From Alphaproteobacteria bacterium (GTDB lineage: Bacteria; Pseudomonadota; Alphaproteobacteria; DSM-16000; Inquilinaceae): 64,000 nt of DNA. Positions 1 to 64,000 of the stretch are shown here, piece after piece. The notes under the pieces were generated by a model. The model was not told the origin of the DNA and ran no database searches. It saw only the letters and a list, made by a program, of their open reading frames with translations. The stretch is from positions 1-64,000 of the forward strand of contig JANQIX010000054.1 in the NCBI GenBank assembly GCA_028281925.1. The letters run 5' to 3'. Within the stretch, counting starts at the first letter, position 1. Every line of letters starts with the position of its first letter. Made by a program: the position numbers and the translations under genes.

Positions 1-702
1 TTGGTAGAGGATCGGGCCGGTCGGCAGGCCGGTTGGAGATCCACCGACCGGCTCCAGGCTGACCGCCAGCGCGGTCTCGCCCAACGTGGCCTGCTCGTAG
101 ACGGCCGCAATGGGCAGCGCCACCTGGTTCCCAGGATCCAACAGCCCCAAAGATTGCGGCGCGGCGTCGCCACCGGCGACCAGCCACAGCTCCAGGGAAT
201 TGTCGGCCACCTGGACATCCGCCACGGGTCTGATGGTCAGCTGCTGCGCCGCCGTATCCACGGTCACCACCCAGGCCGGGCTTGCCGGCGTTTCGCTCAG
301 CACCGCAACGAAGCGCGTTTCCGGGGGCGCGACGTCGATTGTTGTGATGTGGAATGCCAGCGCGGCGGCGGCCGCCGTCGCCCCGACGGCCCAGAGCCTC
401 CAGATCCCCGCTGCAAAGCGTGCTGCCGCCGGCCGGGGCGCACGGGTCGCCGTAGGTGCGGCTTCCGGCGGCGCTTCCAGGTTCAACGCCTTTTCGATCC
501 CCTGCCAGACTTCCGGCGGCGGCTCCGCAGCCGGAACCGCATCGGCCAGCGGTGAGAGGCGCTGTGTCCAATAGTCGATCCGCTGGTCGAACTCCGGATC
601 CCGCACCCGGCGGTCCTCGGCCCGCTGCCTTTCGGCATGGTCCAGGGTCCCGAGCACGTACTCGGCCGCCAGGGAGTCCAGATCGTCCAACTCGTCACTC
701 AT
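1..702 (-). CDS. Anti-sigma factor, RskA family (3' end cut by window edge)
   Basis: Membrane anti-sigma factor expected to hold the adjacent ECF sigma factor at the inner membrane. The frame starts at ATG 702 and stays open to base 1, 234 codons, so only the last few residues are missing. The N-terminus (MSDELDDLDSLAAEYVLGTL) is the zinc-less anti-sigma domain typical of RskA-like proteins. It is followed by a proline/alanine linker, a hydrophobic segment and a C-terminal half whose end (EPVGGSPTGLPTGPILYQ) matches the conserved RskA_C tail. The start codon overlaps the sigma gene stop (ATGA), so the pair is translationally coupled. Family assignment is firm; the stimulus is unknown. Confidence 0.9.
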   Translation of the reverse strand, partial: MSDELDDLDSLAAEYVLGTLDHAERQRAEDRRVRDPEFDQRIDYWTQRLSPLADAVPAAEPPPEVWQGIEKALNLEAPPEAAPTATRAPRPAAARFAAGIWRLWAVGATAAAAALAFHITTIDVAPPETRFVAVLSETPASPAWVVTVDTAAQQLTIRPVADVQVADNSLELWLVAGGDAAPQSLGLLDPGNQVALPIAAVYEQATLGETALAVSLEPVGGSPTGLPTGPILYQ

Positions 703-1289
703 CCTTCAAGACAGTCCCTGAGCCGCAACAGCCCGCGGCGGATCCATGACTTCACCGTGCCGACCGGCCGGCTCAGCCGCCGGGCCAGCTCGTCATGGGT
801 GTATCCTTCGGTGTACGCAAGAACGATGCAGTTCCGATGCTCCCTCTCAAGTTCGTCAAGGCAGTGCTTGAGAGCGCGGGCGTCTTCCGCAGCCGCCGTC
901 CAATCCAGAACGGTGGGCTGATCGCCTTCCTGGCCGTCCTGATCGTCATATTCCTGCACCCAGGGTGCGTCGGCATTGCGGCGGCGCCAGTCGATCGCGC
1001 CGTTGCGGGCGACCGTCGCAAGCCATGCCATCGGTTCCCCCTTCTCCGGCCGATAACGTTCGGCATGGCGCCAGATGCGCACATAGACCTCTTGCAGCAC
1101 ATCTTCGGCCCAGTCCGCACGCCGCACGATGCGCAGGATGATGCCGAACAGCCGGCGGCTGGTCGTGTCGTACAGCGCCTTGAAGGCCTGACGATCCCCG
1201 CCGGCGGTCGCCAGGATCAGGTGCTGCGGATCGGATCCGGACACTGGGTCTCTCAAGACGCGCAATCCGACAAGTGGCGACAGCGCCAT
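699..1289 (-). CDS. ECF RNA polymerase sigma factor (SigK-like)
   Basis: Sigma-70 family ECF factor of 196 aa that redirects RNA polymerase to a stress regulon. Region 2 is visible as LFGIILRIVRRADWAEDVLQ with YVRIWRHAERY. Region 4 is visible as the helix-turn-helix around GYTHDELARRLSRPVGTVKS. I chose the start at MALSPLVG (1289) because the open frame upstream has no family similarity. The downstream anti-sigma gene overlaps it by four bases, which fits release by regulated degradation or conformational change of that partner. An RskA partner places it with the SigK group. Its own promoter is not evident in the roughly 200 bases upstream. Confidence 0.92.
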   Translation of the reverse strand: MALSPLVGLRVLRDPVSGSDPQHLILATAGGDRQAFKALYDTTSRRLFGIILRIVRRADWAEDVLQEVYVRIWRHAERYRPEKGEPMAWLATVARNGAIDWRRRNADAPWVQEYDDQDGQEGDQPTVLDWTAAAEDARALKHCLDELEREHRNCIVLAYTEGYTHDELARRLSRPVGTVKSWIRRGLLRLRDCLEG

Positions 1290-1496
1290 CGGCACGTCTG
1301 CCGGGGGCTGGAGCCTCAATGGTAGTTTAATTTCTAACACAGCACCGGAGAGACTGCAGCAGCCGGGGGGGAACGCAGGGTTGGTTCGGTTCGGGTGCGG
1401 GCCGCAGCCGATCACGCGGGCGGCGTCCGGGAACATTGCGGCTATAGCTGGTCCAAAGGACTGAGGGCAGGGCTGGTTTGGATCGCCCCCGCGCGG

Positions 1497-3044
1497 CTAC
1501 GCCGGCACTGGGCTCGCCAGCGCGTCCTGTTCGCCGATCGTGCGGCCGGTGTCGGCGCAGGTTTCGCGCAGGCGCACGCGATAGCCCCATAGCGTGGCCA
1601 GCATTTCCAGAACGCGCTGGGCGGTCTCCGGCTCCAGCCGGCGCCCGTGGCGGACCTTGTGCTCCACCACCAGGCGGCGGTTGCCCTTCAGGTTCGCCTC
1701 GATCACCTCGATCTGCGGGTCCTGCAGGCTGACGTCGTACTGCCGGGCCAGCGCGCGGCGGACGCTGCGGTACCCCTCCTCGTCATGGATGGCGGAGACC
1801 TCGACGGCGGAGTCCGTCGCCTCGTCGAAGCAGGAGAACAGGCGCAGTTCGCGGATCACCTGTGGGCTCAGATACTGCTGGATGAAGCTTTCGTCGCGAT
1901 AGTCGGCCCAGGCGTCCCGCAGCACGGCCATTGCGTCGCCGGACCCAGCCCAGTCGGGGAACCAGGTGCGGTCTTCCTCGGTCGGGTCTTCGGCGATGCG
2001 CTTGATGTCGCGCATCATCGCATAGCCCAAGGCGTAGGGGTTGACGCCGCGATAGCGCCGGTCGTCGAAACCCGGCTGGAACAGGACCGAGCTGTGGCTG
2101 TGCAGGAATTCCATCATGGCCCCGTCGGTCAACAGGCCGCGGGCGTGCAGACGGTGCATGATCTCATAATGCACGAAGGTGGCGCAGCCTTCGTTCATCA
2201 CCTTGGTCTGGCGCTGCGGATGGAAGTACTGCGCCAGATGGCGGACGATGCGCACCAGTTCGCGCTGCCAGTCCTCCAGCTTCGGGGCGGTCTTTTCCAG
2301 GAAGTACAGCAGGTTCTCTTCCGGCAGGCCGAGATCGGTCGACTCGCGCGACGCCTCGGGGTCGCGCTGCGCGCGGTCCGGCGGCCGGGGCAGGGTGCGC
2401 CACAGGTCGCTGTAGCTCGCCTCTTCATGCGCGCGGCGCGCCAGATCGCGGGCCTTGCGCTTTTCCGGCGTGGCCACGCGCCTTTTCTTCGGGTGGCGGT
2501 CGACGCCGTGGTTCATCAGGGCGTGGGCGGCATCGATCGTCATTTCCACCGCGTCGACGCCGTACCGTTCCTCGCACGCCGCCACATAGCGCTTCGCGAA
2601 ATCCAGATAGTCCAGCACCGCGTCGGCCTGGGTCCACTGGCGGAACAGATAGTTGTTCTTGAAGAAGTGGTTGTGGCCGAAGGCGGCGTGCGCCAGCACC
2701 AGCGTCTGCATGGTCATGGAATTGTCTTCCATGACGTAGCAGATGCAGGGGTCGGAATTGATGACCAGCTCATAGGCCAGCGCCTGCGCGCCGCGGCGGT
2801 ACAGCATCTCTTCATGCGCGAAGCGCTTGCCGAACGACCAGTGGCGGTACAACAGCGGCATGCCGATCGAAGCATAGGCGTCGAGCATCTGCTCAGACGT
2901 GATCACCTCGATCTGGGTCGGGTAGATGTCGAGCCCGAGCTCGCCGACCGCGATCTCTTCGATCGCTTCGTTCACGCGCTGCAGGCCGTCGAAAGTCCAA
3001 TCGGCCCCCGTGAACAGCGGCCGGGAGAGCGTCGCTACCGTCAT
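1497..3044 (-). CDS. SpoVR family protein (YcgB-like)
   Basis: 515-aa member of the SpoVR/YcgB family, which is needed for spore cortex formation in Bacillus; the molecular function in Gram-negative bacteria is unresolved. Diagnostic blocks include YPTQIEVITSEQMLDAY, YELVINSDPCICYVMEDNS and an AFGHNHFFKNN stretch, all conserved in the family. The start at 3044 (MTVATLSRPLF) lies 14 bases after the yeaH-like stop, and the length is usual for the family. It is the last gene of a prkA-yeaH-spoVR operon, an arrangement conserved across Proteobacteria and tied to general stress and stationary phase. No catalytic assignment is possible from sequence. Confidence 0.93.
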   Translation of the reverse strand: MTVATLSRPLFTGADWTFDGLQRVNEAIEEIAVGELGLDIYPTQIEVITSEQMLDAYASIGMPLLYRHWSFGKRFAHEEMLYRRGAQALAYELVINSDPCICYVMEDNSMTMQTLVLAHAAFGHNHFFKNNYLFRQWTQADAVLDYLDFAKRYVAACEERYGVDAVEMTIDAAHALMNHGVDRHPKKRRVATPEKRKARDLARRAHEEASYSDLWRTLPRPPDRAQRDPEASRESTDLGLPEENLLYFLEKTAPKLEDWQRELVRIVRHLAQYFHPQRQTKVMNEGCATFVHYEIMHRLHARGLLTDGAMMEFLHSHSSVLFQPGFDDRRYRGVNPYALGYAMMRDIKRIAEDPTEEDRTWFPDWAGSGDAMAVLRDAWADYRDESFIQQYLSPQVIRELRLFSCFDEATDSAVEVSAIHDEEGYRSVRRALARQYDVSLQDPQIEVIEANLKGNRRLVVEHKVRHGRRLEPETAQRVLEMLATLWGYRVRLRETCADTGRTIGEQDALASPVPA

Positions 3045-3058
3045 CGCGCGGTCCTGCC

Positions 3059-4333
3059 TCAGGCTGCGGCGCGCGAGCGCGCGAAGAGATCGTGGAACAC
3101 GGCGAAGATCTCCTCCGGCGCGCCGACCCGGCGCATGGCGAAATTGGGATGCGCTTCGTCGATGTCGCCGTATCCGGCCCAGAGCGGGCTTGAGAACCGG
3201 TCGGCGAAACCGCTGTCGTCGCTGACCTCCACATAGGCGTAGTACTGGCAAAGCGGCACCAGCTGGCCCAGCATCTCCAGGCACGTCCCCATGTCGTCGG
3301 AGAAGTTGTGCCCGTCGGACGCCTGGGCAGCGTAGATGTTCCAGTCGTCGAGCGGGTAGCGTTCCTCCAGAACGCGAGTCATCTCCGCAAGCGCACTGGA
3401 CACCACGGTGCCGCCGGTCTCGGTGCTGCGGAAGAACGTCTCTTCGTCGACCTCTGCCGCACGCGTGGTGTGGCGGATGAACACGACCTCGATCTCCGCA
3501 TAGTGGCGCGAGAGAAAGACGTAGAGCAGCATGAAGAAGCGCTTGGCCAGATCCTTCAGGTCTTCCGTCATGGAGGCCGAGGCATCCATCAGGCAGAACA
3601 TGACGGCCTGTGTCGTCGGCTTCGGGATGTGTTCGAACCGGCGGTAGCGCAGGTCCAGCGGGTCGAGGAACGGCACGATGCGGCGGCGGCGCTCCGTTGC
3701 CGTGATCTTTTCCTTCAGCCGTGCCGCGCCCGCTTCGTCGCCGGCTTCCTCTGCCGTGGCCAGTTCCGCCTCAAGCTCCGCGATTTCCTTCTCCGTCGGA
3801 CGCCTCAGCGCGATGCGCCGCGCCAGGCTGTTGCGCATGGTCCGCGGATAGCTGAGCTTGGCCGGCGGCCCCTCGGTCATGAAGCCGGCGCGCACGGGCA
3901 TGGGCGCGCGTTCGGCCTTCAGCTTGGTCTTCACCAGGTCCGGTAGGGCCAGGTCTTCGAAGAAGATGTCCAGGAATTCTTCGCGGGTCAGGGTGAAGAC
4001 GAAATCGTCCTCCCCCGCGCCGTCGGGCGAGCCGTCGCGCCCGGAGCCGCCGCCGGATTTCGGCTTCGGAATGCGGTCCCCGGCCGTGAAGGTCTTGTTG
4101 CCCGGAAGCACGAAATCGCGCCGGCCGGTCGCCGTACCGAGCGAGAAGGACGGTTCTCGCACTGTCTTCGACGGCAGGCGGATCTCTTCCTTGCCATCGA
4201 TTTCGGAGACTTTGCGGGTCTTGATCGCCTCGTTGACCGCCTCCCGGATTTCGGCCTTGGCGCGCCGGATGAAGCGCTGCCGGTTGCCGAGGCTCTTGGA
4301 TTTCGGGTTCAGTCGGCGGTCGACGATATGCAT
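3059..4333 (-). CDS. DUF444/YeaH family protein with VWA domain
   Basis: 424-aa DUF444 (YeaH/YhbH) protein, partner of the PrkA kinase in stress responses. The N-terminal half is basic and charged. The C-terminal half is a von Willebrand A fold with a metal-dependent adhesion site, D250-A-S252-A-S254, preceded by the hydrophobic strand VMFCLM. The start at 4333 (MHIVDRRLNPKSKS) is the conserved family N-terminus; a longer frame upstream has no similarity. It lies eight bases after the prkA stop and just before spoVR. In enterobacteria the yeaG-yeaH pair is induced by nitrogen starvation and low pH; whether that holds here cannot be read from the sequence. Confidence 0.94.
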   Translation of the reverse strand: MHIVDRRLNPKSKSLGNRQRFIRRAKAEIREAVNEAIKTRKVSEIDGKEEIRLPSKTVREPSFSLGTATGRRDFVLPGNKTFTAGDRIPKPKSGGGSGRDGSPDGAGEDDFVFTLTREEFLDIFFEDLALPDLVKTKLKAERAPMPVRAGFMTEGPPAKLSYPRTMRNSLARRIALRRPTEKEIAELEAELATAEEAGDEAGAARLKEKITATERRRRIVPFLDPLDLRYRRFEHIPKPTTQAVMFCLMDASASMTEDLKDLAKRFFMLLYVFLSRHYAEIEVVFIRHTTRAAEVDEETFFRSTETGGTVVSSALAEMTRVLEERYPLDDWNIYAAQASDGHNFSDDMGTCLEMLGQLVPLCQYYAYVEVSDDSGFADRFSSPLWAGYGDIDEAHPNFAMRRVGAPEEIFAVFHDLFARSRAAA

Positions 4334-4341
4334 CAGTCCCC

Positions 4342-6288
4342 TTATCCCGCCTTCTTCACGCGCATGTACCATTCCACCAGGCGACGGACCTGGCGCTGCG
4401 TGTATCCGCGGTCGCGCATGCGGTCGACGAATTCCGCATGCTTCTTCTCCGTGTCGCTTTCCTTCTTTGCCTCGAAGCTGATCACCGGCAGCAGATCCTC
4501 CACCTGGCTGAACATGCGCTTCTCGATGACGTCGCGGATCTTCTCATACGACGTCCAGTCCGGGTTGCGCCCTTCGTTGCGAGCCCGGGCGCGCAGGCAG
4601 AACTTCACCACCTCGAACCGGAAGTCCTTCGGGTTGGCGATGCCCGCGGGCTTCTCGATCTTCGTCAGCTCCGTGTTCAGGATCTCACGATCCATCAGCT
4701 GGCCGGTATCGGGATCCTTGAAATCCTGATCCTCGACCCAGTGGTCGGCGAAGGCCACATACCGGTCGAACAGATTCTGCCCGTAATCGTGATAGGATTC
4801 CAGATAGGCCTTCTGGATCTCGTTGCCGATGAAGTCGGCATAGCGTGGTGCCAGCTCCTCCTTCACGAATTCCATGTAACGCGCCTCGGTTTCGTCCGGC
4901 AGCTGCTCACGCCGCACCGACTGTTCCAGCACGTACATCAGGTGAACCGGATCGGCGGCAACCTCGACGCTGTCGAAGTTGAAGGTCTCCGAGAGGATCT
5001 TGTAGGCGAATCGGGTGGACACGCCGTCCATGCCCTCATCGACGCCGGCGGCATCGCGGTATTCCTGGACGGAACGCACGGACGGGTCAGTCTCTTTCAG
5101 GCTCTCGCCGTCATAGACCCGCATCTTGGAGAAGAGATTGGAATTCTCATGCTCCTTGAGGCGCGTCAGCACGGAGAACCGGGCCAGCATCTCCAGCGTG
5201 CCTGGCGCGCGCGGCGCCTCGGAAAGGTCGCTGACCCCGATCAGCTTCTCATAGATCCGCCGTTCGTCGGAGACGCGCAGGCAGTACGGCACCTTGATCA
5301 CGCAGATGCGGTCCAGGAACGCCTCGTTGTTCTTGTTGGCCTTGAAGCTGCGCCACTCAGATTCGTTGGAGTGGGCCAGGATGATGCCCTGGTAGGGCAG
5401 CGCACCGACGCTTTCCGTGCCTACATAGGCGCCGTCCTGGGTCGCCGTCAGCAGCGGGTGCAGCATCTTGATCGGCGCCTTGAACATCTCCACGAATTCC
5501 AGGATGCCCTGGGTCGTACGGTTCAGCCCGCCGCTGTAGGAATAGGCATCCGGGTCATTCTGGCCGAAATGCTCCAGCTGGCGGATGTCGATCTTGCCGA
5601 CCAGGGCAGAGACATCCTGGTTGTTCTCGTCGCCGGGCTCGGTCTTGGCGATGCCGACCTGCCTCAGCTTCGACGGGTGCATGCGCACGACCGAAAACTT
5701 CTCAAGATCGCCGTCGAATTCGTCCAGCCGCTTCACGGCCCAGGGCGACAGATGCCCCGTCAGATGCCTGCGCGGAATTCCGAATTGCTGCTCCAGTCGT
5801 CCGCCCACGGCATCCGGGTCGAACAGGGCCAGCGGGCTCTCGAACACAGGGCTGACTTCGTCGCCGGCCGCCAGCACATAGATGGGGTGCGCCTCCATCA
5901 ACTGCTTCAGCTTGTCGGCGAGCGAAGATTTGCCGCCGCCGACCGGCCCCAGCAGGTAGAGGATCTGTTTCCGTTCCTCCAGCCCCTGCGCGGCATGCCT
6001 GAAATAACCTACGATCCGCTCGATCGTGTCTTCCATGCCGAAGAAATCGGCGAACGCCGGGTAGCGTTTGATGGTGCGGTTCATGAAGATCCGCCCGAGC
6101 CGTGGATCCGATGCGGTGTCCACGATTTCTGGCTCGCCAATGGCGGCCAGCATGCGCTGGGACGCCGACGCGTAGCGCATCGAATCGTCCCGGCACCCTT
6201 CGAGAAATTCCCTCAGCGAAAGCCGCTCGACGCGCCGTTGTGCGAGCCGCGAGCGTTCCGTCTCCAAGACATCCGTCAGCTCAGTCAT
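4342..6288 (-). CDS. prkA: PrkA family serine protein kinase (YeaG-like)
   Basis: 648-aa PrkA, an AAA-type ATPase fused to a eukaryotic-kinase-like C-terminal region. Residues about 70-390 are the AAA part, with Walker A GPVGGGKS at 114-121. The remaining residues form the PrkA C-terminal domain. It opens the operon prkA-yeaH-spoVR, with short intergenic spacers of 8 and 14 bases. PrkA homologues act as kinases and, in Bacillus, also show AAA protease behaviour, so the biochemical role is open. The 460 bases upstream are gene-free and should carry the promoter, but I could not identify a sigma-specific pair of boxes there. Confidence 0.95.
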   Translation of the reverse strand: MTELTDVLETERSRLAQRRVERLSLREFLEGCRDDSMRYASASQRMLAAIGEPEIVDTASDPRLGRIFMNRTIKRYPAFADFFGMEDTIERIVGYFRHAAQGLEERKQILYLLGPVGGGKSSLADKLKQLMEAHPIYVLAAGDEVSPVFESPLALFDPDAVGGRLEQQFGIPRRHLTGHLSPWAVKRLDEFDGDLEKFSVVRMHPSKLRQVGIAKTEPGDENNQDVSALVGKIDIRQLEHFGQNDPDAYSYSGGLNRTTQGILEFVEMFKAPIKMLHPLLTATQDGAYVGTESVGALPYQGIILAHSNESEWRSFKANKNNEAFLDRICVIKVPYCLRVSDERRIYEKLIGVSDLSEAPRAPGTLEMLARFSVLTRLKEHENSNLFSKMRVYDGESLKETDPSVRSVQEYRDAAGVDEGMDGVSTRFAYKILSETFNFDSVEVAADPVHLMYVLEQSVRREQLPDETEARYMEFVKEELAPRYADFIGNEIQKAYLESYHDYGQNLFDRYVAFADHWVEDQDFKDPDTGQLMDREILNTELTKIEKPAGIANPKDFRFEVVKFCLRARARNEGRNPDWTSYEKIRDVIEKRMFSQVEDLLPVISFEAKKESDTEKKHAEFVDRMRDRGYTQRQVRRLVEWYMRVKKAG

Positions 6289-6749
6289 CGCAGTCGACCT
6301 TTGCAGGTTGGCCCGGCATACCCATCAGCGTCACCTCCATGAAGCCAGTCCGGCGTTTCGGTGTCGGGCTCTGGTGAGCGATCGAGTTGCTGTGTTCTTC
6401 GCGACGGCTGGTGGGTCTCCCAAGTTTGCTCATTAAGATGGGGTCGGACCGAAGCCGGGTCAAAAGGTCCGATGGTCGCGTAGCACTCTAAACGCATGCG
6501 GGCCCCAACAATTCTGCAGTTATATCAACACCATCCGCCAATTGTGGAAACTTCGCGGCCTTACGGTGCTCTTCACGCGACATGAAGGAAGAACGCCGCT
6601 GCCGTCTGCCTATTCCCTTCGGCTCTGCGAGCCGGAAGCCTGGCCGAATTCCGGACACAGCCGAGCTGATTCGGAATCTAAACCGAGGTTGCAATGAATT
6701 TGTCAAAAAACTGTGAAGTCAAAGTATACTGCCGGTTAACCGGTTCCGA
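6289..6749. other. Gene-free spacer upstream of prkA
   Basis: About 460 bases between the prkA start and the 3' end of the HD-domain gene. I see only short overlapping open frames without ribosome sites or family similarity. The right end (about 6690-6735) is AT-rich, and the prkA promoter must lie in the left part. I looked for a GGAAC/GTT-type stress promoter on the minus strand and did not find a convincing one. Confidence 0.5.
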
Positions 6750-7622
6750 CTATTCGGCCGCCTTCGGTCGAGCCTTGCCCCGATAGGGTCCGAGTCGGAA
6801 TCGGTCATGCTCGACCGCGAAGACGTTGCCATAGAGATTGGCAATCCACTGCCGCCCCTCCTGGGTGACCTGCAGGTAGTCCAGCGCATCGCCGATATAG
6901 GGTTCCACCGCATTCCAGAAGAAGCTTGGATAGCCGTCTGCCAGATCGGCCGGGTCCCGGAAGCCCAGTTCTTGCGCCTTGCCGATCTCCATGAACTCGT
7001 GAAACAGGTTGGTGTGCTTGCGCAGGTAAGCCGGATCGGCCATCTGGCCGATCAGGTCGGCCGCCCGCACCAGGCCGGGCTCGCCGCGCGTGTCGCGGTG
7101 GTCGTCGTCCAGCGGCACTGGGAAGCGCGTCAGCTCAATGGCGCGGGCGATGCGCTCCGAATCGAGGAACTCCATATTCGCCGTGCGCTCGCGGATGAAG
7201 ATCTTGCCGCGGTCGACATGGTACGGCGTGAGGAACGCATCCGACGAGCCGCGCGGCGGTTCCAGCCGGTCGCCGGCTTCGTTGACGACGAAAGCCGTGG
7301 GCGAGTCACCCCGGCAAACGCCGCGGACATAGCCGATATCGTGGAACAGCAGCGCCACGGTCATGTGCAGCCAGTCTTCGGCCGACACGTCTTCCAGCAG
7401 GGCCCTGCCGCGCAGGATCTCCGTGCCCACCAGGGTGACCATCATGGTGTGTTCGACGTCGTGATAGAGGGCGTCGCTGTTGGCGATGCGCTCGACCGCA
7501 AGGCGTGCAGCCCCGTCTATCAGGCGTCCGTAATGCGGGTGCGTGTCGCCGAAAGCGCGCCGATAGACGGCTCCGAGATGGCCGCTCAGCGCGTCGATCA
7601 TGAGCGTTGTCGGGTTCAGCAT
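6750..7622 (-). CDS. HD domain metal-dependent phosphohydrolase
   Basis: 290-aa soluble protein of the HD superfamily. The first metal-binding His is in the YHDVEHT block and the HD pair is in ALLFHDIGYVRG; further conserved charged residues follow (LTRFPVPLD and an RAADLIGQM helix). Such proteins hydrolyse phosphate esters of nucleotides or related compounds, but the exact substrate is not predictable. It appears monocistronic, with 115 bases to the next gene. A dGTPase or a cyclic-dinucleotide HD-GYP enzyme is less likely because the GYP motif and the dGTPase insertion are absent. Confidence 0.85.
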   Translation of the reverse strand: MLNPTTLMIDALSGHLGAVYRRAFGDTHPHYGRLIDGAARLAVERIANSDALYHDVEHTMMVTLVGTEILRGRALLEDVSAEDWLHMTVALLFHDIGYVRGVCRGDSPTAFVVNEAGDRLEPPRGSSDAFLTPYHVDRGKIFIRERTANMEFLDSERIARAIELTRFPVPLDDDHRDTRGEPGLVRAADLIGQMADPAYLRKHTNLFHEFMEIGKAQELGFRDPADLADGYPSFFWNAVEPYIGDALDYLQVTQEGRQWIANLYGNVFAVEHDRFRLGPYRGKARPKAAE

Positions 7623-7737
7623 CTCTGCACGTACCGTCCACCGTCCGGATCGATTGGACCCTCTCCTCGAATTAGTGCGCCTTAATCTGGATCGATCCCT
7701 GCCGTGGCGTCTGGTCGCATCTGCGCGGGCCGGGCCG

Positions 7738-8049
7738 CTAGAAATGGTCCGCGCGGATCACGTCGACATCGCAGACCGTCAAGATGCCGATCTGTCGGGC
7801 GACCAGCGGATAGACTTGCTCCAGCACGGCGTCGACGCGCGAGGGATCGAGCACGGTCATGACCACGACCATCCTGCCTGCTTCGGTCACAAGGCCTTCC
7901 CGGCGCCAGGTCCCTTCGCGCCCGCGCCCGGACAGGGCGGGGGTGACGGTGTAGCCGGTGACGCCCGCGCGATCGAGCAGCGAGAGCAGACGATCCAACA
8001 CCGGCGCCTCGATCACGATTTCCAGCCGCTTCTTGCGATGGGTCTCCAT
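7738..8049 (-). CDS. sbtB: PII-like protein SbtB, partner of SbtA
   Basis: 103-aa protein with the PII-like ferredoxin fold: LEIVIEAPVLDRLLSLLDRAG opens the first beta-alpha unit, a T-loop follows (TPALSGRGREG), and the sequence ends in the usual short beta strands. It lies 22 bases downstream of the bicarbonate transporter gene. In cyanobacteria SbtB binds adenyl nucleotides (cAMP, AMP, ADP, ATP) and inhibits SbtA, and the same pairing is widespread in other bacteria. A classical uridylylated GlnB/GlnK is unlikely because the Tyr51-type T-loop is missing and glnA/amtB are not nearby. Confidence 0.85.
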   Translation of the reverse strand: METHRKKRLEIVIEAPVLDRLLSLLDRAGVTGYTVTPALSGRGREGTWRREGLVTEAGRMVVVMTVLDPSRVDAVLEQVYPLVARQIGILTVCDVDVIRADHF

Positions 8050-8071
8050 GGGCGATCCTCCTTACCTGTTC

Positions 8072-9058
8072 TTAGCCGGCGATCCAGCCGGCGATGGCCG
8101 CATAGAGCGGAATCCCGATCGTGAGGTTGAACGGGAATGTAACGCCCAGCGACAACGTCAGATAGATGGCGGGCCGCGCTTCCGGCAGCGCCAGGCGCAT
8201 CGCCGCAGGCACGGCGATGTACGACGCACTGGCCGCCAATGTGATCAACAGTGCCAGGCCACCGACCGAAAGCCCCAGCGTCGACCCAAGCGCTGCCGCG
8301 AGCGATGCCGAAAGAAGCGGCATGTAGAGACCGAAAGCGATCACCGGCGGCCGCAGCGACCGGCCCGCCTGCATCAGGCCGCGGCCGGCGAGCAGCCCCA
8401 TGTCCAAGAGGAAGATGCAGAGGACGCCCTGGAACGGGTCGATGATGAACGGCGCCACCATTTCCAGCCCGTTCTGGCCGACGATCCAGCCGATGACGAA
8501 GGCGCCCACCAGCATGACGATCGATCCATTCAGCGCGACCTCGCGCCAGAGCCCGCCATGCTCGCCGTTGACGCCGTTGCTGGTTCCGCCGTTGCGCCGC
8601 GCCAACCACAGGGCAGACAGAATGGCTGGCGTTTCCATCACCGCGGCCACGGCGACCAGGTAACCTTCATAGTCGATGCCCAGGGAGACGAGGCTCTGGG
8701 TCGCCGCGACGAAGGTGACGATGCTGATCGATCCGTAGTGGGCGGCAACCGCGGCGGCATCCACCCGGTCGAGCCCGGAGGTTGCGCGCAACAGCATGAA
8801 GCCGATCAGCGGTATGGCGAAGCTCAACACCGCGCCGACAAAGAGGGTTCCAATGACCCGGGCATCGAACCCGTGCGAGGCCAGCCCTGCACCGCCCTTG
8901 AAGCCGATGGCCAGCATCAGATAGAGGGCGAGAGCCTTGGCCACGGCTTCTGGGACTGAGAGGTCGGAGCGTGCAAGCGCTGCGACGAGACCGAGTGCAA
9001 AGAACAGCACCATCGGCGACAGCAAGTTTGCCGACGCCAGCGCGAGCGCATTCTCCAT
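8072..9058 (-). CDS. sbtA: Sodium-dependent bicarbonate transporter SbtA
   Basis: 328-aa polytopic membrane protein of the SbtA (DUF897) family, a single-component Na+/HCO3- symporter. About ten hydrophobic segments are visible. The family signatures are present: the N-terminal block SPMVLFFALGLVAALARSDL, the GFKGGAGL turn, and AAAVAAHYGSISIVTF in the ion-binding core. A hydrophilic loop (ARRNGGTSNGVNGEHG) divides the two repeats, as in cyanobacterial SbtA. It heads a two-gene operon with sbtB. Location next to a Mrp Na+/H+ antiporter suggests the antiporter supplies the sodium gradient. The substrate could also be another small carboxylate; bicarbonate is inferred from family and pairing. 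Confidence 0.88.
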   Translation of the reverse strand: MENALALASANLLSPMVLFFALGLVAALARSDLSVPEAVAKALALYLMLAIGFKGGAGLASHGFDARVIGTLFVGAVLSFAIPLIGFMLLRATSGLDRVDAAAVAAHYGSISIVTFVAATQSLVSLGIDYEGYLVAVAAVMETPAILSALWLARRNGGTSNGVNGEHGGLWREVALNGSIVMLVGAFVIGWIVGQNGLEMVAPFIIDPFQGVLCIFLLDMGLLAGRGLMQAGRSLRPPVIAFGLYMPLLSASLAAALGSTLGLSVGGLALLITLAASASYIAVPAAMRLALPEARPAIYLTLSLGVTFPFNLTIGIPLYAAIAGWIAG

Positions 9059-9116
9059 GACGTAATTTCCGGGTTGCGTGCGGGTCGGGCCGTTCCGGCC
9101 TCTTGGGTTTGCGTCC

Positions 9117-9944
9117 TTAGTGCGTCATGAAGACCGGCCGTTCGGAGGCCTTCAGGGTCGCCACGATCGTAGAGCCGAATTTCTTGCCGAGCATGGCCTT
9201 ACGGTAGTGGGTGCCCAGCACCAGCAGGTCGGCGCCGATCCTGTTGGCTTCGGCGGGGATGCCCTCCAGAACCGGGGCGTCGACCACGGCCGTCGTCGCC
9301 TCCGCACCATAGGTCCGGACATAGTCGGCGGCGCTATCCACCGCGCGGTGGTTCTCTGCACTTGCGTTGCCGAAGAAAACGATATGCAGCCGGCAGTCGG
9401 GCCAGAGGTTGAGCTGCATGAAGCGCTTCATGGCCTTGGCCGATTCCGCCGTACCGTCATAGCCGATCATGGTGACGCCGATCGGGCGATGGCCCTCGGT
9501 GATCGCCAGGATCGGCCGCACGCCGCGATCGACCAGCCGCAGCAGGGCATTTTCCGGCTCCGCCACGACGCCGTTGTGGAACCAGCCGCGCAGACCCAGC
9601 ACGCACAGATCGTGATACCGCCAGGCGTCGGCCAGTGCGTCGAAGGGATCCTTCTCTGCTCGGATGATGGAAAACGGCACGCTCGCATCTGCGCAGGCCG
9701 CCTCAAACCGCTCCAGCGCCGCTTGCGCCGTCTGTCTGATCTTGGCCACCCGGTCGTCGCGCATCTGCTTGGCGTAGTGCGCGCCGCCGATGGGAACCGG
9801 GCCGACCTTGGCCAGCCTCTCCACATCCACAACCGACATGGCGCTCACCGCCGCGCTGTGGCGGGCCGCAAGCTCGACCGTATAGGCAATCTTCGCTTCG
9901 GTCGCCGGCGTGCCTGCCACGCCGACCAGGATACGCCTGAACAT
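9117..9944 (-). CDS. Tandem universal stress protein (two UspA domains)
   Basis: 275-aa cytoplasmic protein with two UspA folds. Domain one starts at MFRRILVGVAGT and domain two at about residue 150 (IGVTMIGYDGT). The second ends with ADLLVLGTHYRKAMLGKKFG, close to the G-2x-G-9x-G(S/T) nucleotide-binding signature; the first copy is degenerate there. I chose the start at 9944 because a GAGAGG ribosome site precedes it and the fold begins immediately; a start 18 bases earlier is possible. It is divergent from the small helix-turn-helix gene at 10089 and follows the sbt operon direction, so it may share stress-dependent expression with both. Confidence 0.88.
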   Translation of the reverse strand: MFRRILVGVAGTPATEAKIAYTVELAARHSAAVSAMSVVDVERLAKVGPVPIGGAHYAKQMRDDRVAKIRQTAQAALERFEAACADASVPFSIIRAEKDPFDALADAWRYHDLCVLGLRGWFHNGVVAEPENALLRLVDRGVRPILAITEGHRPIGVTMIGYDGTAESAKAMKRFMQLNLWPDCRLHIVFFGNASAENHRAVDSAADYVRTYGAEATTAVVDAPVLEGIPAEANRIGADLLVLGTHYRKAMLGKKFGSTIVATLKASERPVFMTH

Positions 9945-10062
9945 GGCCGCAACCTCTCGCAATCGCTCCTAATCTCTCATGAACGTTCATATATAGATAC
10001 AAACCAACAAATTAAAGCTCACATGCATTGAAAATCCGATAATCCGCTACAAAATGGGCTAT

Positions 10063-10071
10063 CTGTTTAGA
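10063..10071. promoter_or_regulatory. Motif shared with the 16.2-kb HTH promoter (CTGTTTAGA)
   Basis: The nonamer CTGTTTAGA lies 18 bases before the first small HTH gene. It recurs in reverse orientation (TCTAAACAG, 16171-16179) before the second one. Each copy has a nearby TATC/GATA flank. It may be an operator for the paired regulators, but two copies are weak evidence. Confidence 0.3.
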
Positions 10072-10088
10072 AACACCATCGAACGAGC

Positions 10089-10265
10089 ATGCTCAGCAAG
10101 CCGCTCATGACCGTGCATGAGGTGGCAGAGGCGTTGAAGGTGACGGAGGCGACGGTCCGCACATGGATTCGCGAGCGCAAGCTGCGGGCCATGAAGGTGG
10201 GCAAGGACTGGCGCGTGACCGTGAACGACGTCGAAGCCTTTCTCGACGAGCACGCCAACAAATAG
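10089..10265 (+). CDS. Small excisionase-type helix-turn-helix protein (upstream of mrp)
   Basis: 58-aa winged-helix protein of the MerR/excisionase group: MTVHEVAEALKVTEATVRTW is the DNA-binding helix-turn-helix and MKVGKDWRV the wing. Such proteins (helix_turn_helix_17 type) act as small DNA-binding regulators or recombination directionality factors. No integrase is nearby, so regulation of the mrp operon, whose first gene begins 89 bases downstream on the same strand, is the more likely role (inference). A close paralogue lies just after the last mrp gene at 16229. The two share the order TVHEVA, LKV, TVR, W-I and E-A-F in the same positions. Confidence 0.85.
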   Translation: MLSKPLMTVHEVAEALKVTEATVRTWIRERKLRAMKVGKDWRVTVNDVEAFLDEHANK

Positions 10266-10354
10266 GTACCCGCTGCGGCTGCCGGCTCGTTGCCGGTATG
10301 GCCGCGGCGGTCAGGGTCTTTTGGCAACCATCAGCCAGGGGGAAGTGAAGCGAG

Positions 10355-12643
10355 ATGACCGGTCCTGCAGCAAGCGAGGCGCCGGCCGGCCATGGGTCGG
10401 GCACGACCGCACTGCGGTGGCTGGCCCCCGTATTGCCGTTGGCGCTGTTCCTCGCGCTGCTCACGCTGCTGCCGGCCATTACCGGTGGGCAGACCGTGCG
10501 GGTCGCCTGGTCATGGGTGCCGAGCCTTGATGTCCAACTCAGCTTCTATGTTGACGGGCTGTCGCTGCTGTTCGCCCTGCTGATCACGGGGATCGGCACG
10601 TTCATCTTCCTCTACGCCGGCACCTATCTGCACGGGCATCCCCGCCTTGCCCGCTTCTACCTCTACCTGACGCTGTTCATGGCCTCGATGCTGGGTCTCG
10701 TCCTGGCCGACAATCTGATCACGTTGTTCGTGTTCTGGGAGCTGACGACCGTCTCCTCCTACCTTCTGATCGGTTTCGATTGCGAAAAGGCGGAAGCTAG
10801 GCGCAACGCCCTGCAGGCGCTGCTGGTCACCGGGATCGGCGGCCTGGCGATGCTGGCCGGCTTCATTCTGTTGGGCACAGCGGCCGGCAGCTTCGAGCTC
10901 AGCGAGATCAACGCCGATGGGGCCGCCATCCGTGAGCATGCGCTCTATCTGCCGATCCTGGCACTGGTGCTGGCGGGCGCGTTCACCAAATCAGCCCAGT
11001 TTCCGTTCCATTTCTGGCTGCCCAACGCAATGGCGGCGCCGACGCCCGTCAGCGCCTATCTGCACTCGGCCACCATGGTGAAGGCCGGCATCTATCTGAT
11101 GGCGCGGGTCCATCCGACCCTGGGCGGAACCGACTGGTGGATGTGGACGCTGCTGCTGTTCGGCGCCGTGACCGCCGTCTGGGCGTCGCTGATGGCGGTG
11201 CGGCAGACCGACCTGAAGCTGATGCTGGCTCACACGACGGTGATGGCGCTGGGCACGCTGACAATGTTCCTGGGCGCGGAGGTGAAGATCGGCATCGCGG
11301 CTGCCGTTACCTTCATCCTGGTGCATTCGCTCTACAAGGCGTCGATGTTCCTTGTGGTCGGCATCATCGACCATGAGACGGGCACGCGGGAAGTCGACCG
11401 CCTGGGCGGCCTGCGCAAGGCAATGCCGATAACGTTCCTGGCCGCGGCGGCGGCTGGATTTTCCATGGCTGGGTTCCCGCCCTTCCTCGGCTTCATCGGC
11501 AAAGAGCTGAAATACGAAGGCGCGCTGGCCATCACGCATGCACCGGTCTTCATGACCGCGGCCGCGCTGGCCGCCAATGCCCTGATGGTGGCGGTGGCGG
11601 CGACCGTCGTGTTCCGGCCGTTCCTGGGGCAGCGCACCGAAACACCGCGCGCGGCCCATGAGGCGCCGTGGTCCATGTGGATCGGTCCCGCGGTGCTGGC
11701 GACGCTGGGCCTGGTGTTCGGCATGGCGCCGGGCATCGTCGGCGTCCGCCTGGTGGAGCCGACGGTGGAGGCGATTCTCTACCGGCCGGAAGACGTCTCG
11801 CTGAAGCTTTGGCACGGCATCAACCTGCCGCTGATGCTGAGCGTGCTGACCGTGCTGCTTGGCCTTGCGGCCTTCCGCTGGCGCAAGCCCTTGGCGGGCG
11901 GGCTCAATTGGCTGGTGCGGGTGCTGCCGACGACCGGCGACCGGGCCTATGACGCGACGCTGGCCGGCATGATGGCGTTCGCCACCTGGCAGTCGGGCGT
12001 GCTGCAGAACGGACGGCAGCGGCGCTATCTGCTGGTCGTGGTGGCCACGTTTGTCCTGGCCGTTGGCGGTACATTGGTTGTCTTCGACGGAGTCGCGTGG
12101 CCCACCAACTGGTCGGTACCGCTCTACGCCTGGGGGGTCCTGGCCCTGATCCTCGCGGGCACGGCAGGCACCATCCTGACACGTTCGCGTCTCGGGGCCG
12201 TCACGGCGCTGGGCGCCGTCGGCACCGGGTCGGCCGTGCTGTTTCTCATGTACGGGGCACCCGACGTGGCCATGACCCAGCTGATGGTGGAGACGCTGGT
12301 GGTCGTTATCGTCGCCCTGGTGCTGCCGCATCTGCCCGGGCTGGCAAGCCGCGGCCATTCCGGGCGCTTCGGCAGATGGCGCGACTGCGTCGTGGCCATC
12401 GGCGCGGGCACCGTGGTGGCCCTGCTGGTGCTGGCGGTCACGACGGTACCGCTGGACCGCGATCTGACGACGTTCTTCGAACAGGCGAGCGTTCCTGAGG
12501 CCTTCGGCCGCAACATCGTGAACGTCATTCTGGTGGACTTCCGGGCGATCGACACCTTCGGCGAGGTCGCGGTCGTCGCGATCGCCGGCCTCGCCAGCTA
12601 TGCCCTGGTGAAGAGCGCACGCCGGCGGCGGGGGGCGAAATAG
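10355..12643 (+). CDS. mrpA: Mrp Na+/H+ antiporter subunit A
   Basis: 762-aa multispanning protein, first subunit of the multisubunit cation/proton antiporter. The N-terminal two thirds are homologous to complex I NuoL, with the proton-channel block ITLFVFWELTTVSSYLLIGF and KSAQFPFHFWLPNAMAAPTPVSAYLHSA visible in parts. The C-terminal third carries the extra MrpA region with GAPDVAMTQLMVETL (DUF4040/NuoJ-like). The length matches MrpA proteins that are separate from MrpB. It starts an operon in which all seven genes abut or overlap by four bases. The complex exchanges cytoplasmic Na+ for protons and supports alkali and salt tolerance. Confidence 0.95.
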   Translation: MTGPAASEAPAGHGSGTTALRWLAPVLPLALFLALLTLLPAITGGQTVRVAWSWVPSLDVQLSFYVDGLSLLFALLITGIGTFIFLYAGTYLHGHPRLARFYLYLTLFMASMLGLVLADNLITLFVFWELTTVSSYLLIGFDCEKAEARRNALQALLVTGIGGLAMLAGFILLGTAAGSFELSEINADGAAIREHALYLPILALVLAGAFTKSAQFPFHFWLPNAMAAPTPVSAYLHSATMVKAGIYLMARVHPTLGGTDWWMWTLLLFGAVTAVWASLMAVRQTDLKLMLAHTTVMALGTLTMFLGAEVKIGIAAAVTFILVHSLYKASMFLVVGIIDHETGTREVDRLGGLRKAMPITFLAAAAAGFSMAGFPPFLGFIGKELKYEGALAITHAPVFMTAAALAANALMVAVAATVVFRPFLGQRTETPRAAHEAPWSMWIGPAVLATLGLVFGMAPGIVGVRLVEPTVEAILYRPEDVSLKLWHGINLPLMLSVLTVLLGLAAFRWRKPLAGGLNWLVRVLPTTGDRAYDATLAGMMAFATWQSGVLQNGRQRRYLLVVVATFVLAVGGTLVVFDGVAWPTNWSVPLYAWGVLALILAGTAGTILTRSRLGAVTALGAVGTGSAVLFLMYGAPDVAMTQLMVETLVVVIVALVLPHLPGLASRGHSGRFGRWRDCVVAIGAGTVVALLVLAVTTVPLDRDLTTFFEQASVPEAFGRNIVNVILVDFRAIDTFGEVAVVAIAGLASYALVKSARRRRGAK

Positions 12644-13060
12644 ATGGACTCGCTGATCCTGCGCACGGCCACGCGGCTGATCGTGGCGCTAATGCTGATC
12701 TTCTCGCTCTTCCTGCTTTGGCGTGGGCACAACCTGCCAGGCGGCGGGTTCATCGGCAGCCTGGTCGCCGCCACGGCCTTCGCCCTATATGCCATGGCCT
12801 GCGGGCCGGCTGCCGTGCGGGCTGCGCTCAGGGTGGATCCGAGGCTCATCGCCAGCGTAGGCCTGCTGATAGCCATGGTAGCTGGTGTGTTGGCGGTGTT
12901 TGCCGGTGACCCCTTCCTGACCGGGCTTTGGAGCAAGCCTGAGATCGGTGGCGCCGTGCTGCCGCTGGGGACGCCGCTGCTGTTCGATATCGGCGTCTAC
13001 CTGACCGTGCTGGGTGCCGTGCTCTCCATCATGCTGGCCCTGGAAGAGCGGGAGGACTGA
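12644..13060 (+). CDS. mrpB: Mrp Na+/H+ antiporter subunit B
   Basis: 138-aa MnhB-domain membrane protein with four hydrophobic helices. The family signature around [21 protein letters not shown] is clear at residues about 25-45. It begins directly after the mrpA stop (TAG ATG), so it is very likely coupled. MrpB sits between MrpA and the NuoK-like MrpC in the complex and is required for antiport. Confidence 0.95.
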
Positions 13061-13066
13061 CGGCCC

Positions 13067-13474
13067 ATGGACGCACTTCTCGCTCTGACGGTCGGCGTGC
13101 TGGTGTCCGGCGCGGTCTATCTGATGCTCAGCCGGCATTTGGTCAGGTTCCTGTTCGGTCTCATCCTGTTGAGCAACGCAGCCAACCTGGTGATCTTCGC
13201 CAGCGGTCGGACGACCCTGGCGCTGCCGCCGCTGGTGCCCGACGGACTTGAGGCACCGGCCGTCACGGTCGCAAACGCCCTGCCGCAGGCGCTGATCCTG
13301 ACGGCCATCGTCATCGGTTTCGGCCTGCTGGCCTTCGCGATGGTGCTGGCCTATCGGGCCTACCAGTCGCTGGGCACCGTTGACACGGATGCCATGCGCG
13401 TCGCGGAGCCGGACGTGAACGGTGCGGGCGAGGCTGCGGAAGAGCCGGCGCCGGCGCGGAGCGAAGCGGCATGA
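13067..13474 (+). CDS. mrpC: Mrp Na+/H+ antiporter subunit C
   Basis: 135-aa NuoK-like membrane protein with three transmembrane helices, ending in an acidic/alanine-rich cytoplasmic tail. Conserved features include the LFGLILLSNAANLVIF helix and the DPLPQALILTAIVIGF-like block, here DGLEAPAVTV followed by NALPQALILTAIVIGF. It follows mrpB by six bases, and its stop overlaps the mrpD start (ATGA). The order B-C-D is the standard one. Confidence 0.95.
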   Translation: MDALLALTVGVLVSGAVYLMLSRHLVRFLFGLILLSNAANLVIFASGRTTLALPPLVPDGLEAPAVTVANALPQALILTAIVIGFGLLAFAMVLAYRAYQSLGTVDTDAMRVAEPDVNGAGEAAEEPAPARSEAA

Positions 13475-14988
13475 GCTGGCTGACCGTTCTTCCCATCCTG
13501 ATCCCGCTGACCACGGCGGTCTTCGCCGCACTCGCCTGGCAGAACCTGCCGGCCCAGCGGGTTATCGGACTGATCGGGGCCACCGCGCTGTTTGTCCTGT
13601 CCGTCGTGCTGATGGTGGTGGTCTGGCAGGACGGCGTGCTGGCCGCCCAGATGGGCGCATGGCCGGCCCCCTTCGGTATCACGCTGGTGGTCGACAATCT
13701 GAGTGCCGCCATGGTGGTGATCACAGGGATCACCGGTCTCGCAGTGGCGGTCTATTCCATTGCGGACATCGGCCGGGTGGAGGCGAATGCCGGCTTCCAC
13801 CCCATGCTGCATTTCCTGCTGGCCGGCGTTTCGGGGGCTTTCGTCACCGGCGACATCTTCAACCTCTATGTCTGGTTCGAGGTGATGCTGATCGCCTCGT
13901 TCGCCCTTCTGGTCGTCGGCGGCGGTCGGGCGCAGTTCGACGGCGCCGTGAAATACGTGGCGCTGAACCTGTTCTCCACCGTGATGTTCCTGAGCGCCGT
14001 CGGCCTGCTCTACGGCATGACCGGGACTTTGAACCTGGCCGATCTGCACATGAAGGTGCGGGAGGTGGAGAATACGGGCCTGCTGGCCGCCGTCGCGGTG
14101 ATGTTCCTGGTCGCGTTCGGCATCAAATCCGCGGTGTTTCCGCTGTTCTTCTGGCTGCCGGCCTCGTACCACACACCGCCGGTGGCCGTGTCGGCCATCT
14201 TCTCCGCGCTGCTGACGAAGGTCGGCGTCTATGCGCTGATCCGCGTGTTCACGCTGGTCTTCAGCCCCGAGGCGCTGGGCGAGGCCTTTGACTGGATCCA
14301 GACGCTGCTGCTGTGGATTGCGGCGCTCACCATGATCACCGGCGTGCTGGGGGCTGCCGCGCAGACTGAGATACGGCGCATCCTCTCATTCCACATCATC
14401 AGCCAGATCGGCTACATGATCATGGGGCTGGCGCTCTATACGGCGCTAGGCATCGTCGGCGCGGTCTTCTACATCCTGCACCACATCATCGTGAAGGCGA
14501 ACCTGTTCCTGGTCAGCGGGGTCGCCAACCGGCTGACGGGATCGTACGACCTGAAGAAGATCGGCGGCCTCTACAAATCCAAGCCGTTCCTGGCGGTCCT
14601 GTTCCTGATCCCCGCCTTCTCCCTGGCAGGCTTTCCGCCCCTGTCCGGCTTCTGGGCGAAATACGTGCTGATCAAGGCCGGGCTGGAAGTCGACGCCTAT
14701 TGGATCGTGGCTGCCGCCCTGGTGGTCGGTCTGCTGACCATCTTCTCCATGACGAAGATCTGGGCGGAAGCGTTCTGGAAACCGCATCCGGGCGGTGACG
14801 GCGCCATCGCCGTCACGGTCGACCGCGGCGCCATGCTGGCACTCACCCTGCCGATCGCCGCTCTGGCGCTGATCACGGTGGCCATCGGCCTCTATGCCGA
14901 GCCGTTGCTGAGCCTGGCGGAACGGGCGGCCGGCGAACTGATGGATCCCGCGGCCTATGTCCGCGCCGTACTGGGAGCAGGCGCATGA
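13471..14988 (+). CDS. mrpD: Mrp Na+/H+ antiporter subunit D
   Basis: 505-aa NuoN/NuoM-like antiporter subunit with about 14 transmembrane helices. The conserved acidic residue is in NLYVWFEVMLIASFALLV, and the lysine-containing helix is GIKSAVFPLFFWLPASYHTP; both positions are essential for proton translocation in MrpD homologues. The start overlaps the mrpC stop, and its own stop overlaps the mrpE start, in each case as ATGA. Confidence 0.96.
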   Translation: MSWLTVLPILIPLTTAVFAALAWQNLPAQRVIGLIGATALFVLSVVLMVVVWQDGVLAAQMGAWPAPFGITLVVDNLSAAMVVITGITGLAVAVYSIADIGRVEANAGFHPMLHFLLAGVSGAFVTGDIFNLYVWFEVMLIASFALLVVGGGRAQFDGAVKYVALNLFSTVMFLSAVGLLYGMTGTLNLADLHMKVREVENTGLLAAVAVMFLVAFGIKSAVFPLFFWLPASYHTPPVAVSAIFSALLTKVGVYALIRVFTLVFSPEALGEAFDWIQTLLLWIAALTMITGVLGAAAQTEIRRILSFHIISQIGYMIMGLALYTALGIVGAVFYILHHIIVKANLFLVSGVANRLTGSYDLKKIGGLYKSKPFLAVLFLIPAFSLAGFPPLSGFWAKYVLIKAGLEVDAYWIVAAALVVGLLTIFSMTKIWAEAFWKPHPGGDGAIAVTVDRGAMLALTLPIAALALITVAIGLYAEPLLSLAERAAGELMDPAAYVRAVLGAGA

Positions 14989-15461
14989 GTTCGCTTCTGC
15001 TGCTGAACCTGTTCCTGGCCTTTGCCTGGTGCGCGGCCTTCGGCACGTTCACGCTTCTGAGCCTGCTGATCGGCTTTGTCGTCGGCAGCGCGGCGCTCTG
15101 GTTCACGAGGCCGCTGTATGGCGATACCGGCTACTTCCTGCACGGCGGCCGCATGGTGCGGCTCGGCGTCTTCTTCGTCTACGAATTGGTCGTGTCCAGC
15201 CTGCGCGTGGTCTGGGACGTGCTGACGCCGGAGGTCCGCAGCCGCCCCGGCATCCTGGCTGTGCCGATCGAGGCGGAGACGGATATGGAAATCATGCTGC
15301 TGGCCAACCTGATCTCGCTGACGCCCGGCACGTTAAGCCTCGACGTGTCGACGGACCGGAAGGTCCTTTATGTGCACGCAATGTTCATCGACGACCCGGC
15401 AACATCGGTCGCCGAGGTCAAAGAGGGCATGGAGCGGCGCCTCTTGGAGGTGATGCGATGA
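14985..15461 (+). CDS. mrpE: Mrp Na+/H+ antiporter subunit E
   Basis: 158-aa MnhE-family protein: two N-terminal transmembrane helices, then a soluble domain with the signature NLISLTPGTLSLDVS. The length is usual for the family. It overlaps mrpD and mrpF by four bases each, indicating tight translational coupling along the operon. Confidence 0.95.
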   Translation: MSSLLLLNLFLAFAWCAAFGTFTLLSLLIGFVVGSAALWFTRPLYGDTGYFLHGGRMVRLGVFFVYELVVSSLRVVWDVLTPEVRSRPGILAVPIEAETDMEIMLLANLISLTPGTLSLDVSTDRKVLYVHAMFIDDPATSVAEVKEGMERRLLEVMR

Positions 15462-15757
15462 CGACGGAGGCCCTTCTGGACTATGCCATTCTTGTCGGCT
15501 TCGGGTTTCTGTTCGCAGGCATGGCGCTGGCCTTCACGCGGCTGATGCGTGGGCCCAGCATGGCGGACCGTGTCGTTGCCCTGGACCTGATCGCGATTCT
15601 GGCCGTCGCCGTCATGGGGCTGCTGGCGATCGAAGACGCTGCGCCTGTCTTCGTCGATGTCGCCATCACGCTGGCTCTGGTCGCCTTTCTCGGCACCGTG
15701 GCCTTCGCCCGCTATGTCGAGACGCGGCGCGGGCGCGAAGACTCCGATACGGCATGA
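15458..15757 (+). CDS. mrpF: Mrp Na+/H+ antiporter subunit F
   Basis: 99-aa protein with three hydrophobic helices. The family block RLMRGPSMADRVVALDLI, including the conserved Asp, is visible at residues about 28-45. It starts inside the mrpE stop codon (ATGA). MrpF forms part of the proposed sodium path with MrpA and MrpG. Confidence 0.95.
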   Translation: MTTEALLDYAILVGFGFLFAGMALAFTRLMRGPSMADRVVALDLIAILAVAVMGLLAIEDAAPVFVDVAITLALVAFLGTVAFARYVETRRGREDSDTA

Positions 15758-15773
15758 ACGGGAACCGTAAGCC

Positions 15774-16160
15774 ATGATCGATGTGCTGGTGGCCCTGTTG
15801 ATCGTCGGTGGTGCTTTCTTTGCGTTCGTTGCCGGCCTCGGTGTGCTGCGCATGCCGGACATCATGATCCGCATGCATGCGTCGACGAAGGCCGGGACGC
15901 TGGGCTGCGGCATGATCCTGCTGGCTGTGGCGCTGCACTTCCAGGATACGGCGACGGCTTCGCGTGCGATCGCCGCGATCCTGTTCATCCTGATCACAGC
16001 GCCGGTCGCAGCCCACATGATCGGCCGTGCGGCCTATCGCACGGGCGTGCCGCTGTGGCACGGCAATGTGATCGATGAGATGGCGTCCGATTCAAGCTGC
16101 CCCGCGAGGGACGGCACCGAGGTCAGGGAGACTACCGCCGATACGCCCGATGTACGCTGA
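15774..16160 (+). CDS. mrpG: Mrp Na+/H+ antiporter subunit G
   Basis: 128-aa last subunit of the antiporter with three hydrophobic helices. The conserved GLGVLRMPDIMIRMHASTKA segment (residues about 22-41) identifies MrpG. A hydrophilic tail of about 35 residues extends beyond the usual domain end. It lies 16 bases after mrpF and completes an uninterrupted A-G operon. No rho-independent terminator follows; the next feature is the second small HTH gene. Confidence 0.95.
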   Translation: MIDVLVALLIVGGAFFAFVAGLGVLRMPDIMIRMHASTKAGTLGCGMILLAVALHFQDTATASRAIAAILFILITAPVAAHMIGRAAYRTGVPLWHGNVIDEMASDSSCPARDGTEVRETTADTPDVR

Positions 16161-16170
16161 TGAAAAGTCA

Positions 16171-16179
16171 TCTAAACAG
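16171..16179. promoter_or_regulatory. Inverted copy of the HTH-promoter motif (TCTAAACAG)
   Basis: Reverse complement of the nonamer seen at 10063. It lies between the mrpG stop and the second small HTH gene, 50 bases before its start. The paired occurrence before both paralogous regulators is the only evidence for function. Confidence 0.3.
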
Positions 16180-16228
16180 CGATAAACTGGGTAATGTCGT
16201 GATCAACATCGTTGGGCGATGATCTGCA

Positions 16229-16426
16229 ATGCTGTCGAGGCCGATGCTGACGGTGCACGAGGTCGCCGATCTTCTTAAGGTAAAGGAGAGCACGGTCCGG
16301 GCGTGGATAAATGACCGGACGCTGCGGGCGATCAAGTTCGGCCGCGAATGGCGGGTGCCGTTCAAGGACCTCGAGGCGTTCGTCAATGCCAACGCCAACC
16401 GGCCGCCGGACAGCGGAACGGCCTGA
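16229..16426 (+). CDS. Small excisionase-type helix-turn-helix protein (downstream of mrp)
   Basis: 65-aa paralogue of the protein at 10089. It has the same helix-turn-helix (LTVHEVADLLKVKESTVRAW), wing (IKFGREWRV) and C-terminal helix (DLEAFVNANAN), with a short extra tail. It follows mrpG by 68 bases on the same strand, so the antiporter operon is bracketed by two related DNA-binding proteins. No recombinase, tRNA or repeat that would mark an integrated element is seen at either end. Role as regulator of mrp, or as antagonist of the first copy, is inference. Confidence 0.85.
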   Translation: MLSRPMLTVHEVADLLKVKESTVRAWINDRTLRAIKFGREWRVPFKDLEAFVNANANRPPDSGTA

Positions 16427-16466
16427 TGCCTCAAGTATTCGATGGGTCAGGACGCGGTTGCCCGGT

Positions 16467-16961
16467 TCAACCGGAAGAACACGCGCTCACCACGATCTCG
16501 CAGGTCTGACCCTCGCCATCGTTGCAGTTCGACAGGGCATCGGCTTCGGCCTCTGCCAGTGAACTGCGCGTGGCCCAGCCGTGGGCGCCATACTTCTCCG
16601 ACGTTGCGACTGCCAGGCACCGGCCACGCGAGAACGTGACTTCCAGGGCGCAGGTGCTGTCCCCGCACTGCTCGATCGCATTCTTGTGGGCGGCAGATGC
16701 GGTCGTCTGGTCGACGGCCAAGCCCCAGGCATCGCCGCAATACGAGGTTGCGCAGGCCAGAGCGCCGTAGAGATAACCGTCGGCCACATTCAGTTGAGAG
16801 CAGTCTGCCGTATCGGTTCCGGCCTCGCAGACCGACGTGCCGATACCCGGCTCGTCGCACTCGCCGTCGTTGGCGAATTCGCACATCTGCGCCGACGCCG
16901 ATGTCGCCCACAACAACAGGCAGGCGACACCGAATAGAAACTGCAGCGGGCGCCTTCCCAT
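16467..16961 (-). CDS. Secreted Cys-rich protein, Notch-repeat-like segment plus DUF4189
   Basis: 164 aa with a clear signal peptide ending at SASAQ (about residue 25). After it comes a cysteine-rich segment with the pattern CEFANDGECDEP...C...GTDTADC, resembling a calcium-binding Lin/Notch repeat as seen in many alphaproteobacterial secreted proteins. It is followed by a DUF4189 domain (LYGALACATS, ALEVTFSRGRCLAVA, AEADALSNC) with further paired cysteines that probably form disulfides in the periplasm. A GGAGG ribosome site precedes the ATG. DUF4189 proteins are mostly uncharacterised. It is convergent with the HTH gene. Confidence 0.75.
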   Translation of the reverse strand: MGRRPLQFLFGVACLLLWATSASAQMCEFANDGECDEPGIGTSVCEAGTDTADCSQLNVADGYLYGALACATSYCGDAWGLAVDQTTASAAHKNAIEQCGDSTCALEVTFSRGRCLAVATSEKYGAHGWATRSSLAEAEADALSNCNDGEGQTCEIVVSACSSG

Positions 16962-17090
16962 GGCAATCCTCCCTAGTCGGGCTATCGACGCCCTTACGAT
17001 ACCGCGGACGCCTGCCCGCGGTCAGCCAGAGTCGGGGCGGGTCTTGGTCACACGGCGATTGCCGGCATCTGCCCACCTCGCACCGGCGTG

Positions 17091-17615
17091 TTAGAACCCG
17101 CGGCGACCGTGACCCACCTGATCCTGGAGATACGGGCCGGTGTCGCTGTCGCTCAGACCGCTGTTCCAGCGGCCGCCGCCGGGCATGTCCGCCCATTGGC
17201 CGGCGTCGGAATCCGAACGCCCTGTCCGCACGCCGGAGCGCCCCTGGCCGACGGGATCGGCATAGGCACCGGCATCCCCATCCGTAAAGCTCCCGCTGGC
17301 TACACCCCGGCCGTTGCCGACCGGATCGGCATAAGTGCCGGCATCGCTGTCGGTGATGCCCGAGCCGGCGCCATACCCCACGGCGTCGGCAAACTGACCG
17401 ACGTCGCTGTCGGTGAGGCCGGTGTACACCGGTCCCGGCCGCGGCGCGGGGGCTGGCTGCGCGGGCACGCAGCCCGACGCCAGCGCCGCCACGCCCGCCA
17501 ACCGCACGCCGGTCAGCCGGAGGAACGATCTACGGGGGATGTCAGCACTGGTCTCGATATCCTGGTCGGACAAAGATTGGCCGGTTTTCTTCTTGTCTTC
17601 GTTGTTGTCCTGCAT
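17091..17615 (-). CDS. Tat-exported lipoprotein with five DxDxG repeats
   Basis: 174-aa protein of unknown function. The N-terminus carries a twin-arginine signal (RRSFLRL, residues 28-35 region) merged with a lipobox (ASGC, Cys49), so it should be a folded, membrane-anchored periplasmic lipoprotein. A Pro/Ala linker is followed by five repeats beginning at about residues 68, 88, 111, 134 and 155 with consensus (T/S)D(S/G)DxGx(Y/F/W)AD-x2-GxG. The DxDxG core resembles calcium-binding loops (inference). I chose the start at 17615 because GGGAG precedes it by about nine bases; a start 51 bases upstream is possible. It appears monocistronic. Confidence 0.72.
   Translation of the reverse strand: MQDNNEDKKKTGQSLSDQDIETSADIPRRSFLRLTGVRLAGVAALASGCVPAQPAPAPRPGPVYTGLTDSDVGQFADAVGYGAGSGITDSDAGTYADPVGNGRGVASGSFTDGDAGAYADPVGQGRSGVRTGRSDSDAGQWADMPGGGRWNSGLSDSDTGPYLQDQVGHGRRGF
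17094..17415 (-). repeat. Protein-coding tandem repeat, five copies of about 60-70 bp
   Basis: Five in-frame repeats inside the Tat lipoprotein gene, with unit starts 20, 23, 23 and 21 codons apart. The units share the TDSDxG and AD-x2-GxG blocks at the protein level but have diverged at the DNA level, so they are old rather than slippage-prone. Confidence 0.7.
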
Positions 17616-17836
17616 CTCCAAGCACTCCCGGTTCGCTGTTGTTATTTCCTCGGGTGTCGGCCCCACTGCCGCCCCGGGTGCGAGATCATGATGGACAGGA
17701 GGGGCCGTGGCGTCCCTGTCGTCTCACGCCTCGGCTGCGTTCGTTGCTTTCTGACAGCAAACCGGAACCCTGCGTCGATCGCAAGGATGTTTGATGACTA
17801 AACGGTGAAACCCGCGTGTTCGTCTGTGGGCAGGCA

Positions 17837-17865
17837 GGGCGCCGCATTCCCGACATGCGGCGCCC
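17837..17865. terminator. Hairpin terminator after the SDR gene
   Basis: A perfect 10-bp stem (GGGCGCCGCA with TGCGGCGCCC) and nine-base loop sit eight bases beyond the SDR stop. No long T-run follows on the minus strand, so it may act weakly or with Rho. Confidence 0.6.
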
Positions 17866-17873
17866 ATCCGGCC

Positions 17874-18641
17874 TCAGACGTTCATATAGCCGCCGTCGAC
17901 GACCAGATCTGTGGCCGTGACGTATGAGGACTCGTCGCTGCCCAGATAGACGGCCGCTTGCGCGATGTCGTCGGTGCGTCCTTCCCGGCCCAGTGGTGCT
18001 GCGGCGACCACCATGTCGACGAAGCCGTCCATCGCCTCTTTCGGAACATCGACCTTGTCCTGGAACGGCGTGCGGACGATCCCGGGGCTCAGCGCGTTGA
18101 CCCGGATGCCCCGCGGCCCCAATTCGGCTGCCAGCGACCGCGCGAACGACCGCACCGCAGCCTTCGAGGCGAAGTAGATGCTGCCGGTCGCGACACCCTT
18201 TTCGTTCACCGCAGACGCCGTCAGGATGATGCTGGATCCGGACTTCAACAGCGGCAGCAGCTTCTGCACGGTGAAGAATACGCCCTTCACGTTGATGTCC
18301 AGCTGCGTGTCATAGAGGCTCTCGTCGATCTGTTCGATCGGCGCAAAGATACCCATCCCGGCATTCGCGACGACGATGTCGACCGTGCCAAACGCCTCTT
18401 GCGCCTTCGCCGCCAGCGCGTCGAGATCGGCGGTGGAGCGTACGTCGGCGCGCACGCCGCCCGCCTCGGGCCCCAGGTCGGCGGCCGCCTTGGCGACCCG
18501 CTCGGCGTTCTGGCCCGTGATGATCACCCGCGCGCCCTGGGCGATGTAGTGCCGTGCCGTCTCCAGCCCGATGCCGGTGGTGCCGCCGGTGATCACCGCC
18601 GTCTTGCCGGCCAGGCGGCCTGCGGTCGTGTTCTCAGCCAT
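17874..18641 (-). CDS. SDR family oxidoreductase
   Basis: 255-aa classical short-chain dehydrogenase/reductase. The Rossmann motif TGGTTGIG is at residues 18-25, NAG follows the fourth strand, and the catalytic Ser/Tyr/Lys are in the ASAVNEKGVATGSIYFASK region (Y-x3-K). The C-terminus has the SPGIVRTP and VVDGGY blocks. The start at 18641 is preceded by AGGAG; longer upstream frames have no similarity. The substrate is unknown; close relatives are general stress or xenobiotic carbonyl reductases. It is monocistronic, with a strong hairpin after the stop. Confidence 0.9.
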   Translation of the reverse strand: MAENTTAGRLAGKTAVITGGTTGIGLETARHYIAQGARVIITGQNAERVAKAAADLGPEAGGVRADVRSTADLDALAAKAQEAFGTVDIVVANAGMGIFAPIEQIDESLYDTQLDINVKGVFFTVQKLLPLLKSGSSIILTASAVNEKGVATGSIYFASKAAVRSFARSLAAELGPRGIRVNALSPGIVRTPFQDKVDVPKEAMDGFVDMVVAAAPLGREGRTDDIAQAAVYLGSDESSYVTATDLVVDGGYMNV

Positions 18642-18824
18642 GATGATGTCTCCTTCTGTCTCGCGGACCTGGGGTGAGGGCTCGGGTTCCGTCCGCTGGC
18701 CCATCCGCGCCCCATGCCACGGAGATGGAATCATGAACCGATTGGTACAATATGGTTCGCGCGCACTGACTGTTGAGCGAAAGTGAAAGATGGATGGCGC
18801 GATCCCTGCAAGGGCCCGGCCGGG

Positions 18825-19373
18825 TCAGCCGAGATCCAGGCGCTTCACCTCGTCCGCTCTGAGCGGCAGGTCCTGATCCAGAAAGAACTCGTCAAGCTGG
18901 GGCGGTGCCATGTCGGTGCCTGACAGCATGGCATGCGCCCGGCCGCGATGATGGATCTGGTGGATGAACAGATGGGCCAGCACCGCATCCGTCCGCTCTG
19001 GCAGCCGGCCGCGCTCGCCGCGGTCGGTATGAACGATGCGGGCGAGGCCGGTGTCGTCCATCCGGTCGCAGAACGCGATCAGCCGGCGGTCGGTTTCGCG
19101 CTGGGCCGTGGCCAGCGCTTCGCATTCGGGAAAGGGGATCTCGGGCTCAAACACGGCATAGCCAAGGCTGCCGCCTTCCAGGACATCCAGGTAGTACCAG
19201 TCGACAGTCAGGATGTGGTTCAAGGTGTGCATCAGGGAGGGGAAGAAGCTGACCCGCTCTGCGGCGAAGGCTTCGGGCGTCAGCCACCTGCAGGCCGCAT
19301 AAAGGCGTTCGTTCGACCACGCGTTGTTGCGCGCCATCGTCCGGAAGTGGACGGGAAGGGACGATACCGTCAT
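18825..19373 (-). CDS. DinB family protein
   Basis: 182-aa four-helix-bundle protein of the DinB/YfiT type. The three metal-binding histidines are placed as expected: one in HTLNHILTVDWYYLD and two in the C-terminal HLFIHQIHHRGRAHA helix. These proteins bind divalent metal and include thiol transferases, but most bacterial copies lack an assigned reaction. The start MTVSSLPVHFRTMARNNAW is the family N-terminus. It is divergent from the FAD oxidoreductase gene at 19545. Confidence 0.85.
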   Translation of the reverse strand: MTVSSLPVHFRTMARNNAWSNERLYAACRWLTPEAFAAERVSFFPSLMHTLNHILTVDWYYLDVLEGGSLGYAVFEPEIPFPECEALATAQRETDRRLIAFCDRMDDTGLARIVHTDRGERGRLPERTDAVLAHLFIHQIHHRGRAHAMLSGTDMAPPQLDEFFLDQDLPLRADEVKRLDLG

Positions 19374-19544
19374 GCCCGAACTCCCTTGGCGATGATCGGC
19401 GTCGCCAGAGACTGTTGCAGGGATCCTATGGGAATTCAGAGGCAATAATCGACGCAACAAGAAAGATTGCGGACCTGGCGGGGATGCTATGGAGTCCGAG
19501 CGTGGCCCTAGGGCCACGGCGGAGGCAAAGAGGGGAGAGCGAAG

Positions 19545-20885
19545 ATGGCCGAGGCATTGCCGCGGGGTGCGAAATACGTAGTGGTCGGGGCCGGCGTGCA
19601 CGGGCTGTCGACGTCCTGGCACTTGGCCATGGAGCTTGAGGCGACGGGCCGCGGCTCCGGCGCCGATGTCGTGCTACTGGATAAGTCCGGCCCCGGCGCC
19701 GGGGCTACCGGGATCGCCTGCGGCTGCGTGCGCAATCTCTACATGACCGAGGCCCTGCATCCGATCCTGCGTCATTCCGTCGATGTGTGGATGCACGATC
19801 CGGTCGCCTTCGGGTTCCAGCAGGTGGGCTACATCTCCTGCGGCGAGGCCAACCAGGCGGAGGATTACGAGCGCATGGTGGCGAGCCAGGCGCGTGCCGG
19901 CTATCCGTCCGACCTCTATGTCGGCAAAGAGGGCAAGGACTTCCTGAAAGCGATCTGGCCCGATTTCAACACCGACTCTATCGACGTGGTCCTGCACGAG
20001 AAGGTTTCCGGCTATGCCGGAACTCTGCAAGCTGTCGCCGGATTGGCCGAGAAATGCCGCCAGCATGGCGTGCGGATCTTCTCCGGCGTGAGCGTAACCG
20101 GATACCGCCGGGCGAACGGCACGGTTAGCCATGTGGAAACCGACCACGGCGCCATCGCCTGCGACGTGGTCGTGCTGGGGCTGGGCGCGTGGACGCCGCA
20201 GCATTGGCAGTGGCTCGATCTGCCGATGAACCTGGATGTCGGCTACCGGGACGGCACGTCCGTGGCAGGCAAGGACATGTGGACCTATTGGCGGCTCTTG
20301 GAAGGCGAGGTCTATACCGATCAGCCTTATGTCACGAGCAACGGCATCAACCCGCCGATCGTCCATGTGGAGCTGATGAACACGCCGGTGCACGACGAAC
20401 GGACCGGCCGCGAGATCCAGGACAATACGTACGTCTATTGGAAGAACGGCAACGAGCGGATGGACCGCCCGGGCATCCAGGGGGGCACCATGCCCATCCG
20501 CATCGGCCCGGACGCCAAGGTTGAGCCCTATGGCCACGCCAACGACCTCTACCAGGCCGACGACTGGTTCGCCGACTACATCACTGCGGCGATGGGCATG
20601 CTGATGGACCGCTTCAAGGGCCATCGCGGCAACTTCCGCGAGCGGCGCAACGGTGGCATCGGCGCCTTCACGCCGGACAATGTGCCAATCGCCGACTTCA
20701 TCCGCGACAATGTCTACATGATCGCCGACAGCAACCATGGCTTCAAGATGACGGGGCTGGGCAAACTGGTGGCGCAGTTCCTGGTGCGCGGGGAGAAGTC
20801 CGTGGACCTGGCGCCGTTCACCCTGGACCGCTATGCCCGCGGCGAGGCCTTCGGCAGCGGTACGACGAACTGCCCCTGGATCTGA
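19545..20885 (+). CDS. FAD-dependent amine/D-amino-acid oxidoreductase (DAO family)
   Basis: 446-aa flavoprotein of the DAO superfamily. The dinucleotide-binding motif GAGVHG lies near residue 15 with the acidic end (LLDK) about 25 residues later. A FAD-contacting block (GPGAGATGIACGCVRNLY) and a C-terminal SNHGFKMTGLGKLVA block match sarcosine/dimethylglycine oxidase beta-type subunits. It has no adjacent alpha, gamma or delta subunit genes, so it probably acts alone on a secondary amine or amino acid. GGGGAGAG precedes the ATG. Exact substrate unknown. Confidence 0.85.
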   Translation: MAEALPRGAKYVVVGAGVHGLSTSWHLAMELEATGRGSGADVVLLDKSGPGAGATGIACGCVRNLYMTEALHPILRHSVDVWMHDPVAFGFQQVGYISCGEANQAEDYERMVASQARAGYPSDLYVGKEGKDFLKAIWPDFNTDSIDVVLHEKVSGYAGTLQAVAGLAEKCRQHGVRIFSGVSVTGYRRANGTVSHVETDHGAIACDVVVLGLGAWTPQHWQWLDLPMNLDVGYRDGTSVAGKDMWTYWRLLEGEVYTDQPYVTSNGINPPIVHVELMNTPVHDERTGREIQDNTYVYWKNGNERMDRPGIQGGTMPIRIGPDAKVEPYGHANDLYQADDWFADYITAAMGMLMDRFKGHRGNFRERRNGGIGAFTPDNVPIADFIRDNVYMIADSNHGFKMTGLGKLVAQFLVRGEKSVDLAPFTLDRYARGEAFGSGTTNCPWI

Positions 20886-20931
20886 GGGGCGGCCTGATAC
20901 GGTCGCCGACTGCGCTGGCAGGTATCGCGAC

Positions 20932-20959
20932 GGGGCGCGCGGAGAGCGACGCGCGCCCC
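20932..20959. terminator. Bidirectional hairpin between convergent genes
   Basis: A 10-bp GC stem (GGGGCGCGCG with CGCGCGCCCC) with an eight-base loop lies 47 bases after the flavoprotein stop and 17 bases beyond the stop of the convergent gene at 20976. Confidence 0.65.
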
Positions 20960-20975
20960 AAGCGGCGGATCCGCC

Positions 20976-21524
20976 TCAGTTGCCGGTGGGGAGATACTCG
21001 CCAACGTCTTCCTTCTTGGCCGCGCGTGTCTGCCCTTTCATGGTATCCCTGACCGTCGGGAACCCGTTGATCAGCGAGCCGGTAACGAGCTTGGAACCCG
21101 TAACCGTCAGGCTGCGATAGCCGCGGGAGTAGCATTCCTTGGCCAGGGCCGGGCAGAAGCCCTTCTCGCTGGCGGACCAGCAAGACCAGACGACGATGGT
21201 GCCCGAATGCGTGGATTTCAGGCCAAGCCAGATCAGCGCCTCGAGCGTCTGAGCCGGCGTTTTGACTTCATCTCCGGCGCCGATCTTGTCCATGAAGATG
21301 TTGCCGTGCGCCCAGATGTAAATGTTGCTGTCCGGTAAGGTGCTGCCGGTTTTGTATTCAGGCCCTAATGCGTCCTTTTTGTCGAGCATATATTCATCGC
21401 CAATTCCACTCATTTGTGCCATTTGCAGAACTTCTTGAGTGATATCGTTCTTCCCATGAAATGGCGTCGTCAAGAAATCTGTGGACTTCTTGAAGACCAG
21501 GCGACCTTCGCTATCCCAGTGCAT
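20976..21524 (-). CDS. Uncharacterised protein with clan-CD-like His/Cys pair
   Basis: 182-aa soluble protein, no family recognised with certainty. A hydrophobic strand ends in WAHG (His73), and 42 residues later another hydrophobic strand ends in VVWSC (Cys115). This spacing and strand-HG/strand-SC arrangement is that of clan CD cysteine peptidases (caspase, C11, C80, CHAT). Between them lies a helix (AQTLEALIWLGL). The N-terminal 20 residues (MHWDSEGRLVFKKSTDFLTT) are not a signal peptide. A GGAA ribosome site supports the start at 21524. Six cysteines in total suggest a cytoplasmic protein. A peptidase or peptidase-like effector is inference. Confidence 0.6.
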   Translation of the reverse strand: MHWDSEGRLVFKKSTDFLTTPFHGKNDITQEVLQMAQMSGIGDEYMLDKKDALGPEYKTGSTLPDSNIYIWAHGNIFMDKIGAGDEVKTPAQTLEALIWLGLKSTHSGTIVVWSCWSASEKGFCPALAKECYSRGYRSLTVTGSKLVTGSLINGFPTVRDTMKGQTRAAKKEDVGEYLPTGN

Positions 21525-21588
21525 ATCGTTCCTTCCCGCGCCTCGGCCCAATGTCCGCCGTGCCAGCGCTCGGTTCTGTTGCCGGCCA

Positions 21589-22131
21589 TCAGGCCTGGTC
21601 CAGGTCTTCCAGTGAGGTGTAGCGCAGGACGGTTTGCTCGGTGACGATCGCCTCATCTTCATGGGCGCGCGGGCCGTAGAGGGTGGCCCCGATAAGCAGG
21701 TTGACGGTTCCGTCGTCGTTCGCCAGCGGGAAGGCGATGCGCTCGCCATCGGCGTGGTAGGACTGGGTGGAGAACAAGCCGCTGGCGTGCATGATCACGC
21801 ATTTCTGCACGACCATGCGGTAACGTTCGCTCAGCTCGCCCAACACCGATTTCGGCATGTATTCGTCGAGAAAGTGGCCGCCGATGTAGTGGCCGCCAAT
21901 GTTGTTGCAGACGAAGGCGTTGACGTTCTCGCCGGCGAGCCGGCAGAGAAACCGGTCGCTGTCCGCCTGATACTCCATCAGCCAGATCCACTTCAGGATC
22001 CATGGGATGTCGGGGGGATCGATGTCTTTGCGGGTGGGGACGGGGCGGCCCTTCCGCCGGCTGAGCCAATACTCGGTGAAACGGCGAAGCCTGGGATCGC
22101 CAATATGGTCTAGCGCCGGTGGCAACGACAT
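21589..22131 (-). CDS. PAS_5-type sensory domain protein (copy 1)
   Basis: 180-aa protein consisting of a single PAS-like domain of the kind common as stand-alone proteins in Rhodospirillales. The typical N-terminal block (RRFTEYWLSRRKGRPVPTRKD, with DIDPPDIPWILKWIWLME) is followed by the ligand pocket region (FLCRLAGENVN) and a C-terminal sheet with DGERIAFPLANDDGTVNLL. No output domain is present. Two related proteins are encoded at 35039 and 40195. Role unknown; possibly an adaptor or a ligand sensor. Confidence 0.75.
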   Translation of the reverse strand: MSLPPALDHIGDPRLRRFTEYWLSRRKGRPVPTRKDIDPPDIPWILKWIWLMEYQADSDRFLCRLAGENVNAFVCNNIGGHYIGGHFLDEYMPKSVLGELSERYRMVVQKCVIMHASGLFSTQSYHADGERIAFPLANDDGTVNLLIGATLYGPRAHEDEAIVTEQTVLRYTSLEDLDQA

Positions 22132-22306
22132 CTATTGAGGGCAATCCTCAGGCATGGTTCCGTCACAATGATTGCCGTTTGTTGACGCCGCCGCAAGCTG
22201 ATGACGACCCTGGTCGGCCGTAATCGTCTTTAAACCATCCTTCGTCCGGGCTGACGACCCGGCCGCCGGCGCGCCGCCAGGCAGAATGGCAGTGGCTATG
22301 CCGTCC

Positions 22307-22582
22307 TTACGGCAGGCCGGCCGACAGGGGGCCCGACAGGAGAACGAACGACCCGACCAGCACCGTCAGCAGCACGACCATCACGGTCTTGGCCCATCGC
22401 CTGCGGCGCCGAGCGACGATCGCCCGATCGAACTCGCCCAGGAAATCCCGGACAATGCGCAGACGTGTGCCAGGAACCTGGCTTTCTACGGCGCTACGGA
22501 ACCGCCGCCCGGCTGAATACCGGGCGAAAACCTGTACCGGGCGCCATTCGCCGTCCGTGTTGACTTCCAACCAGAATGCCAT
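22307..22582 (-). CDS. Small single-span membrane protein, hypothetical
   Basis: 91-aa protein beginning MAFWLEVNTDGEWRPVQVFA. An N-terminal soluble part is followed by an Arg-rich stretch (ARRRRRWAK) and one C-terminal transmembrane helix (TVMVVLLTVLVGSFVLLSG), giving an inside-positive, tail-anchored topology. Codon usage is typical of the genome. I do not recognise a family. The start at 22582 is chosen from the composition change; an upstream in-frame start would add 25 residues. Confidence 0.5.
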   Translation of the reverse strand: MAFWLEVNTDGEWRPVQVFARYSAGRRFRSAVESQVPGTRLRIVRDFLGEFDRAIVARRRRRWAKTVMVVLLTVLVGSFVLLSGPLSAGLP

Positions 22583-23089
22583 CTTCGCGCCCCGCGCCCC
22601 TTCGTCGTCCGCCGGCCTATTCGCCCCACCCGGCTGGACAATGTCCCAACGCGTCACGGATGAGCGGTATATTAGCCAAATCTGTCAGAATTGTCACAAG
22701 GCCAGACCACATTCCCTGGTTGGCGGGCCGTCCCATGAGCGGCCCCCAGCCACCAAAACAGTGGCGAGATATGGCAGAATGCAGTGCAGCATGGCAAGCA
22801 TTTTGGTGGTTAACGACCGGTTTTCCCGTGAAATGCCCGCTATCGGTCAATGACATGAACGGAAGAGTAAGTCGATTCGTCGCAAGTTTCGTGCACTGAA
22901 ACGGCATGCCTCAGAAAAGATGTGTTCTTAATGTGGCCGGCGAAGCAGTTTGTGTTCACGCGGGATGCGTTGTCGTGTCGACCGCTAGGGACTACTTAAG
23001 GAAACTGCCGAGTGCGATGACCGTCGACTGTCGCTGGTAACGCTACGACTCAAGGCGGCTCCAGTCCGCTCGCGCATGCTGAGGCGCGC
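22583..23089. other. Gene-free spacer
   Basis: About 500 bases of lower GC content. Short open frames on both strands lack ribosome sites and recognisable domains. I see no repeats, terminator or RNA structure in it. Confidence 0.5.
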
Positions 23090-23809
23090 TCATGGCGCCG
23101 TCCCCGTCCTCAGGAACACGAAGTCGACATCAAGCTGCCGGCCCAGCCGCTTGCTGTAGTGCCCTGGGGCCGTCAGAGCGGGCAGAAAGCCAAGCGCTTC
23201 CGTGTGCTGCAGAACCGACTGAAAGGCAGGCTGTCCCTTGTAGAGTGTGGTGATCGGCATCTCGATCTGAATTGCTTTGATGCGGTCGACGCAACCCTTT
23301 GCGCCGTCGAGAATCGCCAACTCGGACCCCTGAGTGTCGATCTTGAGCAACACGCCTTCGTCTGCCGGGACCAGTTGGTCGAAGAGACCGTCAAGCCGGC
23401 GCAGCGGCACTGTCTCCGCCCGTCCGCCGTCCAGTCGCGGAAACGCCGCTGTTATCGTTTCATCGGGCGCGAGCAGGCTGCTCATGTCGGTCCGCTCGAA
23501 GACACGGATTTCGGTATCTCCGTCGGCACTGCCAAGAGCCACGCGCGGGTGCACGATCCAGTGACGATGACCGGACGCAACCGCAGACAACTGTGCATGC
23601 GCCTGCGAGCCGGGCTCGAAGCTGATGACTCGGTCGCCAAATCCTGCCCGCAGCACGCCCGACGCAAACTGCCCCTCGTTGGCGCCCACATCCAAAATGG
23701 TGGTTATGCCGTGATGGCGAAGCAGATGCACCAGACGTTCGGTGAACTGGTCTGGCTGGCCGATGGCGGCTGCCGCACGGCTCGACCGCCTAAGCAGCAG
23801 GTCAAGCAT
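23090..23809 (-). CDS. FkbM family methyltransferase
   Basis: 239-aa SAM-dependent methyltransferase. Motif I is ILDVGANEGQFASGVLRAGF (residues about 38-57), motif II ends in VISFEPG, and the FkbM-specific LKIDTQGSE block is present. Such enzymes O-methylate sugars or polyketide moieties, often of surface polysaccharide. No glycosyltransferase is adjacent, so the acceptor is unknown. The start has an ATG with a G-rich site about 15 bases upstream; the gene appears monocistronic. Confidence 0.85.
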   Translation of the reverse strand: MLDLLLRRSSRAAAAIGQPDQFTERLVHLLRHHGITTILDVGANEGQFASGVLRAGFGDRVISFEPGSQAHAQLSAVASGHRHWIVHPRVALGSADGDTEIRVFERTDMSSLLAPDETITAAFPRLDGGRAETVPLRRLDGLFDQLVPADEGVLLKIDTQGSELAILDGAKGCVDRIKAIQIEMPITTLYKGQPAFQSVLQHTEALGFLPALTAPGHYSKRLGRQLDVDFVFLRTGTAP

Positions 23810-23893
23810 GTGAGCTTGATGCCCCAGGTTTGGTTACGACGCACGCCACTCTAGCTCTCGGTGCGAGAAGGTGACAAGGGCCGCCGCTACGGC

Positions 23894-24661
23894 TTATGCA
23901 GCGCCGTAGGTTCGGTCGAGATAGTCGACGATCCTGGCGGAATCCGTGATCACGGCCCCGGCGTTGGGATCGACGAGTGTTGGAATGGAGATGCCGCCGG
24001 TACGCTCCCGCATCGCCAGGCGACTCTGTCCGCGGACGGGCAGATTCAGTCTCAACCTGTCGCGAACGTTTGGCGGGATAACGTCGGTCGCCGTCGTCCG
24101 CCCGACCGTTCGCAAGAGATACGGCAGTTCCAGCTCACACAGCCGCTCGCGCACAAGGCGGGCAAACGGGCTCGCCTCGAAGCTGTAGAGCTCAAGCGGC
24201 TGTGCTGGCGCTTGCGATGGTGCTGCGGTGCGCCCCGCCCGAGCGCGCCCCGCAGCGGCTACGAACGACCCGAAGCGGTTGATGGGTTCCAGTCGCCAGC
24301 TGATCGGCAGCGGGCGCCCACCATAGGTCTCGAAGAGGTAGGCCACGATGTCCCGCGACTCATAGAGCGAACGGTCCGTATTGGGGTCCACCAGGAACGG
24401 GAACTGCAGCTTACCGCCCTTTTCCGCAACCTCCGGCCGGAAGCGCTGCCCCCCTTTTGGACAGGGTCGGATCATCGCGTCCAGGTCCAACTCGGTCAGG
24501 GCCTCGCGCACTAGCCGGCAATAGGGGCAGGCCTCGAACTCATAGAGCACCAGGGAAATTTCCGGCCGGCGCGCCGGGGCGTGTGCCCACATCCCGCGGC
24601 CGGCGCGCGCGAAGGTGGCGAAGGTTGACCCTGTCAGATCCAGGGTGCGGCGGTTCAACAT
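23894..24661 (-). CDS. Tandem GST N-terminal/glutaredoxin-like protein
   Basis: 255 aa with two thioredoxin-fold GST_N_3-type domains. The first (about residues 35-125) has a redox motif CPYC followed by an RLVREALTELDL helix and FPFLVDPNT. The second (about 165-253) repeats the same layout with SPFA in place of CPYC and IPTLVDPN before the cis-Pro strand. One redox-active and one substrate-binding copy is therefore likely. The all-helical GST C-terminal domain is missing, so glutathione transferase activity is doubtful. An N-terminal basic segment of about 30 residues is unassigned. Confidence 0.8.
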   Translation of the reverse strand: MLNRRTLDLTGSTFATFARAGRGMWAHAPARRPEISLVLYEFEACPYCRLVREALTELDLDAMIRPCPKGGQRFRPEVAEKGGKLQFPFLVDPNTDRSLYESRDIVAYLFETYGGRPLPISWRLEPINRFGSFVAAAGRARAGRTAAPSQAPAQPLELYSFEASPFARLVRERLCELELPYLLRTVGRTTATDVIPPNVRDRLRLNLPVRGQSRLAMRERTGGISIPTLVDPNAGAVITDSARIVDYLDRTYGAA

Positions 24662-24849
24662 GAACGCTGGCTCCGTGCCCGAGGGGCCGCTTCGGCGACC
24701 CGCTTCGCATGGCGCAACTTAGGCGCTCGGCCGGCCTTGCCAAGCGGCAAGGTGTCCCGAGGCGTTGCTGACGTCCCCCTCAACCGCTTGTGAACCCTTG
24801 ACAGCGGTCGTGATCCGCCCTGGCGCGATGCCGACCCCAGATTAGCGCA

Positions 24850-26205
24850 ATGCCGGATTACCGCCCCCCTCCGTCCCCCATGACCCCCTCGGAAGTCTCG
24901 GCCTATCCCGTCGAGACGCCGCATGCCGGGCGGGACGACCCGATGGCGATGACGCGCCGGCGCATGGCGGCCAACGGTCAGTGGCAGCCGGGCCAGGTTG
25001 CCGGCCGGCGCTGGCCGATCGGCTGCGTGGCGCTGGAAATCACGCAGCGCTGCAATCTGGACTGCACGATCTGCTATCTCTCCGAAATCTCAGAAGCGGT
25101 GCCCGATCTGCCGATCGCCGAGGTGGAGCGGCGGATCGACATGATCCACGCCCTTTACGGCCCCGGCACCAACCTGCAGATCACGGGCGGCGAACCGACC
25201 CTGCGCGACCGCGCAGAGCTGTTGCGGATCGTGCGCTACGCCGCTGACCGCGGCCTGCGGCCTGCGCTCTTCACCAACGGCATCCGGGCCCGCCGGCCGC
25301 TGTTGTCGGCGCTGGTCGACAACGGTCTGGTGGATGTGGCGTTCCACATCGATCTGACGGAGCAGTTGAAGGGGTATGACAGCGAGCGAGCGCTCCACGC
25401 CGTGCGCAGCCGCTGTATCGAAGCGGTCCGCGGCCTGCCGCTTGCGGTCTATTTCAACACCACGGTGTTCGCCGGCAACCTGACGGAGGTGCCGGACATC
25501 GCGCGTTTCTTCGTGGCGCATGCCGACGTGATCAACCTCGCCTCGTTCCAGATCCAGGCGGATACGGGCCGCGGCATCGACCGGTTCCGGCACGATGCGG
25601 TGACTCTGCCGCGGGTGGAGGCGGCGATCAACGAGGGGGCGGACGGCGCCTTGGTCTTCGGCCAGCTCCAGCCGGGGCATGGCGAGTGCAACCGCTACGC
25701 CATAGCCCTTGTCTGCAACGGCCGCACCCATGCGCTGGCGCCGGACGGCGCTTTCGCCGCCCGGATGATGGATGCCACGCAGGACCTGACGTTGGACCGG
25801 CGCAGCCCGGTACGGTCTATCGCACGCGCCGCCCGGTGGCTGGCGGCGCACCCGCGCCATATCGGCCCGACCATGGGCTGGGCAGCGGGGCGGGGCTGGG
25901 CGATGCGCCGCGATCTGTGGGCCGCGCGGGGCCGTGTGCACAAGCTCTCATTCATGATCCACAACTTCATGGACGCAAGCGCGCTGCAATGCGAGCGCCT
26001 GGACGCTTGCATCTTCCACACCGCCACGGAGGACGGGACGGTGCCGATGTGTCTGCACAACGCCCGACGCGACGAGTTCATCTTGAGCCGGCTGCGCACC
26101 CCTGGCGGTGGACCGGATGGGGAACCGCCACTCCGGCTCACACCAAAGACCCGAAAGGGCCGCGCGAAACACCCCTCGGGCGGCTCAGACGGAGTGGGTC
26201 GATGA
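24850..26205 (+). CDS. Radical SAM protein resembling tetraether synthase (Tes)-type enzymes
   Basis: 451-aa radical SAM enzyme. The SAM-cluster motif is C68-N-L-D-C72-T-I-C75 and ITGGEPTLRD supplies the GGE motif. The C-terminal part holds Cys381, Cys387 and Cys401 inside a block (HNFMDASALQCERLDAC, then FHTATEDG) that resembles the auxiliary-cluster region of Tes-like and related C-C coupling radical SAM proteins; this comparison is from memory and not computed. Substrate unknown, possibly lipid-like. Its stop overlaps the start of the DUF547 lipoprotein gene (ATGA), so both are probably made together. The N-terminal 40 residues are poorly conserved and the start is uncertain. Confidence 0.75.
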   Translation: MPDYRPPPSPMTPSEVSAYPVETPHAGRDDPMAMTRRRMAANGQWQPGQVAGRRWPIGCVALEITQRCNLDCTICYLSEISEAVPDLPIAEVERRIDMIHALYGPGTNLQITGGEPTLRDRAELLRIVRYAADRGLRPALFTNGIRARRPLLSALVDNGLVDVAFHIDLTEQLKGYDSERALHAVRSRCIEAVRGLPLAVYFNTTVFAGNLTEVPDIARFFVAHADVINLASFQIQADTGRGIDRFRHDAVTLPRVEAAINEGADGALVFGQLQPGHGECNRYAIALVCNGRTHALAPDGAFAARMMDATQDLTLDRRSPVRSIARAARWLAAHPRHIGPTMGWAAGRGWAMRRDLWAARGRVHKLSFMIHNFMDASALQCERLDACIFHTATEDGTVPMCLHNARRDEFILSRLRTPGGGPDGEPPLRLTPKTRKGRAKHPSGGSDGVGR

Positions 26206-26987
26206 GGGGCGTCCTGCTCGGCCTCCTGGCCGTCGTGCTTGCCGGCTGTTACGGCGTTCCGACGCCGCGGCAAGCGGTGGATGCGGACCGGACGCCCGAA
26301 CAGGCAGCTGAGGACTGGGCGACCGTTCTGCAGACCCATGTCGATGAACGGGGGCGGACGGATTTCGTCGGCCTGTCGCGTGCGCCCGCGGCGCTGGAGC
26401 GCTATGTCGTCTACATTGCCGCGGTCAGCCCGGAGAACCGGCCTGAGCTGTTCCCGAGCGAGGCCGATGCTCTTGCCTATTACATCAACGCCTACAACGC
26501 GCTGGCCATGTACAACGTGATCCGCCAGGACTTTCCCTATTCCCTAGGCAGCGTGCAGCTGGTGAACTTCTTCGTCACCCCGCATTTCCAGGTGGGCGGC
26601 CGGTCGATCAATCTCCTGGACCTGGAACGCGAGGTGATCATCGGCGGATTCGGCGATCCGCGGATCCATTTCGCCGTCAACTGCATGGTCCGCGACTGCC
26701 CGATCCTGCCGCAAGAACCGTTCGAGGCTGCCACCCTGGATGCCGATCTCGATCGGGAAGCGCGGCGCTTCGCCACGGAAGACCGCTCGGTGCGCATCGA
26801 CCCGGAGGCGCGGACCGTCGAGCTGAACGAGATCTATGCCTTCTACGAGGAAGAGTTCGTGGCCACAGCGGGCAGCGTCGCCGCCTATATCAACCGGTAT
26901 CGCGACGATCCGCTGCCGGAAGACTATGACGTCGGCTATCGCAGCTATGACTGGCGCGTGAACTATCAGCCTGGCACTGCGCCCTGA
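26202..26987 (+). CDS. DUF547 lipoprotein
   Basis: 261-aa protein with a type II signal peptide (LLAVVLAGC, Cys at residue 16) and a DUF547 domain. Diagnostic blocks are ALAYYINAYNALAMYNVI, FFVTPHFQVGGRSINLLDLE and DPRIHFAVNCMVRDCPIL. DUF547 proteins have a papain-like arrangement; the Cys in the NC block could be catalytic, with a His nearby (inference). It is translationally coupled to the radical SAM gene. The pairing suggests action on, or transport of, the radical SAM product at the membrane, but nothing in sequence proves it. Confidence 0.85.
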   Translation: MRGVLLGLLAVVLAGCYGVPTPRQAVDADRTPEQAAEDWATVLQTHVDERGRTDFVGLSRAPAALERYVVYIAAVSPENRPELFPSEADALAYYINAYNALAMYNVIRQDFPYSLGSVQLVNFFVTPHFQVGGRSINLLDLEREVIIGGFGDPRIHFAVNCMVRDCPILPQEPFEAATLDADLDREARRFATEDRSVRIDPEARTVELNEIYAFYEEEFVATAGSVAAYINRYRDDPLPEDYDVGYRSYDWRVNYQPGTAP

Positions 26988-27057
26988 GCGGGCCAGTCGC
27001 CCCCGATATGCGCCACGTGAGGTTGCCCGACCGGGCGCGAGGCCGTAGCGTGGCCCC

Positions 27058-27873
27058 ATGAGCCTTGCATCGCCCCAGGCCGTCGAAGCGGCCGCCCATA
27101 TCCTCTTGAACGCCCGCGCTGGCGTGCAGGCTATTGACGGCCTGCCGGAGCATCTAAGGCCCGAGACGGCGATGGACGGCTATGCCATCCAGGCTGCCTT
27201 TGCCCGCATTTCCGGCTGGCCCGTCCCGGGGTGGAAGATCGGCTGCACGGCGGAAGACCAGCGGCAGTATCTGAATGTGGACGAGCCGTTCTTCGGCCGC
27301 GTCTATGCGCCGATGCTGGTGGACAGCCCGGCGGAACTGCCGGCAGACCGGTTCCATCTCTTGAAGGTGGAAGGGGAATTCGCGTTCCGCATGGCACGCG
27401 ATCTGCCGGCCCGGTCCGAGCCGTGGCTGCCGGAGGAGGTAGCGGACCACGTCGCCAGCCTGCACGGGTCGATCGAGGTCGTGTCGCCGCGCTACACGGA
27501 CTGGCTGACGGTCGGCGCGCCGTCGATCATCGCCGACAATTCGGCCAACGGCGCCCTGGTGCTGGGGGCCGGCCGCACGGACTGGCGGTCGATCGACTTG
27601 GTCGATGCCGATATCCGGATGCTGGTGGATGGTGTGGAAACCGGGGCGGGCAGGGGCGGCCTTGCCTATGGCAGCCCGCTGGAGGCGCTGACCTGGCTCG
27701 CCAACCGCCTGTCCGACGCCGACTATCGCGGTTCGGAAGATGGCGTTGCGCTCAGGGCCGGGCAGGTCATCTCCACCGGCACCTGCACCGGCATCCGTAC
27801 GCTCGTACCGGGCCAGACGGCGCGGACGGAATACGGCGACCTCTCAGCAGTGGAAGTGCGCTTCTCGCCCTAG
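27058..27873 (+). CDS. 2-keto-4-pentenoate hydratase-like protein (MhpD/FAH family)
   Basis: 271-aa protein of the fumarylacetoacetate-hydrolase/hydratase family. The family core is visible: GWKIGCTAEDQRQYLNVDEP, the metal-binding LLKVEGEFAFRMARDL (Glu-x-Glu) and IEVVSPRYTDW, then a STGTCTGI-type block before the end. These enzymes hydrate 2-hydroxypentadienoate or decarboxylate 2-oxo acids in meta-cleavage pathways. No other pathway gene is adjacent, so the substrate is open. The ATG is placed 70 bases after the DUF547 stop. Confidence 0.85.
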   Translation: MSLASPQAVEAAAHILLNARAGVQAIDGLPEHLRPETAMDGYAIQAAFARISGWPVPGWKIGCTAEDQRQYLNVDEPFFGRVYAPMLVDSPAELPADRFHLLKVEGEFAFRMARDLPARSEPWLPEEVADHVASLHGSIEVVSPRYTDWLTVGAPSIIADNSANGALVLGAGRTDWRSIDLVDADIRMLVDGVETGAGRGGLAYGSPLEALTWLANRLSDADYRGSEDGVALRAGQVISTGTCTGIRTLVPGQTARTEYGDLSAVEVRFSP

Positions 27874-28014
27874 GATTTGTTCTGCGCCGTGGCCGAGTGA
27901 GGCCGTGCCAAAGCAGCACGGCCTTACTTCGAGGGTCACAAAGGCGCTTAGCTGTTTCTTCTCATCGTAGCCTGTTGGCCCTGCATCGGGATCCAAAGGC
28001 CACGTCGGCGGCCG

Positions 28015-28242
28015 TCAGAACAAGCCGGAATCTGCCCCATCGAGACCGATGGTATGGACCGGCGGGCCCATGTCCTCCGAGACCTCGGTATATTCGGCCG
28101 ATTGCTTCACTTCGCTATAGGTTCCACGCTTCCCGAAGTTCTCAAGGTAGCTGGTCTCGGCGTACAAGTCATGTACGTCAGTGCGATTGACCTTACCAAG
28201 AACGTCCCCGAGATCGTAAGAAACGATGGCGTCTTCCGGCAT
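28015..28242 (-). CDS. Orphan 75-aa acidic protein
   Basis: Small protein (MPEDAIVSYDLGDVLGKVNR onward) with no recognised family. A very good ribosome site (GGAGGAAG) precedes the ATG by four bases, which with normal codon choice makes it a likely real gene. It is acidic, Tyr-rich, without cysteines or membrane segments. The surrounding region (27.9-28.5 kb) is lower in GC than the flanks. A CRP-like palindrome lies 120 bases upstream (28362-28377). A ribosomal peptide precursor is possible but no maturation enzyme is next to it. Confidence 0.65.
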   Translation of the reverse strand: MPEDAIVSYDLGDVLGKVNRTDVHDLYAETSYLENFGKRGTYSEVKQSAEYTEVSEDMGPPVHTIGLDGADSGLF

Positions 28243-28361
28243 AGTTCTTCCTCCGACATGTGTGGTTCGACAATCCAGGTGGAGTTAGCGTATTTAGGTG
28301 CCGCCGCTCACGAGGTGTCTGATCTTCAGGAGTCTGTATCGCACAGTCGTGACGGGGAAGC

Positions 28362-28377
28362 AGTGATCGCGGTCACT
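28362..28377. promoter_or_regulatory. CRP-like palindrome AGTGATCGCGGTCACT
   Basis: Perfect AGTGA-N6-TCACT palindrome in the spacer between the 75-aa ORF (28242) and the sulfotransferase gene. It has the same half-sites as the four sites at 36-41 kb. No T-tailed hairpin follows on the plus strand, so it could serve the minus-strand 75-aa gene. Confidence 0.4.
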
Positions 28378-28522
28378 TGCCGCATTTTGGATTTTCGCGG
28401 CTGAGTTTCTTTCGAAGCACTAGACCGGGAAGATCCAGAATGACGAGATCCGTGGGGGCGAATTCGGCCGGAATGGCCGGGACACACAGTCCATCGGGTG
28501 TCAGTCGCCAGGCACCAGGCCG

Positions 28523-29407
28523 CTAAAACTGCCACCCCGCCGGAACCGCGTTGCCGAAACGCTGACGACAGAACTCGTACTGTGGCGCCAGCACCGCCCC
28601 AAAAGCGACACGCGCGTCGTCCGGTAGCCCGCTCTTCAGCTCCGTCTGGTTCTTCGCTTCGCCGATGTCGCCTGGGCGAAAGCCGACGTCGGCAAAGCCG
28701 CAGAGTCGGGAAAGAGCCTCATCCGCAAAGAGGTCTTCATAGAATAGGTAGAGGATGTCCTCTGACGGAAAGGCGCTGTCCAGATCGCAGACGGTCCGCT
28801 GATAATCCGTTCGGGCAAGAACCCGGGGCGACCGGATCGCTTCGGGCCAATTCGCCAGGATATCGCTCTTCCGGTTGAGTTGCTGCAGGTGGTGCAGCTG
28901 CGACCACAGGCGGTCGACCGGATCGCGCATGACAAAGAGGATCTTGAGCGCAATAGCCTGCGAGGCGCAGAAATCCCTCACATATGCAAAACCGCTCTGG
29001 CCGATGACCGCGTAGGCCGGCGTGATGTCGCAGAATGTCCGGGTGCCGGGCGCGCAGATTCGGGCGAAATGGCCGAAATAGGCGTCGTCATCGTAGATCA
29101 TCTGAACCCGGTCGACACTGGCTCGGAAGGTTGGCCGACACTCCAGATTGTCGACGCCGTCGCCAGCCTGGCCCAAGTGAAAGCCGAGCCGTTTCAAGGC
29201 GAACGCGTCCATGTCGTTCAGCGCATTCTCAGGAAACTTCGTGTTGAAGAAATTGAGTTCCTTGAGGGCAGACACGGTGACGTCGGGCAGAGACCCCAGA
29301 TAGTGATGGAGCCAGCTTGTCCCGCACCGCATCGCACCGACACAGATCAGAAAGGTCTTGCCGTCTAGGGCGCTGTACCTCTGCAGTGACGGGATTGGCG
29401 GCGACAA
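28523..29407 (-). CDS. Sulfotransferase family protein
   Basis: 294-aa PAPS-dependent sulfotransferase. The 5'-phosphosulfate loop is GAMRCGTSWLHHYLGS near residue 24, with the conserved Lys in SALKELNFF. The 3'-phosphate-binding block (LFVMRDPVDRLWSQLHH) is at about residue 155. Typical targets are polysaccharides, small phenols or peptides. The start is a TTG at 29407; no nearer ATG precedes the P-loop, so the start is moderately sure. It is convergent with nothing and may share a terminator region with the histidine kinase downstream of it in space. Confidence 0.85.
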   Translation of the reverse strand: MSPPIPSLQRYSALDGKTFLICVGAMRCGTSWLHHYLGSLPDVTVSALKELNFFNTKFPENALNDMDAFALKRLGFHLGQAGDGVDNLECRPTFRASVDRVQMIYDDDAYFGHFARICAPGTRTFCDITPAYAVIGQSGFAYVRDFCASQAIALKILFVMRDPVDRLWSQLHHLQQLNRKSDILANWPEAIRSPRVLARTDYQRTVCDLDSAFPSEDILYLFYEDLFADEALSRLCGFADVGFRPGDIGEAKNQTELKSGLPDDARVAFGAVLAPQYEFCRQRFGNAVPAGWQF

Positions 29408-29487
29408 TGTTTGTCAGTTGTCCCCATGAGGTGCGTCGCCGCCATCCTATCCCAATGCTGCCCGCGGGCAAGCGCGTCGCGCGCCGG

Positions 29488-30867
29488 TCAGCGGGGCAGC
29501 GTGATGCGGAAGGTGGTGCCCGACGCGTCGGACTCCACGAGCGAGAGCTGGCCGCGATGGGCGCTGACGATCTCCCGTGCGATCGCCAGGCCCAGGCCCG
29601 TGCCGCCCGGACGTGCCGATCCGGCGAAGGGCTGGAACAGGTGTTCGCGTGCCCGCGGCGGCAACCCGGGCCCGTCATCGGCAATGTCGATCTGCGTCGC
29701 GCTGTCGACGACCGATGCGCGCACGGCGACCGTCATGGCACCCGCCTGGAAGGCGTTGCGGGCGAGATTGACCAGCACCCGCAGAAACTCCTCCTGATCG
29801 GCCTTGACCATCAGTCCCTTCGGCACCTCGTTCAGCCACCGCGTCTCTGTGGTGCGCGCGGTCGCCAGGAAAGGCTCCGCTTCGTCGACCAACCGGCCAA
29901 GCTCCAGCGACACGCGTTTCAGCGGCGGCGCGCCCTCGCGCGTATAGACCAGCGTCTTGCTGCAGAGATCCACGGCCCGGTCGATCGAATCGAACAGGCG
30001 CGGGATCGCTTGGCGCACCTTCGGATCTTCACTCTGGGCCAGCCGTTCCGACACCAGGGATGCGCTGGACAGGATGTTGCGCAGGTCGTGGTTCACCTTG
30101 GTGACCGCCGTGCCCATGGCGGCCAGCCGCTCGCGCTGCTTCAGCGCGGCGCGGAGCGCATCCTGCATATCATGCAGCGCTCGTTGGGCTCGGCCGATCT
30201 CGTCGCGCCGCTGGCTGGTGGGCAGAATGCTGGCGACGTCGTCCGGATCGTCGCGGAAAGCCACCACCTTGTCGGTGATGTTTTTCATCGGCCGCACCAA
30301 GAGCCAGTGCAGGCTGACATAGACCAGAACAGCCGTGATCAGCGAGATGAAGATCGACAGCGCGAGAATGCGCCAAGAAAACGCCTCCAGGTCTTCCGCC
30401 AGGGGCGTTTCGTCGATGATCATCATCACCTTGGTGGTCGCGTCATGCGGGGAGTACCCGTCGACCCGGATGGCACGGTCATGGCCGTTGATCATGCTGT
30501 CGAAGGCGTCGCGAATCAGGGTGAACGCGTTGCCTTCGTCGAGAAAGAAGATCCTCTCCGGCACAGGCGGCATGTCGAACCGCAACAGACGCGTCGGCTC
30601 GTCCGTCTGCCTGAGGTCGACCACAAAGGCACCGAGGCTGGTCAGAAGCTCGTTCTCCAGCTCTTCCGTGACCATGTCTTGTGCCGCAGCCACGACGGCC
30701 AAAGCCGCCAGATGGCCGTCGCCCAGCTTGTCCTCCAGCCAGTTCAGCCGAAATCGTGCCACAGATGGCGTGTAGATCAGCACCTCGGCCAGCATGACGA
30801 AGAAGATCGTCAGCAGCAGCAGCCGCGCGGATAGGCTATGGGACAGGCTTCGCAGTCGCATCATCAC
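29488..30867 (-). CDS. Sensor histidine kinase with HAMP domain
   Basis: 459-aa membrane kinase. TM1 is near residues 13-33 (LLLLTIFFVMLAEVLIY), a periplasmic sensor region of about 130 residues follows, and TM2 is at about 168-190 (ILALSIFISLITAVLVYV). The HAMP domain follows it. The phosphoacceptor is in VNHDLRNILSSA, and the ATPase domain has N (LVNLARNAFQAG), G1 (DIADDGPGLP) and G2 (GGTGLGLAIA) boxes. No response regulator is adjacent, so it is an orphan. The first codons are GTG ATG ATG, so the start may be one or two codons later. Confidence 0.92.
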   Translation of the reverse strand: MMMRLRSLSHSLSARLLLLTIFFVMLAEVLIYTPSVARFRLNWLEDKLGDGHLAALAVVAAAQDMVTEELENELLTSLGAFVVDLRQTDEPTRLLRFDMPPVPERIFFLDEGNAFTLIRDAFDSMINGHDRAIRVDGYSPHDATTKVMMIIDETPLAEDLEAFSWRILALSIFISLITAVLVYVSLHWLLVRPMKNITDKVVAFRDDPDDVASILPTSQRRDEIGRAQRALHDMQDALRAALKQRERLAAMGTAVTKVNHDLRNILSSASLVSERLAQSEDPKVRQAIPRLFDSIDRAVDLCSKTLVYTREGAPPLKRVSLELGRLVDEAEPFLATARTTETRWLNEVPKGLMVKADQEEFLRVLVNLARNAFQAGAMTVAVRASVVDSATQIDIADDGPGLPPRAREHLFQPFAGSARPGGTGLGLAIAREIVSAHRGQLSLVESDASGTTFRITLPR

Positions 30868-31025
30868 AAGCGTCGCACTGGTCGATAAGACTTGTCATCG
30901 GCCTGACCGATCGAACCGGCCGGCACGGATGATCTGATGCTTCAGCACTGCCGAAGGATACGGGCGTTGTGAACAGGGATCGGAATACGCATGGTCGACA
31001 CGTACGGTAACGGAGAAGCGGCACG

Positions 31026-31622
31026 ATGACCATCCAGGCTCAGACTGTCGAGCGGAGCTCGCCCGGTCGCACGGCATTGGCCGTCTTCGTCGGCGTCGTC
31101 ATCGTGCTCGCCTGCTTCGCGCCGCTCTATGTCATCATCTTCACGCTGAACGAGAGGCGTGCACCGGTCCTTGGCACGCCGACGGCCGAGCAGAACATCC
31201 CAGCCGAACAGCTGCCCGGCGTCGCGCGGGCCGTCCCCGCCCCGGCGCCGCCAGCGGCGATCGCGCCCCAACCGGCGCCAAGGGCGAGCGTGCCGGCACC
31301 GACGCCGCCAGCGGATCCGGCCCCGCCTGCCGTGGAGCCGGCGCCGGCTCCACCGATGGCGGCCGAGCCGTCCCCCCGGTCGCCGGCTGTCGTGGACGAG
31401 CCGGCCCGAACGACGCCGGACGATCCGCCGGAGGCGCCGCCATCGGAGTCCGAGCAGGCGGCCCTGCCAGAGGAACCGGCGGCCGAAGAGGCACCATCGC
31501 AGCCCGCAGCGCAGGATCCCGATGAAAGCGGCCCGGAGGAAGACGGCTCAGAGGAAAGCGGCCCGGAGGAAAGCGGCATGGTGTTTGTGGAATCCATGCT
31601 GCCGTGGCTGTTTGGCTGGTGA
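31026..31622 (+). CDS. Single-span protein with Pro/Ala-rich acidic tail
   Basis: 198-aa hypothetical protein. One transmembrane helix is at residues about 16-40 (TALAVFVGVVIVLACFAPLYV), followed by a long Pro/Ala region and an acidic stretch with three repeats of the type ESGPEE/DGSEE, ending in a hydrophobic VESMLPWLFGW. A GGAGAAG site supports the ATG. Such tails usually span the periplasm, but the function is unknown. It is divergent from the histidine kinase and convergent with the gene at 31639. Confidence 0.6.
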   Translation: MTIQAQTVERSSPGRTALAVFVGVVIVLACFAPLYVIIFTLNERRAPVLGTPTAEQNIPAEQLPGVARAVPAPAPPAAIAPQPAPRASVPAPTPPADPAPPAVEPAPAPPMAAEPSPRSPAVVDEPARTTPDDPPEAPPSESEQAALPEEPAAEEAPSQPAAQDPDESGPEEDGSEESGPEESGMVFVESMLPWLFGW

Positions 31623-31638
31623 AGCCGCGACCGCTGGT

Positions 31639-33117
31639 CTATGCCGTTGCGGCCATGGATGCCGCCAGGGGATCCGGCACGGGGGTGGTCAGCGTCCGGT
31701 CGTCGGGGTAAACGGCGTCCGCGTTCAGGAAGGCCGCTTCCGCCCGGTGCGCGGCGGCGAGAATCCGACCGCCACGGACACCCCAGAGATAGAGCCGCGC
31801 CCCTTTGAACGAGCGCGCAAACGCGTCGATCAGAGTGCACGCCTCGGCTTCCGGCCGGCCGCCCAGCGCCCAGCCTATGGCGCCCGGTCGCGCCGCCAGC
31901 AGTGTATCCAGTGGTACCCGGCCATTTGCCCGCAGCAGGACGTCGCGGCACAGTCCCTGTAGCCGGGCCACCGCCGCGCCCAGTGTTTCGCGGTTCAGAC
32001 CGTCGGGCAGGTCGACGAGCTCGATCATCAGATGGCGCGCCCGTGCCGGGTCGGGGAAATATCGCAGCACTTGGTCAAGCTGTATCCCGATCGGCGGCTG
32101 CGTGCTGGCGAACCGGACGGGCACCAGCACATGAAGCGGCCGGCGCAACTCGATCCCACGCTCGACAAGCTCCAGAGCCGCAAACGCCAATGCCAGATCC
32201 AGGTTGGCGCGGGCGCCTTCGCTGGCGTCGCCCGCCAGCACGCGGGCCGACCCGGTCTTGCCGCATCGTATCGGCAAGGCGCGGTAAGTGCCTTCCATGC
32301 CGCGGCCCCGACTCCATACCGCACGGTAGCCGATCTCGATGTCGTCAGGCAGCGCGTCTTCCGGATCGATCGGGGGGATGGTCAACGCTTCCGGCCGCAT
32401 CAAGCCTAAAGGCGGCCAACGCAAAGGCTGCCACTGGGGCTCTGAGTCTTTCGGCTGGGCGCGCCGCTGTTCGGTGATCGTGCGCACGGCGCCGTCCCGC
32501 TGCTGCGGCTCGATGGGTTTGAGGAACCCGTCCAGCGGATCGTCGGCCAAGGCGACCAGATTGCCGTCGGCGTCCAGGCGCATGGCGCGCGTCTCGGAGA
32601 TCGCACGGTCCAGCGCCCGCCCATCCACGGTGCCGTCGCCCCGTACAACCTGATCGCGCGGAATATCGCCGACGCCGATGGGCGCGTCGGAGAACCGCTC
32701 ACCGATCAGGTGCTTCATAAAATCCGTCGCGATCTCCGCGGCGAGGCGCGCCCCGTCTTCCTTCGACAGAGAGGCAAAGGACAGGATGAACGTGTCGTCG
32801 CCCTCACGCCCGGTTGCACATTTGCGGCCGACATGGCGCCGGACAACGGACTCCGCGATCAGCTGCACCTTCTCGGCATAGCGCGACCATTCATCCCCCA
32901 GCGATTCACGGAACTGGCGCAAGGTGATGATATAGAGACGTTCGCCAAGCAGCGACGGCTCTACCTTGAGGATCTCCTCCAGCGTGAGGAAGGAGAAATC
33001 CATCGAATCAATCTTCCAGGAGCCGGATTTACGTTTTGATAATAAATCTTCCTCGTCGTCATCGCGGAAGATCCGACGCAACGAAGAAATTCGATTCATT
33101 AATCCGCGGTTTACCAT
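31639..33117 (-). CDS. Degenerate GGDEF/EAL-like protein
   Basis: 492-aa soluble protein. The middle N-terminal part (about residues 55-150) looks like a decayed GGDEF domain, with GREGDDTFILSFASL where an active enzyme would have GGDEF. The C-terminal half (about 300-470) resembles a decayed EAL domain (LELVERGIELRRPLHVLVPV, later GAIGWALGG) without the EAL motif or metal ligands. It may therefore bind a ligand or partners rather than make or cleave c-di-GMP (inference). The start is uncertain: 33117 or 33099, neither with a good ribosome site. It is followed at 33203 by a minus-strand Hpt gene upstream. Confidence 0.65.
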   Translation of the reverse strand: MVNRGLMNRISSLRRIFRDDDEEDLLSKRKSGSWKIDSMDFSFLTLEEILKVEPSLLGERLYIITLRQFRESLGDEWSRYAEKVQLIAESVVRRHVGRKCATGREGDDTFILSFASLSKEDGARLAAEIATDFMKHLIGERFSDAPIGVGDIPRDQVVRGDGTVDGRALDRAISETRAMRLDADGNLVALADDPLDGFLKPIEPQQRDGAVRTITEQRRAQPKDSEPQWQPLRWPPLGLMRPEALTIPPIDPEDALPDDIEIGYRAVWSRGRGMEGTYRALPIRCGKTGSARVLAGDASEGARANLDLALAFAALELVERGIELRRPLHVLVPVRFASTQPPIGIQLDQVLRYFPDPARARHLMIELVDLPDGLNRETLGAAVARLQGLCRDVLLRANGRVPLDTLLAARPGAIGWALGGRPEAEACTLIDAFARSFKGARLYLWGVRGGRILAAAHRAEAAFLNADAVYPDDRTLTTPVPDPLAASMAATA

Positions 33118-33202
33118 TTGTTGCGGTCGTCAAGCGCTGAATGAATTCTGAAACTCTACTCCAAATCTGCTTGTGTATCAACCGTACCGAATCCTGGATC
33201 GA

Positions 33203-33613
33203 TTATTGCGCGATGCCGTCGTGCGGTCGCTGCAGCCAATCGCGAACCGCGGCCGCCGTCTGGTCGATCGCCCGCACCAGCGATGTCGCAGACATGACTG
33301 CGCGCTGGCGATCGCGGCGCTGGCAGGCGCGCTCCAGGGCCAAGCAGACTTGCCGTAACCTCGGCGCGCCATAGGTTCCGGCACTGGATTTGAGCGCATG
33401 CGCCTCGCGGGAGAGGGTCGATAGGTCTCGGCGGCCGATCGCCGCGCAGATCAGCGACCGCCTTTCGTCCAGCTCTTCAAGGAAAAGCGTGACGAGAGAC
33501 GCAACGGTCGCCGGCATCACCGTTTCCGCGATCTTGTCGATCGCAGCCACGTCGAACGGCACACCGTCTTCCGCCACCCGCCTCACACCAACGTCCCCAT
33601 CACACTTCGGCAT
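33203..33613 (-). CDS. Stand-alone Hpt phosphotransfer protein
   Basis: 136-aa histidine phosphotransfer protein with the phosphoacceptor motif REAHALKSSAGTYGA at about residue 75 and the usual helix bundle around it (LVTLFLEELDERRSLICAA before, RQVCLALERACQRRD after). Hpt proteins pass phosphate between hybrid kinases and response regulators. It lies next to the degenerate GGDEF/EAL-like gene on the same strand, a possible two-gene signalling unit. The start MPKCDGDV (33613) is chosen by conservation; a longer frame extends to 33706. Confidence 0.8.
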   Translation of the reverse strand: MPKCDGDVGVRRVAEDGVPFDVAAIDKIAETVMPATVASLVTLFLEELDERRSLICAAIGRRDLSTLSREAHALKSSAGTYGAPRLRQVCLALERACQRRDRQRAVMSATSLVRAIDQTAAAVRDWLQRPHDGIAQ

Positions 33614-33750
33614 CCCAACGACTTCGACATAGACAGATGAACATACGCTTACCGGTCGATTCCGGATTTCATAAGGTATCGCATGGTTGCGGCCACGGGT
33701 CGACACGCTCGTGCCGGGTCGACTAGGGTCGAGCCCAGTCGCCCGATGCG

Positions 33751-34476
33751 ATGACAGCGCCGATGATCTTTCTCTTCACCGATTTCGGGTATGCCGGCCC
33801 CTATGTCGGTCAGATGAAGGCGGTATTGGCGGCCCGCGCGCCCGGCGTGTCCGTGATCGACCTGATGCACGATGCGCCAAAGTTCCGGCCTGAGCCTTCG
33901 GGCCATCTGTTGGCGGCGCTCGGTGGCCATGTCCCGGCGGGGTCGGTGGTCCTCGCCGTCGTGGATCCGGGCGTCGGCTCCGCGCGCCGGCCGTTGGCCT
34001 TGCACCTGGACGGCGTCTGGCTGGTGGGGCCGGACAACGGACTGTTCCAGCCCTGGCTGGCCTGCGCCGCCAGCATCGACGTCTGGGAGATCACATGGCG
34101 GCCCGAGCGGCTCTCCTCCAGCTTTCACGGCCGAGACCTGTTCGCCCCGGTTGCGGCAATGATCGCCTCGGGCCAGCCGGTGCCCGGAGACCCGATCGCT
34201 GCGCCGGCGGCACGCGCGAACAGCGGCCTGGGCGTGATCTATATCGACGGATTCGGCAATGCCATGACGGCCATCCAAGGCCGGGCGTTGGCGACGGAGG
34301 CAGTGCTGGAAGTCGGGTCGCGGCGGCTGTCCCGCGCCGACACCTTCAGCGCCGTCCCGCCGGGAACGGCCTTCTGGTACGTCAACAGCCTGGGGCTGGT
34401 GGAGCTTGCGGTCAACCACGGCAGCGCGGCCGCAGCACTGGACCTTGGGGTGGGAAGCCCTGTCGCGGTGGTCTGA
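33751..34476 (+). CDS. SAM hydrolase / adenosyl-halide type protein (DUF62)
   Basis: 241-aa protein of the SAM hydroxide adenosyltransferase family, related to fluorinase. The conserved FTDFG (Asp for ribose binding) is near the N-terminus, VVDPGVGS and GPDNGLF follow, and the SSFHGRDLFAPVAA block carries the family His and Arg-Asp. Members hydrolyse SAM to adenosine and methionine. The 23-residue insert that marks chlorinase/fluorinase enzymes was not seen, so hydrolysis is the better guess. Start at MTAPMIFLF; the second ATG is also possible. Confidence 0.85.
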   Translation: MTAPMIFLFTDFGYAGPYVGQMKAVLAARAPGVSVIDLMHDAPKFRPEPSGHLLAALGGHVPAGSVVLAVVDPGVGSARRPLALHLDGVWLVGPDNGLFQPWLACAASIDVWEITWRPERLSSSFHGRDLFAPVAAMIASGQPVPGDPIAAPAARANSGLGVIYIDGFGNAMTAIQGRALATEAVLEVGSRRLSRADTFSAVPPGTAFWYVNSLGLVELAVNHGSAAAALDLGVGSPVAVV

Positions 34477-34509
34477 GCCGCTGTGCGGCCCGTTCGGGCT
34501 GCGATGTGG

Positions 34510-34893
34510 TCAGCGCTGCGGTGATGGCCAAGCCGGCGACCGGAAACACTGGATTTCCACCAGATAGCCGGCCGGATCGCGCAGAAAGCAGTGGCGGATG
34601 CCGAAGGTCTCGTTGTCGGCGGGCGCCTTCTCGAAGGCGACACCCTGCCGACGGAGTTCCTCGTACCAGGCATCCACGTCCGGCGTGACCAGCGTGACGA
34701 TGACCGATCCGGTCTCTGAGGGCGCGCCCTTGTGGCTGCAGACGCCTATGAAGGCGTCGCCTGCCGCGCGATAAATGCGGCAGGCGCCCTGGTCCAGCAC
34801 CAGCGGGAGACCCAAGAGAGTGCCGTAGAAGCGGTCGGCCGCAGTCAGGTCGTCGGTATGAAGGAACGTGATCTGCTGATCGAAACCCGGCAT
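34510..34893 (-). CDS. VOC (glyoxalase/bleomycin resistance) family protein
   Basis: 127-aa single-module VOC protein. The metal ligands are in the expected places: His12 in ITFLHTDDL, Glu in RDPAGYLVEIQCF at the end, with FYGTLLGLPLVLDQG between. This is the size of a subunit of a homodimeric dioxygenase, isomerase or antibiotic-binding protein. Substrate unknown. Convergent with the SAM hydrolase gene. Confidence 0.85.
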   Translation of the reverse strand: MPGFDQQITFLHTDDLTAADRFYGTLLGLPLVLDQGACRIYRAAGDAFIGVCSHKGAPSETGSVIVTLVTPDVDAWYEELRRQGVAFEKAPADNETFGIRHCFLRDPAGYLVEIQCFRSPAWPSPQR

Positions 34894-35038
34894 CGGCTGG
34901 CCCTCCCCGATCGGCCTTTTCGGGCGAAAGGCGAACTCTAGGGTCGATCTTTGAAACCGTTAAGCTGTAGAATTCTAAGAAATCGCCGCATGCGAAAAAG
35001 CGGCGACATCCCATAGATGTCACGGAGGATACGCAGTC

Positions 35039-35515
35039 ATGCCCCGAGTCAGGCCGGCTCCGTCGATCAAGAATCCCGTCTTGCAGCGACTTTATGACTA
35101 TTGGGAGGGTAAGCGCGGCCAGCGGGCCATGCCGCGGCGGGACGAAATCGTGCCGGAGGACATCCGCGATCTGCTGCCCCACGCCTTCCTGATCGACGTA
35201 TCGGATGCCGCTCCGCGCTTTCGCTTCTCACTGTGCGGTCCGGACGTCGCCGATCTGTTCGGCATGGATCTGACGGGCAGCGCCCTGGAAGACATCGATC
35301 TGGCTGACGAGTATCGCGAGATCGTGCACGACTATGCCTTGGCGGCCGACAATCGGCGGCCGATCTGCACGCGGCATCACTTCGTGAACCGTACCGGTCG
35401 CTCACTGGATTATGAGCGGGTGTTGCTGCCGCTGCAGGACGCCGCCGGCGAAGTGCGCTGGCTGATGGGCGGGTTGGTCGGCAGTGCCAAACTATCGGCG
35501 GCTGCGGCGGAATAG
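35039..35515 (+). CDS. PAS_5-type sensory domain protein (copy 2)
   Basis: 158-aa stand-alone PAS-like protein. The N-terminus (LQRLYDYWEGKRGQRAMPRR) and the DEIVPEDIRDLLPHAFLIDV block are the family signature, followed by the FRFSLCGPDVADLFG pocket and a C-terminal DYERVLLPLQD strand. A GGAGGATA ribosome site precedes the ATG by ten bases. Homologous in layout to the proteins at 21589 and 40195. No output domain. Confidence 0.78.
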   Translation: MPRVRPAPSIKNPVLQRLYDYWEGKRGQRAMPRRDEIVPEDIRDLLPHAFLIDVSDAAPRFRFSLCGPDVADLFGMDLTGSALEDIDLADEYREIVHDYALAADNRRPICTRHHFVNRTGRSLDYERVLLPLQDAAGEVRWLMGGLVGSAKLSAAAAE

Positions 35516-35539
35516 CGCAGCGAGGGCGGCCCGGCAGGA

Positions 35540-35956
35540 TCAATCCGCCGCCACGGTGGCCTGCCGCCGCTCACGATAGACGAAATAGAGATTGCGCAGA
35601 TAGACGGCCAAGCCGCTGACCTGGCCGAGGATGATGGGGTATGCCTCAAGCCAGATGGCATAGGTCAGCATGACTATGCCCCCGCCGATGCTCAGGAACC
35701 AGAAGGCCAGGGGAATGACGCTGCGCCGCTCGCGCTCCGACACGGCCCACTGCACCAGGAACCGGGCACCGAAGAGCGCTTGGCCGAGAAAGCCGATGGC
35801 GGTCCAGATCGTCTCGTTGTCGAACACGGGTGTATGACCTTGCCAATTGGGAACGGGGATCGGCGCCTGATACGCCGGGACTGCCACCCCCTGCAACCGC
35901 TGTCGGCCGGCGTTAACGCCTTGGTCAGTCGCCTGCGTTAGGCTGGTGGCTGCCAT
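35540..35956 (-). CDS. LpxB N-terminal-domain (LAB_N) membrane protein
   Basis: 138-aa protein with three transmembrane helices. The block ETIWTAIGFLGQALFGARFL with VQWAVSERERRSVIPLAFW is the lipid-A-disaccharide-synthase N-terminal membrane domain that occurs alone in many Proteobacteria, often beside lipid A or glycosyltransferase genes. Here it stands alone and diverges from a lipoprotein gene. The first 30 residues are not part of the domain, so a start at MAATSLT (35956) is not certain. Confidence 0.82.
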   Translation of the reverse strand: MAATSLTQATDQGVNAGRQRLQGVAVPAYQAPIPVPNWQGHTPVFDNETIWTAIGFLGQALFGARFLVQWAVSERERRSVIPLAFWFLSIGGGIVMLTYAIWLEAYPIILGQVSGLAVYLRNLYFVYRERRQATVAAD

Positions 35957-35998
35957 TGGACGCGAGAGTCTCGCTGGCGTCCGATCGAAAGCCGCCCG

Positions 35999-36283
35999 AT
36001 GACCCTGATCCGCGCGTCGATCCTCATAGTGCTGCTTGCCCTTGGCGCTTGCGGCACGCGCATCGAGTACCGTGATCCCACGATCGCGGAATTCGTCGCG
36101 GGTGCGGCTTCCGGCGCGCTTGAGTCGACCCTGATGGGATCCCCCATTCCCTTCGGCGCCGTCACCGGTGCGGCGAAGACGATGGTCGAGATCCGCGGGC
36201 CCGTCTATTCCCAGTTTCCCGGACGCCCCAACTACCGGGGCAGCTGCGTCCAGCTGAGCGGATGCGTTTTTTCCGGGGAGTGA
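35999..36283 (+). CDS. Small lipoprotein, hypothetical
   Basis: 94-aa lipoprotein: signal peptide with lipobox LALGACG (Cys18), then a Gly/Ala-rich segment (FVAGAASGALESTLMG) and a C-terminal part with two Cys. No family recognised. The stop codon overlaps the CRP-like palindrome at 36279-36294, so that site reads from the end of this gene into the first small-RNA candidate. Confidence 0.6.
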   Translation: MTLIRASILIVLLALGACGTRIEYRDPTIAEFVAGAASGALESTLMGSPIPFGAVTGAAKTMVEIRGPVYSQFPGRPNYRGSCVQLSGCVFSGE

Positions 36284-36294
36284 TGGCCGTCACA
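36279..36294 (+). promoter_or_regulatory. CRP-like palindrome AGTGATGGCCGTCACA (site A)
   Basis: Imperfect dyad of the form WGTGA-N6-TCACW. Its centre lies exactly 42.5 bases before the first stem of small-RNA candidate A, the same as in sites B and C. A site near -41.5 of the transcript start is the class II activator position used by CRP/FNR proteins. Confidence 0.6.
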
Positions 36295-36324
36295 GCCAAG
36301 CGGGGTGAAGGCGGGCATTCTCCC

Positions 36325-36400
36325 GCTCGTGCCTTCCTCGTGCACATCTCCCTGCCTGGGTGACTTGGTCCCGGCGGCTTGCCGCCGGGACCCTTTTTTT
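36325..36400 (+). ncRNA. Putative anti-SD small RNA A
   Basis: About 75-nt intergenic element ending in a strong rho-independent terminator: 12-bp stem 36367-36378/36381-36392 and seven T. Its 5' part forms a small hairpin GTGC...GCAC whose loop carries CUUCCUC, followed by a single-stranded AUCUCCCUGCC. Both are complementary to Shine-Dalgarno sequences. Two sibling elements (B, C) share the sequence and the upstream palindrome spacing. No coding frame of note. The exact 5' end is inferred. Confidence 0.7.
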
Positions 36401-36465
36401 GGGCTGTGCTACGCTTCACGTACCCAAAACAAGATCTTGAGCGCGGCGTCGTCTGACGGTCGCGC

Positions 36466-36879
36466 TTATCTCTTGGACACCTCGAAGAACCGACCTGATC
36501 GGTGGAAAGAAGGCGGCAAGAGGCGGTCATGGCCCTCTTGGCGAGAGATTGGGGGCGGTGACTTGGTGCGGTCCGGCACGCGCCCGTCCAGTCCGAGGCC
36601 AAGAAAGCGCGTGACGCTGAGCCGGTCGCGGACCTGATACTCCGCCTGTTCATCCGACATGCCGCAGAGCGCCAGCAGCACCCGGATTTTGAACATCAGC
36701 ACCGGGTCAACCGGCGGCCGGCCGCCCTTGGGCCGGTCCGACCGCTGCAGCGCATGATCCAGGTCCGGCCGAAACAGCTCGAAATCGACCCCCGCCAGCA
36801 ATCGCTCCAACGGAGCGTCAGCTTCAGATAGCTGATCCAGGCGCTCGTCGCCGTCAAAGCAACCTGGCTGGTCCGCCAT
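36466..36879 (-). pseudogene. IS5-family transposase fragment
   Basis: N-terminal part of an IS5-group transposase: residues about 20-105 hold the DUF772-type helix block (PVDPVLMFKIRVLLALCGMS) and YQVRDRLSVTRFLGLGLDGR. After RVPDRTK the similarity ends at about 36560, and the remaining 30 residues are unrelated. The DDE catalytic domain is absent, and I see no matching inverted repeats, so it is a dead remnant. It lies between small-RNA candidates A and B and downstream of an orphan arsR. Confidence 0.8.
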
Positions 36880-37101
36880 CCGTCCCTTACTGCCGACATC
36901 GACAGGAAATCACGGATCACCACCCAAGGCGACCAGCTCTTCGAGGTGTCCCATCGCCGTCGGCCGCCGGCACTGGCAAGGCTGCCGGTCCGGCCTGTTC
37001 GCCGGGGTGTTGCTGAGATCTCGTCGCCACGGGGGGCATGGGTAGCCAAGCTGCCAATGGTCCCCTCGACCGAGAGCGCTGCGGACGGCCGCCGCAGCAC
37101 C
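36880..37101. other. Probable gene remnant between arsR and the IS5 fragment
   Basis: A 62-codon frame (minus strand, 36917-37105) starts inside the arsR stop as ATGA but has proline/arginine-rich nonsense composition. The stretch is probably debris of the former arsR partner or the IS end. No function is claimed. Confidence 0.3.
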
Positions 37102-37461
37102 TCATAAACCGCCGACGAGTGTCTTCAGCCGCTGGATTGTCGCCGGGTTGACGCAATAGCCGGGCTTGGGGCCGTCGACATCGCCGCGGATGAAGCCCTC
37201 TTGCTTCAGCACCTTGAGATGCTGCGACACCGTTGATTGCGCCAACGGAAGCTCATCGACGATCTCGCCGCAGACCGTCCAATCACGGGACAACAGGATA
37301 CGCAGAATCTTGATGCGCGTTGGATTGGCGATGGCTTTGGCCAGAGCCGCCAGCTCCGGGTCCGTGCTCACGTCGATCTCAGCATGGCCGGAGGCCGCAA
37401 AACGCCGATCATCCGCGATCCCGGCGTCCATTGCATCCAGCACATGAGTGTCTTGCGCCAT
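37102..37461 (-). CDS. ArsR family transcriptional regulator (orphan)
   Basis: 119-aa winged-helix repressor. The recognition region is VDELPLAQSTVSQHLKVLKQEGFI and the wing carries GDVDGPKPGYCVNP. One Cys precedes the helix (DWTVCGEIV) and one is in the wing; the full CVC metal box is missing, so metal sensing is doubtful. The first 35 residues are not conserved, and a start further in is possible. No intact target gene follows: 220 bases downstream begins the IS5 remnant. The regulated gene may have been lost by that insertion (inference). Confidence 0.85.
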   Translation of the reverse strand: MAQDTHVLDAMDAGIADDRRFAASGHAEIDVSTDPELAALAKAIANPTRIKILRILLSRDWTVCGEIVDELPLAQSTVSQHLKVLKQEGFIRGDVDGPKPGYCVNPATIQRLKTLVGGL

Positions 37462-38034
37462 GGGGCGACAGACTATCAGCGCCCGGGGCGCTCGGGAAGA
37501 TGGCCGCCCCGCGACCCGGCCCCCACTTTTGCCGCAGGAGGCCGTCTCTGCCCATCAGGCCCCAACAGCCCTCATGCAAGAAGCTTGGCTGCGGGATGAC
37601 ACGACAGCGCCCGGTCGCAGTGCAGGGTACGCAAGCAATGTCACGGGGCACTGCCTCATGCGGTGTAATCACTGCACAGATCGTTCCGCCATGTACGCCA
37701 TCGACACAAGCCTGTGCCAAGATACCAGCGACGCCGCGAACTGGAATGACTGAGCTATATTCTTTTGTAGTCGCCATCTCATGATCCCCATTGTCTTGGC
37801 AGTATCAACCTGTCTTGTAGAGTGTGATCGCGTTCGGCGACGATGACTATCTACGTGCTTGCGGCGTCGAGCATCCGCACTCAAATCGCAGATCTACGCC
37901 AAACGATGAGGTCGACATTTTGCAGGGAGATATCGGCGATCGCCCCTACCCATTCCGGCATTTCGCCAAGGCGTCGGTGCATCGACGCAGCAATCCTCCG
38001 CCACGAACAGAATCTGGAGAAAAAAAGCACCCCC
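37462..38034. other. Gene-free spacer
   Basis: About 570 bases upstream of arsR and before site B. A 123-codon minus-strand frame (37409-37777) overlaps arsR and has no ribosome site or recognisable domain. I assign nothing here; the arsR promoter must lie near 37462-37560. Confidence 0.45.
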
Positions 38035-38050
38035 AGTGATGGTCGTCACA
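38035..38050 (+). promoter_or_regulatory. CRP-like palindrome AGTGATGGTCGTCACA (site B)
   Basis: Same dyad as site A with one base changed in the spacer. Its centre lies 42.5 bases before the first stem of small-RNA candidate B. An AT-rich TAATAAT at 38070-38076 could serve as -10 element. Confidence 0.6.
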
Positions 38051-38080
38051 GCAAAACTCACAAATCTCAATAATAATCCG

Positions 38081-38153
38081 AATTGTGCCTTCCTCGTGCA
38101 CATCTCCCTGCCTGGAAACTTGGTCCCAGCGGCTCGCCGCCGGGACCTTTTTT
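38081..38153 (+). ncRNA. Putative anti-SD small RNA B
   Basis: Close sibling of A: the stretch from GTGCCTTCC to CCCTGCCTGG is identical, then the spacer is three bases shorter, and the terminator (38122-38153) has the GGTCCC/GGGACC stem base and six T. The upstream region between palindrome and RNA is not conserved, so the RNA and the palindrome are what selection has kept. Confidence 0.7.
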
Positions 38154-38214
38154 CTATGCGTATGGAAGAAAGCTCCATATAGCTTCAGATTTATTTTAAG
38201 AGTTTTTTCTCGAT

Positions 38215-38230
38215 AGTGACGGCCATCACT
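38215..38230 (+). promoter_or_regulatory. CRP-like palindrome AGTGACGGCCATCACT (site C)
   Basis: Perfect 16-base palindrome. Its centre is again 42.5 bases before the first stem of small-RNA candidate C. It starts 62 bases after the terminator of B. Confidence 0.6.
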
Positions 38231-38259
38231 GTGAGGCGCCCGCGTTTACTGCACTTTCC

Positions 38260-38338
38260 CGCTCGTGCCTTCCTCGGGCACAGCTCCCTGCCTGGGTGAA
38301 CTCGACCCCGGTGACTTCGGTCACCGGGGTTACTTTTT
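38260..38338 (+). ncRNA. Putative anti-SD small RNA C
   Basis: Third sibling. The 5' hairpin is GTGCC...GGCAC: the T-to-G change seen here lengthens the stem opposite the C that A and B leave unpaired, while the loop keeps UUCCUC. CUCCCUGCCUGG follows. The terminator is a different sequence with the same form (ACCCCGGTGA/TCACCGGGGT, 38305-38330, then T5). Conserved loops with variable stems are the pattern of a functional RNA family. Confidence 0.7.
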
Positions 38339-38406
38339 GCGAAGCGGGAGAAAGAGCCGCGGCGGCCAGAAAGGTCGTGATGGGAGCGCAGAGGTGTGCG
38401 CGACGC

Positions 38407-39123
38407 CTATTCGGCGGCGGGCGCGTCTGCCTTAGCGACCTCAGCGGCCGTCTGCGCCCCGGAGGCGGGCTTCAGTAGCCAAGCGAAAACAGCCGTCGCG
38501 ACGATGGCCCCGACGCACTGGGCGGCGATGAATGCCGGCGCATGCGCTGGCGCAATTCCGCTGAACGTATCGGTGAACGATCGCGCCACCGTGACGGCCG
38601 GATTGGCGAAAGAGGTCGAGGCCGTGAACCAATAGCCGGCGGTGATGAACAGGCCGACCGCAAAGGGGACCGCTTCCGGTCGCCATCTGAGCGTACCCAG
38701 GATCGTCGCCACCAGGCCGAAGGTCGCGACGGCCTCGGCGAACCACTGGTCGCCGCCGGTCCGGTTGTTGGTGCTGGTCTGAAATACCGCCTCCGCAAAC
38801 ATCACATGTGCCGCCCACACCCCGGCCAGCCCGCCTGCGACCTGAACCGCGACATAGGCAATGGCGGCAGTGCCTGCGATTTCCTTCCGCAACAGGAAGA
38901 CAAGCGTCACTGCGGGGTTGAAATGCGCACCGGAGATCGGCCCGAACACAAGGATCAGGACCACCAGAATAGCGCCGGTGGCGATCGTGTTGCCCAAGAG
39001 GGCGATCGCGACATTACCGTCCGCCAGCCGCTCGCCCATGATGCCGGAGCCGACGACGGTGGCCAGAAGCAAAGCCGTTCCCAGCGCCTCTGCCGAGAGG
39101 CGCCGGGTCAGGTCGAATGACAT
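38407..39123 (-). CDS. aqpS: MIP/aquaporin family channel (AqpS-like)
   Basis: 238-aa six-helix channel with both NPA boxes (HFNPAVT at about residue 67 and FANPAVT at about 173). It is the last gene of an arsR-arsC-aquaporin operon, five-odd bases after arsC. In Sinorhizobium an aquaglyceroporin takes the place of an ArsB/Acr3 pump and lets arsenite, made inside by ArsC, flow out down its gradient; the same role is inferred here. A C-terminal Ala-rich tail of about 20 residues is unremarkable. Confidence 0.85.
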   Translation of the reverse strand: MSFDLTRRLSAEALGTALLLATVVGSGIMGERLADGNVAIALLGNTIATGAILVVLILVFGPISGAHFNPAVTLVFLLRKEIAGTAAIAYVAVQVAGGLAGVWAAHVMFAEAVFQTSTNNRTGGDQWFAEAVATFGLVATILGTLRWRPEAVPFAVGLFITAGYWFTASTSFANPAVTVARSFTDTFSGIAPAHAPAFIAAQCVGAIVATAVFAWLLKPASGAQTAAEVAKADAPAAE

Positions 39124-39129
39124 CGTGGA

Positions 39130-39648
39130 TCAGGCTCCCACGGTTTCGCTGGCAGACGTCTTGCCGATATCGTCCAGACTCTTCTGCAGCCCCAGCATGT
39201 CCAGCGATTCCAGTCGCAGGCTGGCGAAGATCTTGATGCGGTTCTCCAGCTCCAGATAGACGCGCTTGAAGAACTGATACGCCCGGTCGTCCGGGCCGAT
39301 GAAGGCGGCCGGATCCTCCGCGCCCCAATGGGCCGACATGGGTTGTCCCGGCCATATCGGGCAGATTTCCGACGCAGCCTGGTCACACACCGTGAAGACG
39401 AAGTCGAGCGGAGGGCTGTCCGGCTGCGCGAACTCATCCCAGTTCTTGCTGCGGAGATCGTCCGTCTTGTAGTTGAGATCCTGCAGCAGCCGGAGCGTCA
39501 TCGGGTGGATTTCGCCCTTGGGATGGCTGCCGGCGGAGAAGGAGTTGAAGCGGCCGGGGCCCCAGCGGCGGAGTGCGCATTCGGCCATCACGCTGCGGGC
39601 GGAATTGCCCGTGCACAAGAACAGGACGTTGTAGGTTCTGTCGGTCAT
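39130..39648 (-). CDS. arsC: Arsenate reductase, low-molecular-weight phosphatase type
   Basis: 172-aa enzyme. The P-loop CTGNSARS begins at Cys12, and the fold continues with FNSFSAGSHPKGEIHP and a Cys in FTVCDQAASE. The CTGNSARS sequence is that of thioredoxin/mycothiol-type arsenate reductases rather than tyrosine phosphatases. It reduces arsenate to arsenite, which the product of the following gene (aquaporin) can release. It lies 139 bases downstream of its arsR and six bases before the channel gene. A C-terminal extension of about 35 residues (RIKIFASLRLESLDML) is common in this subgroup. Confidence 0.9.
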   Translation of the reverse strand: MTDRTYNVLFLCTGNSARSVMAECALRRWGPGRFNSFSAGSHPKGEIHPMTLRLLQDLNYKTDDLRSKNWDEFAQPDSPPLDFVFTVCDQAASEICPIWPGQPMSAHWGAEDPAAFIGPDDRAYQFFKRVYLELENRIKIFASLRLESLDMLGLQKSLDDIGKTSASETVGA

Positions 39649-39787
39649 GGGGCCTCACGCTCGGCTGAGTGTTGGGTCGACAGCGCGCATACTATAGGAA
39701 TTGCAATGTAGGAATTGTGACAGCGGCATATTTGTGGGGCTCGGCTTCGGCAGGATCGGTGTGCACGAGGCCATCCCTTTGTCACCG

Positions 39788-40126
39788 TCAGTCGCCGCAG
39801 GCCGGAAACACGGCGTCAAGCAACGGCGCGCAAATCTCAGGCTGTCCCCGGCAGCAGTCTTGCATCAGGAACCCGAAGAGCCGGCGCGTGCCCGCCAGAT
39901 CGATCGCGTAGATGATCGAGCGTCCGTCCCGCCGGGACTGAATCAGGCCGGCCTGCACCAGCAGGCTCAGATGGCTCGAAAGCGTGTTGTGGGGAATGCT
40001 GAGCGCACGCGCGATCTCCCCAGCGGCGATGCCGTCCTGCCCGCATTCGACCAGCAGTCGGAAGACCTTGAGGCGGCTTTCCTGCGCCAATGCAGAGAGT
40101 GAAGCGACCGCCGTTGAAATGTCCAT
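39788..40126 (-). CDS. arsR: ArsR arsenic-responsive repressor
   Basis: 112-aa winged-helix repressor heading the ars operon. The helix-turn-helix is AGEIARALSIPHNTLSSHLS and the wing SRRDGRSIIYAID. The C-terminal Cys91, Cys92 and Cys99 match the three-Cys arsenite site known from Acidithiobacillus-type ArsR, whereas the ELCVCDL site of the plasmid type is missing. Binding of arsenite should release the repressor from its own promoter. A good -35 lies upstream (see 40133-40161). Confidence 0.9.
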   Translation of the reverse strand: MDISTAVASLSALAQESRLKVFRLLVECGQDGIAAGEIARALSIPHNTLSSHLSLLVQAGLIQSRRDGRSIIYAIDLAGTRRLFGFLMQDCCRGQPEICAPLLDAVFPACGD

Positions 40127-40132
40127 ATGTCG

Positions 40133-40161
40133 AGAATTGATGAAATGAAAATGCGTGTCAA
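40133..40161 (-). promoter_or_regulatory. Likely arsR promoter
   Basis: On the minus strand a perfect TTGACA (40156-40161) is followed after 17 bases by AATTCT (40133-40138), which is a poor -10. The overlapping CGACATATG just before the start is partly palindromic and could be the repressor site. Confidence 0.45.
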
Positions 40162-40194
40162 GTGCTCCAGCCCCGTTCCCTCAGCGATGATCGG

Positions 40195-40719
40195 CTAGAG
40201 CGCGAACACCGGATAGTTGCAGGCGATGACCTGGAGACCGTCGCCGCGTCGAACCGGGCAAATGATGCGATGCCACCACAGAACATACTGAGCGTGTTCG
40301 GACAGGTTGGCGGTGTAGACGATGCGCTTGCGCGTTACTGCATCCAGATAGGTGCGACGGAAGAAGGCGCCGGTATCGCTCTTGAAGTTGCCGACCTGTT
40401 TGCCCGTCATGTCAAAGCCGGAGTTCGCGGCGATCTCCGACCCGTACAGCCGATAACGGAAGTCATCTTCCTCCGGCAGATAGTCGAGGATCATCAGGTA
40501 GCCGTACCAGGGCCGCAGCATGAACATGTCGAACTTCTCACGAAGCGCGACCTCGCCGACCGTCTTGACAGCCTGACAATAGGCCAGGAATGAGGCTGCC
40601 CCGTCGGGAAGGGAAAGGGGGACCGGGCCCTCCTCCGGATAATGGACACGGAAGCGCTCGGCATCGCTGGCGAGGTGGTCGATCAAACTCGGCGGCAGCC
40701 TTTCGTTACGCGTCTCCAT
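40195..40719 (-). CDS. PAS_5-like protein (copy 3)
   Basis: 174-aa soluble protein beginning METRNERLPPSLIDHLASDA. The central part (MLRPWYGYLMILDYLPEEDDFRYRLYGSEIAANSG) and the following DMTGKQVGNF match the pocket and linker of PAS_5-type stand-alone sensors, as in the proteins at 21589 and 35039. The end (WHRIICPVRRGDGLQVIACNY) is the last strand pair. The start at 40719 is chosen because the upstream frame is low-complexity. It points toward arsR but is separated by 68 bases. Confidence 0.7.
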   Translation of the reverse strand: METRNERLPPSLIDHLASDAERFRVHYPEEGPVPLSLPDGAASFLAYCQAVKTVGEVALREKFDMFMLRPWYGYLMILDYLPEEDDFRYRLYGSEIAANSGFDMTGKQVGNFKSDTGAFFRRTYLDAVTRKRIVYTANLSEHAQYVLWWHRIICPVRRGDGLQVIACNYPVFAL

Positions 40720-40868
40720 CGAAACACGTCTGGAACGCAGCCAAGTCGGGATTCGCAACGCTCGACCTCCCACAAGTTTCCGCGTCCGGCGTCCGGCCGG
40801 CATTGCGCACGCTGCCGCCGGCCGATCGACACCCCCCAAAGATGGAATACGAAGACCCTGCAACAGAC

Positions 40869-40884
40869 TGTGATGGCCATCACA
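40869..40884 (+). promoter_or_regulatory. CRP-like palindrome TGTGATGGCCATCACA (site D)
   Basis: A perfect 16-base palindrome identical to the CRP consensus half-sites (TGTGA-N6-TCACA). A perfect TATAAT lies at 40909-40914, so a transcript would start near 40920 with the site near -43. This is the best single promoter in the window. Confidence 0.65.
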
Positions 40885-40919
40885 GCGTCGTCGGCTGCCG
40901 ATGGCTAGTATAATTACCG

Positions 40920-40988
40920 CGCGTATCTATTGCGTTACTCCTGACTTGGACTTGAGGCCCCGCGGCGTAGGCCGGGGGCCACTTTTTT
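40920..40988 (+). ncRNA. Putative small RNA D
   Basis: About 70-nt intergenic element beginning a few bases after TATAAT and ending in a hairpin (stem formed by GGCCCC and GGGGGCC around 40957-40980) and T6 at 40983-40988. It lacks the CUUCCUC loop of A-C but shares the promoter palindrome and the short terminated form. No open frame of more than a few codons fits it. Between it and the next gene are 78 bases. Confidence 0.55.
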
Positions 40989-41066
40989 GCGAAGTTGAAC
41001 TGATTGTTGCGGGGAGTCAATATTAAGAGACTGACATAGAATCGGTCTGAATTAGGGAGAGCTCCG

Positions 41067-42599
41067 ATGGTCGGCGATCCTCAGCCGCAGGATAACGGGC
41101 AGCAAGACGGCCGACCGGGCCGGATCCGCAGGTTTCTGAAGGCTGTCTGGGCGCTCGGCTCCACCGACGGCCCGCGTCCCGATCTCTCCGCTGAAATCAA
41201 GGCGCTTGGCGATCACGCGTCAAAGAAGCTGGAAGAGGAAGTCCAGCGCCAGATTTCCGAGCTGATCCCACTGGCCTATCGGATCTGCGAACTGCGCACC
41301 ACCTACAGCGACCAGCTGGTCGCCATGTTCCGGTCGATCGTCCCCATGATCACGGCTGAGCAGCCCAACCTGACCGTCTGCCGCCGGATGTATGTCGAGA
41401 CTGCGCTGCTGGCCAACTGGCAGCGGTCCTGGGGAATGCGGCTCATCTACATGGTAGGGCGCGGCAGACCGGGCAGTGCCGCGCTGGCAGGAATGATCTG
41501 GGCGCTCTTGCTGGCCATGGTTGCCGCCTGGATGATCCTGTCCCAGTTCGAGCCGGACAATGCATCCCCCCCGATCGATCCCCCGGACCCGGTCACGGAA
41601 TCGGAAGAGGCGGAAGAAGGACCCACCGGACCCGACGACGAGCCTGCGCGGGCGGACTACTCATTCTCGGTCCAGGAGCATGCGGATCCGGGCGAAGTGG
41701 TCGGGCCGCTCGAAAGCAAGGCCACGGACGCAGAGCCCGTCTACACCATCATCGAAGGCAACGAAGATGGAGCGTTTGACGTCAACCATTCGGACGGAAT
41801 GCTGATTGTGACGGATGGCTCACTGCTGGACCACGAGACGGAGCCGGTCCGGAGGCTGACGCTGGAGGTGGCGGGCTCAGGGCTGCCGGTGACCGAGACG
41901 GTCAATGTGTTCGTCACCGATGCGAACGATCCGCCAACGATGGTGCATCAGATCTTCGTCGTCAGCGAACATGCAGCCCCCTCAACTGAAGTGGGGACGT
42001 TGACGGCCGAGGATCAGGACGAGGGCGAGGTTCTTTCATACGCCATCACCGCAGGGAACGAGGGCGGCGCGTTCGACGTCAATCTCGAGACGGGCCGTCT
42101 GAGGGTGGTGCAGCCCTCCTCCCTCAACTACGACCGCGTTCCGACGCTGACGCTGAAGATCGAAGTGTCGGACGACGACGGCGCCATAGGTGTCGGCACG
42201 GTCTCGGTCCACGTGACCCCGGGCAAGGAAGATCCCCTGACGCCTTACGACCGTAAGGACGTCTTCGCGCTCTTGATGTCGGCGTTCCTCGGCAGTCTGG
42301 CCAGCATCGTCGTGTCGTTGACCGTCACGCCGGAAACGTCAAACCTGCAGCCCTACGATCCGGCGACCGTCTTCATCCGGGCTTTTTTCAAGCCGCTGGT
42401 GGCCATGATCTTCTCGCTGGCCGTGTTCTCGGTGCTGAAGACGGAACTGGTGACGATCAGCGGGCTTAGCGTGTCGCAAGGTGGCGAGATCCAGTTCCAC
42501 ATGCTTTGGGTGATCGGCTTTCTGTCCGGATTCAGCGAACGGTTCGCACCGCGCATCTTCGGCCAGGTGTCCGGAGACGGGCAGCGTTCGGGGGCATGA
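41067..42599 (+). CDS. Multi-span membrane protein with two cadherin-like repeats
   Basis: 510-aa protein, architecture unfamiliar to me. N-terminal 130 residues are cytoplasmic and partly helical. A TM helix is at about 138-160 (GSAALAGMIWALLLAMVAAWMI), then an acidic Pro-rich linker. Two cadherin-type repeats (about 196-290 and 295-390) are recognisable by VQEHADPGEVVG/VSEHAAPSTEVG at the start, FDVN near the middle and (F)VTDANDPP between them. A membrane domain of three or so helices closes the protein (LMSAFLGSLASIVVSL, FFKPLVAMIFSLAVFSVL, VIGFLSGFSERFAP). GGGAGAG precedes the ATG. Monocistronic. Confidence 0.75.
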   Translation: MVGDPQPQDNGQQDGRPGRIRRFLKAVWALGSTDGPRPDLSAEIKALGDHASKKLEEEVQRQISELIPLAYRICELRTTYSDQLVAMFRSIVPMITAEQPNLTVCRRMYVETALLANWQRSWGMRLIYMVGRGRPGSAALAGMIWALLLAMVAAWMILSQFEPDNASPPIDPPDPVTESEEAEEGPTGPDDEPARADYSFSVQEHADPGEVVGPLESKATDAEPVYTIIEGNEDGAFDVNHSDGMLIVTDGSLLDHETEPVRRLTLEVAGSGLPVTETVNVFVTDANDPPTMVHQIFVVSEHAAPSTEVGTLTAEDQDEGEVLSYAITAGNEGGAFDVNLETGRLRVVQPSSLNYDRVPTLTLKIEVSDDDGAIGVGTVSVHVTPGKEDPLTPYDRKDVFALLMSAFLGSLASIVVSLTVTPETSNLQPYDPATVFIRAFFKPLVAMIFSLAVFSVLKTELVTISGLSVSQGGEIQFHMLWVIGFLSGFSERFAPRIFGQVSGDGQRSGA

Positions 42600-42693
42600 C
42601 GCCGATCGGGCGCTGATTTCCCGCCGATGATGCACTATGGTGCTCGCTTCGGGCGACGGCCCGCGGGTGGGATGCCGAGAGGAAGCATCGACG

Positions 42694-43977
42694 GTGAGCG
42701 TTGTCGAGGATATCGGCCGTGAGACGGTCGACGACATTATGGGCAGGCTGGGTGCGGCGGCGCGCGAGGCCGCTGCTGCACTGGCAGTGGCGTCGAGTGA
42801 CACGAAGAACCGCGCCCTTGTGACGGCGGCCGAGGCCTTGAGGGTGCGCAGTGCGCAGGTGCTCGAGGCCAATGGACAGGACGTGGCGGACGCGGAGCGC
42901 GAGGGCATATCGTCTGCCTTCGTCGACCGCCTGCGCCTGACGGCCGACCGCGTCGAAGCCATGGCGGCGGGGCTGGAGGATGTGGCCCGCCTGCCCGATC
43001 CCGTAGGCACGGAGATTGCGCGGTGGCAGCGCCCCAACGGCCTGGACATTGCCAGGGTCCGGGTGCCCATCGGCGTCATCGGCATCATCTACGAGAGCCG
43101 GCCGAACGTGACGGCGGATGCCGGGTCTTTATGCCTGAAGGCCGGCAATGCCGCCATTTTGCGCGGCGGCCGTGAGAGCTTCCATTCCGCGCGTGAGATT
43201 ACCGGCTGCCTGGCCGAAGGTCTGGCCGCCGCCGGGCTGCCGCCGGCGGCCGTGCAGCAGGTGCCGACGACCGACCGGGCGGCCGTGGGCGCGCTGTTGC
43301 GCATGAGCGACACTGTCGATCTGATCGTGCCGCGCGGCGGCAAATCGCTGATTGCCCGTGTGGCGGCGGAAAGCCGGATCCCGGTGCTGAAGCACCTTGA
43401 CGGCATCTGCCACGTCTATGTGCATGCCGGCGCCGACCCGGACAAGGCCCGGGCCATCGCTGTCAACGCCAAGATGCGCCGTACCAGCATCTGCGGTGCG
43501 GCGGAGACGCTGCTGGTGGACCGGTCCGTATCGGGCACCATGCTTCCGCCGATCCTCGACGCACTGATCGCGGCCGGTTGCGAGGTGCGCGGCGACGGCG
43601 AGACGCTGGCGCTGGACGGCCGTGTCGTGCCCGCCACCGAAGCTGACTGGGGTACGGAATACCTCGACGCCGTGCTCTCCGTCCGCGTTGTCGCCGGTTT
43701 GGAACAGGCGCTGGACCATATCGCGCGCTACGGCTCGCGCCACACCGACGCCATCGTGACCGAAGACGCAGCCGCGGCCGAGGCCTTCCTGACCTTTGTC
43801 GACAGCGCTATCGTCCTTCACAACGCCTCCACCCAGTTCGCCGATGGGGGAGAGTTCGGCATGGGCGCGGAGATCGGGATCTCGACCGACCGGCTGCACG
43901 CACGTGGACCTGTTGGGGCGGAACAGTTGACCATCTTCAAATACATGGTCCGCGGCACCGGCCAGGTTCGCCCCTGA
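42694..43977 (+). CDS. proA: Gamma-glutamyl phosphate reductase
   Basis: 427-aa enzyme of proline biosynthesis that reduces gamma-glutamyl phosphate to glutamate semialdehyde with NADPH. The aldehyde-dehydrogenase fold is shown by [34 protein letters not shown] and the catalytic-Cys region [18 protein letters not shown] start at 42694 follows AGAGGAAG by about nine bases; a start 57 bases upstream is less likely. It opens the conserved alphaproteobacterial block proA-nadD-rsfS-rlmH. Confidence 0.95.
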
Positions 43978-44600
43978 CCACCGATCCCCATCTTCGCACT
44001 GGCCGGCTTTGGGCGGGGCTTGCCGTCGGGCTTCTGGGCGGGTCGTTCAACCCTGCCCATGCGGGCCACCGTCATATCAGCCTGGCTGCTCTCAGGCGTC
44101 TCGGCCTGGATCAGGTCTGGTGGCTGGTCACACCGCAGAATCCGTTGAAGGGCTCGGCGGAAACGGCACCTCTGGCTGTTCGGCTTGAGCGCGCGCGCGC
44201 GACGGCGAACCATCCGCGGATCCGCGTAACCGCGCTTGAGCAGGATCTGGGAACCCGGTTCACGGCGGACACGCTGGTGCATCTCCGGCGGCGGTTCCCC
44301 CGGACACGCTTCGTCTGGCTGATGGGGGCCGATCTGCTGACGGAGCTGCCGCGCTGGCAGCGGTGGTCACTGATCTTTCACACCGTTCCCATTGCGATCT
44401 TCGATCGTGCTCCCTATGGTCTTAAAGGAACCTTTGGCCATGTGGGGCAAAGGTTCGCGCGGGCGCGCAAGCGCTCATGGCAGTCGCGCCGGCTGGCAAC
44501 GGCCGCACCGCCTGCCTGGGTGCTCTGCCGTGTTCGCCGGCACCCTGCCTCGGCTACGGCTTTGCGCCGTGCCGCGGCGGAAGACCGACGGACCACGTGA
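43974..44600 (+). CDS. nadD: Nicotinate-nucleotide adenylyltransferase with non-ATG start
   Basis: About 208-aa enzyme that makes deamido-NAD from nicotinate mononucleotide and ATP. The nucleotidyltransferase motif [17 protein letters not shown] is near residue 21, and [12 protein letters not shown] and [16 protein letters not shown] follow. The frame contains no ATG, GTG or TTG between the end of proA and the GGSFNPAH motif. The best start is CTG at 43974, which overlaps the proA stop (CTGA). A start at internal ATG 44145 would delete the active site. A sequencing error is the alternative. Confidence 0.85.
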
Positions 44601-44715
44601 GGCTGGCGGCCGTCTCAGGCCACCGCCGACGACAACGGACGAGGGGAGAGCCATACTCGACACCAGCCCGGCCCTGACCACTGATGGGCCAAATCCTGCA
44701 GGGTTCGCCGACCGG

Positions 44716-45096
44716 TTGCCTTTGCAGGTTATCGATACCGTGCTGGCTTCGTTGGATGACGACAAGGCCGAAGACACGGTAGTGATTGACTTGGCGGGAA
44801 AGACCACGATCGCTGATCATATGGTCGTCACGTCCGGCCGCTCTGCGCGCCAAGTCGCCTCGATCGCCCAGCATCTTGTCGAACGTCTCGGCCGAGCCGG
44901 CGTCAAGTCGCTCAGCTGCGAAGGCATGACGACTGCCGACTGGGTATTGATCGATGCCGGCGATGTGATTGTCCATGTCTTTCGGCCCGAGGTTCGGTCC
45001 TTCTACAATCTTGAGCAGATGTGGGGGGGCGATGCGCCTGTGGGCGGCGTTGAGGCTACTCCGTCGAGCTCCGTGCGCGAGCCCTGGGTGAGCTGA
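44716..45096 (+). CDS. rsfS: Ribosome silencing factor RsfS
   Basis: 126-aa ribosome-binding factor that blocks subunit joining by binding L14. The core LASLDDDKAEDTVVIDLAGKTTIADHMVV, quoted in part as LDDDKAEDTVVIDLAGK, and MTTADWVLIDAGDVIVHVF, YNLEQMWGG are diagnostic. No ATG exists at the N-terminus. I place the start at TTG 44716; GTG 44740 is also possible, and a GGGGAGA site sits just before an ATA at 44653. It is transcribed with nadD and rlmH. Confidence 0.85.
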   Translation: MPLQVIDTVLASLDDDKAEDTVVIDLAGKTTIADHMVVTSGRSARQVASIAQHLVERLGRAGVKSLSCEGMTTADWVLIDAGDVIVHVFRPEVRSFYNLEQMWGGDAPVGGVEATPSSSVREPWVS

Positions 45097-45118
45097 CGGG
45101 CGGAGCGGCCGTCCGGCA

Positions 45119-45577
45119 GTGCGCGTTCGTGTCGTAGCAGTGGGGCGATTGCGTGACCGCGCTTTGCGCTCACTGATCGACACGTACTATGCACGCCTGC
45201 CCTGGACGGTGGAGGAGCGGGAAGTCGAGGTGCGCCAGCGCGTGTCCGAGCCGGAGCGGTTGGCGCGCGAAGGCGCGTTGCTTCTGGGGGCCGTCGCAAA
45301 GGGAGCGGAGATCGTTGCCCTCGATCCTCTCGGAGCCGATCTCACCAGCGACGCATTTGCCGAGCGGATTGGCCGGTGGCGCGACGGCGGCACGCCGGAA
45401 CTCGCCTTTCTGATCGGCGGTGCGGATGGCCACGCAGCGGAGATCAGAACACAGGCCGCCGAGGTGCTGGCGTTCGGCCGACTGACCTGGCCGCACATGC
45501 TGGTCCGGCTCATGCTGGCCGAGCAGCTTTATCGTGCCTCCACCATCCTTGCCGGACATCCCTATCATCGAGCCTGA
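45119..45577 (+). CDS. rlmH: 23S rRNA pseudouridine(1915) N3-methyltransferase
   Basis: 152-aa SPOUT methyltransferase acting on 70S ribosomes. The knot motifs are AFLIGGADGH, TWPHMLVRLMLAEQLYRAST and the terminal GHPYHRA. GTG start at 45119 with the conserved N-terminus MRVRVVAVGRLRD. It ends the nad-rsf-rlm operon; the following 237 bases are AT-rich and gene-free. Confidence 0.95.
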   Translation: MRVRVVAVGRLRDRALRSLIDTYYARLPWTVEEREVEVRQRVSEPERLAREGALLLGAVAKGAEIVALDPLGADLTSDAFAERIGRWRDGGTPELAFLIGGADGHAAEIRTQAAEVLAFGRLTWPHMLVRLMLAEQLYRASTILAGHPYHRA

Positions 45578-45814
45578 ACCGCGAAGACTTCAAGCCACGT
45601 TGATTTGAAGTGCTGCCACTAGTTTGGGTCTTATTTGTAAATTGGTTAATAGATCGTGACATTTGTCGATGTAGAATTTTGCGTCGTGCGGTGGTATATT
45701 TTGCAATCTGGTTCGTATGTCAGGGGCTAGAGTCTTTGGCGTTTTGATCGGAGGCGCAGGTTCTCAAGATTCCGTTGGCCATGCCGGCGGATCTTTGGGG
45801 TATGTGAGTATTCG

Positions 45815-47110
45815 GTGGCTCGAACAACCGAGAAATCGCGGCCCAGAGCGGATGATCCGATCGTTGGATCGATCGCGGGGAAGGCTGATGCATCGTCGTC
45901 GCAGCTTCGGCTCCGGCAGCTGCGGCAGCGATGGCGTCAAGTGGCCGACTTGGCCGCCGCAGCGGCGGGCATGGCCGGGGCCGTCGTCGGCCGCGGCCAT
46001 GGCAGTCGGGTCTATCTTATGGCAGCTTCGGCCAGCCTGACCGCGGCTGAGATCGATGGTCTTCTGCCGCTGGCTGGGCGCCTGGCCGGCGAGGCTGCGC
46101 ATTGCATACCGGACGTGTCGAAGGGTGGCGTGGCCATGGGGCCGCAGCTTTCCGCATGCGGCTTTCGCGGTTACGCCGCGGCGCCGGTCGTGCGGCAGGA
46201 CGGGCAGCCCTTCGGGGCCATCGTAGCCGTCGACCGTGACGGCCGGGCGAATGCGATACGCGCCGTTTCCGCCATGCAGGGTGCCGCCCGCATCCTGCAG
46301 GAGGAACTCGCGATGGTGAACGCGCTGGACTACAGCGAAAGCACGATCCGGCGCTTGGGCAAAGAGTTGGCCGATCTGGACATTGCACGCGTGCTGGCCG
46401 ACCGCGAGAGCGCAGCAAAGTCCAGCTTTCTTGCGGCCATGAGCCACGAGTTGCGCACGCCGCTCAATGCCATCATCGGCTTTTCCGAAGTCTTGAAGGA
46501 CCAGATCTTCGGTCCGATGGGCCGCGTCGACTACGTCGAATACGCAGCCGACATCCATGAAAGCGGCCGGCATCTTCTCAGCCTCATCAACGACGTGCTG
46601 GACATGTCCAAGATCGAGGCCAACCGGATGCAGATCGAGCCCGAATGGCTGGATCTTGAAGGCGTGCTGCGCACCGCTGTGAAGCTGGTGACGCTGCAGG
46701 CACGCAAGCGGGGAGTATCGATTGCATTTGCCGTTGAAGAGCCGAAGATCAGGGTCTATGCAGACGAAAGGGCGTTGAAGCAAATCCTCTTCAATCTTCT
46801 CTCCAACGCAGTGAAGTACACGGAGGAGAATGGCAGCGTGACCGTGGGCGGCAATCGAAGCTCTGACGGCGGTACATCGGTCGTCGTGGCCGACACGGGC
46901 GTCGGCATCGCGACTGACGATCTGAGCCGGCTGCTGCGCCCATTCGAGCGCGCGAACAACCGGATCGATTTGACGCATCAGGGCTTCGGCCTGGGATTGG
47001 CTCTGGTCAACAATCTGACGCAGCTGCACGGCGGTTGCCTGGATATCGACAGCACCGTCGGCGTCGGCACGACGGTAACGGTCACGTTCCCCAAGCCGTC
47101 CGCCGATTGA
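45815..47110 (+). CDS. Sensor histidine kinase with GAF-like input
   Basis: 431-aa soluble kinase. Residues about 45-160 look like a small GAF-type input domain. A coiled linker follows, then the H-box SFLAAMSHELRTPLNAIIGF, N-box LFNLLSNAVKYTEENG, G1 VVADTGVGI and G2 GFGLGLALVNNL. It is a PleC/DivJ-like type common in Alphaproteobacteria. The start is GTG 45815 with only a weak ribosome site, so a downstream start is possible. It sits between rlmH and gpmI, and no response regulator is nearby. An AT-rich promoter region precedes it. Confidence 0.88.
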   Translation: MARTTEKSRPRADDPIVGSIAGKADASSSQLRLRQLRQRWRQVADLAAAAAGMAGAVVGRGHGSRVYLMAASASLTAAEIDGLLPLAGRLAGEAAHCIPDVSKGGVAMGPQLSACGFRGYAAAPVVRQDGQPFGAIVAVDRDGRANAIRAVSAMQGAARILQEELAMVNALDYSESTIRRLGKELADLDIARVLADRESAAKSSFLAAMSHELRTPLNAIIGFSEVLKDQIFGPMGRVDYVEYAADIHESGRHLLSLINDVLDMSKIEANRMQIEPEWLDLEGVLRTAVKLVTLQARKRGVSIAFAVEEPKIRVYADERALKQILFNLLSNAVKYTEENGSVTVGGNRSSDGGTSVVVADTGVGIATDDLSRLLRPFERANNRIDLTHQGFGLGLALVNNLTQLHGGCLDIDSTVGVGTTVTVTFPKPSAD

Positions 47111-47249
47111 CCGGGGGCCTCCCCCAGGGCCCATTAATGGACTGCGCAGGATTGCCTTGCGCGTGGAAAATGGTCTCCGCAGACGCGGGCACCTATGTTG
47201 TCTTCAACCGAATTCCCCTATAGTCCGCGCAAGAGCGATGGAGCGGATT

Positions 47250-48818
47250 ATGACCGAGAGCAGCAAGACGGATCGCCCACGTCCCGTGGTCCTGTGCGTC
47301 ATGGACGGGTGGGGCTGGCGGGAAGCGTCTGAGTACAACGCCGTGCGGCTGGGCGACACCCCGACCTTCGATCGTCTGTGGCAGGAGTGTCCTCATGCGT
47401 TCCTGCAGGCGTCAGAGGAAGCGGTGGGGTTGCCTGGGGGCCAGATCGGCAATTCCGAGGTCGGTCACATGAATCTCGGGGCCGGCCGTGTCGTGCTGCA
47501 AGACCTGCTGATGATCGACCGGGCCTGCGAGGACGGAAGCCTCGCCGAAGCCGAGGCGCTTCGGGCCCATATCGCCAAACTGCGTGAGACCGGCGGTACC
47601 AGTCACGTCATGGGCCTGTGTTCGCCAGGCGGTGTCCATTCGCAGGACTATCACATGGCGGCTGTGGCACGGGCTGTGGCCGAGGCCGGTGTGCCGGTGG
47701 CGATTCATGCCTTCACCGATGGCCGTGATGTCCCGCCGCGGGATGCGCTGCGGTCCGTCGGTCTGTTCCTCGAGAGTCTGAAGGATCTGCCCAACTGCCG
47801 TGTTGCCACCGTCGACGGCCGCTACTACGCCATGGACCGTGACAAGCGGTGGGAGCGGGTGGAAGTCGCCTATCGCGCGCTGACCCGGGCCGAAGGGCTC
47901 TCGGCGCCGGACGCACTGAGCGCCATCCAGACCTCCTACGATGCCGATGCCGGCGACGAGTTCATCAAGCCGACGATCATCGGCGACTACGCTGGAATGC
48001 GGGACGGCGACGGGATCCTGTTCATCAATTTCCGCGCCGATCGGGCGCGTGAAATCCTCTCGGCACTTGTCGATCCCGCCTTCGACGGGTTCGAACGGAC
48101 GTCGTTCGATTTCGCCGATGTCTGCGGGATGGTGGAGTACTCCGATCATCTGAACACGATGATGAGCGCGATCTTCCCGCCCAAGTCGTTGGAAAACGTC
48201 CTTGGCCAGGTGATCGCCGACCGCGGGATGACGCAGCTCAGAATCGCGGAGACGGAGAAGTATCCGCACGTCACCTTCTTCCTGAACGGCGGCGAAGAAC
48301 GGCAGTTCCAGGGGGAAGACCGCATCCTGGTGCCGTCGCCCAAAGTGGCGACATACGACCTCCAGCCCGAAATGTCGGCGCCGGAGGTAACGGACAAGTT
48401 GGTCGAAGCCGTCGATAGCGGCCGATACGACCTTGTCGTGATCAACTTCGCCAATCCCGACATGGTGGGGCACACCGGTTTTCTGGATGCCGCGATCAAG
48501 GCGGTGCAGACCGTCGATGCCGGCGTCGGTCGGCTTGAGGAGGCCGTGCGGCGCCAGGGTGGAACCCTGCTGGTGACGGCCGATCACGGCAATTGTGAGC
48601 TGATGCGCGACTTCGCGAACGACCAGCCACATACCGCCCATACGACCAATCTGGTCCCGGCGATCCTGGTGAACGGCCCGGCCGGGGTCGAACTCGGCGA
48701 TGGCAGGCTGGCGGACGTTGCGCCGACGCTGTTGGAGCTGATGGGCATCGCCCAGCCGGCCGAGATGACGGGTGAGTCTCTGTTGCGACCCCAGGGGGTC
48801 CAGCGGGCGGCGGAGTAG
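47250..48818 (+). CDS. gpmI: 2,3-bisphosphoglycerate-independent phosphoglycerate mutase
   Basis: 522-aa metalloenzyme of glycolysis. The metal-binding N-terminus is VVLCVMDGWGWRE, and the phosphoserine motif is GGQIGNSEVGHMNLGAGR. The C-terminal metal block NFANPDMVGHTG and LVTADHGNCE complete the alkaline-phosphatase fold. The start at 47250 follows GGAG by six bases; an in-frame ATG twelve bases upstream is possible. It is followed ten bases later by the envC-like gene, as in many Alphaproteobacteria. Confidence 0.97.
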   Translation: MTESSKTDRPRPVVLCVMDGWGWREASEYNAVRLGDTPTFDRLWQECPHAFLQASEEAVGLPGGQIGNSEVGHMNLGAGRVVLQDLLMIDRACEDGSLAEAEALRAHIAKLRETGGTSHVMGLCSPGGVHSQDYHMAAVARAVAEAGVPVAIHAFTDGRDVPPRDALRSVGLFLESLKDLPNCRVATVDGRYYAMDRDKRWERVEVAYRALTRAEGLSAPDALSAIQTSYDADAGDEFIKPTIIGDYAGMRDGDGILFINFRADRAREILSALVDPAFDGFERTSFDFADVCGMVEYSDHLNTMMSAIFPPKSLENVLGQVIADRGMTQLRIAETEKYPHVTFFLNGGEERQFQGEDRILVPSPKVATYDLQPEMSAPEVTDKLVEAVDSGRYDLVVINFANPDMVGHTGFLDAAIKAVQTVDAGVGRLEEAVRRQGGTLLVTADHGNCELMRDFANDQPHTAHTTNLVPAILVNGPAGVELGDGRLADVAPTLLELMGIAQPAEMTGESLLRPQGVQRAAE

Positions 48819-48828
48819 CGTCGGAACC

Positions 48829-50217
48829 GTGCCATCGCGGTGGGTGACCTCGGCCGCGATCCTCGCGACGCTGCCGGGGGCGATGGCCGCGGCAGCAGTT
48901 GCGTATGCGCAGGACGATGCGGGCGATAGCCGGCTTCCGGTAGCCACTGAGGAACTTCGGCGGGTCGAGCAGGATCTCGACGAGAGCCGGCTGCGCCAAA
49001 CGACGCTTTCCGACCGGCTGAGCGAATACGATCAGGAGCTCATGCGCCTGCGTGGGCAGATGATCGACGCTGCCATGAGCATCATGATGCAGCAAGAGCA
49101 GCTGATCTCAGTGGAGGAGAGGCTCGACGAACTGGCTGCGGAAGAGGCGGCGGTCGCCTCGGCCCTGTCCGAGGAGCGCCAGCGTCTAGCCCGGCTGCTG
49201 GCGGCGTTGCAGCGGTTGTCCCGGATCCCGCCGGAGGCGCTGATCGTGCGCCCGCAGGCGCCGATCGACACGGTCCGTACGTCCCTGCTGCTGCGAGCCG
49301 CCGTTCCGGAACTGGAGCAGGAAGCGGCCGAGCTGCGCACGCAGCTCGCTGAGCTGGCTGTCGTACGGCGTCGCCTCACCATCGAGCGCACAGCAGCTGA
49401 GGCCTTGCGCAGCCGGTTGGACAGCCAGATCTCGCTGCTCACCAGCATGTCGGAACAGCGGGCGCGGCTGCAGCGGCGGACGGCCACGCAGCGGGATGCG
49501 TCGGTAGATCGCAGCCGCCTCTTGGCAGAACAGGCGGACGATCTGCGCGGCCTGATTGAGCAGCTTGAGATCGAGCGCCTGGAACGCGAAGCCGAGGAAC
49601 GGCGGCAGGCGACGGCCGCCGCGATCGCTTCCGCCATGAACCGCGTCGCGTTGGTCCTGCGCGCCGTGGCCGAACCCTATATCGTGCCGCCGGACCTCGA
49701 ACCGTTGGTCGAAGATCCGCCGGCCGAAGCCGTGGCGGAGGCCGAGCCGTCATCCGACGACATTTCGAGCGCCGGCGGATGGCAGGTGGTTTCGCTGGCC
49801 GCTCCGCGCGCCGTGGAGGGCACATTGTTGCCGGCCAGCGGCCAGGTTGTGGTCGAGTTCGGCGAGACGGATGAATTCGGCGAGGCCAGCGAAGGGGTGA
49901 CGCTGTCGGTTTTTCCCAGTGCGCCGGTCGTTGCGCCGATTGACGGGACCATACGCTTTGCGGGACCTTTCCGTCGGTATGGCGACATCTTGATCCTGGA
50001 ACATGGCGGCGGATATCATTCTCTAATCATCGGTCTTGGTCGTATTGATGCGTCCGTAGGCCAGCCGGTGTTGGCGGGGGAACCCCTTGGCGTCACGGCT
50101 TTGCCGCAAACCGGCGATAGGGACAGATCCACGCTTTATTTTGAACTGCGGCTGAACGGCAGCCCGGTGGACCCGATCCCCGGCCTGGTAACGGCGCAAA
50201 GCAGAGGGCACGGATGA
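48829..50217 (+). CDS. EnvC-like murein hydrolase activator (degenerate LytM domain)
   Basis: 462-aa secreted protein. A signal peptide (about residues 1-26) ends near AYAQDD. Two long coiled-coil regions (about 30-100 and 150-270) are followed by a C-terminal LytM/M23 fold (APIDGTIRFAGPFRRYGDIL, then LEHGGGYHSLIIGLG). The metal-binding H-x3-D and H-x-H motifs of active M23 peptidases are missing (HSLIIGL in place of the H-x-H), so like EnvC it is probably an activator of an amidase. A GTG start at 48829 is a guess. Its stop overlaps the ctpA start. Confidence 0.85.
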   Translation: MPSRWVTSAAILATLPGAMAAAAVAYAQDDAGDSRLPVATEELRRVEQDLDESRLRQTTLSDRLSEYDQELMRLRGQMIDAAMSIMMQQEQLISVEERLDELAAEEAAVASALSEERQRLARLLAALQRLSRIPPEALIVRPQAPIDTVRTSLLLRAAVPELEQEAAELRTQLAELAVVRRRLTIERTAAEALRSRLDSQISLLTSMSEQRARLQRRTATQRDASVDRSRLLAEQADDLRGLIEQLEIERLEREAEERRQATAAAIASAMNRVALVLRAVAEPYIVPPDLEPLVEDPPAEAVAEAEPSSDDISSAGGWQVVSLAAPRAVEGTLLPASGQVVVEFGETDEFGEASEGVTLSVFPSAPVVAPIDGTIRFAGPFRRYGDILILEHGGGYHSLIIGLGRIDASVGQPVLAGEPLGVTALPQTGDRDRSTLYFELRLNGSPVDPIPGLVTAQSRGHG

Positions 50218-51524
50218 AGCACTTGAGGGTGGCCGCGATCATCGGTCTCTTGTTCGCAGGCGTTCTACCCATCGCCGCCATCGCCCAGAGCGACGGCCGC
50301 AGCGAGACCTATCGTCAACTCGATCTCTTCGGCGAGGTCTTCGAGCGCGTGCGCGCCGAATATGTGGAGGAGGTGAGCGACCAGGAGCTCATCGAGGCCG
50401 CAATCACCGGCATGCTGACGTCTCTCGATCCGCACTCCAGCTATCTCTCGCCCCAACATTTCGAGGATATGCAGGTCCAGACCCGCGGCTCGTTCGGCGG
50501 GCTGGGCATCGAGGTGACGATGGAAAACGGGCTGGTCAAAGTGGTGTCGCCGATTGATGACACACCGGCCTACCGGGCCGGTCTGGAGGCGGGCGACTTG
50601 ATCAGCCATCTGGATGGCGAACAGGTGCTGGGCCTGACCCTGAACGAGGCCGTCGAGCGGATGCGCGGCGAGGTGGGAACGGATATCGTCCTGACCGTGT
50701 TGCGGGGCGACGAAGACCCATTCGAAGTGGTCATTACCCGTGACGTCATCCGGATCCGGTCGGTGCGCCACCGCGTCGAAGAGGACTCTGTGGCCTATGT
50801 CCGCATCACCAGCTTCACCGAGCAGACTGAGGCGGGTTTGGTGGATGCGATCGAAGAGATGCAGGCCGAGCTTGGCGACAATCTGATTGGGGTCGTGCTG
50901 GATCTGCGCAACAATCCCGGCGGTCTGTTGGAACAGGCGATCGCCGTGTCCGACGCGTTCCTGGAACAGGGCGAGATTGTCTCGACCCGAAGCCGCCACG
51001 AAGAGAATGCGCAACGCTATGACGCCACGCCGGGCGACGTCATCCACGGCCTGCCGATGGTGGTGCTGATCAATCGCGGATCGGCGTCCGCGTCGGAGAT
51101 CGTGGCCGGTGCTTTGCAGGACCATCGGCGCGCGGTGCTGCTGGGAACCGAGAGCTTCGGCAAGGGCTCAGTGCAGACGATCGTGCCGCTGCCCGGGCGT
51201 GGTGCCATGCGGCTGACCACGTCGCGGTACTATACGCCAGCGGGCAATTCCATTCAGGCGCTCGGGATCACACCGGACATCCACGTGGAGCAGGCGCTGG
51301 TGGAAGAGCTTTCGCCCCAGCGACGGCGCGAGGCCGACCTCAGGGGGGCCTTGGAGAACGAGCAGCTGGGCGAAGAGGGTGAGCCCATGGCCTCGGGCAC
51401 CGATGGGGAGCCAGGGTCGGAAGACGCGGCCTCTGAGGACGAGCAACCCTTCGACTACCAGCTGTCGCGCGCGATCGACATCCTGCGGGGTGTGGCTTTG
51501 TTCAGCCAGCGCGTTACCAACTGA
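50214..51524 (+). CDS. ctpA: S41 family C-terminal processing peptidase
   Basis: 436-aa periplasmic serine peptidase. After a signal peptide (IGLLFAGVLPIAAIAQS) come the N-terminal helical cap, a PDZ domain (FGGLGIEVTMENGLVKVV), and the catalytic core with RGSASASEIVAGAL (Ser) and GTESFGKGSVQTI (Lys). The C-terminus is an acidic linker and a helix. It overlaps the envC-like gene by four bases. Such pairs control murein hydrolases in other bacteria. Confidence 0.95.
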   Translation: MKHLRVAAIIGLLFAGVLPIAAIAQSDGRSETYRQLDLFGEVFERVRAEYVEEVSDQELIEAAITGMLTSLDPHSSYLSPQHFEDMQVQTRGSFGGLGIEVTMENGLVKVVSPIDDTPAYRAGLEAGDLISHLDGEQVLGLTLNEAVERMRGEVGTDIVLTVLRGDEDPFEVVITRDVIRIRSVRHRVEEDSVAYVRITSFTEQTEAGLVDAIEEMQAELGDNLIGVVLDLRNNPGGLLEQAIAVSDAFLEQGEIVSTRSRHEENAQRYDATPGDVIHGLPMVVLINRGSASASEIVAGALQDHRRAVLLGTESFGKGSVQTIVPLPGRGAMRLTTSRYYTPAGNSIQALGITPDIHVEQALVEELSPQRRREADLRGALENEQLGEEGEPMASGTDGEPGSEDAASEDEQPFDYQLSRAIDILRGVALFSQRVTN

Positions 51525-51560
51525 CCCGCGGCCAACGCCCGCGAGGGAGCGTAAGCATAG

Positions 51561-52844
51561 GTGCGGGGATTTCGATGGCGCGGTGACCGGCCGGCATCCG
51601 GCCCGGGACAGGGACGCGGCTCCGCCGGTGCCGGCCGCCGCCTATTGGGTGCTACGGCGATCTGCGTGATCGCTCTGGTCGCCGGCACCATAGTCTGGCT
51701 TGCGGTGACGGCAGGGCCAACGGTGGCGCGGTTGCAGGACGAGGCACGCTATCGCGCCATGACGGTTGCCGTATCGCTGCCCGTTTGGCCGAGAATGGAC
51801 GATGCCGGCGACGTTGCTGCCGAACAGTCAGCGGCGGAACCGGAGGTGCCGCCCGAATTGGGCGGAGATGACGAAACCGGCGAAACGCTCAGATCGCTCC
51901 TGCAGACACAATTGGAGACGCCGCCACCGCCACCCCCGCCAGAAGGCGATGACGTGGGCGGCACCGCCGATGCCAACGGCGATGGCGGTACGCCGCCGGC
52001 CGGCAGCCAGGATCTGCCGACGGCCATGATGGCGGAACCGCTGCCGCCGGCACCGGTGGCGGATCTTGTCGAAGAGACACTGTTCGGACCGCTGCCTCGG
52101 ATCGCCGAAGACGGCCGTATGCCGTGGCAGGGCTATGCCCGACCCTTCGACGAGGCTCGCGATCGTCCGCGTGTGTCGATCATCATCACCGGGCTGGGGC
52201 GGCAGCAGGAACGCACGCAGCGGGCGATCGACACCATGCCGGCGCCGATCACGCTCGCGTTCTCGCCATATGCAGAGGATGTGTCCGATTGGCTGGGCGT
52301 GGCGCGGGCCGACGGGCATGAAACGCTGCTGATGCTTCCGATGGAGCCGGTCGGTTTTCCGCAGAACGATCCCGGTCCGCAGGCTTTGCTCGTCTCCATG
52401 GGGCCGGATGAAAATCGCGAGCGACTGCAGCGCATCCTCGGGCGAGGCACGGGTTATGTCGGGCTGATCGGGTACATGGGCTCTCGCTTTGCGGCCTCTC
52501 AAGAATCGCTGACGCCGATGCTGCAGATGATGGCGGACCGCGGAATCCTCTATGTCGACAATCGCCCGGTGGCCGGTACGGTCGCAGCTCAGGTGGCGGG
52601 TGAGGTTGGGGCCGCGCATGCGATCGTCGACCGGGTTGTTGACGAGACGGCAACGGGGGACACCATCGATCTGCGTCTGCGCGAGCTGGAAGATCTGGCA
52701 CGCGCGGAAGGTGCCGCAATCGGCTTGGCGCGCGACTATCCGGTGACGCTTGAGCGCCTGGCGGTCTGGGCCGCCACGTTGGAGGCAAAGGCGATCGATC
52801 TCGCCCCCATCGCCGCCGTGACCAACCTGCCGTCAGGCAGCTGA
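51561..52844 (+). CDS. Divergent polysaccharide deacetylase family protein (YibQ-like)
   Basis: 427-aa membrane-anchored protein. One TM helix is near residues 28-50 (LLGATAICVIALVAGTIVWL), then a proline-rich linker, then a divergent polysaccharide deacetylase domain (about 195-420). The domain start is VSIIITGLGRQQERTQRAID, and the block HETLLMLPMEPVGFPQNDPGP follows. Zinc-binding residues are partly replaced, as in the family. GTG start at 51561 is inferred. It is part of the gpmI-envC-ctpA-rppH gene row. Confidence 0.85.
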   Translation: MRGFRWRGDRPASGPGQGRGSAGAGRRLLGATAICVIALVAGTIVWLAVTAGPTVARLQDEARYRAMTVAVSLPVWPRMDDAGDVAAEQSAAEPEVPPELGGDDETGETLRSLLQTQLETPPPPPPPEGDDVGGTADANGDGGTPPAGSQDLPTAMMAEPLPPAPVADLVEETLFGPLPRIAEDGRMPWQGYARPFDEARDRPRVSIIITGLGRQQERTQRAIDTMPAPITLAFSPYAEDVSDWLGVARADGHETLLMLPMEPVGFPQNDPGPQALLVSMGPDENRERLQRILGRGTGYVGLIGYMGSRFAASQESLTPMLQMMADRGILYVDNRPVAGTVAAQVAGEVGAAHAIVDRVVDETATGDTIDLRLRELEDLARAEGAAIGLARDYPVTLERLAVWAATLEAKAIDLAPIAAVTNLPSGS

Positions 52845-52853
52845 ACGGCGACC

Positions 52854-53366
52854 ATGGCTGCTTCCAGGTCGCCCGCGGATCTGCCCTATCGCCGTTGCGT
52901 GGGCATGATGCTGACGGATGGAACCGGGCGCATCTTCGTTGCCCAGCGAATTGACACGCCTGGAGCGTGGCAGATGCCGCAGGGCGGGATCGATAAAGGG
53001 GAAGATCCAGCCGCGGCGGCCGTGCGGGAACTTCGCGAAGAGATCGGTACGGACAAGGTCGCGCTGCTGGCCGAAACCGACGGCTGGTTGTCTTACGATC
53101 TTCCGGCGGACATCGTCGGCAAGGCGTGGCGCGGGCGCTTTCGCGGGCAGACGCAGCGGTGGTTTGCCTTCCGGTTCACGGGCACCGACGCCGATATCGA
53201 TCTAACCGCCCATGATCAGGAATTCGACGCCTGGAAATGGGCTGAGCCGGCTGACGTCGTCGGCCAGATCGTTTCGTTCAAGCGTTCGGTCTATGAGGCC
53301 GTGGTGGCGGAATTCGAGCCGATCCTTACGGCGCAGCGTGCAAGCCGCAACGATCTGGGCGGCTAG
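52854..53366 (+). CDS. rppH: RNA pyrophosphohydrolase
   Basis: 170-aa Nudix hydrolase. The Nudix box is GGIDKGEDPAAAAVRELREEIG, with the family motif around QMPQGG directly before it and the RppH-specific GQTQRWFAFRF further on. It removes pyrophosphate from 5' ends of mRNAs and triggers decay. It is the last gene of the housekeeping row, nine bases after the deacetylase-like gene. Confidence 0.95.
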   Translation: MAASRSPADLPYRRCVGMMLTDGTGRIFVAQRIDTPGAWQMPQGGIDKGEDPAAAAVRELREEIGTDKVALLAETDGWLSYDLPADIVGKAWRGRFRGQTQRWFAFRFTGTDADIDLTAHDQEFDAWKWAEPADVVGQIVSFKRSVYEAVVAEFEPILTAQRASRNDLGG

Positions 53367-53463
53367 TTGCCAGCAGTCGGCCATTCAATCGCCGTTATTT
53401 GGGGGCCATCCTACGCCAGTTTAGTCGATATCGTGGCACACCCTATATCTCGCGTGGCGGCAT

Positions 53464-54117
53464 ATGGGCAGATCGACCTCTTGCATTCGGCCGGTGCGGT
53501 TCCTGGTGTCCGGCTTCGCCTTGCTGGCCTTGGCGAGTTGTGGCGGCGACGACCCTCCGGTCGGGCGCTCTACGCCGGTGGACGTTGCCGGCGGCGAGGC
53601 GTGCCTGTTCGAGCTGGCATCCTTCGGTGCGCAGTTCGAGCGGGATGAGGATTTCCGGACCGACCGCGGTTGCGGCATCGACACCGCGATCACCCTTCAT
53701 CAGTCCACGGTGGCGTTGAGCCAGCCGATGCGCACCGGCTGCCCGCTGGCGGTCACGCTGGCCCGGTTCGAACGCCAGGTCGCGGCTCCGGCCGCACGTC
53801 GGCACTTCGATCAGGACCTGGTGCGCCTTCACCATTTCGGCTCATACGCCTGCCGCGGCCGGTCGAGCAATCGTGGCCGGTTGTCCGAACATGCGTTTGC
53901 GCGCGCCGTCGATCTCTGGGGGTTCGAACTCGCGGACGGACGCATCATCACGGTGGAGGACGACTGGGATGCCGGCGGCTCGGAGGAGCGCTTCCTGCAC
54001 CAAGTCGCCGAGGGCGCGTGCCAGGTCTTCAGCCTTGTCCTAGGCCCCAATTCCGACAGCGCCCACTACAACCACTTCCATTTCGACATCGGCCCCTGGC
54101 CGCTGTGCCAGCCCTGA
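53464..54117 (+). CDS. Extensin-like family lipoprotein
   Basis: 217-aa secreted protein with a lipoprotein signal (LLALASCGG, Cys26). The rest is the extensin_2/DUF882-like domain known from Rhizobiales and Rhodospirillales: QPMRTGCPLAVTLARFE, the metal-binding region SEHAFARAVDLWGFEL, and HYNHFHFDIGP near the end. The H-x-A-x-A-x-D and HxH arrangement is that of a LAS/VanY-like zinc peptidase. A role in cell wall maturation is inference. Confidence 0.82.
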   Translation: MGRSTSCIRPVRFLVSGFALLALASCGGDDPPVGRSTPVDVAGGEACLFELASFGAQFERDEDFRTDRGCGIDTAITLHQSTVALSQPMRTGCPLAVTLARFERQVAAPAARRHFDQDLVRLHHFGSYACRGRSSNRGRLSEHAFARAVDLWGFELADGRIITVEDDWDAGGSEERFLHQVAEGACQVFSLVLGPNSDSAHYNHFHFDIGPWPLCQP

Positions 54118-54155
54118 TCTGCTCCGGCCTCAGATCAGCACCGTCCGCGCCTCGG

Positions 54156-54809
54156 TCAACCCTCCAGGACGATGTCGAAGGTTCCTGAGAATGTGTCGAT
54201 CCCGGCCGCGAGATCGGACACCAGCGGGACGATCACGCTGGCGCGCTGGGCAGGATCGCGGATGCTGTTGAGGATCCCGTCGGTCTCATTGCGCGGCTCG
54301 CCGTCCACATACATCTGTGTGACCAGAGGCTCGGCAGCCGGCGGGCGCACCAGCACGTGGATGTGGGGCGTGCGTCCGCCATAGGCCACCGGGCGGATGG
54401 TGCGGAAGGAATAGGCGCCGCCCTCATCGACAGTGGTTCTGCCGAAGCCCTGGAAACCATCATCGCGACCGCCAGGCCGGTCGGTTGAATGGTGGTAGCG
54501 GCCGTTGGCGTCGCACTGCCAGATCTCCACGATCGACTGCCGGATCGCGCGGCCGGCGGTATCCAGCACGCGCCCGGTCAGGCGCAGCTCAGCGCCGGCG
54601 GACTCGCCGGTTCGGCCTGCGATCGCCATCAGATCGTTGTCGATATCGGCCGGGAACTGGTTTGGGTAGAACGGTCCCGCGGTCTGCCGCGGCGTCGGGG
54701 TCAGCGGGCTGGCGACAGCCGCCGGCAGACGCGGCAGAGCGGCCACCAGTGCAGCACCGGCAATCAGCCGTCCGACTGTGCGGCGGGGCAGCGGCATCGA
54801 TCGGTCCAT
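54156..54809 (-). CDS. Intradiol ring-cleavage dioxygenase family protein
   Basis: 217-aa protein of the protocatechuate 3,4-dioxygenase beta type. After an Arg-rich signal (LPRRTVGRLIAGAALVAAL) comes the entry block TAGPFYPNQFP, then VEIWQCDANGRYHHS and TPHIHVLVRPP. The Fe(III) ligands (two Tyr, two His) are in these blocks. Exported members are less well known than the cytoplasmic enzymes; no partner subunit is adjacent, so homo-oligomeric action on a catechol-like substrate is likely. The start at 54809 places the signal correctly. Confidence 0.85.
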   Translation of the reverse strand: MDRSMPLPRRTVGRLIAGAALVAALPRLPAAVASPLTPTPRQTAGPFYPNQFPADIDNDLMAIAGRTGESAGAELRLTGRVLDTAGRAIRQSIVEIWQCDANGRYHHSTDRPGGRDDGFQGFGRTTVDEGGAYSFRTIRPVAYGGRTPHIHVLVRPPAAEPLVTQMYVDGEPRNETDGILNSIRDPAQRASVIVPLVSDLAAGIDTFSGTFDIVLEG

Positions 54810-54891
54810 GGCGAGCCTTCCTCTTGTGGGCTCCAAAGTGCGAGCCGAACGATCTTTGACGCCAAATCCGGCGGCAACTAGGCAGGCGCGA

Positions 54892-55758
54892 TCACGTCGC
54901 CGTGCGGAAATCGATGCTGCGCAAGCTCCCGATCCGCCGATAGCCCACGCGCGGATAGATCTTGTTGGTGATCGGGCTGCGATCATCCGTGATGATCAGG
55001 CAATAGCGCCAGCCCAGCGCGAGCTGCCGCCGGCTGAGGGCGGCGACGGTGGCCGTGCCATAGCCGCGCCCGCGCGCCTCGGGCCGCGTCCGTACCAGGT
55101 TGATGCGCCCGGCATCGCCGTTGGGCCCTGTCGGCCTGATCCCGGCGATCGTCTCCGCGACGCCGTTATCTTCCCAAACAAAGACGCGGCCCTCGGCGAT
55201 TGAGTGCGCAATCCGCTCGCGGGCTCCTTGAGCCTCCGCCGGTGACAGTTCGACTTCCTCCACAAAGCGCAGGAACCAGTCGGCGATCCACTCCGCCTCG
55301 TCCGCTCGCGCCGGCCGCAATGCGCCGGGCACCGGCGGCAGATCGGCCACTTCCGTCAGTTTGTGAAGGTGCATGGTCATGGTGGTTTCGGCGTCCATCG
55401 CCCTGCCGGCCGTCCAGGCATCTGCGAAGGCCTGTGCCAGCGAAGGCTCACCGATGACGCCCTGGAGTTCCGCGCCCTCGTCCCTGAGAGCCGAGATCAG
55501 AGCCGGCAGGCCCCCGATATCGCCCATCGACAGGCAGAGCGGAAAGGGTGGCGTGAGGCTGGCGGCGAACAGGAAATGGACGTCATCGCGCACCGCATAG
55601 AATGCAGCCCCGCGGGGCGTCCGCAGGCGCAAGGCCGCGGCGGCGCCCAAGAGGATCGTATTCTCCGCCTCATGCGCCAAAAGGAAGCCGCCGGCAGCGT
55701 CCAGGAACGAGGCAGCGTTGCTGAAGCGATGGCATTGAAGTGTCATGTGGTCTTCCAC
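54892..55758 (-). CDS. GNAT family N-acetyltransferase
   Basis: 288-aa protein. The C-terminal half holds the GNAT fold with the acetyl-CoA motif RTRPEARGRGYGTATVAALS (R/Q-x2-G-x-G/A) and the following CLIITDDRSPITNKIYPRVGY, typical of this subgroup. The N-terminal half (about 1-140) is a second, poorly conserved domain. The substrate is unknown. It faces the dioxygenase gene on the same strand, 82 bases apart. Confidence 0.85.
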   Translation of the reverse strand: MEDHMTLQCHRFSNAASFLDAAGGFLLAHEAENTILLGAAAALRLRTPRGAAFYAVRDDVHFLFAASLTPPFPLCLSMGDIGGLPALISALRDEGAELQGVIGEPSLAQAFADAWTAGRAMDAETTMTMHLHKLTEVADLPPVPGALRPARADEAEWIADWFLRFVEEVELSPAEAQGARERIAHSIAEGRVFVWEDNGVAETIAGIRPTGPNGDAGRINLVRTRPEARGRGYGTATVAALSRRQLALGWRYCLIITDDRSPITNKIYPRVGYRRIGSLRSIDFRTAT

Positions 55759-55856
55759 GTCCGATCAGACGGCGGTTGTCAGCATAGACCTTTGTCGGTC
55801 GGCTGCGATCCCCGTATGCTCGGTCTACGGGAGAAACACTGAGATCGGGCGCTGGA

Positions 55857-56444
55857 ATGCGAAGGGTGATCGGGCGAAGGGGATGGTTGGCCGCGCTGAC
55901 CAGCGTGACGCTGGCCGCCTGTTCCACACCGCCTGCTGGGGTTTATCCCGATCTAGGTTTCGCCCATCGCGAGCCGATCCGCCTGGCGGTCGCCCGCATC
56001 GAGGTGGTGGAACAGTACCGGCCACCGGGCGTGGCACCGAATATCGACCACCGCGTGCCGCAACCGCCCTTGACCGTGATGCGGCGCTGGGCGAACCAGC
56101 GGCTGATGGCGGCCGGAACGGACGGCGTCGCCCGCGTGGTCATCACCGACGCCAGCATCGTGGCGGAACCCGTGCAGCAATCCGGCGGCGTGATCGGCCT
56201 GGTCAGTGTTGAGCAGAGCGAACGCTATGCCGCACGGTTGGCGATGGCGGTTGAGGTGGAGGCGGCGGCCGGCCGTGGCCGTGCCGATGCGGTCGCCGAA
56301 CGGTCGGTGACGGTTCTGGAAGACGCCACGCTGGCGGAAGTGGAAGACGCTTGGTTCCTGATGGTGGAACGTGCGGCTAACGATCTCGATCGCGAGCTTG
56401 AGGCCAATATCCGGCTCTACCTGGAACCGTTTCTGGCACGGTAG
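55857..56444 (+). CDS. Hypothetical lipoprotein
   Basis: 195-aa lipoprotein: MRRVIGRRGWLAALTSVTLA then AACST (Cys22). The body contains IRLAVARIEVVEQYRPP, HRVPQPPLTVMRRWANQRL and a C-terminal helix pair (EVEDAWFLMVERAANDLDRE). I do not recognise a named family; similar lipoproteins occur in Rhodospirillales. A decayed copy of its 3' end lies at 59711-59926. It is convergent with aioA, with a good terminator between. Confidence 0.65.
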   Translation: MRRVIGRRGWLAALTSVTLAACSTPPAGVYPDLGFAHREPIRLAVARIEVVEQYRPPGVAPNIDHRVPQPPLTVMRRWANQRLMAAGTDGVARVVITDASIVAEPVQQSGGVIGLVSVEQSERYAARLAMAVEVEAAAGRGRADAVAERSVTVLEDATLAEVEDAWFLMVERAANDLDRELEANIRLYLEPFLAR

Positions 56445-56445
56445 C

Positions 56446-56473
56446 GGCGGGCGTCTCTCGGACGCCCGCCTTT
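56446..56473. terminator. Hairpin terminator between lipoprotein gene and aioA
   Basis: A perfect 10-bp stem (GGCGGGCGTC with GACGCCCGCC), a five-base loop and a short T-run on the plus strand. It also sits 12 bases beyond the aioA stop, so it may serve both directions. Confidence 0.75.
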
Positions 56474-56484
56474 GGAACCGTCGG

Positions 56485-59022
56485 TCAGTCGCGGACGTAC
56501 TCCTTCGACTTGAAGCTCACATGGCTCACCGAACCCGGCGCTGCGGATAGCCGGCGGATATCCGCCCAGGTCTGCTTGTAGTTGGGGATGATCAACTCGT
56601 TCGTGCCGGGATTGATCACATTGCCCTGAACGCCGGTGGGATAGGCGAACAGCATGAAGGTCTCGCCACGCCTGGCCGTCGGCGTCGGATAGGCCATGGC
56701 CTGGGTTGACCCGGCATCATTGTAGATCTCGACCAGGTCGCCCTCGCTGACGCCCAGATCCGCCATGTCGTCCGGATGCATCTCGATATACGGGAACGGC
56801 CAGCGGTCCATGACATAGTCGTTCTGTACATCGAGATAGGCCGACTGCCACACATGGTTCGCCCGGCCGTTGTTGATCAGGAAGGCGTAGGCGTCGCGCT
56901 GCTCCGCCTTGCCGGGGGCCTGCAGCCCGCGCCACGGTGCATCCATGAACCGAGCCTTGCCGTCTGCGGTGGAGAAGACGCCGTCGGTGTAGAGCCGCGT
57001 GGTGCCGACGATGCGGTCGCCGTCCAGGCCCACCGCCGGTTCCTGGAAGCCGTTGGTGCCCATGGCGCTCAGCCGCTCATAGGTCACGAACTCGCCGCCG
57101 CCCGCGTTGGCGTGATAGCCGTCCGTGAAGGCGTCTTCTTCCGTCTGCCAGTCGAAGCCCTGGAACTGGTCGGCGTAATCGTCCCGGCCCATGTCGCGCA
57201 GCACACGCTCCATGTGGTTGGCCAGGCGGGCCGCGATCAGGCAGTCCGGCATCGCTTGGCCGGGCGGGTCCATGTACCGCTCGGTCAGGCGCATGCGCCG
57301 CTCGCCGTTCATCGAGGTCAGGTTCATCTCGCCCGAGGTCGCGGCCGGCAGGATGACGTGGCAGGCCTCGCCGATCCGGGTGGGCACGATGTCGACATCG
57401 ACGGCGAACAGCCCGCCGAGACGGATGGCGGCGACGATGGCCTCGACCATGCCGTCGCGGTCGCCATAGGGCACCGAGTTCATGGCGTCCTTCACCATGT
57501 CGGTGCGGCGTTTGTAGACGGATTTGAACCGGTGTGCGTTCAACGTGGTCTTGTAGTGGTCACACGCCCAGATGTGATGGACACCGCCCTGGCCTGAGAT
57601 CAACAGCTGATCGACATAGGCCGAGGGTCGGCCCACATGGCCTTCGTTGGGGCGCACATAGCCTTCCTGGTGTCCGCCGAGGCGAACCACACCGCCGCCC
57701 AGCCGGCCGATATTGCCGGTCGCCAGCGCGATGTTCACCAGCGCGCCGTTGGTGCGGTAGTTGTCGTTACCCCAGATCAGGCCCTTCTCATACCCGATCA
57801 TGGTGCGGCGTCGGGTGCCGTCTTCCTTCGGCATGGCGATCCATTCGGCCGCCTTGACGATGTCGGCGGGATCGAGCCCAGTGATCTCCGCTGCCTCGTC
57901 GACCGACATACGGCAGCCTTCGATCGCCGCCTCGAAGCCGGTGAGATGGCCGGGATTGGCGTCCGCCACGCCGCGTGCCGGGTAGAGCGGGGGCCTGTCC
58001 GGGCTTTCCTGCAAGGTCGATTGGTCGATGAAGTCGCGGTCGATCCAGCCCTGATCGGCGATGTGGGTGAACAGTGCATTGAACAGGGCGAGGTCCGTGC
58101 CCGACTTGATTGCCAGATGCAGCACGTTCTCCGGCCCGGCTTCCATCTCGGCTGCGTTCACCGTCACAGTGCGCCGCGGGTCGACGATGATGATGCGGGC
58201 GGGCGCGTGCGCCTCGTCCGGCATCATCTCGCGCTTCTTGCCCAGTGACGACCCGCGCAGGTTCGGCACCCAGTGATTGAGGAAATAGTTGGTCTGGGTT
58301 TCCAGCGCGTTGGTGCCGACGGCCATGATGGTGTCGGCAAGCTCCGCATCCTCATAGGCGTTGTTGAGCTCACCCACGCCCATATCGCGGGTACCGTGGA
58401 CCTCGGAGTTGTAGGCGGGCCGGTTGTGGATACGGATGTTGCGCACTTTCATGGCGCCGAAATAGAGCTTGCCGGTGCCCCAGGTGTTCTCATACCCGCC
58501 GCCGGCACCGCCGTGATCGAAGGCCGAGACGATCAGGCTGTCTTCACCGTCATCGGTGATAATCCGGGTGGTGACGCGGGCCACCAGATCCAGCGCGTCG
58601 TCCCATGAAGTCGGCTGCAACTGTCCATACCGCCAGACCTGCGGATCGGTCAGGCGCTGCTGCTGGGTGGAGCGGACTTCGGAATAGCTGAGCTCCGCCA
58701 AGCGCGCGCCGCGGATGGATCCCAGCCCGGAATTCACCACGCAGTTTGGGTCGGGTTTGATCACCAGGTGGTGGTCCTGCCCGTTCTGCTTGACGATGTT
58801 GTACATCGAGGGCGAATACCAGGCCTCGGTCTCGGCGAATTGCTGTTCCGCCAGGTCGACGCCGAACACGTTGTCCGACGGGGCAGTCCCGCCCTGCCGG
58901 TTGGCGGGCCAGGAATAGGCGTGGTAGCCGCAGCCGACGATGCAGAAATGGCAGGTGACGTTGTGGCGCTGGGCATCCGACGGGATGATCGGCAGCCGGT
59001 CGATGTGGCGTTTGTAGGCCAT
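56485..59022 (-). CDS. aioA: Arsenite oxidase large (molybdopterin) subunit
   Basis: 845-aa periplasmic molybdenum enzyme subunit oxidising arsenite to arsenate. The N-terminal 3Fe-4S site is C24-H-F-C27-I-V-G-C31, within the AioA-specific block DAQRHNVTCHFCIVGCGY. WGTGKLYFGAMKVRNIRIHNRP and GVHHIWACDHYKTT are further AioA signatures. It has no Tat signal of its own and is exported with AioB. It lies 17 bases after aioB. Length is typical (about 825-845 aa). No cytochrome c, AioXSR or moeA gene is near. Confidence 0.97.
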   Translation of the reverse strand: MAYKRHIDRLPIIPSDAQRHNVTCHFCIVGCGYHAYSWPANRQGGTAPSDNVFGVDLAEQQFAETEAWYSPSMYNIVKQNGQDHHLVIKPDPNCVVNSGLGSIRGARLAELSYSEVRSTQQQRLTDPQVWRYGQLQPTSWDDALDLVARVTTRIITDDGEDSLIVSAFDHGGAGGGYENTWGTGKLYFGAMKVRNIRIHNRPAYNSEVHGTRDMGVGELNNAYEDAELADTIMAVGTNALETQTNYFLNHWVPNLRGSSLGKKREMMPDEAHAPARIIIVDPRRTVTVNAAEMEAGPENVLHLAIKSGTDLALFNALFTHIADQGWIDRDFIDQSTLQESPDRPPLYPARGVADANPGHLTGFEAAIEGCRMSVDEAAEITGLDPADIVKAAEWIAMPKEDGTRRRTMIGYEKGLIWGNDNYRTNGALVNIALATGNIGRLGGGVVRLGGHQEGYVRPNEGHVGRPSAYVDQLLISGQGGVHHIWACDHYKTTLNAHRFKSVYKRRTDMVKDAMNSVPYGDRDGMVEAIVAAIRLGGLFAVDVDIVPTRIGEACHVILPAATSGEMNLTSMNGERRMRLTERYMDPPGQAMPDCLIAARLANHMERVLRDMGRDDYADQFQGFDWQTEEDAFTDGYHANAGGGEFVTYERLSAMGTNGFQEPAVGLDGDRIVGTTRLYTDGVFSTADGKARFMDAPWRGLQAPGKAEQRDAYAFLINNGRANHVWQSAYLDVQNDYVMDRWPFPYIEMHPDDMADLGVSEGDLVEIYNDAGSTQAMAYPTPTARRGETFMLFAYPTGVQGNVINPGTNELIIPNYKQTWADIRRLSAAPGSVSHVSFKSKEYVRD

Positions 59023-59039
59023 CGGTGTCTTTCCCCCGT

Positions 59040-59558
59040 TCAGAGCACGTTGGACAGGCGGCCATAGAGCAGCTCATCCACGCCCTCGGCGTAGATGTCG
59101 CCATTGGCCTCGACCCGCAGCATGTACTGCGGCAGGTTCTGGGTCGCCTGACCCCACACCTGCTGGCCGCCCTTCTCGGCGTCGAACACCGAATAGTGGC
59201 CCGGACAGTTGAACGTGCGCCGTTCGGACGAGTAGGACATCGGAAAGCCCTTGTGCGGGCAGACCGTGGTGAAGCCGACCACGTCGCCGTCGGGTCCGGC
59301 CCCGCCTTCCACCGGCGTACCCAGCTTCAAGAGCACGCCCGGCGCATCGCCGTCGGGATAGGCGACGTCGAACGGAACGTTGACCTCAAGATCGGCGATG
59401 TTGGCGAGTTTGGTGGACGGATAGTCGACCCTGGCGGCCGCGGGCACCGCCTTGGCGGGCCGGGCCATGGTTGCCGCCGCGACACCGGCGGCGGAGACGG
59501 ACGTTCCCCGCAGGAATTGCCGCCGGCCGATGTCAACCTGTGCGTTGCATCTTTTCAT
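59040..59558 (-). CDS. aioB: Arsenite oxidase small (Rieske) subunit
   Basis: 172-aa Rieske protein with a Tat signal (RRQFLRGTS, residues 12-20) for export of the AioAB complex. The 2Fe-2S ligands are C100/H102 (CPHKGF) and C118/H121 (CPGH). Phe105 and Gly120 occupy the two positions that form the disulfide in other Rieske proteins; the same F/G pair is known from Rhizobium sp. NT-26, which has a working enzyme. GGAGG precedes the ATG. It heads the aioBA operon; the upstream 150 bases are AT-rich but I found no sigma-54 -24/-12 element. Confidence 0.96.
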   Translation of the reverse strand: MKRCNAQVDIGRRQFLRGTSVSAAGVAAATMARPAKAVPAAARVDYPSTKLANIADLEVNVPFDVAYPDGDAPGVLLKLGTPVEGGAGPDGDVVGFTTVCPHKGFPMSYSSERRTFNCPGHYSVFDAEKGGQQVWGQATQNLPQYMLRVEANGDIYAEGVDELLYGRLSNVL

Positions 59559-60106
59559 GCAATCCTCCCTTGATTGTTGTCGGCTGTTTTTCTTGTTTGC
59601 CGACTTGTTGACCGAGGTACCTCATGTCGAGAGTCCTCGAAATGTTGATATTGCATTCGAATGATTAGATAGGCAACGGACTCGCCGCGGGCGCTGGTCT
59701 TCGGGCATAGTCGTCGGCGTCAGCCTCAATCGGCGGACGCACGGCCGCGATCGTCCAACAGTCAACTACCGACCCGGAAGAGCCGAAGACCACCGAGATC
59801 GAACGTGTCTGGTTCCTGATTGCGGATCGCTACGCCCACGATCTCAACGGTGCGCTGGACGCGAGCCCTCAACTCGATCTCGGGCCGTTCTTGGTCCGGC
59901 AGCGGTCAGATCCGGATAGAAGCTGACCAGCCCTGTCAGGCTTCGCTCACGTGCAACGAGACACTTATGGCTGAGACGTCATTCAGAGTCGGTAGGTTGA
60001 TTTGTTGCGGGTTTGGGACGCTCCGAGCCAGTTGTACGTCGCATCGAGTTGGCGCTCGTGCCACCCAGTACCAAGATCCACAGCGCCGGCCATCGTGTCG
60101 GCGTGA
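59559..60106. other. Spacer upstream of aioB with a decayed gene end
   Basis: About 550 bases between aioB and the caspase-like gene. The first 150 bases are AT-rich and should contain the aio promoter. The middle (59711-59926) holds a lipoprotein gene remnant. Nothing was recognised in 59927-60106. Confidence 0.6.
59711..59926 (+). pseudogene. Decayed 3' end of a lipoprotein paralogue
   Basis: A 71-codon frame with no start and a stop in frame just before it. Its C-terminal half (TEIERVWFLIADRYAHDLNG, then DLGPFLVR) aligns without gaps to the C-terminus of the lipoprotein at 55857-56444 (AEVEDAWFLMVERAANDLDR, then YLEPFLAR). It is the remains of a second copy, now flanking the other side of aioBA. 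The two copies are on the same strand and about 3.5 kb apart. Confidence 0.65.
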
Positions 60107-61714
60107 TTAGAGATCATCCCGGCGTCGAAACCACAACCGAGTCGCAATGAAATTCCCAAAGAGGCTGCCAGAGAGCATGATCCCGAGCAATATGAGAATG
60201 AGTTCTCTTTTAAATACATCAACTATAAGGAAGATATACTCATTGTTTATGGGCAGAATTATTGCTCCTGTTAGGATCATGAACAGCGCAGCTACTGTGA
60301 CGATGCCCGGTACGCACGCAACCGTTTTGAGGCCGCTCTTACGCATCGGCCAGGCAGAGATTGTGCCCATAACAAATCCTAATGAGGCAGTAACTGATAT
60401 CAAAAGCGTTGGCGATGGGTCTTGAGGTCCGATCAAGCTTTCAAGAAAAATAAGAAAGCCGGTTGCAACGACAAATGCAAAGAGGGTGCCGACCAATAAG
60501 GACCCAAATAAGGAAACGGGACTGGGATCGACCGGTCCGCCACCCGAAGGCAGTGCGATTGGCGGTGCGGGTGATGATGTTGAGGATCCGTTAGTGCCTC
60601 GCGCGGGCGGGCGATCGTTGCCCGACTGGCGGAGCAGTACCGGGGTTGCCTTGAGCGCCGCTTCCAGCTCGGCGATCCGGGCGCTTTGCGAAGCAAGGAT
60701 CTCGGCAATTGCGCTACTGTCCTCACTGTGTCCGCCTTGCGCGCGGTCGGGGCGTTCCTGCCGCCGTACCAGTTTTTCGGCCGCATCGCTGTTAGCGAGT
60801 TCAGCCGCCGGTGCGCCACCGCGTTCCGCGAGTTGGCGCTGCAAGAGCTCTATTTTTGCGGATTGCCGGTCGAGCTGGCTGGCCGGCGCACCATGCCGGT
60901 CGTTTGGCGGAGTGTCTTCGGACGCCATTGCGGCGTCTGGGCCGGCGTCAGCATCCGACATTGGCGGCTGCCAGGCGCGGTTATGGGCGAAGTTGATATC
61001 GCTGGCCGACCCTTTCGCCGCCTGGCGCGGCTTCGGTAACGCCGGGTTGCTCGCGAGCACCAGCCGCAGCGCACGGAAGATCTCTCTCAACTTCAGCGAT
61101 CCCGGCGCATCGGCGACCCCTTCGTAAAGCACGCGCAGCAGCGCGCCGGTGAAGGCGGTATAGCGTTCGCCCGGCGGTGCCGCGGACGCCTCGGTGGCGC
61201 CGGAAGACGCCAGCACATAGCTCCCTTCAAGCTCCTCGATACCAGCCTGAAGCATCGCGTCGGCGGTGCCCATTATGTCCAGCGCCCGCCCGCTGTAGCA
61301 GCAGTCGAGGATCACTATCTTCTTGCGGGCCGGCGAGGTCTGGATGGCGAGGCGCATCCGGTCGAAGGGAATGCCGTCGAACTCGATCGTCTTTTCGCTG
61401 GAATCTGTGCCGGTCAGGAAGAGGCTGGCGTTACCGGGGACACCATGGCCGGCATAGTACACAATCAGTGTATCCTCGGCCTCGTCGGCCGCTTCAACCA
61501 GCCGCGAGAGCATTTCGCTAGATGGGCGATCGTCGACCACCGTGATATGGCGCGGATCAATGCCGAGAATTGTCGGATCGGCCAGCGCCCGGCCGAGGTC
61601 GCGAAGGTTGTTCTGCACAGTCGGCAACGCCGGAAGCCGGTCCGGATCGCGCGGGAAATAGCTTACTCCGAGAAGGACAGCCCGGCTTCGAGCCGGATCG
61701 ACGTCGAGGCTCAC
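60107..61714 (-). CDS. Caspase-fold (C14-like) protein with C-terminal membrane domain
   Basis: 535-aa protein. Residues about 8-240 are a caspase-like domain: SRAVLLGVSYFPRDPDRLPA at the start, the His motif LIVYYAGHG (His90) and the Cys motif KKIVILDCCYSG (Cys139), followed by ASSGATEAS. The pair is complete, so it should be active. A Ser/Pro-rich linker and a coiled segment follow (about 280-350). The last 130 residues form four hydrophobic helices. GC content falls in this 3' part, which may be of different origin. It overlaps the EACC1-like gene by four bases. Its likely job is a membrane-anchored protease effector. Confidence 0.85.
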   Translation of the reverse strand: MSLDVDPARSRAVLLGVSYFPRDPDRLPALPTVQNNLRDLGRALADPTILGIDPRHITVVDDRPSSEMLSRLVEAADEAEDTLIVYYAGHGVPGNASLFLTGTDSSEKTIEFDGIPFDRMRLAIQTSPARKKIVILDCCYSGRALDIMGTADAMLQAGIEELEGSYVLASSGATEASAAPPGERYTAFTGALLRVLYEGVADAPGSLKLREIFRALRLVLASNPALPKPRQAAKGSASDINFAHNRAWQPPMSDADAGPDAAMASEDTPPNDRHGAPASQLDRQSAKIELLQRQLAERGGAPAAELANSDAAEKLVRRQERPDRAQGGHSEDSSAIAEILASQSARIAELEAALKATPVLLRQSGNDRPPARGTNGSSTSSPAPPIALPSGGGPVDPSPVSLFGSLLVGTLFAFVVATGFLIFLESLIGPQDPSPTLLISVTASLGFVMGTISAWPMRKSGLKTVACVPGIVTVAALFMILTGAIILPINNEYIFLIVDVFKRELILILLGIMLSGSLFGNFIATRLWFRRRDDL

Positions 61715-62079
61715 GAGGCGGCATCCGACGACACCAGGGGCCGGACCTTGCGCAGAAGCGACTCAACCGTCTCACCGCCGTCGCTCTCGACGCGACATCT
61801 GCCTCCCGGGAGTTCAAGCTCCACGACTACACGCCGACGACGACCGTTCAACCAACCATGCAGCGCCTTGACTGCCTCCGCAAGGACCGCCGAACTCAAC
61901 ACGATACCTAGGATCGGCAGAAGCTCGCCGCCCATTTCGCCGGTCCGGATTGGTTGACGCTGCCGGTGTGCCCGCAAGCCGTCTATCCGCGATTGCCGCA
62001 GCCAGTCCTCCAGGGCGGAGGCTTCCTCTTCCGAATTGCGAGCTTCCTGGATCGTCACCTTCAGGTCGACCGACGACAC
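61711..62079 (-). CDS. EACC1-like effector-associated constant component
   Basis: 122-aa protein. Residues 1-45 form a small charged domain (SEEEASALEDWLRQS). A GEMGGELLPILGIVLSSAV hydrophobic helix (residues about 48-70) follows, then a helix-turn (LHGWLNGRRRRVVVELEL) and a short sheet ending ESLLRKVRPL. This is the layout of EACC1, the invariant small partner in predicted NTP-dependent conflict systems, where it accompanies caspase or trypsin-like effectors; recognised from memory, not by search. GTG start with GGAGG six bases upstream. It is coupled to the caspase gene. Confidence 0.78.
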   Translation of the reverse strand: MSSVDLKVTIQEARNSEEEASALEDWLRQSRIDGLRAHRQRQPIRTGEMGGELLPILGIVLSSAVLAEAVKALHGWLNGRRRRVVVELELPGGRCRVESDGGETVESLLRKVRPLVSSDAAS

Positions 62080-62672
62080 ATCAACCTCCGTGATCCGGCG
62101 TACTCAGTCGCTACGATACGACCTTTTAGCACAACTAATTGGGGATTGCCTATGTAGCGGCACTAGGTAACGGCGATGATGGCTCGGTCGCTGTCGGAAG
62201 GCAGCCGTTAGACATAGACGGCAAGTAATAGACGTGGCGGTACCAGCGCCTGTAAGGCGAGACGGCAGGTTCCTCATTGGAAAAGCACGTGCCAGTGCCG
62301 ATTTCATCGGCCCCCAACCTGATGACACGGGTTGAATGCTGGTTCATGGTCGGTCTTGGCTCCAGTGGGAGCGTGGCCAGCGAATTTGGCCGGGATTGCA
62401 CAGCCGATCGAGCGAATGGTCGGACTGGGTCATAACCCGCAGCTCAGCGTTGGACCGCAGCTGAAAGGTCAATAGCCGGTCTGCGGAGAACGTGCCCATA
62501 CGGCCGCAACCGCCCCCACCGGGCCGCCAGCTGTCGAAGGTCAAGATAGTCGTCTTGGATCAGCGCCCGCGTTGAGCGCTTAATCGGCCCACGAGGTACC
62601 ACCGGTTTTGGTCAACGTCCGCCGGCATTAAGATCTGGCCACGCAGCGCGAGGGGCGCCTCTGATCAATGGG
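62080..62672. other. Gene-free spacer upstream of the EACC1-like gene
   Basis: About 590 bases between the EACC1-like start and the acnA terminator. Short minus-strand frames (for example 62150-62347, 65 codons) lack a ribosome site and family similarity. It should contain the promoter of the EACC1-caspase pair. No repeats or RNA structure were recognised. Confidence 0.45.
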
Positions 62673-62700
62673 GGGGCGCCGGGCGAGGGACCGGCGCCCC
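62673..62700 (-). terminator. Hairpin downstream of acnA
   Basis: A 10-bp stem (GGGGCGCCGG with CCGGCGCCCC) and eight-base loop, eight bases beyond the acnA stop. No T-run follows, so its strength is uncertain. Confidence 0.6.
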
Positions 62701-62707
62701 TGCACGC

Positions 62708-64000
62708 TTATGCAGCTTCCTGCACCATGTTGCGCAGCACGTACTGCAGGATGCCGCCGTTCTTGTAGTACTCCAGCTCATCCAGCGTATCGATGCGGCA
62801 GAGCAGGCTGACCTCGCGGGGGCCGCCCGCACCGTGGATCGTCATGGTCAGGTCGGTGCGCGGCTTCAGGCCGTCGGCGACGCCGGCGATGTCGAACGTC
62901 TCCGTGCCGTCCAGGTTCAGGTCGGCGCGGGTCATGCCGTCTTTGAACTGCAGCGGCAGGATGCCCATGCCGACCAGGTTCGAGCGGTGGATGCGCTCGA
63001 AGCTCTCGGCGATCACGGCCTTGATGCCCAACAGCCGCGTGCCCTTGGCGGCCCAGTCGCGGGACGAGCCCGTGCCGTATTCCTTGCCGGCGATCACCAC
63101 CAGCGGCACGCCCTCGGCCTGATAGCGCATTGCGGCGTCATAGATGGGCATGACCTCGCCCGAGGGCTGGTGCTTGGTGATGCCGCCTTCGATGCCGGGC
63201 ACCAGCTCGTTGCGGATGCGGATATTGGCGAAGGTGCCCCGCATCATCACCTCGTGATTGCCGCGGCGGGCGCCGTAGCTGTTGAACTCCCGCACCGCGA
63301 CCTGGCGGTCGGTCAAGTAGGTGCCAGCGGGGCTGTCCTTCTTGATGCTGCCGGCGGGGGAGATGTGGTCCGTGGTCACGCTGTCGGCCAGCCGCGCCAG
63401 CAGGCGCGCGCCGACGACGTCCGTGATCGGGGCGGGTTCGTCGCCCATATCCTCGAAGAACGGCGGCTGTTTCACGTAAGTGGAGCCGACATCCCACTGA
63501 TAGACCTCACCCTCTTCCGTTGCCACCTCGCGCCATTCCTTCGGACCCTCGAAGACATTGGCATAGCGGCTGCGGAACATCTCCGGCGTCAGGAACTGTT
63601 CCATCGTCCGCGCGATCTCATTGTTCGAAGGCCAGACATCGCGCAGGTAAACGGGGTTGCCCTCGGTATCTTCGCCCAGCGGTGCCGTCGTGATGTCCTC
63701 CCGCATCGTGCCGAGAAGGGCGTAAGCGACGACCAGCGGCGGCGACGCCAGATAGTTCGCCTTCACATGCGGATTGACGCGGCCTTCGAAATTGCGGTTG
63801 CCCGACAGCACCGAACAGACCGTGAGATCGCCGGCCTCCACCGCCTTGGCGATGGGCTCGGGCAGGGGGCCGGAATTACCGATGCAGGTGGTGCAGCCAT
63901 AGCCCACCAGATGGAAGCCCATGGCGTCCAGATCGGTCTGCAGGCCCGCGGCTTCCAGATAGTCGCTGACCACCTGGCTGCCGGGCGCCAGCGACGTCTT
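62708..64000 (-). CDS. acnA: Aconitate hydratase A, C-terminal part (5' end off window)
   Basis: The last 430 residues of the AcnA-type aconitase/IRP family enzyme that interconverts citrate and isocitrate. Visible are [14 protein letters not shown] with two of the 4Fe-4S cysteines, the [19 protein letters not shown] block, and the swivel domain with [16 protein letters not shown]. The frame runs to base 64000 without a start. The C-terminus ([10 protein letters not shown]) is typical. No truncation other than the window edge. Confidence 0.96.

Follow-up and report, generated by a model that had tools for sequence, protein, structure and literature searches.

Classical cadherin receptors are recognised by several extracellular cadherin (EC) repeats, a single membrane pass and a catenin-type tail, and giant bacterial cadherin adhesins by long repeat arrays combined with RTX-type GGxGxD nonapeptide repeats. 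In cadherins and RTX adhesins alike, tandem beta-sandwich repeats are stiffened by calcium held in their linkers (PMC7493085), and cadherin genes have been reported as enriched in sponge-associated metagenome-assembled genomes (MAGs; PMC8163846).

The protein described here is encoded in a 64,000-nucleotide stretch (the window, meaning the whole of the DNA analysed) of a 6.33 Mb alphaproteobacterial assembly. It shares with the EC1-EC2 pair of classical cadherins and protocadherins (PF00028) a score above the gathering threshold, the seven-strand fold, the LDHE, DAND and DQD motifs and a C-terminal repeat lying nearest the membrane. On the contrary, it is bacterial, the membrane also anchors its N-terminal end, which would make the pair a closed loop, and it displays two repeats and four transmembrane (TM) helices with no catenin-type tail. 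Its closest repeats are those of a giant bacterial cadherin/RTX adhesin of the same genome (2220-aa frame, G000:C21; 38-46% identity over pieces), but such adhesins are long arrays, whereas here just two repeats are found within an inner-membrane protein, for which Pfam returned no RTX match.

Two cadherin repeats and the predicted calcium site between them

The gene is a 510-aa open reading frame with an ATG start and no internal stop, and its parts are collected in Table 1. PF00028 was matched in two stretches at 70.5 bits (cut-off 28.8, E 1.6e-19), and the orthologue from another genus of the family (G007) also exceeded the cut-off, at 29.6 bits. When compared with the PDB by phmmer, the protein matched CELSR1 at E 5e-23, together with many further vertebrate cadherins. 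The AlphaFold model, built from an input alignment of four rows only, displays 7+7 strands (residues 197-284 and 294-384) arranged as a seven-strand Greek-key beta-sandwich in each repeat, with pLDDT values of about 50-80 over the EC region. Foldseek retrieved P-cadherin EC1-EC2 as the top match of this model (E 2.3e-14), and EC2 alone fits cadherin-23 with 1.8 Å over 90 residues (Z 13.4, VIA-align). The whole EC1-EC2 pair showed a large rmsd to cadherin structures, probably due to a poorly predicted angle between the two modelled repeats; a separate model of the pair alone came out worse than the full-length run, and the latter was used throughout. As judged from profile and model, both repeats are genuine cadherin domains. 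The earlier note had proposed two cadherin-type repeats, to be checked by a domain search with cadherin profiles, and this claim is upheld by the domain search as well as by the predicted strands and the P-cadherin match.

Table 1. Coordinates in the window of the cadherin gene, its protein domains and its motifs
Feature	Position	Strand	Basis
Whole gene, 510-aa inner-membrane protein with cadherin pair	41067..42599	+	ORF, Pfam, sequence search
Cytoplasmic helical N-terminal domain, residues 1-135	41067..41471	+	model, sequence comparison
TM1, residues about 136-160	41472..41546	+	hydropathy scan, model
Acidic, proline-rich periplasmic linker, residues 161-196	41547..41654	+	sequence
Cadherin domain EC1, residues 197-290	41655..41936	+	Pfam, model, Foldseek
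E204, probable calcium ligand, XEX type, EC1	41676..41678	+	sequence; role as in other cadherins
D255-H-E257, LDRE-type motif of EC1 (LDHE), kept in G007	41829..41837	+	sequence
D285-A-N287-D288, EC1-EC2 linker DXND motif, ligands kept in G007	41919..41930	+	sequence
Cadherin domain EC2, residues 291-386	41937..42224	+	Pfam, model, structure alignment
D316-Q-D318, DXD motif of EC2, aspartates kept in G007	42012..42020	+	sequence
D369-D370, XDX-type position of EC2 (SDD), kept in G007	42171..42176	+	sequence
Short tether EC2-TM2, residues 387-396	42225..42254	+	model, sequence
TM2, residues about 397-419, variant of family motif GxxGAxxS	42255..42323	+	hydropathy, alignment, model
TM3, residues about 436-458, family R/K at start (FFKP)	42372..42440	+	hydropathy, alignment
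TM4, residues 473-492	42483..42542	+	alignment, model
GFSERFAP family signature, residues 488-495	42528..42551	+	alignment

Residues of E204, LDHE, DAND, DQD and SDD are taken here to be calcium ligands, by the roles that such residues have in cadherins. All nine clear ligands (D255, E257, D285, N287, D288, D316, D318, D369 and D370) are identical in the G007 orthologue, although EC1 as a whole is only 42% and EC2 only 23% identical there; the counterpart of E204 is ambiguous in the pairwise alignment. The EC1-EC2 calcium site thus appears intact by sequence, and calcium binding there is predicted. On the contrary, positions needed for an EC2-EC3 site have not been kept: G007 has G in place of E301, and the LDRE motif of EC2 reads LNYDR in the window protein and is gone in G007. 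Since 9/9 ligands are kept while the next-repeat equivalents are gone or altered, selection seems to keep a single calcium site, inside the pair.

Among the repeats collected, the nearest belong to the giant cadherin protein with RTX repeats, from the same genus and family, although the distances of EC1 and EC2 to them are large (>1 change per site). An adhesin may thus plausibly have supplied the two repeats, but at such distances this is a lead only. In the window's genome the giant protein is seemingly broken at contig ends, its start running off G000:C36 (88176-89141; L022, L071) and the remainder beginning at the end of G000:C21 (132102-133805; L034, L072); the same contig-end break is seen in G001 (C233, C142). 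Searching plasmids with the whole protein gave matches only to cadherin repeats of other proteins.

The membrane module and its first periplasmic hairpin

The earlier note had described a helical N-terminus, one TM helix and an acidic linker ahead of the repeats, a layout borne out by the reading frame, the hydropathy scan and the model. The N-terminal domain is 51% identical in the G007 orthologue over residues 39-135 and is seen in no other architecture: a search of 327 genomes of the class returned only itself, comparison with the PDB gave just noise at E about 1, and neither Pfam nor the PDB revealed a recognisable effector fold. TM1 was called as one hydrophobic helix at residues 140-158, with positive charges on its N-terminal side, pointing to an N-in topology, which would place the cadherin pair in the periplasm. 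The linker that follows is rich in acidic residues and proline (12 D/E and 9 P among 38 residues).

The C-terminal part was considered in the earlier note as a three-helix domain ending in GFSERFAP. Helices (about 396-419, 432-458 and 473-492) and motif are indeed present, but by sequence comparison they are TM2-TM4 of a dispersed four-TM module, followed by a tail of only about 15 residues. When residues 408-501 were used alone, a Bacteroidaceae protein matched at 29%; at E 0.001 a module profile found matches in 8/349 genomes of the phylum and a wider one in 13/385 genomes of the class, the few weakest being fragments or doubtful. Comparison by hhalign of the cadherin proteins with 11 cadherin-free relatives over TM2-TM4 reached a probability of 97.6% (E 4.3e-12), the highest value for 40 column-shuffled control alignments being 10.7%. 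Usual members consist of a variable cytoplasmic N-terminus, TM1, a short loop, TM2 with GxxGAxxS, an R/K residue, TM3, and TM4 with a GFSERLVP-like signature, in which the glycine and the acidic residue (GFSE) are nearly invariant across a diverse family. In the alignment, the window protein retains the G, S and GFSE positions that are conserved in the family. The single N-terminal helix most likely represents helix 1 of this module; members examined have a TM1 ahead of TM2, but its sequence varies too much for alignment, and confidence of the model is low there, the membrane part mostly having pLDDT <50.

Members of this module (G122, G280, G424, G578, G635, G000:C4 and the Bacteroidaceae locus L003) thus resemble the window protein in TM2-TM4 homology, GxxGAxxS, the R/K of TM3, GFSE, a variable cytoplasmic N-terminus and N-in orientation, but they have a short TM1-TM2 loop and no cadherin. 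In the hydropathy scan, TM1 and TM2 are separated by 240 aa in the window protein and in its G007 orthologue, and by 3-30 aa in most of those relatives for which the two helices could both be called. Because of this difference in length, the cadherin pair is, as far as sequences tell, a domain insertion in the TM1-TM2 periplasmic hairpin of an existing kind of membrane protein, not a loose assembly of parts. Further long inserts, of 110, 112 and 357 aa, occupy the same place in three relatives, being about 110 aa in G278 and G182 and the longest in G016, from the family of the window's genome. These proteins belong to the same module by profile, joining it through the profile of the 11 relatives (89-94%) and not directly through the cadherin proteins, and their inserts are not cadherin. 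Towards its C-terminus the G016 member (L075, G016:C81 6028-6312) shows a sub-threshold match to a helix-turn-helix (E 0.02), which makes it a possible membrane-bound regulator.

No convincing match to the module was found in Pfam, NCBIfam (run with the cadherin protein only), PADLOC, PHROGs (four proteins each) or the PDB; the PADLOC run, empty for its four module members, gives no link to defence. The phage search gave no match, viral contigs searched with the C-terminal domain, the cadherin pair and profiles A1, A3 and A6 yielded no relative, and the C-terminal domain was not found on plasmids. The strings GFSERL, GFSERLVP, GFSERFVP and GFSERFAP did not occur in the partly covered literature searched, and titles and abstract openings on bacterial membrane or periplasmic cadherins mention no such architecture.

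A second member in the window's genome (G000:C4, L070 9147-10166) sits directly upstream of genes that by eye resemble those for a mobilisation protein and a relaxase, possibly on a mobile island. In a Bacteroidaceae MAG (L003 5512-7160), two tandem members adjoin glycan-synthesis-like genes.

Orthologues, selection and gene surroundings

Three orthologues are known, including that of the window. The earlier note had suggested counting genomes with the same domain order, and these amount to 3/17 of those examined from the GTDB family. One copy, 95% identical, lies in a genome of the same genus and has the same flanking genes on both sides, and the G007 orthologue is 47% identical. The MAG carrying the 95% copy is IP29b_bin.19, and IP29b denotes an Isopora palifera colony in a paper on the coral skeleton microbiome (PMC9868349).

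Silent changes strongly outnumber amino-acid changes, with dN/dS of 0.08 over the whole gene and 0.04 both in EC2 and in TM2-4. Considering (i) the intact frame, (ii) the 95% and 47% identical relatives and (iii) this ratio, the sequences indicate that the gene is maintained under purifying selection. Identity to the G007 orthologue is 70% in TM2-4, 51% in the cytoplasmic domain, 42% in EC1 and 23% in EC2; stronger conservation of TM2-4 and the cytoplasmic domain than of the loop is as expected if these parts are the working core.

Between the two same-genus copies, silent sites diverge about three times less over linker and cadherins (41547-42224) than in the rest of the gene on either side, with changes at 13/128 versus 43/149 four-fold sites (p 1.4e-4). 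This looked like recombination, but windows in proA and in the kinase gene dip equally low.

In the window's genus, proA lies downstream, followed by nadD-rsfS-rlmH, an order that by eye is of alphaproteobacterial type, and the neighbourhood in G007 differs. Neither in the neighbourhoods of the own genus nor in that of G007 was a partner gene, operon or regulated target found around the cadherin gene, and a promoter scan upstream of it did not find a sigma-70-like site. Elsewhere in the window, an ORF at 36466-36879 (-) resembles by eye the truncated N-terminus of an IS5-type transposase, and at 38407-40126 (-) an aquaporin-like channel (PF00230), a low-molecular-weight phosphatase (PF01451, arsenate-reductase-like by eye) and an ArsR-type regulator stand consecutively, in what looks like an arsenic cassette. 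Contig JANQQD010000028.1 (L002) is ~90% identical to the window; its MAG is titled Anaerolineae, yet is placed in the window's genus.

Possible roles of the putative cadherin rod

We tentatively favour a role in sensing the envelope, or in coupling the two sides of the inner membrane mechanically, by means of a calcium-stiffened periplasmic cadherin strut. Calcium held between EC1 and EC2 would convert the pair into one stiff rod ~9 nm long, with EC2 pinned to TM2 via ~10 residues and EC1 as the far tip, which a flexible, acidic and proline-rich strap of ~36 residues would tie back to TM1. A strap of 36 residues would extend to ~12 nm versus the ~9 nm of the rod, long enough to run alongside it. 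Standing on the membrane, the rod would form a closed loop with two feet in it, one of them continuous with the cytoplasmic domain. Any change at the tip (a peptidoglycan or other glycan ligand, envelope tension, loss of calcium) might then be passed to TM1, which would run straight into the cytoplasmic helical domain. Higher conservation of the TM and cytoplasmic parts than of the rod suits, on sequence grounds, a sensor or coupler with a diverging input, and also a tether on a conserved machine.

Architecture and calcium-site evidence are equally compatible with a passive tether or spacer, a reading that we consider rather doubtful, in which the rod fixes the inner membrane to peptidoglycan or envelope polysaccharide, or keeps a constant spacing between them, and no signalling takes place. 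Given the usual dimensions of the envelope, a rod ~9 nm long could extend from the inner membrane as far as the peptidoglycan, bacterial cadherin domains have reportedly been found to bind polysaccharide in work on Saccharophagus degradans, and the neighbourhoods examined contain no signalling partner. On the contrary, identities of 70% in TM2-4 and 51% in the cytoplasmic domain, the most conserved parts, exceed the apparent need of a mere anchor, and many relatives retain the membrane module without any periplasmic domain. The earlier note had proposed a periplasmic sensor or tether joined to the membrane on both sides; the two anchors stand, as does the periplasmic location by predicted topology, and the data suit sensor and tether alike.

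Distinctly unlikely is that the module acts as a pore or transporter, with the cadherin pair as a calcium- or ligand-controlled periplasmic gate or docking lid. The glycine-rich TM2 (GxxGAxxS) and the nearly invariant G and E of GFSE suggest tight helix packing and a polar functional site, but profile searches of Pfam, NCBIfam and the PDB produced only sub-threshold similarity to channels or transporters, none of it convincing, and the structure is not confidently predicted.

A cell-surface adhesin making cell-cell cadherin contacts is very improbable, even though the closest repeat relatives lie in the giant RTX-type protein of the same genome and the plasmid matches are repeats of large surface-type proteins. 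Only two repeats are present, presumably too short a span to pass the outer membrane from such a position, both ends are in the membrane, and neither a long array nor any RTX or secretion feature is found. Since the membrane part is made of hydrophobic helices and shows no beta-barrel, and given the two-sided anchoring and the repeat number, an outer-membrane protein or adhesin was set aside as unlikely, in agreement with the earlier note, which had excluded an adhesin. A functionless product of chance fusion in recent times or of faulty assembly, as the presence in only 3/17 family genomes examined might suggest, is hardly credible for an architecture shared by 3 genomes of 2 genera at 47-95% identity, with intact frames, dN/dS of 0.08 and conserved ligands.

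Together with the sensing or coupling reading, a broader and fairly unlikely proposal may be considered, namely a calcium-dependent envelope sensor of a novel type. The module would be a general platform for signalling with four TM helices, and its periplasmic TM1-TM2 loop a slot for interchangeable sensors, being empty, filled with another insert or occupied by the cadherin pair. Through such a slot, force in the periplasm, calcium or contact with a glycan would be coupled to an output domain in the cytoplasm.

The protein points to cadherin domains that work within the bacterial envelope, and not on the cell surface, when inserted into an integral membrane protein. It also brings to light a dispersed membrane module that is absent from all the curated libraries searched. 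Should the loop indeed be a slot for sensors, comparison of members with an empty loop, another insert or the cadherin pair could reveal what the module does.
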